Source of the DNA: Candidatus Woesearchaeota archaeon
GTDB lineage: Archaea; Nanobdellota; Nanobdellia; SCGC-AAA011-G17; GW2011-AR20
Assembly: GCA_018302465.1 (NCBI GenBank)
Contig: JAGVZQ010000006.1
Span: forward strand, 1 to 32,312
DNA: 32,312 bases
Direction: 5' to 3'
The notes below the pieces were generated by a model. It was not told the origin of the DNA, made no database searches, and saw only the letters and a program-made list of their open reading frames with translations. How positions within the stretch are numbered: position 1 is the first letter of the stretch; each line of letters starts with the position of its first letter. Below, in pieces: positions 1 to 32,312 of this stretch. The position numbers and the translations under genes were made by a program.

Positions 1-1
1 A

Positions 2-817
2 GCTAATTCTTTAAAAATTCATCCAAGAAATTTCATAGTAGATAAAGACTATTTAGTAGCCTGGATTAAAGAAGTAATAAATTATTTAGAAGGAATAGAC
101 ATAGCCCATATAGATTCTGTTGGAGACCCCACTACCTATCCTGATTTAATTCCTTTAATAAAAGAAATAAAAAAATTAAAAATAAAAACAATTTCAATGG
201 TAACAAATGGAATTTTATTAAACAATATTAAAGGCTTAAAAGAAGCAGGATTAGATAAAATAAACATCTCAATTCATACTTTAAACAAAGAAAAAGGAAA
301 AATATTATTTGGAAAAGATTCTTATGATGTTGAGAAAGTAATTGAAAACATAAAAGAATTATTAAAGAATAAACTAGAAGTCTGGCTAACTCCTGTTTAC
401 ATCCAAAATTTTAATGAAGCAGATATTGAAGACTTAATTGAATTATCTAAAGAACTAAAATGCAATATAGGAATCCAAAAATATGAATTTCATAAATATG
501 GAAGAAAAATGAAAACAAAAGAAGAAACTTATTATTCTTTTTATAAAAAAATTAATGAATGGGAAAATAAATATAATTTAAAGTTGGGTTTTAAAGCAAA
601 AGACATAGAAGTTAAAAAAACTAAAAAACTGCCTCAAAAATTTAAATTAAATGAAAAAATAAACATAGAAATAAAAGCTAAAGGCTGGATGCCAAATCAA
701 ATGATTGGAACAGCAAGAAACAGGGCTATTACAATATTAGATTGCAATAAACCAGTTAATTCAACAGTAAAAGCAAAAATTATTCAAATGAAAAACAATA
801 TTTACGTGGCAAAATGA
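2..817 (+). CDS. Radical SAM protein with C-terminal TRAM-like domain, 5'-truncated by the window edge
   Basis: The frame is open from base 2, so the track start at 197 is only an internal Met. The added residues include GDPTTYPDL, the beta-strand region that in radical SAM proteins holds the GGE-like SAM-amine motif. It is followed by TISMVTNGILL and INISIHTLN, typical of the radical SAM barrel. The CxxxCxxC cluster motif must lie upstream of the window. The last ~55 residues (KINIEIKAKGWMPNQMIG...) look like a small beta-barrel of TRAM type, known as an RNA-binding add-on in radical SAM modification enzymes. The substrate is unknown; RNA modification is a family-level guess. The stop overlaps the next gene's start (ATGA), indicating cotranscription. 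Confidence 0.75.
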   Translation, partial: ANSLKIHPRNFIVDKDYLVAWIKEVINYLEGIDIAHIDSVGDPTTYPDLIPLIKEIKKLKIKTISMVTNGILLNNIKGLKEAGLDKINISIHTLNKEKGKILFGKDSYDVEKVIENIKELLKNKLEVWLTPVYIQNFNEADIEDLIELSKELKCNIGIQKYEFHKYGRKMKTKEETYYSFYKKINEWENKYNLKLGFKAKDIEVKKTKKLPQKFKLNEKINIEIKAKGWMPNQMIGTARNRAITILDCNKPVNSTVKAKIIQMKNNIYVAK

Positions 818-1557
818 AAATAATAAATGAAGAAGAACTAAAAAAGAAAATTAAAATATTCAAAAACCAAGGGTTAAACAAAGTTCATATAGTATCTGAT
901 TTTGATAAAACTTTAACTACAAATTTGGTTAACGGAAAAAAAGTTCCTTCAATTATTTCAGTTTTAAGGGACGGAAGCTACCTAACATCAGATTATGCAG
1001 AGAAAGCTCAAAAGCTTTACAACAAATATCATCCTATAGAGATAGATCATAAACTTTCAATAGAAGCAAGAAAAAAAGCAATGAATGAATGGTGGACAGA
1101 GCATTTCAAATTATTAATTAAGTCTAAATTAAACAAAAAAGACATAAAAAAAGTTGTCGAATCTGGAAAAGTCAAGTTAAGAGGGGGAATATCTGAATTC
1201 CTAGCCTTTTTACACAATAACAATATCCCCTTAATAATAATCTCTGGCAATGGTTTAGGGGGAGATTCAATTTCAATGTTTTTAGAAAAAGAAGGAAAAT
1301 TATACAGCAACATCCACATAGTTTCTAATTCTTTTGAATTTGATGAAAAAGGAAATGCAGTTGCAGTAAAAGAGCCAATAATTCATGGGATGAATAAAGA
1401 TGAAACTATTTTACATAATCTCCCATTCTTTAATGAAATAAAGCACAGGAAAAATATAATTTTATTAGGGGACAGTTTGGGAGATCCAGACATGGTAACT
1501 GGTTTTAATTATGAAAATATAATAAATTCTCTTTTAAAACAAATTACTCCAAAGTAG
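814..1557 (+). CDS. HAD-superfamily pyrimidine 5'-nucleotidase, UMPH-1-like
   Basis: 247 aa. The N-terminal motif VSDFDKTLTT gives the HAD nucleophile Asp29 and acid/base Asp31. A helical cap follows (residues ~40-115), then motif II in IIIISGNGLGG and motif IV in LLGDSLGDPDM. This layout and the DFDxTLT start match eukaryotic-type cytosolic 5'-nucleotidase III (UMPH-1), which dephosphorylates pyrimidine nucleoside monophosphates. Assignment rests on motif pattern, so another small-phosphoester HAD phosphatase is possible. It overlaps the radical SAM gene by 4 nt and is probably its operon partner. No signal peptide; cytosolic. Confidence 0.75.
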   Translation: MKIINEEELKKKIKIFKNQGLNKVHIVSDFDKTLTTNLVNGKKVPSIISVLRDGSYLTSDYAEKAQKLYNKYHPIEIDHKLSIEARKKAMNEWWTEHFKLLIKSKLNKKDIKKVVESGKVKLRGGISEFLAFLHNNNIPLIIISGNGLGGDSISMFLEKEGKLYSNIHIVSNSFEFDEKGNAVAVKEPIIHGMNKDETILHNLPFFNEIKHRKNIILLGDSLGDPDMVTGFNYENIINSLLKQITPK

Positions 1558-1566
1558 TTCCAAACA

Positions 1567-1580
1567 TTTATATTATAAAA
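1567..1580 (+). promoter_or_regulatory. Probable TATA region for the 112-aa membrane protein gene
   Basis: The AT-rich stretch ATTTATATTATAAAA lies about 55-65 nt before the GTG start. With transcription starting ~25 nt downstream this leaves a ~30-nt leader that contains the strong Shine-Dalgarno. Placement is approximate. Confidence 0.45.
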
Positions 1581-1616
1581 TATTTGTAGAATCTTTATAG
1601 AATCTAAACCAAAAAA

Positions 1617-1624
1617 GGGGGTGA
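1617..1624 (+). promoter_or_regulatory. Strong Shine-Dalgarno (GGGGGTGA) setting the GTG start
   Basis: GGGGGTGA is highly complementary to the archaeal 16S 3' end and sits 7 nt before GTG at 1632. It supports that non-ATG start and a led rather than leaderless transcript. Confidence 0.7.
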
Positions 1625-1631
1625 AAACTAA

Positions 1632-1970
1632 GTGGCAAAATCTAGGGGAAATAGCACTATTGGTAGTTGGGCATTCCTTATAGGTGTAGTTCTTGCTGTA
1701 ATCTTAGGTGCATTAGGCGTTGTGCAGGGATTATGGACAGCAATATTGGTCGTACTGGGTTTGATTGTAGGTATCCTAAACATAACAGATGAAGAGGTAA
1801 GACCATTTTTGACAGCAGGAACAGTTTTAGTATTGGTGTCTTTCTTAGGACGAGACGTTCTTGGAACAGTAGCAATACTAGGAAACATCTTAAGTGCTGT
1901 AATGGCATTGTTTGTTCCAGCTACAGTTGTAGTTGCATTAAAGAGTGTTTTTAGCATAGCTAAAAAATAA
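1632..1970 (+). CDS. Small three/four-helix membrane protein of unknown function
   Basis: 112 aa, GTG start. After a short basic N-terminus (MAKSRGNS) come about three to four hydrophobic segments: ~11-28, ~33-50, ~58-78 and ~82-104. They are rich in Gly, Val and Leu with almost no charge except NITDEEVRPF between helices 2 and 3. There is no cleavable signal, so it is probably a polytopic cytoplasmic-membrane protein. It has its own promoter, a strong SD and a T-rich terminator, so it looks like an independently and well expressed single gene. I do not recognise a named family. Confidence 0.75.
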   Translation: MAKSRGNSTIGSWAFLIGVVLAVILGALGVVQGLWTAILVVLGLIVGILNITDEEVRPFLTAGTVLVLVSFLGRDVLGTVAILGNILSAVMALFVPATVVVALKSVFSIAKK

Positions 1971-1975
1971 ACCTC

Positions 1976-1991
1976 TTTTTTTCTTTTTTTT
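1976..1991 (+). terminator. T-tract terminator after the membrane protein gene
   Basis: TTTTTTTCTTTTTTTT begins 5 nt after the stop codon. Archaeal RNA polymerase terminates on such U-tracts without needing a hairpin. It separates this gene from the methyltransferase gene, which has its own TATA-like sequence. Confidence 0.7.
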
Positions 1992-2027
1992 GGATAATTT
2001 ATTAAATTAAACTATTTCTAAGTTAGT

Positions 2028-2957
2028 ATGGAATGCATAGCCTCAACATTAGAAGGTTTAGAAATAATAGCAGAAGAAGAATTAAATGGAAAGAAAGATT
2101 CTAAGGGAAGAGTCTTATTCAATAAAGAGAGAAAAATAATCAGAAGCGCTTTATTTTCCTATCAATTACTAAAAAAGTTCAAATTCAAAAAAGAGGAAGA
2201 TATCTACAAAACCCAAATAGATCCTAAAATAAAGGGAACTATAAGAGTTGACTGTAAAAGAGAAGGAAAGCATAAATTCTCTTCTCAGGATATAAGAAAA
2301 AGCTTTGGTGAAAAATTATTCAATCAAGGGTTTAAAGTCAATTTAAAAGAGCCGGAAAATATTATTTTCATAGATATTAAGGATAATAACTGTTTTATTG
2401 GTTTAAATCCTGTTGAAAACTATAAAAGAAATTATAGAATAAGGAATGTTTCAGGCTCAATAAACTCCACAATAGCTTACTCTTTAGTCCATCTAGCTGA
2501 AATAAAAAAAACAGACTCAATTCTAGACCCATTTTGCAAAGATGGAATACTATTAATAGAATCTGGCATTTCAGAAGCTAAGAGTTTAAATGGCTTGGAA
2601 AGAGATATAAAAAATGCTTCAATAAACTCAAAGTTAGCTAAAATAAAAATAAACCTAAGCAATGACCCTTTAGATTGGATAGAAACAAGGTTTAAGGAAG
2701 GCTCTATAACTAAGATAATAACTAATCTGCCATCCCAATCAAAAAAAATAAGCAAAAATGATGCTGCAGAAATAACAAGAGAATTTTTTTACCAGTCAAA
2801 ACATGTTTTAAATAAAAAAGGCTTAATGGTTCTATTGACCAGAGATTCTTTAATAGTAAAGAAATTTGCCTCAGAATTTGAGTTTAAAATCATAAACTCA
2901 TTAGACTTTATTCAGGGAGATACTAAGTATTCAATATTGAAATTGAAAAGAAGTTAA
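2028..2957 (+). CDS. THUMP-domain RNA methyltransferase, Trm14/TrmG10-like
   Basis: 309 aa. The N-terminal ~150 residues resemble the ferredoxin-like plus THUMP module of RlmL/Trm14/Trm11-type enzymes (IRVDCKREGKHKFSSQDIRK). The Rossmann methyltransferase follows, with SAM-binding motif I as LDPFCKDG (Asp167) in place of the usual DPFCGSG. The catalytic motif IV, normally (N/D)PP(F/Y), reads NLPS at residues 233-236, so the aromatic position is Ser. The expected role is N2-methylation of a tRNA guanosine; the odd motifs make substrate or even activity uncertain. A TATA-like ATTTATTAAA lies ~25 nt upstream, suggesting leaderless mRNA. Confidence 0.75.
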   Translation: MECIASTLEGLEIIAEEELNGKKDSKGRVLFNKERKIIRSALFSYQLLKKFKFKKEEDIYKTQIDPKIKGTIRVDCKREGKHKFSSQDIRKSFGEKLFNQGFKVNLKEPENIIFIDIKDNNCFIGLNPVENYKRNYRIRNVSGSINSTIAYSLVHLAEIKKTDSILDPFCKDGILLIESGISEAKSLNGLERDIKNASINSKLAKIKINLSNDPLDWIETRFKEGSITKIITNLPSQSKKISKNDAAEITREFFYQSKHVLNKKGLMVLLTRDSLIVKKFASEFEFKIINSLDFIQGDTKYSILKLKRS

Positions 2958-2988
2958 GTATTTAAACTAAACTTTTAATAAAATTAAA

Positions 2989-4509
2989 ATGGAAAAAAAG
3001 GAATCTTTCCACTGGGCGGACCAAGCTGCAGAAAGAGTAATAAAAGAAAAAGGAAACAAGAAGAGGTATACATGTGCAGCAGGAATAACCCCTTCAGGAA
3101 CAATACATATAGGTAATTTCAGGGAAATAATAACAGTAGACTTAGTTTCTAGGGCATTAAGGGACAAAGGAAAAGAGGTAAGATTCATTTATTCTTGGGA
3201 TGATTATGACAGATTTAGGAAAGTTCCAAAAAATATGCCTCAGCAGGATCTATTAAAAAAATATTTAGGATATCCAATTGTAGACACACCAGATATATTC
3301 AACTGCCATAGTAGCTATGCAGAGCATTTAGAGAAGGAACTAGAAGAAAGCCTTCCACCTGTAGGGATTAGTCCTGAGTTTATTTATCAGAATAAAATGT
3401 ATAAGAAATGCAAGTATGCTAAAGAAATTAAACATATTCTAAACAACAGAGAAAAAGTAAGAAATATATTAAACAAATATAGAAAAGAGCCCCTATCAAA
3501 AAATTGGTTTCCATTAGGTATTTACTGTGAAAAATGCAAAACAGACAATACAAGAGTAATTAGTTATGATGGAGATTACAAAATAAAGTACAAATGCATT
3601 TGTGGATACGAAAACGAGATAGACTTTAGAAAAAATGGAATAGTTAAATTATCTTGGAGAACGGACTGGCCAATGAGATGGCACTATGAAAAAGTCGATT
3701 TTGAACCGGGAGGAAAAGACCATTCAACAGTTGGAGGAAGTTATGACACAGCAAAATTAATCATAAAAGAATTATATAATGAAGAAGCTCCTTTATATGT
3801 AATGTACGATTTTATAAGAATAAAAGGTAAAGGTGGAAAAATATCAAGCTCATCAGGAGATGTAGTCAATTTATCAGAAGTACTAGAAGTCTACGAGCCG
3901 GAAATTGTAAGATATATCTTCACAGGATCAAGACCAAACGCAGAATTTGCCATAAGTTTTGATTTAGATGTTTTAAAAATCTATGAAGACTTTGATAGAT
4001 TAGAGCAGAAATATTACAAAAAAGAAGCAGATCAAAAAGAAAGAAGAATATATGAATTAAGCTCTGTAAAATTAAAAAAAACTCAGCCAAACAGAATAGG
4101 ATTTAGGCATTTATCCACTTTAATACAAATCTATGAAGGAGATTTAACTAAACTGGAAAAGAATAAAGATGTGCAAAAAAGAGCTCTATGTGTAAAGAAT
4201 TGGCTGGAAAATTATGCCCCAGAAGATTTCAAATTCAAATTAAATGATAAAGTACCTAAAGCTAAGATAGATAAAAAGCAAAAAGAAGCATTAAAAGAAC
4301 TATTAATCTCTTTGGAAAAGAAAAAATTTAATGAACAAACTTTGTTTCAGGAGTTTTATGAAATCTGTAATAAGGTAGGCATACAAAATACAGAATTCTT
4401 TAAAGGAGCCTATTTAGCTTTAATAAACAAAGAAAAAGGGCCAAAATTAGCCGTATTTATAATTTCAATAGGTCAAAAAAGAGTAATAGAACTTCTAAAA
4501 CAGATATAA
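2989..4509 (+). CDS. lysS: Lysyl-tRNA synthetase, class I (archaeal type)
   Basis: 506 aa, near the family's usual ~500-530. It charges tRNA-Lys with lysine. Class I hallmarks are visible: the HIGH motif as HIGN (residues 40-43) after GITPSGTI, and the KMSKS loop as KISSS from residue 284 (GKGGKISSSSGD). Between them a CEKC/CICG Cys pair set suggests a zinc-binding insertion. SWRTDWPMRWHYEKVDFEPG is typical of LysRS-I and distinguishes it from class II LysRS. The C-terminal alpha-helical anticodon-binding region is complete. An upstream TTTAAA element ~25 nt from the ATG suggests a leaderless message. Confidence 0.95.
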   Translation: MEKKESFHWADQAAERVIKEKGNKKRYTCAAGITPSGTIHIGNFREIITVDLVSRALRDKGKEVRFIYSWDDYDRFRKVPKNMPQQDLLKKYLGYPIVDTPDIFNCHSSYAEHLEKELEESLPPVGISPEFIYQNKMYKKCKYAKEIKHILNNREKVRNILNKYRKEPLSKNWFPLGIYCEKCKTDNTRVISYDGDYKIKYKCICGYENEIDFRKNGIVKLSWRTDWPMRWHYEKVDFEPGGKDHSTVGGSYDTAKLIIKELYNEEAPLYVMYDFIRIKGKGGKISSSSGDVVNLSEVLEVYEPEIVRYIFTGSRPNAEFAISFDLDVLKIYEDFDRLEQKYYKKEADQKERRIYELSSVKLKKTQPNRIGFRHLSTLIQIYEGDLTKLEKNKDVQKRALCVKNWLENYAPEDFKFKLNDKVPKAKIDKKQKEALKELLISLEKKKFNEQTLFQEFYEICNKVGIQNTEFFKGAYLALINKEKGPKLAVFIISIGQKRVIELLKQI

Positions 4510-4554
4510 CCTAATTCTTTAAAATTTTAAACTCTTAAGCCTTCCAAGCAAAGA

Positions 4555-4563
4555 TTTATATAT
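4555..4563 (+). promoter_or_regulatory. TATA box for the 56-aa histone-fold gene
   Basis: TTTATATAT lies 52 nt before the ATG. Transcription starting ~25 nt downstream would give a leader of ~25 nt that carries the AGGAGGG Shine-Dalgarno. Confidence 0.6.
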
Positions 4564-4598
4564 TACACCTATTACATTTTCCCTAGTTAAAAGCCTAT

Positions 4599-4605
4599 AG
4601 GAGGG
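4599..4605 (+). promoter_or_regulatory. Strong Shine-Dalgarno AGGAGGG
   Basis: AGGAGGG sits 6 nt before the ATG at 4612. It supports the reality and start of a gene too short for the ORF track. Confidence 0.75.
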
Positions 4606-4611
4606 AGTTAT

Positions 4612-4782
4612 ATGGCAGAATTGTTAGTTGTAAGAAGTAAAATAAAAGACGTTGCAAAAGGGATGAATGTTTCTGGAGACTTTGCTGAGCATTTAAGCGC
4701 AGAAGTTGAAAAATTAATCCATAAAGCAGCAGAAAGGGCAAAAGCAAATAAAAGATCTACAGTTCAAGCAAGGGATCTTTAA
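4612..4782 (+). CDS. 56-aa histone-fold DNA-binding protein, DUF1931-like (not in ORF track)
   Basis: Translated by hand: begins MAELLVVRSKIKDVAKGMNV, ends with RSTVQARDL and TAA. It matches the short archaeal DUF1931/histone-fold family as I remember it: VVRSKIKE-type first helix, NVSGDF loop, long central helix with AERAKANKR, then the (K/R)xTVxxRDL second loop. The fold is abbreviated, since the third helix of a canonical histone (…ARKMF) is missing. It probably binds DNA as a dimer and acts in chromatin or regulation, distinct from the full histone at 31500. It has its own TATA, a strong SD and a T-tract terminator. Confidence 0.85.
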   Translation: MAELLVVRSKIKDVAKGMNVSGDFAEHLSAEVEKLIHKAAERAKANKRSTVQARDL

Positions 4783-4786
4783 TCCC

Positions 4787-4793
4787 TTTTTTT
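4787..4793 (+). terminator. T7 terminator after the histone-fold gene
   Basis: TTTTTTT begins 5 nt after the stop codon and precedes the TATA box of the lipoprotein gene. Confidence 0.6.
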
Positions 4794-4800
4794 GTAAATC

Positions 4801-4808
4801 TTTAAATA
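4801..4808 (+). promoter_or_regulatory. TATA box for the lipoprotein gene
   Basis: TTTAAATA is centred 26-27 nt before the ATG at 4831, the spacing expected for a leaderless transcript. Confidence 0.6.
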
Positions 4809-4830
4809 TTCTTTATTCTTCTTTATTTTT

Positions 4831-5088
4831 ATGAAAACAATTTTAATCTTATTTTTGTTATTAATCACAGCATGTGCTTCTAATTCAAATAATACACAAA
4901 CAACAGCAGAATGTACAACAGCTTCAGATTGTGTTCCTTCTTCTTGTTGCCATGCTTCTTCATGTGTTCCAAAGGACCAGGCTCCAAATTGTACAGATAC
5001 TTTTTGCTCTCTAGATTGCCAGGAAGGTACTTTAGATTGTAATCAGGGAGCTTGTGGTTGTGTAAATAACAAATGTCAGGTGGTTTAA
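4831..5088 (+). CDS. Secreted Cys-rich lipoprotein, unknown function
   Basis: 85 aa. The N-terminus MKTILILFLLLITAC is a signal peptide ending in a lipobox-like ITAC, so the Cys may be lipidated and anchor the protein outside the membrane. A Ser/Asn/Thr linker follows, then a compact domain with 12 further cysteines (ASDCVPSSCCHASSC..., ending CGCVNNKCQ). The even number and dense spacing suggest disulfide knots. No family recognised. The stop TAA is immediately followed by the presumed Hjc start, so the two genes may be cotranscribed and translationally coupled. Confidence 0.75.
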   Translation: MKTILILFLLLITACASNSNNTQTTAECTTASDCVPSSCCHASSCVPKDQAPNCTDTFCSLDCQEGTLDCNQGACGCVNNKCQVV

Positions 5089-5089
5089 T

Positions 5090-5476
5090 ATCTCAAAAGC
5101 AAAAGGATCAAGGACAGAAAGGGAGCTAATAAGAATGTTCTATGATACCGGAACGTTTATAGCTCTGAGAACAGCAGGTTCTGGCTCAACTCCCTTACCA
5201 GCTCCAGATTTATTAGTTGGAGGAAATAACAAAGTATTTGCAATAGAATGCAAGTCTGGAAAAGATAAGAGATATATAAAAAAAGACCAGATAGATGAAT
5301 TAAAAGAATTTGCTTCTAAATTTGGCGCAGAACCCTGGATAGGAGCAAGATTTGACAGGTTAGGGTGGTATTTTCTTAAAATAGAAGATTTACATGTAAG
5401 CAAAGGTGGTAATCACTTAGTATCTAAGGAAATAGCCTTAGAAAAGGGGATTACCTTTGAAAATTTAATAAAATAG
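5090..5476 (+). CDS. hjc: Archaeal Holliday junction resolvase Hjc, non-canonical or damaged start
   Basis: The family core is clear: GSGSTPLPAPDLLVG, IECKSGK, FAsKFGAEPWIGARF, WYFLK. The catalytic site D…ExK is present as PDLL/ECK. The ORF-track ATG at 5135 would delete the conserved first helix, which reads in frame upstream as KAKGSRTERELIRMF and carries the family's active-site Glu. No ATG, GTG or TTG occurs between the in-frame stop at 5063 and 5135. The best candidate is ATC at 5090, right after the lipoprotein stop and 6 nt after AGGTGG. Alternatively one base is missing in the AAAA run at 5095-5098, which would join ATG 5073 in frame. It cuts four-way DNA junctions during recombination. 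Confidence 0.75.
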   Translation: MSKAKGSRTERELIRMFYDTGTFIALRTAGSGSTPLPAPDLLVGGNNKVFAIECKSGKDKRYIKKDQIDELKEFASKFGAEPWIGARFDRLGWYFLKIEDLHVSKGGNHLVSKEIALEKGITFENLIK

Positions 5477-5477
5477 A

Positions 5478-5579
5478 CTAATGTTTAGCTAACTCTTTAA
5501 GGAGGTCTATATCTTCAAGAACTACAACTTTTTTAGCCACATTCATAATTTCCAACATTCTTTTTTCTTTTTTCGTCAT
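5478..5579 (-). CDS. 33-aa ORF downstream of the Doc-like gene, possible small partner
   Basis: Not in the track. The minus strand reads MTKKEKRMLEIMNVAKKVVV... ending LLKELAKH, with one untranslated base between the Doc stop and this ATG. A GGAG lies 6 nt upstream, inside the end of the Doc gene. It is amphipathic, charged and fully helical in appearance. Position and size would suit a small antitoxin or regulator of the Doc protein, but no family is recognised and most known phd-doc pairs place the antitoxin first. It converges on hjc with one base between. Confidence 0.45.
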   Translation of the reverse strand: MTKKEKRMLEIMNVAKKVVVLEDIDLLKELAKH

Positions 5580-5580
5580 T

Positions 5581-6159
5581 TTATTCTCCATTAGAGATAT
5601 CAAAGTATAATTCTTTTAAATAGCTTACTACTTTTTTTCTGCGTTCTACTTTAGAGGCATTCTTCTTTATCCACTCTGTTATCTCATTGAATGATTTAGG
5701 ATTTTTATCTCTTGCTATTGCCAGTATAAATTCTGTGGCTTCTTTGTAATTCAATTTTAAATGATAGTCCATTGTGAATAGCAAAATCTTGGCATAACAA
5801 TGTGCTGTTCTTTTATTACCATCAACAAAATGATGCCTTTTTGCTATATCTTGATATACAAAAGCACCAACAGCACAGGGATCTTTCATCTTTTTATATT
5901 GGAAGTTTATTATTCTATACATTGCATTATACAGCCCAGCCTCATCTCTTATCCCACTTGTTCCTCCACTTTTCTCGATTATCATGTCATGCAAGCTTAT
6001 TATTACCTTAACGCTATTCTCTATAAATTCCTTACTTGCTCTAATTTTTTTAGGAGGTATGTTCCAATAAGGACTTTTACAACTAGGGCAAATTTTAGGT
6101 TTCCCAACCCTTCTTTGCACCCATTTGTGATAACATCTATAACACTGATTTTCTATCAT
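5581..6159 (-). CDS. Zinc-ribbon/Doc (Fic-superfamily) protein
   Basis: 192 aa. Residues ~6-38 form a zinc ribbon: CYRCYHKWVQRR ... CPSCKSPYW, a CxxC-CxxC pair with the KSPYW signature seen in many archaeal zinc ribbons. Residues ~45-170 are Doc-like: ISLHDMIIEKSGGTSGIRDE and the active-site motif HHFVDGNKRTAH (Hxx[F]xxGNKRTA). Doc toxins phosphorylate EF-Tu; other Fic proteins AMPylate targets. The canonical Doc is ~126 aa and lacks the ribbon, so this is a fusion that may target nucleic acid or ribosomes. A 33-aa ORF follows directly. TATA-like sequences on the minus strand lie ~25 nt (6180-6190) and ~36 nt (6191-6199) upstream. Confidence 0.85.
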   Translation of the reverse strand: MIENQCYRCYHKWVQRRVGKPKICPSCKSPYWNIPPKKIRASKEFIENSVKVIISLHDMIIEKSGGTSGIRDEAGLYNAMYRIINFQYKKMKDPCAVGAFVYQDIAKRHHFVDGNKRTAHCYAKILLFTMDYHLKLNYKEATEFILAIARDKNPKSFNEITEWIKKNASKVERRKKVVSYLKELYFDISNGE

Positions 6160-6239
6160 TTACCTATCTATAAGTATAACCTATAAATAAGTATATAAAT
6201 CTTTCTACAATTATAAATATATTCCCCATTCCATAAATC

Positions 6240-6248
6240 TTTATAAAA
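6240..6248 (+). promoter_or_regulatory. TATA box for the lamin-tail-domain protein gene
   Basis: TTTATAAAA is centred 26 nt before ATG 6270, indicating a leaderless transcript. Confidence 0.6.
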
Positions 6249-6269
6249 CATTAATTTTGTCACTTTTAA

Positions 6270-8096
6270 ATGATTAAAGGAATAATATTCCTATTTTTAG
6301 TATTACTTCCAACAACAGAAGCTAATTTGATAATAAATGAAGTTATGTACTCTCCATCTGATGGAAATGAATGGGTTGAAATATATAATAATGAAACATT
6401 CCCATTAAACCTAACTTTTTTTCAGTTTTCAGACTTGCAGTCAACAGATACATTAGAAGTATGTCCTTTCTCAAACAGCACATTAGAGATACAGCCAAAC
6501 GAATATGCATTAATCACAGACCAGGACACAACCTTATACAACATTTTAAGCTTCAACGGAACAAAATTATGCGTGGATGATAATTCTTTAGGGAATGGTT
6601 TATCTAATTCAGGGGATTCAGTAACAATATTCAGTACTACTTTTAATATTTCAATAGATTATTCTAACATAGCTTTAACAGATAATGGGTATAGCTTAGA
6701 ATTAGTGGAATTTGGAAATGCATGGAAGCAAAGTTTAATAATTAACGGAACTCCAGGATACAAAAATAGCAATGTTTTCATAAATATTTCTGTAATAGAC
6801 GTTTTAGAAATAACAGAATTCCTCCCAGACCCACAGGGTTTAGACAATGCAGCAATACCAGAAGGAGAATGGATAGAGCTATACAATTCAGGAAGTGAAG
6901 AAATTAATTTGATAGGTTTTATCTTAAAAGACAATAACGATGACAAAGAATTAATAATCACCTCAACAAACGTGATGAATACAACAATCATAAAACCAAA
7001 TGAATATAAAGTTATATACAGAAACGGAGATGGAAGCTTTACATTAAACAATAATGAATTTGAAAAAGTAAGATTATATGACCAAAAGCTAAATCTAATT
7101 GATGAAGTTTCTTATTCAACAACTAAAGAAGCAGTTTCTTGGAGTAAGCTAAATGGATTATGGATTTCATCAATTCCATCTCCAGAAGAGGAAACAAATG
7201 AAGAATCTATAGATGAAAGTTTCATAGAAATAGAAAAAATATTAGATTTAGGAAGCGATAATAAAGCAAAGTTTGGCCAAATAATTAGAGTATCATTAAA
7301 CGTCTATAAAGGAGACACGACAAAGAACTACATCAAAGCCTACATAGAAGATTCTTCAGGAAACAGGCTAAGCAAAGTAAGTGATTTTAATGCTTATAAT
7401 AAATTTATAGAATATGACTTAACTCTGCCATTACAAATAGAACCAAATTGCAACGGGAAATCAAATGAAACAAGGTATACTTTATTCGTAGAAGGATTAG
7501 ACTTAATAGAAGAAGAAAGCATTGAAATAGAAGGGTTAACCAAAGATTTATGCCAGAAAGTAAAAACTTCTTCAACTTCAGGCTCTAATATAATACTATA
7601 TGAGATTATTGAACTACCAGAGGAAATAAATTACGGAAATAAATCAAATATAAAAATAAGGCTAATGAATGATGATTCAGATGATAAGGAAGTTGAATTA
7701 TGGAGTTATATATACAATGGTCCAAAATCTTTATCTGGAGAAAGAGAAGCAAATAAAATAATTGCAAAAATTCCATCTGGAAGTGCAGTAACAGTAGATT
7801 TAGAAAATGTTCTGGTTGAAGAAGCAAATGGAGATTATAAACTAAAAGTAAATATAAAAGAAGCAGATAGAAAGACGCCTGAAGAATTCACATCAAGCAT
7901 CAAGGTAAATACTTTAAATAATCTAGTAGTAGAAAAAGAGCAGGTAAAAGAGAATATAGAAGTAAAAGAAAGTACAAACTTAATAACAGGAAATCTTGTT
8001 TATGAAAGCAATGATAAAAAAGCAGGAAGATTTGCAATATTTATTTTTGCAGGAATTGTAATGCTTTTTTTAATCTACTTCATAATAAAGAAATAA
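6270..8096 (+). CDS. Membrane-anchored surface protein with two lamin-tail domains
   Basis: 608 aa. A signal peptide (MIKGIIFLFLVLLPTTEA) is followed by a lamin-tail domain (~19-150: LIINEVMYSPSDGNEWVEIYN) and a second one (~178-305: LEITEFLPDPQG, EWIELYNSG). Both carry the family's E(W)(V/I)E(I/L)YN core. Then come about 250 residues of probable beta-sandwich, a Lys/Glu linker and one C-terminal transmembrane helix (~585-605) with a KK tail. LTDs occur in extracellular nucleases and adhesion-type proteins of prokaryotes as well as in nuclear lamins. No nuclease motif is seen, so an adhesive or structural envelope role is most likely. Several NxS/T sequons are present. Confidence 0.8.
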   Translation: MIKGIIFLFLVLLPTTEANLIINEVMYSPSDGNEWVEIYNNETFPLNLTFFQFSDLQSTDTLEVCPFSNSTLEIQPNEYALITDQDTTLYNILSFNGTKLCVDDNSLGNGLSNSGDSVTIFSTTFNISIDYSNIALTDNGYSLELVEFGNAWKQSLIINGTPGYKNSNVFINISVIDVLEITEFLPDPQGLDNAAIPEGEWIELYNSGSEEINLIGFILKDNNDDKELIITSTNVMNTTIIKPNEYKVIYRNGDGSFTLNNNEFEKVRLYDQKLNLIDEVSYSTTKEAVSWSKLNGLWISSIPSPEEETNEESIDESFIEIEKILDLGSDNKAKFGQIIRVSLNVYKGDTTKNYIKAYIEDSSGNRLSKVSDFNAYNKFIEYDLTLPLQIEPNCNGKSNETRYTLFVEGLDLIEEESIEIEGLTKDLCQKVKTSSTSGSNIILYEIIELPEEINYGNKSNIKIRLMNDDSDDKEVELWSYIYNGPKSLSGEREANKIIAKIPSGSAVTVDLENVLVEEANGDYKLKVNIKEADRKTPEEFTSSIKVNTLNNLVVEKEQVKENIEVKESTNLITGNLVYESNDKKAGRFAIFIFAGIVMLFLIYFIIKK

Positions 8097-8128
8097 CCTT
8101 ATAAAGAACTACATAAACATCTAAATCA

Positions 8129-8665
8129 ATGGAAGAGCAGATTAATACAACAAGAATGGTTGTAAGGGTAATTATAGAAGTAGCCGGTTATCCAAAAGAA
8201 CACGTAGAGCAGGTAATAAAAGCATTAGTAGACAGAGTAAAAGAAAAAGAAAAAATAATAAGAAGCGATATTTTTGAAGCAAAGCAGATAAAAGAATTCT
8301 GGAGCACATTTACAGAAATGGAGATCAGCTTTGAAGGTATGGACCCTTTAAGCAGGTTTTGCTTTGAATATATGCCAAGTTCTCTGGAAATTCTTGAACC
8401 AGAAAGATTAAGGTTAGATTCAAAAGATTTTGAAAATGCTTACAATGATTTACTGGGAAAACTGCATCATTATGATATGAATCTAAAAAATACTAATGCT
8501 GCTAATTTAATCTTCCAAAAAAAATTAAGGGAGCTAAACGTTAACCCGGAAGAACTAGTTAAAGTAAAAAAATCAGACAAACAAGACTTAACTTTGAAAG
8601 AATATGATAACACGGAGGAAGTTGAAGAAGATATCTTTTTTACTAAGCTGGGTAATAAAGTTTAA
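8129..8665 (+). CDS. Conserved protein of unknown function
   Basis: 178 aa, soluble, acidic. It starts with VVRVIIEVAGYPKEHVEQVIKAL, then IKEFWSTFTEMEISF, CFEYMPSSLEILEPE and LLGKLHHYDMN. I associate this arrangement with a short protein common in DPANN genomes, but I know no function. No catalytic motif, signal peptide or membrane segment. The C-terminal ~40 residues are charged and probably disordered. A TATAAAG element lies ~27 nt before the ATG, so it is probably a leaderless single gene. It converges on the minus-strand Cys-tail gene, with stop codons overlapping by 4 nt. Confidence 0.65.
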   Translation: MEEQINTTRMVVRVIIEVAGYPKEHVEQVIKALVDRVKEKEKIIRSDIFEAKQIKEFWSTFTEMEISFEGMDPLSRFCFEYMPSSLEILEPERLRLDSKDFENAYNDLLGKLHHYDMNLKNTNAANLIFQKKLRELNVNPEELVKVKKSDKQDLTLKEYDNTEEVEEDIFFTKLGNKV

Positions 8666-8883
8666 CCACACTTAGTACATAAACTGCAGTCATATTTTTC
8701 TAATATAGAGCAAGTTTTTTCTTCTCCATTCTCAAAATAACTGCAGCATGTCTTTAAATTATTAAGAACTATTTGTTCTGTATTATCCCCTGCAACAATG
8801 CTTTCATTTGAATTTTTTATAAATATACCCAGAGCTAATAAGAGAAGTACAATAATTAATGCAACCATAACTGACCTTTCCAT
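8662..8883 (-). CDS. Small membrane-anchored Cys-tail protein
   Basis: 73 aa. One N-terminal hydrophobic segment (VMVALIIVLLLLALGIFI) could be an uncleaved anchor. A ~25-residue extracytoplasmic linker follows, then a Cys-rich end with six cysteines (TCCSYF, KTCS, DCSLCTKCG). It begins 1 nt after the signal peptidase gene and should be in the same operon. Unknown function. The CSLCTKC terminus could bind metal or form disulfides, perhaps in redox or maturation of the neighbouring Cys-rich surface proteins, but that is only inferred from context. Confidence 0.65.
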   Translation of the reverse strand: MERSVMVALIIVLLLLALGIFIKNSNESIVAGDNTEQIVLNNLKTCCSYFENGEEKTCSILEKYDCSLCTKCG

Positions 8884-8884
8884 T

Positions 8885-9388
8885 TTAATATATCACCCCA
8901 ACCAATACCCTTTTTATTTGACTAAACCTTATTTTCTCGGGGTCTGGCTGTAAGTTATTATCTCCTTTAGCTATGAAATAAACACCTTCCTCATCTATAT
9001 TCTTTTCTATAATTCTATGTATTATTATCAATCCTCTGGTCTGACCAGCAAAGCTTTCATAACTCACAATATCCCCGACTTCAACTTGATCCTCAGTTTC
9101 AGGAATTATCTGGATAGCATTGCTATTCTCATTTAAAAGAGGAGTCATTGAATCTGTAGGTGCAAACTTAGCCCACTTTGCATTTGGAATCTCTATAACC
9201 ACTCTGTCTTCATAAACTTTTATCTGATTTTCTTTAATCCTGTCAGAAGGTGTAAAATCTTCAGTTAAAGAGTTTATAGAAAGAGGTGTTTCCAGGTTGT
9301 AATTTGCAATGTCAATAATCAAAGCGCCGATAAACACAATAAAAGACAAAACCAAAATTCCAAAAAGAACTTTATCAAACTTATCCAT
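8885..9388 (-). CDS. Signal peptidase I of the archaeal/ER (Sec11) type
   Basis: 167 aa, S26 family. One N-terminal membrane segment (~8-28) is followed by the catalytic domain. The Ser motif is TDSMTPLL (Ser80), then VEVGDIVSY, then IIIHRIIE (His124), where bacterial enzymes carry Lys. The KGDNNLQPD block supplies Asp143 and Asp149. Ser/His/Asp catalysis is the archaeal/eukaryotic variant. It removes signal peptides from exported proteins. It lies 10 nt after the toroid/Cys-rich surface protein gene, one of its likely substrates. Whether it is the general peptidase or dedicated to this cluster cannot be decided here. Confidence 0.85.
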   Translation of the reverse strand: MDKFDKVLFGILVLSFIVFIGALIIDIANYNLETPLSINSLTEDFTPSDRIKENQIKVYEDRVVIEIPNAKWAKFAPTDSMTPLLNENSNAIQIIPETEDQVEVGDIVSYESFAGQTRGLIIIHRIIEKNIDEEGVYFIAKGDNNLQPDPEKIRFSQIKRVLVGVIY

Positions 9389-9398
9389 AAAAAATATT

Positions 9399-11234
9399 TT
9401 ATTTTCTCTTTAATAAGTCTTGTGCTTCTTTTATAGATCTGTCTAATTCTCTTTCCAAAGCCTCATCTTTATGGTCTCTTTCCAATGGTCTATAGTACTC
9501 CTGCTTTGGCGATTCTCTCCTTTCATTATCCCCCATAGAAAATCTTTTGCCTCTTGTCTTAGGGGCTTGGTTAACAAATTTAGCAAATATAATATATGCT
9601 ATGATTAATAGTCCAAGGATAAATACAACTACCCATATCCAGATAGGCAGCCCTGTATCTTTTTTACAATCCTCTGCGCAGAGATCCTCATTCTCATTAA
9701 TAGAGCATAATCCATCTCCGCATACATCTTCAACTTTTGGTTTAATTTCTTCCTTATCTTCACATCTGCCTGTATCAGTATTACAAACTTCATTAATTCC
9801 ATTGCAGTCTGAATTGCTCTTGCATCCAGTAACAACAACTTCCCCTTCCCTAGGAACACAGAATCCACCACTTACAATATCGCATTTTTCATTATCTTTG
9901 CAATCTAAGTTGCTTTTACAGGAGGTTATTGTTGAGTTTATAACACATTGAGATGTGCCAGTATTACAATACTCTCTAGGAATATTACACTGCAGGTTAG
10001 AATTACATTGAATTTCATTACACTCACATGTTAATACATCACATCTATCCTCACAATCCTTCTGGGCACCTTCTGCCTTAGTATCTGTATTTAAATCACA
10101 TTGCTCTCCTAAATTAGTATCAACAATATTATCTCCGCAATAGCCAGAAGTTCCTCTTTGTGAAGGGACTATAACACTTCCTTCTTTCAAGGCTAAATAT
10201 AATGCACTTCCTGTAAAAAACTTTGTCCCTCCAATAGATCCATTAGTAATAACATCATTTCTCACTTGTCTTGATTGCAGCCAAACTAAAGACTTAGTTA
10301 CATTGCTGTAATAATTTGAATTTTCTCTGATAGAATCAACAGCCATGGAAGTAGTAAAAATATTATTTCCAAAATTACCATTCACACCCTGTAAATTAGC
10401 AACTTTAGAAGCATACTTTTCCTTGTTTTCTATCTTATGTAAAATAGAGTTGTAAAGAATATTATCAGCAGAATCCTCAAGATAAGGTGTAACTTTGGTT
10501 TCTTTTCCCAATTCATTCAAAGCCCAGGCAGCATAAAATGAAGATTCAACATTGCACCCGCTAAGTCCATAGCAGGAATTATCTATATTAAATGTAGCTG
10601 TATTGCTGCTAACCTCTTTAGCTATAATAAACTCATTACTATTTCTCTGCCTTAATAAAGAAATAATCATGTTGCTTCCCAATGTAGGGCAATTTACACT
10701 AACTTCAGAGCTTCCTTCAATAGGATTTAAGTATCTCTCAATCTCAAGCCAACTACCTATATTATTTCCATTAAAAATAATATCACCATTTTCATTTAAG
10801 TCAACATTAATTTCTTTATCTCCATTTCTCACACTGCATGTTCCCTGGCTGCTTGTAGTAATCTGTACAAACCATTTCCCAACCTCAGCATTTTTTAAGT
10901 TTCCTTTAAGCCATTCTTCTATTTTGCTTGTATCTTGGTTTAACTTTCCTAAGGAATATAGCGCAAATGCAGTGTCTTTAATAGTGCAGCTTCCTTTTGG
11001 AAAGCATGGAGAATCTAAATTTCTTTGTAAAAAAACAGTTAAAGGTCCATCAATCCTGTAGCCATTAGAATTTAAAGCTAATAAAGACATTGAAATCTCT
11101 TCTGTGCTCTCATCTCCTTTAGTATTATTATACAGCCAGTCCACAGCATCCTGCTTGTTATAAGAGCTAACTTGAGCATTAACGCTGGTAATAGCTATAA
11201 GGAAAAAAATTAAGAAAATCACTCCTCTTTTCAT
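9399..11234 (-). CDS. Secreted alpha-toroid protein with Cys-rich stalk and C-terminal membrane anchor
   Basis: 611 aa. A signal peptide ends at VNAQ. Residues ~25-365 contain helical repeats (DAVDWLYNNT, ISMSLLALNSNG, DTAFALYSLGKL, SSFYAAWALNELG, FTTSMAVDSI, TGSALYLALKEG) like the alpha/alpha toroid of terpene cyclases, prenyltransferases and complement-type proteins. Residues ~370-520 are Cys-rich modules: CGDNIVDTNLGEQCD (DUF4215-like), repeated CKSN-DC..NE-C, and CGDGLCSINENEDLC. A transmembrane helix (~535-560) and a charged cytoplasmic tail end the protein. The DCTAE and QW cyclase motifs were not seen, so enzymatic activity is unlikely to be cyclization; a binding or structural surface role is inferred. 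Confidence 0.7.
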   Translation of the reverse strand: MKRGVIFLIFFLIAITSVNAQVSSYNKQDAVDWLYNNTKGDESTEEISMSLLALNSNGYRIDGPLTVFLQRNLDSPCFPKGSCTIKDTAFALYSLGKLNQDTSKIEEWLKGNLKNAEVGKWFVQITTSSQGTCSVRNGDKEINVDLNENGDIIFNGNNIGSWLEIERYLNPIEGSSEVSVNCPTLGSNMIISLLRQRNSNEFIIAKEVSSNTATFNIDNSCYGLSGCNVESSFYAAWALNELGKETKVTPYLEDSADNILYNSILHKIENKEKYASKVANLQGVNGNFGNNIFTTSMAVDSIRENSNYYSNVTKSLVWLQSRQVRNDVITNGSIGGTKFFTGSALYLALKEGSVIVPSQRGTSGYCGDNIVDTNLGEQCDLNTDTKAEGAQKDCEDRCDVLTCECNEIQCNSNLQCNIPREYCNTGTSQCVINSTITSCKSNLDCKDNEKCDIVSGGFCVPREGEVVVTGCKSNSDCNGINEVCNTDTGRCEDKEEIKPKVEDVCGDGLCSINENEDLCAEDCKKDTGLPIWIWVVVFILGLLIIAYIIFAKFVNQAPKTRGKRFSMGDNERRESPKQEYYRPLERDHKDEALERELDRSIKEAQDLLKRK

Positions 11235-11252
11235 ATTTAAGCAAATGAGAAT

Positions 11253-11264
11253 TTTTATATAAAA
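11253..11264. promoter_or_regulatory. Single palindromic TATA element shared by two divergent genes
   Basis: TTTTATATAAAA is a perfect 12-nt palindrome. Its centre is ~24.5 nt from the ATG of the minus-strand surface-protein operon (11234) and ~25.5 nt from the ATG of the plus-strand kinase (11284). Both would be leaderless transcripts driven from one TBP site. Confidence 0.7.
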
Positions 11265-11283
11265 GACTTTCTATTGCTGTCCT

Positions 11284-11838
11284 ATGGCATTCTTAGCACA
11301 GGGTAAAAGAGGCAAGGTTTACTTAAAAGGAAATATAGCCACAAAAAAATCCCAGCCATTCAGAGTAATAAATGAGGTTTACTGGTTAAAAATTCTAAAC
11401 AAGCATAAAATAGGTCCAAAGCTTATAGCTTACACAAAAGATTCATTTTCTTATAACTTTGTAAAAGGGGAAGAAATAATAACTTGGGCTGAAAAAGCAA
11501 CTAAAGTTAATATAATTAAAGTTCTAAAAAATATAATAAAACAATGTGAAGTAATGGATTTATTAAAAGTAAATAAAAAAGAAATGAACCACCCTTACAA
11601 ACATATTTTAATCTCTAACAATAAACCAGTTATGATAGACTTTGAAAGATGTAAAATAACAAACAATCCAAAAAATGTAAACCAGTTCTTCCAGTTTTTA
11701 ATAAATTCAAGAATGAGTTCTATCTTAAAAGAAAAAGGAATAATAATTAATGAAAAAGAAATAAAAGAGTTATTAAAAGAATATAAAAAAACAAGAAGTA
11801 AAAAAGTTTTAAATAAATTAATTAGTTTTTTTAGTTGA
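11284..11838 (+). CDS. Predicted archaeal Ser/Thr protein kinase, RIO/Bud32-like (COG2112 type)
   Basis: 184 aa, a minimal kinase fold. The Gly-rich loop is GKRGKVYL (7-14) and the ATP Lys is in ATKKS (Lys21/22). The alpha-C Glu is in INEVYWL (Glu31). The catalytic segment is NHPYKHILI (His103, His107), where typical kinases have HxDxxxxN. The metal-binding motif is IDFERC (Asp119), DFE rather than DFG. The missing catalytic Asp at its usual place and the small size match the small archaeal predicted-kinase family; the substrate is unknown. Its 3' end overlaps the convergent primase gene by 21 nt. Confidence 0.75.
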   Translation: MAFLAQGKRGKVYLKGNIATKKSQPFRVINEVYWLKILNKHKIGPKLIAYTKDSFSYNFVKGEEIITWAEKATKVNIIKVLKNIIKQCEVMDLLKVNKKEMNHPYKHILISNNKPVMIDFERCKITNNPKNVNQFFQFLINSRMSSILKEKGIIINEKEIKELLKEYKKTRSKKVLNKLISFFS

Positions 11839-13137
11839 TTTTCCTTTTTTCTTATTCTGATTTTCCATCCTCTTCTTTCTCAAAGAATAATGAACTGGAT
11901 TTTTAATAAACTTGCAAAAACCATCTGGATTGCATATATTTATCCCCGGATAATACTGCTGGTTATCACAATTAGGAGGAAGAAGGCTTCCTTTCTGCCT
12001 TTTATGCCAGCTTATCTGTGCATTGATGTAATTATCCCTTAAAGGCTCAGTATTTTTTTTATTCCACTCAGAAACAACTTTTTCAATTTGAGAATAATCA
12101 TATCCTGTATTTTTTAAAAAATTAAGTAAAATAAATAAAAATCTCTTCCTTCCATCCTCCAATCCCTTCAATCCTAGCAGCATACATGGAGGGAAAAACC
12201 CTTCGGGTATCATATCCTTAACAGTCTCAAATTCTTTTTTTGTCTCACTTACTTTCTCACTGGATTGGGAAGGTAATTTCTGGTTCCAGTCAAAAGCCTG
12301 AGTTATTAAATTTCTTGCCTCTTCTTCTTTAAAATCATTATCATTCATATATCCTAAATCAGTCTTAACATTCTCAATTTCAGCAGTTTCTCTTGAAAAA
12401 TTTAAAATATCTTCTGATTTAATAGGTGCAGAAACTAATCCTGATTTTTCATTTAATGAATAAGGAGCTCTGAACATATGCCTGTTAGAAATTAGCACAG
12501 TGTCAATATCAACTAAAGAAAATGGGTTAAATATTCCATTTTCAGTCATCTTTTCTTTCTCAATTCCAAGGTCTTTGGAAATCTTGTCTAAACTATTGTT
12601 TTCTAATAACTTAGCTGTTAAATGATCTTTTATAATATATTTTAAATAAGCAGCAACAACTCTTGGTCCATCAGGAAATAATAATTTAATATCAACATCA
12701 TTAACCTTTTTTGGAAATGCCTTGAAAGGTATGCCAATATGAAATCCTCTGTTTCCGGAAAATTTAACAGAAATATTTTTTATATCATGAAACTTTAAAG
12801 CTTCAATAATTAAAAAAGCTGCTTGTCTTGAAAACTCAAAATTCTTAGAATCAACATCAATAATTAAATCCCAACCCACTCTTAATTCATCTAACTTTTT
12901 TTTCATCATTCCTGCTTCCAGTAGAAGAGGATTTGACCATTTTTCTTCTGAAAAATGAAATGAAGTAGCTCCTGATTTAACTAATTCAGGTACATCATTT
13001 TCAAACTGTAGTATATCTGGTCTTTTTCCATACCCCTGCCCGTTAAAGCTGACAGCCATCTCCCTATTAGATGCAATTTCAAGAATTCTTTTTTGAACAT
13101 CTTTTCTAGAATAATATTTTAATATTCTTTCATCCAT
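11818..13137 (-). CDS. priS-priL: Single-chain archaeal primase: PriS catalytic domain fused to PriL C-terminal iron-sulfur domain
   Basis: 439 aa. Residues ~1-285 are PriS: FHFSEEKWSNPL, the catalytic pair in LIIDVDSKNF (Asp94, Asp96), SGNRGFHIG (127-135), and SLVDIDTVL with the third acidic site (Asp210/212). Residues ~310-425 match the PriL C-terminal domain, with four spaced Cys expected to hold a 4Fe-4S cluster: FPPCMLLG (C318), PPNC (C390), GINIC (C402), DGFC (C408). The PriL N-terminal domain is missing. The enzyme synthesises RNA/DNA primers for replication. A comparable fused primase is known from Nanoarchaeum. The palindromic TATA-like CTTATAAG (13159-13166) sits ~25 nt upstream. 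Confidence 0.9.
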   Translation of the reverse strand: MDERILKYYSRKDVQKRILEIASNREMAVSFNGQGYGKRPDILQFENDVPELVKSGATSFHFSEEKWSNPLLLEAGMMKKKLDELRVGWDLIIDVDSKNFEFSRQAAFLIIEALKFHDIKNISVKFSGNRGFHIGIPFKAFPKKVNDVDIKLLFPDGPRVVAAYLKYIIKDHLTAKLLENNSLDKISKDLGIEKEKMTENGIFNPFSLVDIDTVLISNRHMFRAPYSLNEKSGLVSAPIKSEDILNFSRETAEIENVKTDLGYMNDNDFKEEEARNLITQAFDWNQKLPSQSSEKVSETKKEFETVKDMIPEGFFPPCMLLGLKGLEDGRKRFLFILLNFLKNTGYDYSQIEKVVSEWNKKNTEPLRDNYINAQISWHKRQKGSLLPPNCDNQQYYPGINICNPDGFCKFIKNPVHYSLRKKRMENQNKKKGKSTKKTN

Positions 13138-13158
13138 AAGATACTATTCTAACAAAAA

Positions 13159-13166
13159 CTTATAAG
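13159..13166 (-). promoter_or_regulatory. TATA-like element for the primase gene
   Basis: CTTATAAG is centred ~25 nt before the primase ATG (13137), consistent with leaderless transcription. Confidence 0.45.
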
Positions 13167-13216
13167 GATTTATATTAATATTTTTTAATAACTTTTTAGT
13201 GATTAAAATAAAAAGA

Positions 13217-13224
13217 TTTATAAA
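13217..13224 (+). promoter_or_regulatory. TATA box for the putative DGR target gene
   Basis: TTTATAAA is centred ~25 nt before the ATG at 13246, giving the target gene its own leaderless promoter. Confidence 0.6.
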
Positions 13225-13245
13225 TTCTACTGAGTTTATGAAAAT

Positions 13246-14025
13246 ATGCCAGTTCAAATAATAGGAAGAAAAATAAAATTAGATGATGAAGTTTGTGTAA
13301 TGCGGGACGGTGAACCTTATGCCTTTCCAAGAAATATATCTCCCCTTCAAACATCAACAGCTATAAGTCCGGGAGTTTATGCTTTAGTAAATCAAGGGAC
13401 TTTTCCATGTTTTGAGTCTGATTCAGCTATTTCAATGATGCAAAGTTTAGGAGGAAATAATCGTGTTGATGCTCATAGAGAAGCTTTTAGAAGAAATCTT
13501 AAAATTCCAACTATTCAAATTTTTTTGCCTCATTATACAGATGTAAATGAAGCATTAGAACACAGAGCAGTATTATATAATGCATCTGGAAAGGTAATCC
13601 CAGATAGAAAATTAAAAGGATATGCAAGAACATTAAATTCAAAATGTTTTGTGCATCTTAACGCAGAATTTCCAGGAGAGCAGGAATCAGGAACAGGATT
13701 TTTAGGTTTAGATTTAGCTGTTATTACAGGTTTTGATAGTGAAGGCAATCCAGTAATTTCAAGATCCCCATTAGAAGATTGTTTAGAACAATCTTGTTGG
13801 GCTGAATTGGAATCATCAAACTCACAAGGTCTTCCAACTAGAGAATCAAAAATTGAAAGGTATATTCCAGGAAAAGTAATTTATTTTTGGCATCCTATGA
13901 AAGGTACTGCCGCGGGGTTCGATGCGAATTCCGATAGGGTCTACCTGAATTGCGTTAGGAATCCTGACTACTCGAATTCCGCGCTCGGGGTATTTTTATG
14001 TGCCGAAGGCACACAAAAAAATTAA
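13246..14025 (+). CDS. Putative diversity-generating retroelement (DGR) target protein
   Basis: 259 aa, no signal peptide or membrane segment. Residues 1-~220 are AT-rich in codon use and match no family I recognise. From about codon 221 (GTAAGFDANSDR...) the DNA becomes GC-rich with codons rarely used elsewhere here (CTG, CTC, GGG, TCC, GCG). It encodes DRVYLNCVRNPDYSNSALGV, the C-terminal pattern I know from C-type-lectin-fold DGR variable proteins (RxxLxCxRNPxxSNSxLGV). Residues at likely adenine-mutated positions are Asp, Tyr, Val, Asp, Tyr rather than the usual Asn. A perfect hairpin follows in the last codons, as at DGR target sites. Predicted role: cytoplasmic ligand-binding protein with hypervariable surface. 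Confidence 0.7.
   Translation: MPVQIIGRKIKLDDEVCVMRDGEPYAFPRNISPLQTSTAISPGVYALVNQGTFPCFESDSAISMMQSLGGNNRVDAHREAFRRNLKIPTIQIFLPHYTDVNEALEHRAVLYNASGKVIPDRKLKGYARTLNSKCFVHLNAEFPGEQESGTGFLGLDLAVITGFDSEGNPVISRSPLEDCLEQSCWAELESSNSQGLPTRESKIERYIPGKVIYFWHPMKGTAAGFDANSDRVYLNCVRNPDYSNSALGVFLCAEGTQKN
13906..13996 (+). repeat. Putative DGR variable region (VR) with initiation-of-mutagenic-homing end
   Basis: From GGTACTGCCGCGGGGTTC to CTCGGGGTATTT. By hand count 50 of the first 88 bases are G or C, while surrounding genes are strongly AT-rich. GAATTCCG occurs twice 48 bp apart, and mutable NNT/NNC codons alternate with fixed ones. The 3' end GCGCTCGGGGTA would be the invariant homing end. The matching template repeat is not in the window; the limits are estimated from composition. 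Confidence 0.6.
13999..14013 (+). promoter_or_regulatory. Perfect hairpin TGTGCC-GAA-GGCACA next to the variable region
   Basis: A 6-bp stem with a 3-nt loop lies inside the last codons, 3-8 nt after the GC-rich block. DGR target sites commonly have a hairpin or cruciform just downstream of the homing end that aids target recognition. It could instead help end the convergent transcripts, although no T-tract follows on either strand. Confidence 0.6.
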
Positions 14026-14029
14026 GAAT

Positions 14030-14728
14030 TTACTCTACATTTTCAGTGGAAACTTTCTCGGTTGAAATATCACTCTCTTTTTTTCCACCAATTCTATAAA
14101 TAAGATAAATAATTCCAATTAAAATCAAAGGTATTAAAATATACCACAAACTAAATCCGCCTTCTCCCTTTCCGCATTTATCTCCCCCCTCACAATCAGG
14201 ATCACATAATCCGGGAGCGGGATTGCATACCCCATCATCAGCATCTTCTCTACAATCTTCATTGCAGTTTAGATAAGTCTCTCCTTCATCGCATACACCA
14301 TTAGCCAAACAGGAAACAACAATGTTAGAAGGATTTCCATATACAACCAACCCAGTTTTAGTGTCAGAAATTTTTGTAGGAGATAAAGAATAGTCTCCAG
14401 GTTTATCTAGTTTAATTTTATACTCTAAAGAAGAAACACCTCCGGAGTTTATAGTCACATCCCATTTTAAGAAAGAAGCTTCTATTCCATTAAAAAGTCT
14501 AACTTCATGAGGTTGAGAAGGAGTTATCATTGTTATTTCATCTGGTAATTTTTCTTCAATAAAAAAAGTTCTCTCATCATCATAAGGATTTAAAATATTT
14601 ATTTTCACACTTACAATATCATTTACATTTGCCATAGTCTGAGTTTCTCTGTTAACTTTTATTTCCTGGGCATAAACATAACTGGATAAAATAATTACAA
14701 AAAACAGGAATATAATATATTTTTTCAT
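14030..14728 (-). CDS. Secreted protein with beta-sandwich, Cys-rich stalk and C-terminal membrane anchor
   Basis: 232 aa. A signal peptide ends in VYAQ. Residues ~22-140 resemble a DUF11/CARDB-like beta-sandwich (VSVKINILNPYDDERTFFIEEKLPDEI). A Cys-rich stalk follows, with CLANGVCDEGETYLNCNEDC and CNPAPGLCDPDC, very like the CGDGLC...EDC module of the 611-aa surface protein. A Gly-rich linker, one transmembrane helix (LWYILIPLILIGIIYLIYRI) and a short charged cytoplasmic tail complete it. Its start overlaps the stop of the transglutaminase-like gene by 4 nt (ATGA), so they are coupled and may form an envelope complex. Confidence 0.7.
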   Translation of the reverse strand: MKKYIIFLFFVIILSSYVYAQEIKVNRETQTMANVNDIVSVKINILNPYDDERTFFIEEKLPDEITMITPSQPHEVRLFNGIEASFLKWDVTINSGGVSSLEYKIKLDKPGDYSLSPTKISDTKTGLVVYGNPSNIVVSCLANGVCDEGETYLNCNEDCREDADDGVCNPAPGLCDPDCEGGDKCGKGEGGFSLWYILIPLILIGIIYLIYRIGGKKESDISTEKVSTENVE

Positions 14729-16317
14729 CTTTCAGCCTCTTGCGCTATTTTTCCAAAAACATCCTCACTAAGTTTTTTTGCCTTAAACAGTGTACGTGAT
14801 CCTTCTTTTAAAATACTTTCCTTAACTCCTGCGCACCCTTTAATATTTTTGTACTCAGGGCATATAGCTCTCCCATCATCATTATAGCAGTTTAACATGT
14901 TCTCACAATAAGGATAATTCTGTGGCGGTAAACCACCTATTGTAATAGGATTTGCATTGCCTGTAGTATCAAAAATAGTATACTTTCTCTCTAGTGGAAA
15001 CTTAATTAGAGCATATGCATGATTCGTAGCCTCTATTAAATAAACATCTGATTTCTTAAATCCAAGTTTCCTTAACAAAGTAACAGTTGCAGCATTATAA
15101 TCCACACATGTTCCAGTTGATAATACATTTACAGTAGCGCCAGTATGAACATCCTGCAGTGCAATATTATTTAGGTCAATCCTAGTATCAGACAACCATT
15201 CTCCTAGCACTCTGTTATCTGCAGTTGTCTTGCATTGTATATTGCTTGGATTGGTGCTTGTTAAAGGCAATGGTCTTGGAGTATATAATGGATAGTTGGA
15301 AGGGCATAACTCCCTCACGCCATAACAGCACATTTCAGAGTAAAGATAATCCTGCATATAAACAGCGCCATCACCAAATCCCTTAATAATATATAATGCC
15401 TGGCATGTTCTGGTATCTCCTCCAGAATTTCTGTTTGCAAATGAGCATGATCCTGCTCTTCTGGAATCTAAAAAAGGAGTTCCATCGCAGCAGTTTATTG
15501 CTTCCTCAATAACAGGGTCTAATCCTTCATCGCAGACTTCAAACAAATCACATGAATCACTTATAGTATTTATGGCAATCCTCTCTCCTTCCTTAGAAGG
15601 CCATTTTTTCGTGCATTTAGTATCCTGAGGGAAATAAACAGAATCAGTATTTATACAGTTTTTTTTCTCACTAACTCTCACACTAACACTATCCTTGGAA
15701 ACTGCACCAGATAAATCAGTAACTTCTAATGTGATTGCATGAGAGCCAGGGGCTGGGAATTTTGTTTTAAACACCTTCCCATTGCCAAGAACAAAACCTC
15801 TTTCTTTCCACACATACGCATCATTTAAGGAAGGTAAATTCCCATCTTGATCATAAGATTTAGAACCATCTAGTATCACATCTTGTCCAACTAAAACAGT
15901 TATATCTTTCCCGGCATTTGCAATAGGGGGTATATTTGATAAAGCATCTATACTTTCCTGTTTAACAGCATCAATTGTAATTATAACTTCATTTGCTTTT
16001 TCACCATCTGAAGCAATAACAACAACAGCATCAGGCCCAGTTCCCGTTGCTACGCAGAAAAAAATAGTGTTAGTTATACTGCAAGTAAGTAAATTTGAGT
16101 TATAATCAATTGAGCCGTCTTCAAAACTGAATGAAAGTAAACCCCCTTCAGGATCTTCTGCATATAAACTAAGGTCAATAGGATCAAAAGGTGTGCTTAA
16201 AATAGGAACCTGAGATAGTACGGGTGGAGAGTTTACTAAAGAAAGATCTGAAGAATCTTGAGCATTAACATTATAAATAGTAATTAAGAAAAAAAACAAT
16301 AGTATATACCTCTTCAT
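14725..16317 (-). CDS. Secreted PKD/transglutaminase-like protein
   Basis: 530 aa. A signal peptide ends at VNAQ. Residues ~30-118 look like an immunoglobulin/cadherin-like domain (DPEGGLLSFSFEDGS). Residues ~130-216 are a PKD domain (PPIANAGKDITV, LDGSKSYDQDG). A Cys-rich middle (~220-340) includes paired CC motifs. The C-terminal part carries a transglutaminase-like triad: GTCVDYNAA (Cys404), NHAYALIKF (His433) and TIFDTTG (Asp450). Such domains act as cysteine proteases or crosslinking enzymes. No C-terminal anchor is visible, so it may be released or held by the membrane-anchored partner encoded next. A TATA-like TTATTTAAAAG lies ~25 nt before the ATG. Confidence 0.75.
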   Translation of the reverse strand: MKRYILLFFFLITIYNVNAQDSSDLSLVNSPPVLSQVPILSTPFDPIDLSLYAEDPEGGLLSFSFEDGSIDYNSNLLTCSITNTIFFCVATGTGPDAVVVIASDGEKANEVIITIDAVKQESIDALSNIPPIANAGKDITVLVGQDVILDGSKSYDQDGNLPSLNDAYVWKERGFVLGNGKVFKTKFPAPGSHAITLEVTDLSGAVSKDSVSVRVSEKKNCINTDSVYFPQDTKCTKKWPSKEGERIAINTISDSCDLFEVCDEGLDPVIEEAINCCDGTPFLDSRRAGSCSFANRNSGGDTRTCQALYIIKGFGDGAVYMQDYLYSEMCCYGVRELCPSNYPLYTPRPLPLTSTNPSNIQCKTTADNRVLGEWLSDTRIDLNNIALQDVHTGATVNVLSTGTCVDYNAATVTLLRKLGFKKSDVYLIEATNHAYALIKFPLERKYTIFDTTGNANPITIGGLPPQNYPYCENMLNCYNDDGRAICPEYKNIKGCAGVKESILKEGSRTLFKAKKLSEDVFGKIAQEAER

Positions 16318-16336
16318 TCTAATTAGTATAAGCTTA

Positions 16337-16347
16337 TCTTTTAAATA
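16337..16347 (-). promoter_or_regulatory. TATA box for the PKD/transglutaminase-like operon
   Basis: On the minus strand TTATTTAAAAG is centred ~25 nt before ATG 16317, so the two-gene surface operon appears leaderless and independent of the ribosomal operon. Confidence 0.55.
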
Positions 16348-16349
16348 AC

Positions 16350-16745
16350 TTATCTTTTGCTGAAACTTTTTTTAGCATCTCTATTCAATAACAGATAAAG
16401 TAATATGGCAATATTAATCGCTAAAGGGATTATCAAAAAAACATTTCCAAATATTAAAATTAAATTCTCTACACTAGCTATCCCAGATAAAACAATAACA
16501 GCAGTCCTTGCCCACTTCTTGCCTCTTAGCAAATCTTTCCCTACAAAGATATACAAAACAGAGATGACCAAAGCTATTATTCCAACAACCATCAAAGTTT
16601 CAGGAGAAGGGCCTAAACCAATTAAATCTATATTTTTCCAGCTTAAAAAAATTGATGCCACTCCAGCTGCTAATACTAAAAAAGCGCTAATAAAATAGAA
16701 TATAGAGATTACTATTACTGGAACCGGAATCTTAGATTTATCCAT
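16350..16745 (-). CDS. Four-helix membrane protein, unknown function
   Basis: 131 aa. Four hydrophobic segments: ~8-32, ~48-66, ~77-97 and ~99-121, with the charged loop GKDLLRGKKWAR between the second and third and a basic C-terminus (RDAKKSFSKR). The W-A-R after a KK loop resembles small DUF-type polytopic proteins, but I cannot name the family. A TTTAAATAG element on the minus strand (16764-16772) ~24 nt upstream suggests its own leaderless promoter, separating it from the prefoldin gene ahead. Confidence 0.65.
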   Translation of the reverse strand: MDKSKIPVPVIVISIFYFISAFLVLAAGVASIFLSWKNIDLIGLGPSPETLMVVGIIALVISVLYIFVGKDLLRGKKWARTAVIVLSGIASVENLILIFGNVFLIIPLAINIAILLYLLLNRDAKKSFSKR

Positions 16746-16763
16746 AATAACAAAAAATACTCA

Positions 16764-16772
16764 ACCTATTTA
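16764..16772 (-). promoter_or_regulatory. TATA box for the four-helix membrane protein gene
   Basis: TTTAAATAG on the minus strand is centred ~23 nt before ATG 16745. It lies in the 31-nt gap after prefoldin alpha. TATTTTTTG in the same gap could end the ribosomal operon transcript. Confidence 0.45.
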
Positions 16773-16776
16773 AAGA

Positions 16777-17205
16777 TTACTCAGAGCTATCTTTTTCCAT
16801 AAGCATTCCAAGCTCATCATGTAATCCTTGTAATGTAGAATTAGCCTCTATAACTTTAGTCTTCATCGTCTTGCTCAGATCATTTAATTCCTTAACCTGT
16901 TCAGAAATGATTTCAATTGCATCTTTAGAATTTTTTTTAACAAGAGTACTAGCCCCTATACCAATAATAAACTCATTTGAATCAACTATTTTTGATTTAG
17001 TAAAAATATTATGCCCTAAATGAACAAGTATCTCTGTATCTCTCTTAACTTCCTTTAACTCATTTAAATTATTCTTAATAGAACTTAACTCATTAATTTG
17101 CTCAGCTACAACATTAAGATGCTCCTCTAGTTGTGAAATCTGCTGTGAAAGAAGTTGAAATTCTGCATATTTACTTTGAATTTTTTCTTTGTTTTTTTGG
17201 CTCAT
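16777..17205 (-). CDS. pfdA: Prefoldin alpha subunit
   Basis: 142 aa, the normal family length. It has an N-terminal coiled coil (KYAEFQLLSQQISQLEEHLN), a central beta-hairpin region (EILVHLGHNIFTKSKIV, FIIGIGASTLVKK) and a C-terminal coiled coil (KELNDLSKTMKTKVIEANSTL), which is the alpha-type prefoldin layout. With beta subunits it forms the hexameric holdase that captures nascent proteins for the thermosome. It is the last gene of the ribosomal operon, and its start lies 35 nt inside the eL14 reading frame, implying coupled translation. Confidence 0.88.
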   Translation of the reverse strand: MSQKNKEKIQSKYAEFQLLSQQISQLEEHLNVVAEQINELSSIKNNLNELKEVKRDTEILVHLGHNIFTKSKIVDSNEFIIGIGASTLVKKNSKDAIEIISEQVKELNDLSKTMKTKVIEANSTLQGLHDELGMLMEKDSSE

Positions 17206-17527
17206 TTGTTTTCTTGCTCTTTTCTTCCACTTTTTTCTTCCTGTCCTTTTTCAATCTAGGTTTATTATCTTTCTTTTCTTTTCTTAAGATAACTTCAATC
17301 CCTTCTTCCTTCATTGCTTTCTGGACATCAGATGTGGAAGCATTATTTTTTATTTTCAAGATTTTCTCAGAAATATCCAAGTGGTCGAGATTGCACTTCC
17401 TTCTTCTTACATTGCCATCTATTATAACAAAATTACCTTCTGTTTCTTCAACTATTACGCATTCTCTGCCTGCTTCTCTTCCAGATAGTTTTACACACAA
17501 TCTTCCGATTAAGTTTGATTCTGCCAT
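17171..17527 (-). CDS. rpl14e: Ribosomal protein eL14 (L14e)
   Basis: 118 aa. An N-terminal KOW/SH3-like barrel (LIGRLCVKLSGREAGRECVIV, FVIIDGNVRRRKCNLDHLD) is typical of archaeal L14e, a large-subunit protein. The C-terminal ~45 residues are a Lys-rich tail longer than usual for the archaeal protein (often ~80-95 aa). This tail overlaps the prefoldin start by 35 nt, so it may have grown by stop-codon drift into the next gene. It overlaps eL34 by 19 nt at the 5' side. The cytidylate kinase gene often found between eL34 and eL14 is absent. Confidence 0.9.
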   Translation of the reverse strand: MAESNLIGRLCVKLSGREAGRECVIVEETEGNFVIIDGNVRRRKCNLDHLDISEKILKIKNNASTSDVQKAMKEEGIEVILRKEKKDNKPRLKKDRKKKVEEKSKKTNEPKKQRKNSK

Positions 17528-17793
17528 TTTTCCCTGTTTATTTTCTTTAGTTTATTTTTTGTACACCTTGAGCACAATTCCCCGCCAAATATTCTCTCAG
17601 GTCTTTTCTGAGATTTTGGCATATTTCTCATTTTACTAACAAGTTTATTAGGCACAGCCTGTAGTATCATCCCACAACCGCTGCACGCAGGTTTCTTAGG
17701 GCTTCTAGGTTTATATACAAGTCTTGATTTTCCTGATGGGACTCTAACATGTACTCTTCTCAATGATCTCGATCTTTTGTTTGGTCTTGGCAT
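17509..17793 (-). CDS. rpl34e: Ribosomal protein eL34 (L34e)
   Basis: 94 aa. The start MPRPNKRSRSLRRVHVRVPSG and the zinc site CSGC...CSRC are diagnostic. It is an rRNA-binding large-subunit protein shared by archaea and eukaryotes. It begins 1 nt after the DUF106 stop and overlaps eL14 by 19 nt, within the continuous minus-strand operon. Confidence 0.95.
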   Translation of the reverse strand: MPRPNKRSRSLRRVHVRVPSGKSRLVYKPRSPKKPACSGCGMILQAVPNKLVSKMRNMPKSQKRPERIFGGELCSRCTKNKLKKINREKWQNQT

Positions 17794-17794
17794 T

Positions 17795-18232
17795 TTAATG
17801 TACCCTCAATATTTTTCTTAATACTATGCTGAATATTAAACTAGAGATTATATAAATCCATATCCAGCTTAATCCAAATAATATTTTACCGGAATCAGTA
17901 TAAGTATCCTTTAACCAGCTGAATATTATTAATAATGGAATTAATGTATATAAGCTCGGCTTTAAAGTATGACCCATTAGTTTTAAATTCTTTTCCATCA
18001 CGATCTTCTGCTTCTCCATCATCCTTTTTGGGTCATCTTTTAGCTCCTTCATCTCTTTATTGAGCTCCTTCATCTCATCTTTCATTCTTTTGATAAGTTG
18101 CTGGTCTGTAAGGTATTTATACGCTATTGTGACAATTAAGGTAATTATGAAAGAGATAAATGAAATAGAATAAACAGGCTCCCAATTAAGTAAAAACCCA
18201 AATACACCATTAAAAAAGCCGTCAAATACCAT
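17795..18232 (-). CDS. DUF106 membrane protein, EMC3/YidC/Oxa1-superfamily insertase
   Basis: 145 aa. Three membrane segments (~22-42, ~92-110, ~118-140) flank a cytosolic charged coiled coil (LIKRMKDEMKELNKEMKELK). The LTDQQLIKRMKDEMKEL...KLMGHTLKPSLYTLIP pattern marks archaeal DUF106, which structural work placed with YidC, EMC3 and GET1. It probably inserts membrane proteins alongside SecY. It directly follows secY here; the adenylate kinase gene that often separates them in other archaea is missing. Confidence 0.88.
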   Translation of the reverse strand: MVFDGFFNGVFGFLLNWEPVYSISFISFIITLIVTIAYKYLTDQQLIKRMKDEMKELNKEMKELKDDPKRMMEKQKIVMEKNLKLMGHTLKPSLYTLIPLLIIFSWLKDTYTDSGKILFGLSWIWIYIISSLIFSIVLRKILRVH

Positions 18233-19615
18233 TTATTTACCCATCATCTTTCTCATAGCTGGATGCATATCCATCATATGATCCTGTGCTATTTTTTCAT
18301 ATAAATTATAGATTATCATAACAGCAAGTAATATTCCTGTTCCATTAGATAATGTTCCAGACACATCAGCAAACGCAGCTAAAAATCCTACAGTTAAAGC
18401 TCCCATAATGGTCAAAGGGAAGATATACCTATCTAAAACCCTCTCTAAAACCCTCTCATCTCTCCTAAACCCGGGTATTTGCAGTCCAGAAGCCATTAAT
18501 TGCCTTGCTTGAGACCTTGCATCCATTCCAGCAGATTGTACCCAAAACACTGAGAATAATACTGCTCCAGCCATTAAAAAAAGAGCATAAGAAGCTGCAT
18601 GAGCCAGGTTTATAGGGTCAAAGATACCCCCAACCAAATTACTTATTATATTAGGGGGGAAGATCCATAAAACAAGGCCTGAAGTAGGGGTATTCCCTGC
18701 AAAAGTTCCTAAAAAAGGATGGCCGCTTCTTTGCATTAAACTTGCCCATACTTGAATATTAGCCAAGAAAGCAGCAATTAAGATAACCGGTATATTTGAT
18801 GTATAAAGGAATTTTAAAGGCCACCTTATGCCATATCCTCTAACTCTTCCAAAGGAAAGTGGAATCTCTACTTTCATAGATTGAGCATAAACGGCCAGCA
18901 AGAATACAACAATTGTGGATATAATTGCTGTAGCAGCTAATAAAGCTCCGTTAACATTGCCCCCAGTCAAAGAGGTAAAAAATACCCATAACTGTCCTGT
19001 AGGTGCCTGTCCTGAACCAAATGCAATATCTCCTAATGAGTTTAAAGGAGAAAATGTTCTTATGAATATTTGGGAGGAAACACCTGCAGCAATAAATAAA
19101 GATACACCTGAGCCAAACCCCCATTTATTGGTAACTTCATCCATATATAACACCATTATCCCACCAAGGAATAATTGAAAGACCAATAACCAGGGAGAAA
19201 ATCCAAGGGCAGGAACCAATCCTCCTAAGAATACAAATATTACTGCTTCAAATATAATGAAGAAAATTGACAAAATCTTCTGCAATCCTTGAAAAAATAC
19301 TCTGCCTTCATGAGTAGTAGTATCAATTTTTAATATTCCTGAACCAGATAAAAGTTGAAGCACAATTGATGCAGTTACTATAGGCCCTATTCCCAGCGTT
19401 GTTAAAAATCCAAATGAAGCTCCAAGTATTATAGATAAAAATTCAAAGTTAGCAAGTGCAGACTCCTCTAATCCATATAATGGAACAACACCAAGAACAA
19501 AGAATGCGATTAATATTGCCAAGGTCCATTTAAGCTTTGTATTAAATGGCAGATATTTTTCAGTAGGTCCCTTTACCTCAGGAAGGACAGATATTATTGA
19601 ATTAAAAAATGACAT
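18233..19615 (-). CDS. secY: Preprotein translocase subunit SecY
   Basis: 460 aa with about ten membrane segments. Family landmarks include FNTKLKWTLAILIAFFVLGVVPLYG at the first helix, the plug-proximal region, SFGRVRGYGIRWPLKFLYTSNIPVIL before the cytosolic loop that contacts ribosomes, and the C-terminal FWVQSAGMDARSQARQLMASGLQIPGFR segment. It forms the Sec channel that exports the many signal-peptide proteins of this window. It starts 1 nt after uL15 ends, the classic spc order. Confidence 0.95.
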   Translation of the reverse strand: MSFFNSIISVLPEVKGPTEKYLPFNTKLKWTLAILIAFFVLGVVPLYGLEESALANFEFLSIILGASFGFLTTLGIGPIVTASIVLQLLSGSGILKIDTTTHEGRVFFQGLQKILSIFFIIFEAVIFVFLGGLVPALGFSPWLLVFQLFLGGIMVLYMDEVTNKWGFGSGVSLFIAAGVSSQIFIRTFSPLNSLGDIAFGSGQAPTGQLWVFFTSLTGGNVNGALLAATAIISTIVVFLLAVYAQSMKVEIPLSFGRVRGYGIRWPLKFLYTSNIPVILIAAFLANIQVWASLMQRSGHPFLGTFAGNTPTSGLVLWIFPPNIISNLVGGIFDPINLAHAASYALFLMAGAVLFSVFWVQSAGMDARSQARQLMASGLQIPGFRRDERVLERVLDRYIFPLTIMGALTVGFLAAFADVSGTLSNGTGILLAVMIIYNLYEKIAQDHMMDMHPAMRKMMGK

Positions 19616-19616
19616 C

Positions 19617-20066
19617 TTAATTGCTCAAACTTCCGCCTGCACCGTCTATTTTCTTTTTTGCTCCTTGAGAGAAGAAAGGTGCTTTTATCTCCAGTGATTT
19701 AGTAACTTTCCCAGCCCCCAATAATTTGTTGTATCCTAAGTCAACTAAATTAATTATATATTTATTACTCTCTTTCTTTATAAGGTTTCTTGAAACATAA
19801 CGATCAAGATTTTTTTCCAAATCAGAAACATTAATTGATTTGATTTTTACAACAATTTTTTTAGGTCTTTTAAATCCTCTCTTGCCAAAATATTCATTTC
19901 CAAAAGTTGTTAATATCGTAGGTTTTATTTGACCAGCCCTCTTACCGCTGCCAGCCATACCTCTCCCTCCTCTATTACCTGCACCTCTTCTTTTCTTTTT
20001 AGCTCCTCCTCCATGGGTATGACTGCCCCTATACTTTACAACTTTTTTTCTTTTATTGACTGTCAT
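19617..20066 (-). CDS. rpl15: Ribosomal protein uL15
   Basis: 149 aa. The N-terminus is Gly/Arg-rich (RGSHTHGGGAKKKRRGAGNRG), as in archaeal L15, which threads into 23S rRNA. The C-terminal globular part ends LEIKAPFFSQGAKKKIDGAGG. It sits between uL30 and secY with 1-nt gaps. Confidence 0.95.
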   Translation of the reverse strand: MTVNKRKKVVKYRGSHTHGGGAKKKRRGAGNRGGRGMAGSGKRAGQIKPTILTTFGNEYFGKRGFKRPKKIVVKIKSINVSDLEKNLDRYVSRNLIKKESNKYIINLVDLGYNKLLGAGKVTKSLEIKAPFFSQGAKKKIDGAGGSLSN

Positions 20067-20067
20067 G

Positions 20068-20538
20068 TTATATCATCCTTTGTATTAAATCATTTATCAT
20101 ATTTTTTCTGTAACCTAACACCCCACCCATAGAGAATGGTTTTTTTATTCCTCCCCTTTCAAATCCTTTCAAAGGAGGTTTAAGTCTGAAATATGGTTTT
20201 AATCCAGGCACATCTTTAATCTCTTTTTTTCCCTCATAAACCATCTCAGAAAATTCTTTTACATCTGTTTTAGCTTTTTCTTTGATATAAAATTCATTAA
20301 GTTTTTTATTTCCTGGAAGTCTTCCTCTCTCAGTAATCAGTTTGGTTAAAGTATTTTTATCTATCTCCCCCCAAGTAACATAATCCTTTACTCTCTTAAA
20401 CATTCCAATATTTCTCTTGTCGTTAGATATAATCACGCAATGGTATTTATTATAAAGTCTCATCCTGCATAAGGTTTCTTCTATTCTCCTGTTAACCCCA
20501 GCCTTTCCCCTTATTCTAACAATAGCAATCTTATTCAT
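20068..20538 (-). CDS. rpl30: Ribosomal protein uL30
   Basis: 156 aa, the long archaeal form. IAIVRIRGKAGVNRRIEETL starts the ferredoxin-like core, and VTWGEIDKNTLTKLITERGRL and PPLKGFERGGIKKPFSMGG are typical of archaeal L30/eukaryotic L7. It overlaps uS5 by 4 nt (ATGA). Confidence 0.95.
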   Translation of the reverse strand: MNKIAIVRIRGKAGVNRRIEETLCRMRLYNKYHCVIISNDKRNIGMFKRVKDYVTWGEIDKNTLTKLITERGRLPGNKKLNEFYIKEKAKTDVKEFSEMVYEGKKEIKDVPGLKPYFRLKPPLKGFERGGIKKPFSMGGVLGYRKNMINDLIQRMI

Positions 20539-21290
20539 TCTTGTATTCCCCTTACTATTCCTAAATTCTTTACATCATTCTCTGAAACTTTAGTCCTGGA
20601 TAATTCCTTTAAAGCATCAAGACAGGCATACATCAAATTAAGCCTGTTCTTTGAGTTTACCGCTCTTGAATATACATCCTTTATTCCAGCAACTTCTAAT
20701 ATTTTTTTACATTCTTCCTCTATACACAATCCTGTTCCAAGAGGAGCAGGAATTAATTCAATTTCAACTGAACTGCATTTTCCTTTTACTTTAAAAGGGA
20801 TTGAATGAACATTCCCGCATCCGCATTCCCAGCTTCCACATCCTCTTCTTATGCTAATAATGTTTAATTTTGCATTTCTCAATGCCTTTTCTCTTGCAGG
20901 CATAGTCTCTTTTGATTTTCCAAATCCAAGACCTATATAGCCATTTTTATTTCCAACAACAGCAAGGCATCCAAAATTAGGTTTATTCCCTTCTTTGGTC
21001 TTTTTCTGTGTTTGTCTCCATATGCTTTTCTTCCCCCCCCCAAATTTACCCTTTGATTGACCAATAGATAACAAGCTAGACTCCAAATTAGGGAGTAACA
21101 TATCAACAATTTGGGGTTCTAAAAATTTCAATCCTTTTCCAGCTATATCGTTAATATCTTTAATTTCTCCTGATTTAACTTTAAATCCTAACTCTGTTTT
21201 TGGAACCCAATTCTCTTTATTGAAATTATTAGTCACAACTCCCATAGGAGGTTCCCCAACAACTTTTACTTCTTCTATTCCTTCTGCCAT
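20535..21290 (-). CDS. rps5: Ribosomal protein uS5
   Basis: 251 aa. The dsRNA-binding S5 N-domain (GCLAVVGNKNGYIGLGFGKSKE) is followed by the C-domain (IELIPAPLGTGLCIEEECKKILEVAGIKDVYSR). A nine-C run (nine G on the coding strand) near 21035 encodes FGGGKK and keeps the frame, so it is not a frameshift. It is involved in decoding fidelity in the small subunit. Confidence 0.95.
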   Translation of the reverse strand: MAEGIEEVKVVGEPPMGVVTNNFNKENWVPKTELGFKVKSGEIKDINDIAGKGLKFLEPQIVDMLLPNLESSLLSIGQSKGKFGGGKKSIWRQTQKKTKEGNKPNFGCLAVVGNKNGYIGLGFGKSKETMPAREKALRNAKLNIISIRRGCGSWECGCGNVHSIPFKVKGKCSSVEIELIPAPLGTGLCIEEECKKILEVAGIKDVYSRAVNSKNRLNLMYACLDALKELSRTKVSENDVKNLGIVRGIQE

Positions 21291-21291
21291 T

Positions 21292-21870
21292 TTATTTAAC
21301 CCCTATCCTTTTCTTAACTTCTAAAAAAGTTTTTGAAATCTCTTCAGGTTTAACATTATTTTTTACATATCTTGAAAACTGTTTTTTATAAATCTCTGTA
21401 CCTTTTATTTTTGAAGCATAATTTTCAATATGTTTTCCACTCACCCTCTCTTCTGAAGGCAATATATCTTGGTTTACAGATATATCCAACCCTGAATCTA
21501 CAGCACCCTTAAGGACTGCATATAATGAAGATCCTTTGACAGAAGCATGTAGACCAATATCAAATATGACTTTATTAACCCCCTTCTCTTTTGATCTGAT
21601 TCCTGTTAAAAATCCAAGAAGATAAGAAGAAGGAATATTATTAAAATGATACTTCCACCCAAACTTTGTTAAGTCTTTTGTTGTCAAAGAGAGTATAATT
21701 TTATCTCCATCATCTTTGTAATCTATAAGCTGAGCAATGATAATATTAATTTTTTTTCTGACAACAAGCCTGGTATTTTTTGAGCCGAGAGTCTTCAACC
21801 TACTTTTATAATTAGTCTTTCCGCTTCTGTCTCTCTTAAGCCTCACTGTATATCTTCTACTTCTTGCCAT
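21292..21870 (-). CDS. rpl18: Ribosomal protein uL18
   Basis: 192 aa. RYTVRLKRDRSGKTNYKSRL and the RLVVRKKINIIIAQLIDY segment are typical; this protein binds 5S rRNA with uL5. Its start lies 14 nt inside the end of eL19. The end is close to uS5 (1-nt gap). Confidence 0.93.
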   Translation of the reverse strand: MARSRRYTVRLKRDRSGKTNYKSRLKTLGSKNTRLVVRKKINIIIAQLIDYKDDGDKIILSLTTKDLTKFGWKYHFNNIPSSYLLGFLTGIRSKEKGVNKVIFDIGLHASVKGSSLYAVLKGAVDSGLDISVNQDILPSEERVSGKHIENYASKIKGTEIYKKQFSRYVKNNVKPEEISKTFLEVKKRIGVK

Positions 21871-22315
21871 TTTTTATTAAGTTGCGTTCCTCCACAAACA
21901 TCTTTATATGCCTTCTACTTCTGAAAAACCCTCCTTTTGCTTTCATATAAAGTGATTTGTATGTCTTTGAATCAATAAACTTCCCTTCTCTTAAGCTTCT
22001 TAAAAATTCTCTCTGAACCCTTATTTTTCTTATCCATTCAGTCTTTCCAGGTAATCTTGCGTTCTTTGTTCCCTTTTTTGTTCCTCTTCCCTTTCTCCTT
22101 CCCTTCCTCTTCTGTAAAATCCTTATTCTTGCTCTTGCCCTTGACTGCTCGTTAGTATCTTTTTTATCGATAATCTTCTTGCCAATAAGAGATTTTACAT
22201 CACTTCTTGTTATTGCTTCTTTTATTTGTGATAATGATTCAGCATCAAACTTAATCTTCTTCTTGCTAACCTTGAGAATCTTGCTTGCTAATTTTTTTTG
22301 TAATCTAAGTTCCAT
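21857..22315 (-). CDS. rpl19e: Ribosomal protein eL19 (L19e)
   Basis: 152 aa. LQKKLASKILKVSKKKIKFD and the basic RGRRKGRGTKKGTKNARLPGK-like stretch plus W-IRKIRVQREFLRSLRE are diagnostic. It is an extended helical protein at the base of the large subunit. It lies between eL32 and uL18 as in other archaea. Confidence 0.95.
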   Translation of the reverse strand: MELRLQKKLASKILKVSKKKIKFDAESLSQIKEAITRSDVKSLIGKKIIDKKDTNEQSRARARIRILQKRKGRRKGRGTKKGTKNARLPGKTEWIRKIRVQREFLRSLREGKFIDSKTYKSLYMKAKGGFFRSRRHIKMFVEERNLIKNGKK

Positions 22316-22316
22316 C

Positions 22317-22823
22317 TTATAATCCTTTCTCTAATATTTTCCTTTTTTCTTCTTTTTCTTTTATTTCAGTGTCTTCTTTGCTTTCTTTTTTCTTTTTTTC
22401 TTCAACTTTCTCTTTTTTCTCTTCTTCCTTTTTACTCTTATATTTTTTCTTCTCTGCTTTTTCTTCTTCTACTTTTTTAAGGAATAATTTAGCATCTTTT
22501 ATGTTAAGTAATTTTATATTAAACTCAACTGCTTTTTTTACTATTTCTTCTTTTTTTCTCTTTCCAACATTGGAACCTATGATCCCTATTGAGCTCTTAT
22601 CAAGCGCTTCAATATCTTTTATACTATACACATTAACAGGAAGTAATCCATTAATAAGCCCCTTTTCTTTAATACCTGTACCATATCCTACTTTTGGAAT
22701 AAGTCCATGACCATTTCTTGATAGCCTGATTTTTGCATGTTTTCCTCTAGGTTTTCTCCATTTCTTCTTAAGACCTGAAAGGTTCATAGCTCCTGGTCTG
22801 AGAAATTTCTTTTTTGCTTTCAT
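22317..22823 (-). CDS. rpl32e: Ribosomal protein eL32 (L32e) with charged C-terminal tail
   Basis: 168 aa. The core (FLRPGAMNLSGLKKKWRKPRG, RNGHGLIPKVGYGTGI, IIGSNVGKRKKEEI) spans ~110 residues. The final ~55 residues are almost only Lys and Glu and likely disordered, an extension absent from the standard protein. It overlaps uL6 by 4 nt. Confidence 0.93.
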   Translation of the reverse strand: MKAKKKFLRPGAMNLSGLKKKWRKPRGKHAKIRLSRNGHGLIPKVGYGTGIKEKGLINGLLPVNVYSIKDIEALDKSSIGIIGSNVGKRKKEEIVKKAVEFNIKLLNIKDAKLFLKKVEEEKAEKKKYKSKKEEEKKEKVEEKKKKESKEDTEIKEKEEKRKILEKGL

Positions 22824-23368
22824 ACTACAGATTTTCCTCCCTTTTGTGTGATATAGATTCCATCCTGAAATATCCTTCTGTCTTTATTAGTAACTCTTGT
22901 ACATTGCTCTATGTTGGACGCAGTTTGACCTGCAGTTTCTTTGTTTACACTAGTAACAATTATTTCATCTCCATTCACTTTAACTTCTGAACCTTCTAAT
23001 ATTCTGGCTACTCTGGCCATTTTTTCTCCAAGGAAGTTTTTAACAATAACATTTCCTTTCTCAACTGAAACATTCATAGGGAAATGACCTGAACATATTT
23101 TCAGTTTGTAAGTATAAGGTTCAACAGTTCCCTTAATCATATTCTTCAGATGAGAAGCATTAGTATTGATAAGTCTCTTTTCATTCTTAGTGAACTTGCC
23201 TTTCGCAAAAAGAATTAATTTATTCTCTTCTTTCTTCAATCCTATCACAACATTATTAATTGATAAGAAATTTTCACCATAAGATCCCTTAATTCTTACT
23301 GTTCTGTCTTTTACATCAACATTTACATTCTCAGGTATAACAATTTTTTTCTCTGGACTTTTTGACAT
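22820..23368 (-). CDS. rpl6: Ribosomal protein uL6
   Basis: 182 aa with two L6 repeats; IKGTVEPYTYKLKICSGHFP marks the end of the first and KVNGDEIIVTSVNKETAGQTA the second. It ends in the family's KDRRIFQDGIYITQKGGK. It supports the sarcin-ricin/GTPase region. Confidence 0.95.
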   Translation of the reverse strand: MSKSPEKKIVIPENVNVDVKDRTVRIKGSYGENFLSINNVVIGLKKEENKLILFAKGKFTKNEKRLINTNASHLKNMIKGTVEPYTYKLKICSGHFPMNVSVEKGNVIVKNFLGEKMARVARILEGSEVKVNGDEIIVTSVNKETAGQTASNIEQCTRVTNKDRRIFQDGIYITQKGGKSVV

Positions 23369-23369
23369 G

Positions 23370-23762
23370 TTAATAAACGTAAGATATTAATCTTCCTCCA
23401 ATGCTTTTCTCTTTTGATTCTGAGTGTGTCATAAAACCTTTTTGGGTTGAAACAATTATTATCCCAAAATCTCTGGCAGGCAGGTATCTCTTCTCATATT
23501 TCTCAATGTCCCCTTTCTTAAAGGAGAATCTAGGTTTTATAACTCCACACTTGTTTATTCTCCCTAGCAAAGAAACTTCAATAGCATTTCCTCTTCCATC
23601 TTCTACAACTTTAAAATCCCCGATATATCCTTTGTCTTTCATAATCTCAAATACGGATTTTATAATCTTGGAACTAGGTTTAACTACACATTCTTTTTTT
23701 CCAATTTTTTCGCAATTATTTAGATTGGAAAGTACACTTGCTAAAGTATCGTTCATTGCCAT
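23370..23762 (-). CDS. rps8: Ribosomal protein uS8
   Basis: 130 aa. NDTLASVLSNLNNCEKIGKK begins the archaeal S8, and PRFSFKKGDIEKYEKRYLPARDFGIIIVST includes the conserved C-terminal half that binds the central domain of 16S rRNA. One base separates it from uS14. Confidence 0.95.
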   Translation of the reverse strand: MAMNDTLASVLSNLNNCEKIGKKECVVKPSSKIIKSVFEIMKDKGYIGDFKVVEDGRGNAIEVSLLGRINKCGVIKPRFSFKKGDIEKYEKRYLPARDFGIIIVSTQKGFMTHSESKEKSIGGRLISYVY

Positions 23763-23763
23763 T

Positions 23764-23994
23764 TTAATCGTATTTTTTGAATCCTAATCTTTTTGCATTT
23801 TCTCTGAAGCATTGTCTGCATAAGTCTATTCCATATTGACTCATATGCGCTCCGCTTCTGTCGCAGATGCCACATCTCTTTACATTTCTTCCAAATTCTC
23901 TCTTTTTAGGAGCATTATGTTTAATGAATTTCTGCATCTTTGCAGGTTTCTCTTCAAGTTGTTTAAACACTTTTGTGTGGCTGCTGTAAGTCAT
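23764..23994 (-). CDS. rps14: Ribosomal protein uS14, zinc-binding form with N-terminal extension
   Basis: 76 aa. The core ...CGICDRSGAHMSQYGIDLCRQCFRE... ends GFKKYD, with the four zinc cysteines as CxxC and CxxC. The usual archaeal protein is ~50-56 aa. The first 19 residues are extra, and Met20 (MQKFIKHNAPKK) is a possible alternative start that would give the standard length. Confidence 0.93.
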   Translation of the reverse strand: MTYSSHTKVFKQLEEKPAKMQKFIKHNAPKKREFGRNVKRCGICDRSGAHMSQYGIDLCRQCFRENAKRLGFKKYD

Positions 23995-23995
23995 A

Positions 23996-24514
23996 TTATC
24001 CTCCCTTGCTGGTTATACTAACCTTAAACTTATGTTTTATGAACTCAATAGATTCCTCTTTTGAAATTTTATGTCTTAAAGGTATTCTAGCTCTGTTGAT
24101 TCTTCTTCTCTTTATCCTGAATCCATCCCTTTTTAAAGTAACTGCGACTTCTAATCCTATGATTCCGATAGTTGAATCATATTCCACACCAGGGATCTCT
24201 ATATACTCTTTAATTCCAAATGAAAAGTTGCCGAAAGCATCAAACTTGCTTTCAGGAATGCCATTATCAACAGCGCCGAATAATCTTTTTAAAACACTTT
24301 CAGCTTTTTCCCCCCTTAGTGTAACTTTTGTAGCAATATCTAATTTAGGTCTTATCCCCCATGTCGGCACTCTTTTCATAGTTCTTGTTTTTATGGAATT
24401 CTCACCTGTTATAGACTTTAATAATCTAGAAGCCTTGTCTAATTTATCTCCAGCTTCTCCAACACCTATATTCAAGGTTATTTTCTCTATCTTTATCTCT
24501 TGCATCTTGTTCAT
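23996..24514 (-). CDS. rpl5: Ribosomal protein uL5
   Basis: 172 aa. KIEKITLNIGVGEAGDKLDKA, then RTMKRVPTWGIRPKLDIATKVTLRG, and YDSTIGIIGLEVAVTLKRDGFRIKRRR are typical of archaeal L5, which binds 5S rRNA. It overlaps eS4 by 4 nt. Confidence 0.95.
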   Translation of the reverse strand: MNKMQEIKIEKITLNIGVGEAGDKLDKASRLLKSITGENSIKTRTMKRVPTWGIRPKLDIATKVTLRGEKAESVLKRLFGAVDNGIPESKFDAFGNFSFGIKEYIEIPGVEYDSTIGIIGLEVAVTLKRDGFRIKRRRINRARIPLRHKISKEESIEFIKHKFKVSITSKGG

Positions 24515-25203
24515 TTTTCTATGAATTTAATATCAATCACAAAAGCGTATGCCTTTAAGGTTTCAAACTCTAACTCTTTTGTTTTGACCAGAATCCTATC
24601 TGGGTTTGTACTTTTTTCTTTGATTATTTTTAAAACTTTACCATGTACTCCCATATGTTTTCCTCCAATAAGAAAAACATTGCACCCTTCTTCAAGTTTT
24701 AAACTGTCAACAATTGAATTCTTTGTAATATCAATTATAACAGTATCTCCAACACCGTAAGAATTTTTTTCAACAATTATATTTTTGCTGTCTATCAAAT
24801 TAATTTGAATTTTTTTTCCTTTCAGAAATCTCTTCCCTATAATTTTACATGGCTTTAGATTGTCCAATTCTTTTTTTAATGGGATTAATATAAATTCACC
24901 AAGCTCATTTATTATTACTCTGTAAGATTCCTTTGTTTCCGGAATATCAAGAATATCCATAAACCCTACAGCAAACTTTTGGTCATTTACAGTTCTTTTA
25001 TCAATCATTATAGATTTATTATTAATAATGTACTTTACTTCTCTTGTTGTATCAGCATGTTTTAATATAGTTTTCAATAACAAATTGATAGAGATGCATC
25101 TACTTAATGGATGTGCGCCTGAATTAGGTCTTGTTATCCACTTAGTTTCCTTTCTTTTTATCGGCCAACTCTTTGGCGCTTTGCTTCTTGCTAGATGTGC
25201 CAT
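24511..25203 (-). CDS. rps4e: Ribosomal protein eS4 (S4e)
   Basis: 230 aa. LARSKAPKSWPIKRKETKWI at the N-terminus, the S4-like central part (LPLKTIL...ADTTREVKYIIN-like) and a KOW near the C-terminus (GKHMGVHGKVLKI) identify it. The start is firm because the conserved APKSWPI begins near residue 9. Its first 62 nt overlap the Lys-rich tail of uL24. Confidence 0.95.
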   Translation of the reverse strand: MAHLARSKAPKSWPIKRKETKWITRPNSGAHPLSRCISINLLLKTILKHADTTREVKYIINNKSIMIDKRTVNDQKFAVGFMDILDIPETKESYRVIINELGEFILIPLKKELDNLKPCKIIGKRFLKGKKIQINLIDSKNIIVEKNSYGVGDTVIIDITKNSIVDSLKLEEGCNVFLIGGKHMGVHGKVLKIIKEKSTNPDRILVKTKELEFETLKAYAFVIDIKFIEK

Positions 25204-25582
25204 TTTTTCTTTCTAATGCTTCTTTTCTTTTTTTATCTGATAAGTTTAACTCTGTTATAAGTAAGTTTGAAGGATGAATAGGATAGAACGATTTTGAACC
25301 GTCTCTCTTGATTAAATTTACTCCCTCAATCCATACTTTTGTTTCCTTAACAAAGACTTTTTCAACTTTTCCTGTAATCCCCCTATATTGTCCTCTCTGA
25401 ACTTTTACAACATCCCCTTTTCTTACAGGGAAACTTCTTCTTCCATGTTTTTTGATAAGTTCTTTTGACAAATGAGATCCAAGGAATTTATGTTTTATAT
25501 GCAATGGAGCATTATAGCTAAACTTTCTTTTTTTTCTTACCTGTTTGCTGCTTTTCCATTTGTTTGAAAATAATTTTTTCAT
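25142..25582 (-). CDS. rpl24: Ribosomal protein uL24
   Basis: 146 aa. APLHIKHKFLGSHLSKELIK and the KOW motif VVKVQRGQYRGITGKVEKV are the archaeal L24 core. The last ~25 residues (RKEALERKNGTSSKKQSAKE...) are a variable basic tail read in another frame over the eS4 start, giving the longest overlap in the operon (62 nt). Translational coupling is likely. Confidence 0.95.
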   Translation of the reverse strand: MKKLFSNKWKSSKQVRKKRKFSYNAPLHIKHKFLGSHLSKELIKKHGRRSFPVRKGDVVKVQRGQYRGITGKVEKVFVKETKVWIEGVNLIKRDGSKSFYPIHPSNLLITELNLSDKKRKEALERKNGTSSKKQSAKELADKKKGN

Positions 25583-25583
25583 T

Positions 25584-25985
25584 TTACGCTACAACAGATG
25601 CAATCTTGGCAATTGCTGGCCAACGCTCTGCAACCTCCTTAGCAATAGCCCCCTTTATTATGGTTCCTTTAGGATTTCCTTTCTCATCTTTAAGTATAAT
25701 TGCTGCATTGTCTTCAAATTTAATTCTCTCTCCATTCAATCTTTTATACTCTTTTCTTTGTCTTACAATTATGGCCGGAACAACTTGACTTTTCATACCT
25801 GGCTTTCCTTTTACAATAGAAGCATTAACCATATCTCCAATTCCCGCCGCAGGCAACTTTCCTTTTGTTGTTTTTAATCCCTTAACTGAGAATATTTTTA
25901 TTATCTTAGCTCCTGAATTATCACAAACAGGGATTTTTGCTTCTAGGTTAAATGCTTTTGTGATATTTGCGGTGAATGCTTTCAT
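25584..25985 (-). CDS. rpl14: Ribosomal protein uL14
   Basis: 133 aa. IPVCDNSGAKIIKIFSVKG, MVNASIVKGKPGMKSQVVPAI and IVRQRKEYKRLNGERIKFEDN define uL14, which binds near the subunit interface and anti-association factors. It overlaps uS17 by 4 nt. Confidence 0.96.
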   Translation of the reverse strand: MKAFTANITKAFNLEAKIPVCDNSGAKIIKIFSVKGLKTTKGKLPAAGIGDMVNASIVKGKPGMKSQVVPAIIVRQRKEYKRLNGERIKFEDNAAIILKDEKGNPKGTIIKGAIAKEVAERWPAIAKIASVVA

Positions 25986-26305
25986 TTTTTAATTACCTCT
26001 AATATAACAAAATGTTTTGTTTTTGATATTGGTTTTGTCTCCCCTATTACCACTTTATCACCAATATTTGCATCAATGCATGGAGGGTTATGAACTTTTA
26101 ATTTACTCTTCCTTTTTTCATATCTTTCATATTTTGAGATATAATGAAAATGCTCAAATTGCACAGTTGCAGTTTTTGATACGTTCTTCTTAATGACCTC
26201 TACTTCCATTATCTTGCCTCTAACTTTTTGAGTGCCATGAAAAGGACATACCTTATCCTCGCATTTATCCTTTGGTGCCTTTACATCAATGCCTATTGTT
26301 CTCAT
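25982..26305 (-). CDS. rps17: Ribosomal protein uS17
   Basis: 107 aa. The archaeal S17 insert CPFHGTQKVRGKIMEVEVI and the OB-fold VQFEHFHYISKYERYEKRKSK with NIGDKVVIGETKPISKTKHF are present. It overlaps Rpp29 by 4 nt and uL14 by 4 nt. Confidence 0.95.
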   Translation of the reverse strand: MRTIGIDVKAPKDKCEDKVCPFHGTQKVRGKIMEVEVIKKNVSKTATVQFEHFHYISKYERYEKRKSKLKVHNPPCIDANIGDKVVIGETKPISKTKHFVILEVIKK

Positions 26306-26523
26306 TTTATATCTTCAGGCCTCCTTCTTAAATGCTCACCCTTCATTATACTAGATCCGAGCTTTAATGTTATTTCTGATTTTATCAATTTCTTTATTCC
26401 TTTTCCTGTTTCAACAGTGATCGTATTCTTTGTCTCATCCACGATTTTTCCAGCTATTCCAAGTAAATTTCTATTCTTTGCATCTATTACTTCCATTTTT
26501 GAACCAATCAACATTTCTATCAT
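26302..26523 (-). CDS. rnp1: RNase P protein component 1 (Rpp29/Pop4)
   Basis: 73 aa. The Sm-like barrel core is visible: IGSKMEVIDAKNRNLLGIAGKIVDETKNTITVETG. The protein is short compared with ~90-125 aa in other archaea, lacking the terminal extensions. It helps RNase P RNA remove tRNA 5' leaders. The position between SUI1 and uS17 is standard for archaea. Confidence 0.9.
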   Translation of the reverse strand: MIEMLIGSKMEVIDAKNRNLLGIAGKIVDETKNTITVETGKGIKKLIKSEITLKLGSSIMKGEHLRRRPEDIK

Positions 26524-26524
26524 C

Positions 26525-26818
26525 TTATTTTACATGAGTGAAACCAATTTTCACAAGTTCTTCCTTAACTTTTTGTACATGGTCTCCTTGTAGCTCAATT
26601 TTTCCACCCTTTACTGTTCCCCCGCATGCGAGTTTGGACTTCAAACTTTTGGCAAGGTCCTTGATGTTTATATCCTTTGGATCAATCCCTTCTATAACAG
26701 TTGTTAATTTTCCAAATCTTCTCTTTACAGTTTTAACACTGATATACTGTTCTTCCTTTGCTATAGTCTCACAGACACAAAGCTCTCGAGACAAACCACA
26801 TTTTGGACATATGTTCAT
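26525..26818 (-). CDS. Translation initiation factor aIF1 (SUI1)
   Basis: 97 aa. An N-terminal zinc-like pair ([13 protein letters not shown]) precedes the SUI1 fold: [43 protein letters not shown]. It promotes start-codon selection on the small subunit. It overlaps uL29 by 4 nt. Confidence 0.95.
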
Positions 26819-27024
26819 TGCTTGTTGATTACCTCCCTTAATGAGTTATTTTTAAGTGTAAGCATTCTTGCAATATCTTTTCTTATTGATTTCACAGCAC
26901 CAGGATTTTCTATATTTGTTCCTGAAGCTCTTTGAGAGTTCAGTCTAAGCAGCTCTTTTCTCAATTCAAAAAGTTTTTTTTCTACTTGTTCACTGTTCAT
27001 TTGTTTTATCTGGTGTTTTTTCAT
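26815..27024 (-). CDS. rpl29: Ribosomal protein uL29
   Basis: The track start at 27093 adds 23 Lys/Arg residues that are the antisense-frame shadow of the uS3 Lys-rich tail. I prefer Met24 (27024), giving [20 protein letters not shown], which aligns with the family's MKxKELRxMSxEE. A GGA-like element lies a few bases upstream. The 69-aa product then has the expected [19 protein letters not shown] and [12 protein letters not shown] helices. It overlaps uS3 by 35 nt. Met32 (27000) is a less likely start. Confidence 0.9.
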
Positions 27025-27727
27025 TTTCCTTTGCTTTCTTTTTCTTAACTGCTTTTTTTGTTTTCTTTTTTTCTTTAACTTTCTCTTCTTCAATCTTTTC
27101 TTTCTTAATTTCTTTCACTTCAACTGGTCTTTCAATAAATTTGATATCATCAGGCAGTTTTATGTCAGGAGTTAATATATTTACTTTAACCCCAACAGAG
27201 CCTGATTTTAATCTTGCAACAGACAAGCCTCTCTTGATTAAATTTTCTGAAACATCACCTGATTTTTTGAGATGACCTGCAAGAAATCTCCATGTTTTTG
27301 CTCTGCTGCTTGGCACCCCTCTTCCTGAAATGACTATCTCTGCACCAATTGCTCCTGCATTTATCACATCCTGCAATGCTCTATACCCTAAAGATTTGAA
27401 TCTCTTAGGTCCAAACCTTTCAAAAGATGAGACTATTCTTTCAGCAACTGACTTAGGATCAAGATTTGGATTCTCAATTTCAGCAATTTCAATTTCAGGA
27501 TTCTCCATTTCAAATTTAGTTTTCAAAATTTTATTTAACCTATTAATATTTGCTCCTTTGCTTCCTACTACCAATCCAGGTCTTGAAGTGTAAATTATAA
27601 TCTTCTCACCTAAAGGAGTTTTCTTTAACTCTAATTTGCTATAACTCCCTTTAGGTAATTCTCCTGCAATATGATCCTGCAGTAAATATTCCTTAATTTT
27701 CTTTTTTAGTATTTGCTTTTCTATCAT
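26990..27727 (-). CDS. rps3: Ribosomal protein uS3
   Basis: 245 aa. The KH type 2 domain has the GxxG loop in VVGSKGANINRL, and the C-domain has GAIGAEIVISGRGVPSSRAKTWR. The final ~45 residues are Lys/Glu-rich and likely disordered. It overlaps uL22 by 35 nt and uL29 by 35 nt. It forms part of the mRNA entry site. Confidence 0.95.
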   Translation of the reverse strand: MIEKQILKKKIKEYLLQDHIAGELPKGSYSKLELKKTPLGEKIIIYTSRPGLVVGSKGANINRLNKILKTKFEMENPEIEIAEIENPNLDPKSVAERIVSSFERFGPKRFKSLGYRALQDVINAGAIGAEIVISGRGVPSSRAKTWRFLAGHLKKSGDVSENLIKRGLSVARLKSGSVGVKVNILTPDIKLPDDIKFIERPVEVKEIKKEKIEEEKVKEKKKTKKAVKKKKAKENEKTPDKTNEQ

Positions 27728-28142
27728 CTTTCTTAATCTTTAGCTCTTTTACAATAATCTTTAAATGTGTATTTTTCTGTTTTCTTCTTCTTTTTCTTCC
27801 ATAATGCCATTGTAATGGAGCCTTATTGGCTGAAATATGTTCTATCACTAAATTTGTAGACAATCCTCTATTTTGCGCATTCGCCTCAGCACTTTCTACA
27901 AGCCTTAAAATCTCTTTTGAAGTTTTAATCGGATACTTGCCAGGCCCTATTCCAGGTCTATGAGAAGTATTGTCATTATACCTTCTGTATGGAACTGCTT
28001 CTTTCATCAGAATAACTCTGTTTAATACAGCTTTAGCTTTCTTAGTGCTCATACTTCTGATTAGATTGCATATTTCAACAGATTTTTTTGTTGAAATTGG
28101 TAAGTTTTTACCATTCACTATTGCAATGTCTTGATTTTCCAT
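27693..28142 (-). CDS. rpl22: Ribosomal protein uL22
   Basis: 149 aa. LPISTKKSVEICNLIRSMST, VPYRRYNDNTSHRPG and the tunnel-lining loop near LQWHYGRKRRRKQKNTHLKI are the archaeal L22/eukaryotic L17 features. It overlaps uS3 by 35 nt. Confidence 0.95.
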   Translation of the reverse strand: MENQDIAIVNGKNLPISTKKSVEICNLIRSMSTKKAKAVLNRVILMKEAVPYRRYNDNTSHRPGIGPGKYPIKTSKEILRLVESAEANAQNRGLSTNLVIEHISANKAPLQWHYGRKRRRKQKNTHLKIIVKELKIKKDDRKANTKKEN

Positions 28143-28143
28143 T

Positions 28144-28539
28144 TTATTTTACTGATATTGCTGAACTTGATCTTGTAGCTCCAACACCTGGTGCAGAGTG
28201 TGTAATTCTTGATCTGGTCATTGTTAGTTCTCCAAGATACATTCCAATCATTTCTGGTTGTATCATAACCTGTGCAAAATTCTTGCCAGAATGAATATGA
28301 ATTGTTAATCCCACCATCTTTGGCAGCACAATCATATCTCTAACATGAGTTTTTATCGGCTTCTTTATTTTGCCTTGTAATGCTTTGTCTATTTTTTTCA
28401 AAAAAGTCTGTTGTCCTTCTGTAAACCCTCTCTTTAATGACCTTTTTTTTCTTGAAGGTAATAATTTCATAAATTCCTTTAACTCCATATTCTTCAGTTC
28501 TTCAATACTCTTTCCTCTGTAAGTAAAATCTTTTGCCAT
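28144..28539 (-). CDS. rps19: Ribosomal protein uS19
   Basis: 131 aa. The archaeal S15/S19 form: FTYRGKSIEELKNMELKEFM at the start, IKTHVRDMIVLPKMVGLTIHIHSGK in the core and HSAPGVGATRSS near the end. It binds at the head of the small subunit. It shares one base with the end of uL2. Confidence 0.95.
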   Translation of the reverse strand: MAKDFTYRGKSIEELKNMELKEFMKLLPSRKKRSLKRGFTEGQQTFLKKIDKALQGKIKKPIKTHVRDMIVLPKMVGLTIHIHSGKNFAQVMIQPEMIGMYLGELTMTRSRITHSAPGVGATRSSSAISVK

Positions 28540-29255
28540 TATCTTTTCCTACCTGTTCTCCTAGCTCTTATTAATCCAACCTTTCTTCCAGGTGGTGCGT
28601 TTCTAGGAGGCGTAGCAGGCTTACCCATATGCCTTCCCCTACCTGAACCAAAAGGATGGTCAACAGCATTCATAGCAACACCTGAAACAATAGGATACAA
28701 TTTATTTCTTGCTTTCTTCATGTGATGGTGCTTTCCAGCTTTTACAATAGGTTTTTCTAATCTTCCAGACCCAGCAATTACACCTATCACAGCTCTACAA
28801 CCTGGATCAAACTTCTTTTGTTTCTTGCTAGGTAGCTGTACAACAACATATTCTTTAGTTTTGCTTATGACTTTTGCAGAGCATCCTGCTGTTCTGCAGA
28901 ATCCTGCAATATTACTATTAGGGAATTTTTCAATATTATAAATCAGAGTTCCTTCCGGAATATCTGAAAGAATCATAACATTTCCTGATTTTAATTCAGA
29001 ATTAGATCCAAATAAAATACTCTCACCAACTCTCACTTCTTCAGGAGCAGGTATGCAGAAAAACTCATCATTCTTTAATTTTATTATCGCTACCGGAGCA
29101 GACCTAGCTTGGTCATGAACTATATCAACAATCTCCCCAACAATTGGTTCATTAGTTAGATTAGGATAAACCATTTTGAATTTATATCTGTGACTAGGAG
29201 CTTTATACCTAGGTGTTCCTCTTCCTCTCCTTTGCTGAATTAAATTTTTACCCAT
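28539..29255 (-). CDS. rpl2: Ribosomal protein uL2
   Basis: 238 aa. RRGRGTPRYKAPSHRYKFKM starts the archaeal L2. The conserved peptidyl-transferase-centre loop is MNAVDHPFGSGRGRHMGK, with the functionally important His retained. It ends with the family's RNAPPGRKVGLIRARRTGRKR. Confidence 0.96.
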   Translation of the reverse strand: MGKNLIQQRRGRGTPRYKAPSHRYKFKMVYPNLTNEPIVGEIVDIVHDQARSAPVAIIKLKNDEFFCIPAPEEVRVGESILFGSNSELKSGNVMILSDIPEGTLIYNIEKFPNSNIAGFCRTAGCSAKVISKTKEYVVVQLPSKKQKKFDPGCRAVIGVIAGSGRLEKPIVKAGKHHHMKKARNKLYPIVSGVAMNAVDHPFGSGRGRHMGKPATPPRNAPPGRKVGLIRARRTGRKR

Positions 29256-29516
29256 TTACATTATTCCCAACTGTGTTGCAACATCTATTGCAGGTTTATC
29301 TTTTGGCAGTGTTACATAAGCCTTTTTCTTTCCCTGTGGTGTTATAATTGTCCTTATTTTTATAGTATCAATGTCAAATCCTTTCTTCAATGCTTCCTTA
29401 ATATCTTTTTTTGTAGAGCTTAAATCTACAATGAATGTAAGTTTGTTATCATTCTCCATTATTCTAACTGCTTTTTCTGAGGATACAGGATGTTTTATAA
29501 TTTTGAATGGGTCCAT
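29256..29516 (-). CDS. rpl23: Ribosomal protein uL23
   Basis: 86 aa. IIKHPVSSEKAVRIMENDNK, FDIDTIKIRTIITPQGKKKAYV are typical of L23, which sits at the tunnel exit where SRP and the Sec channel dock. Packed between uL4 and uL2 with 0-1 nt gaps. Confidence 0.95.
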   Translation of the reverse strand: MDPFKIIKHPVSSEKAVRIMENDNKLTFIVDLSSTKKDIKEALKKGFDIDTIKIRTIITPQGKKKAYVTLPKDKPAIDVATQLGIM

Positions 29517-29517
29517 T

Positions 29518-30327
29518 TTAAAGTTTCTCCATGAATAATCTTTCTTTTCCTATTCTTTCAATTGCCTTGCTGCTGTATACTGTTAATCTTCCAGCAACAG
29601 TTCCAGGAGCTAATAATTCTGCATTTAAATTATCAACAATAACAACATCTACACCTTCAAGATTTCTTGCTGATCTCAATAACGGGCAATTTTTTGAAAC
29701 AACAACTAAGGGCCCCTTTTTGCCTATCTTTTTTCTTCCTCTTGCTTTACCTTTACCTGCCCTTGTCCTTCTATTGTTAACTCTTTCCATTTCATCTTTC
29801 AATCCAAGATCTTCAAATGTTTTCTCAACCTCTTTTGTTTTATTTAAGGACTCAATATCTTCTTTTATAATAATAGGAAAAATCTTAGGGATTAAATGAT
29901 TTCTTAATCCAACTAATTCCTTGTTTAGTGTAGCTGCTAAAGCAGACCTTATAGCTTTCTTTCTTTCTTTATTATTAATTTTTAACTTTAGTATCTTCTC
30001 TGATTTTGGTGGGTGTGCCTTTCTTCCCCCAACAGTTCCAGGAGCAAATGCACCTTCAAATCCAAATTGCCTTCCTCTTCTCCACATAACTTTTCTAGGA
30101 GTTCTATTCATACCATGACCGTATGAAGTTTTGTACTCTCTTCTTCTTTTAGAAAGTTTAGCTGAAGTTTTCTTTCCTGCAAGAGGATCAGCGCCATATC
30201 TCTGTCTTTTATTAGCCCTTATAGCGTGTACTGCTCTCTTGATTAAGTTAGGATGATAAACTTCATTAAATTGCTCCGGGGCTTTTATGTCTCCTACCTT
30301 TTCCGCTTTTAAATTGTAAATATTCAT
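29518..30327 (-). CDS. rpl4: Ribosomal protein uL4
   Basis: 269 aa, archaeal L4 (eukaryotic L4 type). HPNLIKRAVHAIRANKRQRYGADPLAG, the tunnel loop region GRQFGFEGAFAPGTVGGRKAHPPK and the C-terminal VVIVDNLNAELLAPGTVAGRLTVYS are diagnostic. It overlaps uL3 by 4 nt. Confidence 0.96.
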   Translation of the reverse strand: MNIYNLKAEKVGDIKAPEQFNEVYHPNLIKRAVHAIRANKRQRYGADPLAGKKTSAKLSKRRREYKTSYGHGMNRTPRKVMWRRGRQFGFEGAFAPGTVGGRKAHPPKSEKILKLKINNKERKKAIRSALAATLNKELVGLRNHLIPKIFPIIIKEDIESLNKTKEVEKTFEDLGLKDEMERVNNRRTRAGKGKARGRKKIGKKGPLVVVSKNCPLLRSARNLEGVDVVIVDNLNAELLAPGTVAGRLTVYSSKAIERIGKERLFMEKL

Positions 30328-31274
30328 TTTTTAATGCTCTTTATTTCATGATTATAAACTTTTGAATATCTCATTGGAGATGTCAGCATAACCAATCTCT
30401 TTTTAGATCCAGACACAGAACCTTTAAGGATAATATATTGTGTTTTTATCTCTCCATATCTATGAAATCCTTGTTTAGGTGTTATCTCATTAGCATCATT
30501 TCCAATCTGCAACACTTGCTTGTTCTGCTCCGTTCTTAAATGATATCCCATCTTTCCAGCCTGAGGGATGCTATACAAAACCTTTCCTGGAGTAACAGCT
30601 CCTAAGTTTCCAGTTGATCTTTTCTTTTTCTCAGATTTATGCTGCTTTAAATTAAGACCATATCTCTTTATTGTTCCCTGAAATCCCTTGCCTGTTGTAA
30701 CTCCATGAATATCAACCATTTGATTTTCTTTAAAAATTTCATTAATCTTTATTTCCTTCCCAAACAAAGACAAGCCGTATTCAGCTTTTCCTTCAATTTT
30801 ACCTCCAATCCCAATTTCAAGAATCTCAGGTTTCTTTTTCTTTAATCCTGTGTTTTTAGGGATAGTATAGCAAATAATCCTTACTTCATCATAGCTTTCA
30901 GGTATTTTTCCTTCTGTTTTCTTCTTAGGCAGTTTTACTTTTTTTGCAAGTTCTTTGTCCAGATTTTTGTTGAGAATTTCAGAAATAGATTTTAACCCAT
31001 AAGGTGTTTTGTTGTAAAATCTTAAAGAAAAGGGTTTGATAGAAGGGCACTCAAGAATTGTGACTGGGATTGAATATAAATCATTTTTTAATCTTGAATT
31101 AGGATTTTGAATCTGAACTTGGGCATGCGTCATTCCTACTTTATACGCAGGGAATCCCAATAATATAGATTTATCTAACTTAGGCCAGGATTTCACTGTA
31201 GGGGTTTGTTTTTTTGCCCTTTTCCTTGGCCAGTATTGTAAACTTCCACTTCTTGGTTTGTGCGTGCTTGGCAT
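30324..31274 (-). CDS. rpl3: Ribosomal protein uL3, first gene of the supercluster
   Basis: 316 aa. It begins HKPRSGSLQYWPRKRAK and contains DIHGVTTGKGFQGTIKRYGL, which reaches the peptidyl-transferase centre. It opens the 29-gene minus-strand operon. TTTAAATATAG at 31297-31307 is centred ~28 nt from the ATG, so the operon mRNA may be leaderless. Confidence 0.96.
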   Translation of the reverse strand: MPSTHKPRSGSLQYWPRKRAKKQTPTVKSWPKLDKSILLGFPAYKVGMTHAQVQIQNPNSRLKNDLYSIPVTILECPSIKPFSLRFYNKTPYGLKSISEILNKNLDKELAKKVKLPKKKTEGKIPESYDEVRIICYTIPKNTGLKKKKPEILEIGIGGKIEGKAEYGLSLFGKEIKINEIFKENQMVDIHGVTTGKGFQGTIKRYGLNLKQHKSEKKKRSTGNLGAVTPGKVLYSIPQAGKMGYHLRTEQNKQVLQIGNDANEITPKQGFHRYGEIKTQYIILKGSVSGSKKRLVMLTSPMRYSKVYNHEIKSIKK

Positions 31275-31296
31275 ATTTTATTTTCGCTATTTCTAT

Positions 31297-31307
31297 CTAT
31301 ATTTAAA
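31297..31307 (-). promoter_or_regulatory. TATA box of the ribosomal protein operon
   Basis: On the minus strand TTTAAATATAG lies ~28 nt before the uL3 ATG. It is the only TATA-like element close upstream and probably drives the whole 14.5-kb operon. Confidence 0.6.
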
Positions 31308-31370
31308 GTTTGTTACTTTCTCTTAAATCTAAAGACATCAGATCATCGCCTTTAGAACAAGACACTTATT

Positions 31371-31392
31371 AAATAGTTTCTTGTAACTATTT
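31371..31392. repeat. Perfect 8-bp inverted repeat between the ribosomal operon and the histone gene
   Basis: AAATAGTT-TCTTGT-AACTATTT. It lies ~64 nt upstream of the uL3 TATA box and ~29 nt upstream of the histone TATA candidate, in the 225-bp divergent intergenic region. It could be an operator for a dimeric regulator; AT-rich chance pairing is possible. Confidence 0.35.
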
Positions 31393-31420
31393 TAACTCAT
31401 TAGAATCTCGCATAAAACCA

Positions 31421-31429
31421 TTTATAAAG
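31421..31429 (+). promoter_or_regulatory. Candidate TATA box for the histone gene
   Basis: TTTATAAAG lies ~75 nt before the ATG, giving a ~50-nt leader. A weaker CTATATTTT (31474-31482) centred ~22 nt before the ATG would give a leaderless mRNA. The sequence does not decide between them. Confidence 0.45.
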
Positions 31430-31499
31430 CTTTTTGTTACATCTTCCCAAAAGTCTTAAAAAGCCCCTTTTCCCTATATTTTCAATAAACAAGGTCAAA

Positions 31500-31718
31500 A
31501 TGGCAAGAACTATTATATCATTATCTTCAATGGAAAAACTTCTAAAAAAATATGGAGCTCCAAGGGTATCAGAGGACGCTAAACAAGCTTTGTCTGAAGC
31601 ATTAGAAGAAGTAGGTAAAAAAATAGGAGAGAAATCTCTTAGTTTTGCTAATCATTCTGGCAGAAAAACTATAAAGGCTAAAGATATTAAATTAGCTGTG
31701 AAAGAATTTAAGGAATAA
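31500..31718 (+). CDS. Archaeal histone (HMf-type single histone fold)
   Basis: The track ORF starts at TTG 31434, but the family start is Met23 (MARTIISLSSMEKLLKKYGA), giving 72 aa, the normal size. The histone fold reads alpha1 SMEKLLKKYGAPRVSEDA, long alpha2 KQALSEALEEVGKKIGEKSL, loop GRKTIKAKDIKLAVKEF. It dimerises and wraps DNA into chromatin. The conserved RKT(I)KAxD loop-2 motif is present. It is transcribed divergently from the ribosomal operon and converges directly on the zinc-ribbon gene, with stop codons adjacent. Confidence 0.95.
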   Translation: MARTIISLSSMEKLLKKYGAPRVSEDAKQALSEALEEVGKKIGEKSLSFANHSGRKTIKAKDIKLAVKEFKE

Positions 31719-32135
31719 TTACCTCATCTTTTTTGTAACATCTATTTTCTCATTGCATTTAGAACATAACACTCTTATAGAATCAATACTTTGCTTTTTT
31801 CCAGTCTCTTCATTTAATCTCTGAATTTTCTTCCATTGAAATGGTGCAGAAATCTCATCAGAACTATTACACTTAGGACAAGTATATTGTATATTAACAG
31901 TTAATGTATTTTCATATTCATCTTTAGAAACATTATACTTACATTCAGGGCATTCATATTCCTCTGCTCTTATTTTTGCCCTTCCAGTCTTAGAATCTTT
32001 CGGTTTCCCCATTAATCCCTTACCGCATTTAGGGCATTGCTCTCTAAAAACCCATGCTCTAACTTTACATTTCTCAGTAGCTCTGTTAGTAAAATAAACA
32101 CATTCATCCATTGATTCTGGTTCTCTTAATGCCAT
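31719..32135 (-). CDS. Multi-zinc-ribbon protein, conserved archaeal unknown
   Basis: 138 aa. Pairs of cysteines recur: DECVYFTNRATEKCKVRAWV, CPKCGKGLMGKP, CPECKYN, CPKCNSS, CSKCNEK. They form probably two zinc ribbons or one duplicated ribbon pair. RAWVFREQCPKCGKGLMGKP resembles a conserved archaeal zinc-ribbon protein without assigned function; nucleic-acid or ribosome binding is a guess. A TTTATAAAG on the minus strand (32156-32164) ~25 nt upstream suggests a leaderless single gene. Confidence 0.75.
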   Translation of the reverse strand: MALREPESMDECVYFTNRATEKCKVRAWVFREQCPKCGKGLMGKPKDSKTGRAKIRAEEYECPECKYNVSKDEYENTLTVNIQYTCPKCNSSDEISAPFQWKKIQRLNEETGKKQSIDSIRVLCSKCNEKIDVTKKMR

Positions 32136-32177
32136 GCCTTACACTTAGAGACATTCTTTATAAATTTTATGAAAAGC

Positions 32178-32184
32178 TATATAA
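32178..32184 (+). promoter_or_regulatory. TATA box for the tRNA-Gln gene
   Basis: TATATAA lies 27-33 nt before the first base of the tRNA, as expected for archaeal tRNA promoters. Confidence 0.6.
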
Positions 32185-32210
32185 GTAGTAATATAAGAGA
32201 AAACTAAGGC

Positions 32211-32310
32211 AGCCCCGTCGTCTAGTGGTCACTTAAAAGCCATAGAAGGATGCGAGACTCTGGAGTACTGGAGAAATCTTGCGACCGAGGTTCAAATCCT
32301 CGCGGGGCTA
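32211..32310 (+). tRNA. tRNA-Gln (anticodon CUG) with a canonical anticodon intron and a D-loop insertion
   Basis: Acceptor AGCCCCG pairs with CGGGGCT, with A73 at 32310 and no encoded CCA. The A1-U72 pair is typical of tRNA-Gln. The T-arm is CGAGG-TTCAAAT-CCTCG and the anticodon stem CGAGA/TCTTG. The loop is CTCTGG + A, anticodon CTG (32260-32262). Bases 32264-32275 are a 12-nt intron at the canonical 37/38 site. CTCT pairs with GGAG to form a 4-bp central helix flanked by 3-nt bulges GG^A and AA^A, a bulge-helix-bulge. The D-stem GTCT/GGAT encloses 24 nt, about 15 too many, so a second intron or unusual D-loop is present. Confidence 0.9.
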
Positions 32311-32312
32311 AT

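Follow-up and report, generated by a model that had tools for sequence, protein, structure and literature searches.

Archaeal tRNA introns range from 11 to 129 nt, with medians mostly between 12 and 25 nt, and non-canonical introns at position 20/21 and at other sites are known from Crenarchaeota/Thermoproteales and Nanoarchaeota (PMC4090602). Relaxed BHBs are thought to need a splicing endonuclease with a beta subunit or a CSL/ASL-like loop, and alpha-type enzymes should prefer strict BHBs (PMC6379350, PMC12397907). BHB introns also occur in protein-coding genes for RNA processing, such as the cbf5 pre-mRNA of Crenarchaeota (PMC2738675). Our search of the open-access literature turned up no paper dealing with woesearchaeal tRNA introns or with introns in the RtcB genes of DPANN archaea.

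The stretch of DNA analyzed here (the window, 32,312 nt) is a whole contig of a 749-kb genome that is 97.7% complete, and by ribosomal protein L3 its closest named relatives are Woesearchaeota (identities of 81%, 73%, 70% and 53%). Because the contig ends there, the window stops 2 nt past a tRNA-Gln(CUG) gene with two insertions (Table 1). As in the published cases (PMC4090602), we find short putative BHB introns in the D-loop, sometimes alongside a canonical one at 37/38, and the lengths in the window fall within the published range. Unlike those cases, the introns lie in tRNA-Gln of Woesearchaeota, at sites 20a/20b, 20b/21, 21/22 and 15/16, in an order without a detected beta subunit. Comparison with relatives indicates that the gene very probably encodes a functional tRNA-Gln(CUG) with two BHB introns, one of 12 nt at 37/38 and one of 15 nt in the D-loop at 20a/20b, and that its product would be 73 nt long.

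Table 1. Features of the tRNA-Gln(CUG) gene, in positions of the window.
Feature	Position	Strand	Basis
tRNA-Gln(CUG) gene; 100 nt including the two inserts, 73 nt predicted for the mature tRNA	32211..32310	+	sequence, order model, ortholog L031
TATA-box-like element TATATAAG, 26-33 nt upstream of the gene	32178..32185	+	sequence and alignment
D stem, 5' strand GTCT (partner GGAT, 32248-32251)	32220..32223	+	alignment
D-loop BHB central helix, exon strand GTGG	32225..32228	+	register enumeration
5' bulge TCA, predicted cut TC↓A after 32230	32229..32231	+	register enumeration; cut by analogy with known BHB
Predicted D-loop intron ACTTAAAAGCCATAG, 15 nt, site 20a/20b	32231..32245	+	BHB register enumeration, relatives
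D-loop BHB central helix, intron strand CCAT	32240..32243	+	register enumeration
3' bulge AGA, predicted cut AG↓A after 32245	32244..32246	+	register enumeration
Anticodon stem, 5' strand CGAGA (partner TCTTG, 32277-32281)	32253..32257	+	alignment
Anticodon CTG (CUG)	32260..32262	+	sequence, loop alignment
Anticodon-loop intron AGTACTGGAGAA, 12 nt, site 37/38	32264..32275	+	BHB geometry; mature CTCTGGA loop as in intronless relatives
T arm CGAGG TTCAAAT CCTCG	32286..32302	+	loop alignment

The gene is missed by ARAGORN and, at curated thresholds, by Rfam (15.4 bits for RF00005) because of its inserts, and ARAGORN with intron options still does not call it correctly. Standard finders can miss such genes, and therefore the tRNA sets of DPANN archaea may be under-counted. 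A covariance model of the order's tRNA-Gln finds the gene from end to end (79.6 bits, E 1.5e-19), and the identification as tRNA-Gln(CUG) with two insertions, first made by a sequence-only reading, is borne out. This model was seeded from the order with the present gene among the seeds, which included predicted mature sequences and one artificial UUG variant, keeping the introns as insert columns; the relatives that it matched were judged on their own letters, not on the model. The gene has seven of seven acceptor-stem pairs, the D stem, the T arm, the anticodon and a discriminator A at 32310. An independent MAG of the same genus carries an ortholog (L031), and L047 (isolate RIFCSPLOWO2_02_FULL_34_11) has the identical sequence. 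The D-loop insert of the ortholog is the same as in the window, minus one A in the apical loop and with both arms unchanged, so the insert is not an assembly error. Between the two MAGs the anticodon stem shows a stem-preserving change from G-U to G-C, and the alignment also places TATATAAG in the ortholog, where, as in the window, it may serve as promoter.

The anticodon insert has a 4-bp central helix of CTCT (32258-32261) with GGAG (32270-32273), flanked by the 3-nt bulges GGA and AAA, each cut after its second nucleotide in the layout CGAGA-CTCT-GG↓A-GTACT-GGAG-AA↓A-TCTTG. Its removal leaves a normal CTCTGGA loop. By the strict hBHBh' definition, the 5-bp outer stem is present and a stable inner helix is absent, so the motif is a relaxed one; in the predicted fold, GG pairs with CU across the apex (bulge-helix-loop). 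The initial description of a textbook canonical BHB intron was correct in length, site, helix and bulges, but overstated in the word textbook. Given the known range of 11-129 nt (PMC4090602), a 12-nt anticodon intron is short but ordinary.

The D-loop of the gene has 24 nt, compared with 9 nt (AGTGGCCAA) in the tRNA-Gln(UUG) of the same genome. We searched 103 genomes of the order, retrieved and aligned 60 tRNA stretches, and read their loops. Among the tRNA-Gln D-loops compared, 40 rows have 9 nt (one gene, L049 and L137, being counted twice), 23 have 22-45 nt and none lies between; long D-loops were picked on purpose, so these numbers give no prevalence. In the register GTGG/CCAT, a 4-bp helix with the bulges TC↓A and AG↓A, 15 nt are taken out and the normal loop AGTGGTCAA is left, which is exactly the D-loop of 6 of the 40 insert-free tRNA-Gln. 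Placing the intron at 32232-32246 (20b/21) is equivalent, because the joined product is identical. The motif is relaxed, with an A-A mismatch at the outer helix (the D stem) and an inner helix of 2 bp. On its own it is weak evidence, as a shuffled insert yields a 4-bp helix 11% of the time.

The second intron, the 15-nt excess and the 73-nt product after loss of 12 and 15 nt had all been proposed from the sequence, and these parts stand. The helix drawn for it, TGGT/GCCA, is off by one and takes out 13 nt rather than 15. Taken at face value, that drawing describes the same two introns with the D-loop one cut at CA↓C and TA↓G, so that the D-loop would keep 11 nt, AGTGGTCAGAA. This is improbable. 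Its 4-bp helix and two 3-nt bulges (CAC and TAG) do exist, at an energy similar to that of the 15-nt register, but the outer helix is absent and an 11-nt D-loop occurs in none of the 40 insert-free tRNA-Gln. The gene with the same intron type in another family (L124) would likewise be left with 11 nt.

Of the 23 long D-loops, 20 contain an exact BHB (4-bp helix, 3-nt bulges) placed such that excision would leave a 9-nt loop. Shuffling of the inserts gives an expectation of 1.15 of 23, and the probability of 20 or more would be about 1.6e-24 under independence, an assumption that genomes from a common genus violate; even so, the same pattern appears in many genera and families. Of the 23, L132, L157 and L158 depart from it, with a helix of 3 bp. 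Most introns are at 21/22; others are at 15/16 (L150 and L159), 20b/21 (L139) and 20a/20b (the window, L031 and L124). In L124 the helix is GCGG/CCGT, compared with GTGG/CCAT in the window, with one compensatory change. At the 21/22 introns there is covariation between the intron and nucleotide 20, an A going with U20 and a G with C20: GGUC pairs with GACY in seven cases and GGCC with GGCY in six, with no exception among the 13 (Fisher P 6e-4, ignoring relatedness). This covariation, like the gene and its orthologs, the insert, the relatives' 9-nt loop and the BHB geometry, is read directly from the compared sequences. The tRNA-Gln(CUG) of L049/L137 has no D-loop insert, and instead carries an 11-nt insert at 29/30 (ATGC/GCAT, AA↓T and AA↓G), the smallest known intron size. 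The relatives thus differ in whether the insert is there, and its changes preserve the structure, as expected of a non-canonical intron.

A less likely alternative still is that the mature tRNA retains the insert, folded into an additional hairpin (UCUA/UAGA plus UGGU/GCCA). This hairpin is the lowest-energy fold of the pre-tRNA: the pairing UCUA(G)UGGU/GCCAUAGA is favoured over both 4-bp BHB registers by about 3 kcal/mol, which counts against the intron. We did not rely on these energies, which were calculated without bound protein or tertiary contacts, and we take the result as a caveat on the window's own D-loop motif, not on the comparative argument. The insert sequence is also kept in the same-genus ortholog. 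However, the hairpin replaces the D stem, would block the normal contact between D-loop and T-loop, and is not kept in L124. On retention, related genes had been expected to share the long D-loop in conserved, unspliced form; in relatives we found the insert either absent or different in sequence, length and site, with only the BHB complementarity in common. It is hardly credible that the gene is a degenerate tRNA or pseudogene and that Gln CAG codons are read by tRNA-Gln(UUG). That isoacceptor is present (L014), but all stems of the CUG gene are intact, and two MAGs share it, with the stem-preserving G-U to G-C change between them and with the TATA-like element.

In our preferred reading, in which both introns are spliced, the endonuclease would cut every 3-nt bulge behind its second nucleotide, after which RtcB would join the exons into the 73-nt tRNA with the D-loop AGTGGTCAA. 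Genes for both the endonuclease and RtcB are present in the genome. Removal of the introns in vivo, the precise cut positions and the role of the single alpha-type endonuclease as the cutter are inferred.

Other tRNAs of the same genome also carry inserts. The tRNA-Glu(UUC) gene (L025:1479-1567, contig C2) has a 14-nt D-loop insert at 20b/21 with a perfect BHB (CGGT/ACCG, CA↓A and AG↓A), and without these 14 nt its loop is AGCCCGGTCAA, identical to that of a tRNA-Glu(CUC) in another genome (G001) that itself lacks a D-loop insert. A tRNA with anticodon TGT (L023, G000:C20:37746-37806) has a D-loop insert of about 25 nt in which we found no exact BHB under the assumed mature loop, and it was therefore left out of the support. 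Further tRNAs (L013, L024, L026 and L061) are interrupted in the T arm or T loop, in some cases by more than one insert. Separately, a tRNA-Gly(GCC) (L059, G000:C30, about 19394-19445, minus strand) has a long D-loop insert and a 5' acceptor strand (expected GCGATGG) that matches in its last three nucleotides only; the missing part may be separated by an intron near 4/5 or be encoded elsewhere (a split gene).

D-loop introns are already known elsewhere (20/21), and the more interesting part is the endonuclease setting of the lineage. We found a single endonuclease gene in the genome; its 188-aa product has N and C domains and is roughly as close to M. jannaschii alpha4 as to the N. equitans alpha subunit. 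Across the 103 genomes we found exactly one alpha-type gene in 95, two in one and none in seven. A beta-subunit model gave only weak sub-cut-off matches in the order, nearly all to the same alpha gene, although a very divergent short beta subunit could escape this search; no endonuclease fusion was found in the order. Since no second gene was found, the enzyme would be a homotetramer. Its single gene with both domains and the catalytic residues matches the alpha4 type of Methanocaldococcus jannaschii (1A79), as does its acidic L10-like loop. In 20 aligned endonucleases, the loop that precedes the catalytic His is as long as in M. jannaschii, so there is no CSL/ASL-like insertion. This loop carries an invariant Lys (KPGE/D) in the 20 sequences, which is absent at that place in M. 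jannaschii.

The M. jannaschii enzyme is described as narrow (PMC6379350), whereas the woesearchaeal one would process relaxed BHBs. That the only endonuclease found is of this type counts against the splicing of relaxed BHBs. The hosts of the broad-specificity enzymes epsilon2 (ARMAN-2) and (alpha beta)2 (Nanoarchaeum, Crenarchaeota) also have many non-canonical tRNA introns, but in the present order we detected no beta subunit, fusion or insertion of ASL/CSL length. Either the rule is too strict, or the conserved Lys substitutes for the loop, or there is an unrecognised partner. Splicing as proposed would add a large DPANN lineage to those with non-canonical tRNA splicing, and would challenge the rule that (alpha beta)2 or epsilon2 endonucleases are required for BHBs that are relaxed or displaced.

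The gene for RtcB, the tRNA exon ligase, is itself interrupted. In the present genome (L182, G000:C1:3621-4965, minus strand) a 31-nt interruption, ATGTGATAAAGACATTCTTTTCACAGTGGTA, stands between GGCCATTG and GGGTTACG, and its removal restores PDGHWGYGFPIGG. The insert has a BHB (CCAT/GTGG, bulges TGA and TAG, inner helix TGTGA/TCACA), and the RtcB gene of a same-genus MAG (L230) is uninterrupted at this site. From an order-wide search and 20 fetched stretches, at least 16 genomes, the present one among them, carry inserts of 27-33 nt located at the conserved codons PDGHW/GYG and GFD/INC (L214-L232). Of 14 inserts at the PDGH-WGYG site, 12 fit the 4-bp geometry, as do 10 at the GFD-INC site. 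Nearly all have inner helices of 3-10 bp, with individual shuffle P values of 0.007-0.35. These inserts look like pre-mRNA BHB introns in the ligase itself. They resemble the cbf5 intron (PMC2738675), but would have the ligase splice its own mRNA, at several sites and in DPANN archaea. Whether the stand-alone alpha-type endonuclease both acts on relaxed BHBs at many sites, D-loops among them, and takes part in splicing the RtcB mRNA (with one or two 27-33-nt BHB introns) is to us an even question. If so, RtcB output would depend on RtcB activity, a self-referring control loop in which the splicing ligase has an mRNA that must be spliced. In other genomes the RtcB open frames are about 900-1000 aa long, with the family match split near position 49/50 (for example G058:C88, G072:C1:498996-501707 and G095:C28). 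These long in-frame insertions are probably inteins, close to the site that carries the short BHB inserts in other genomes.
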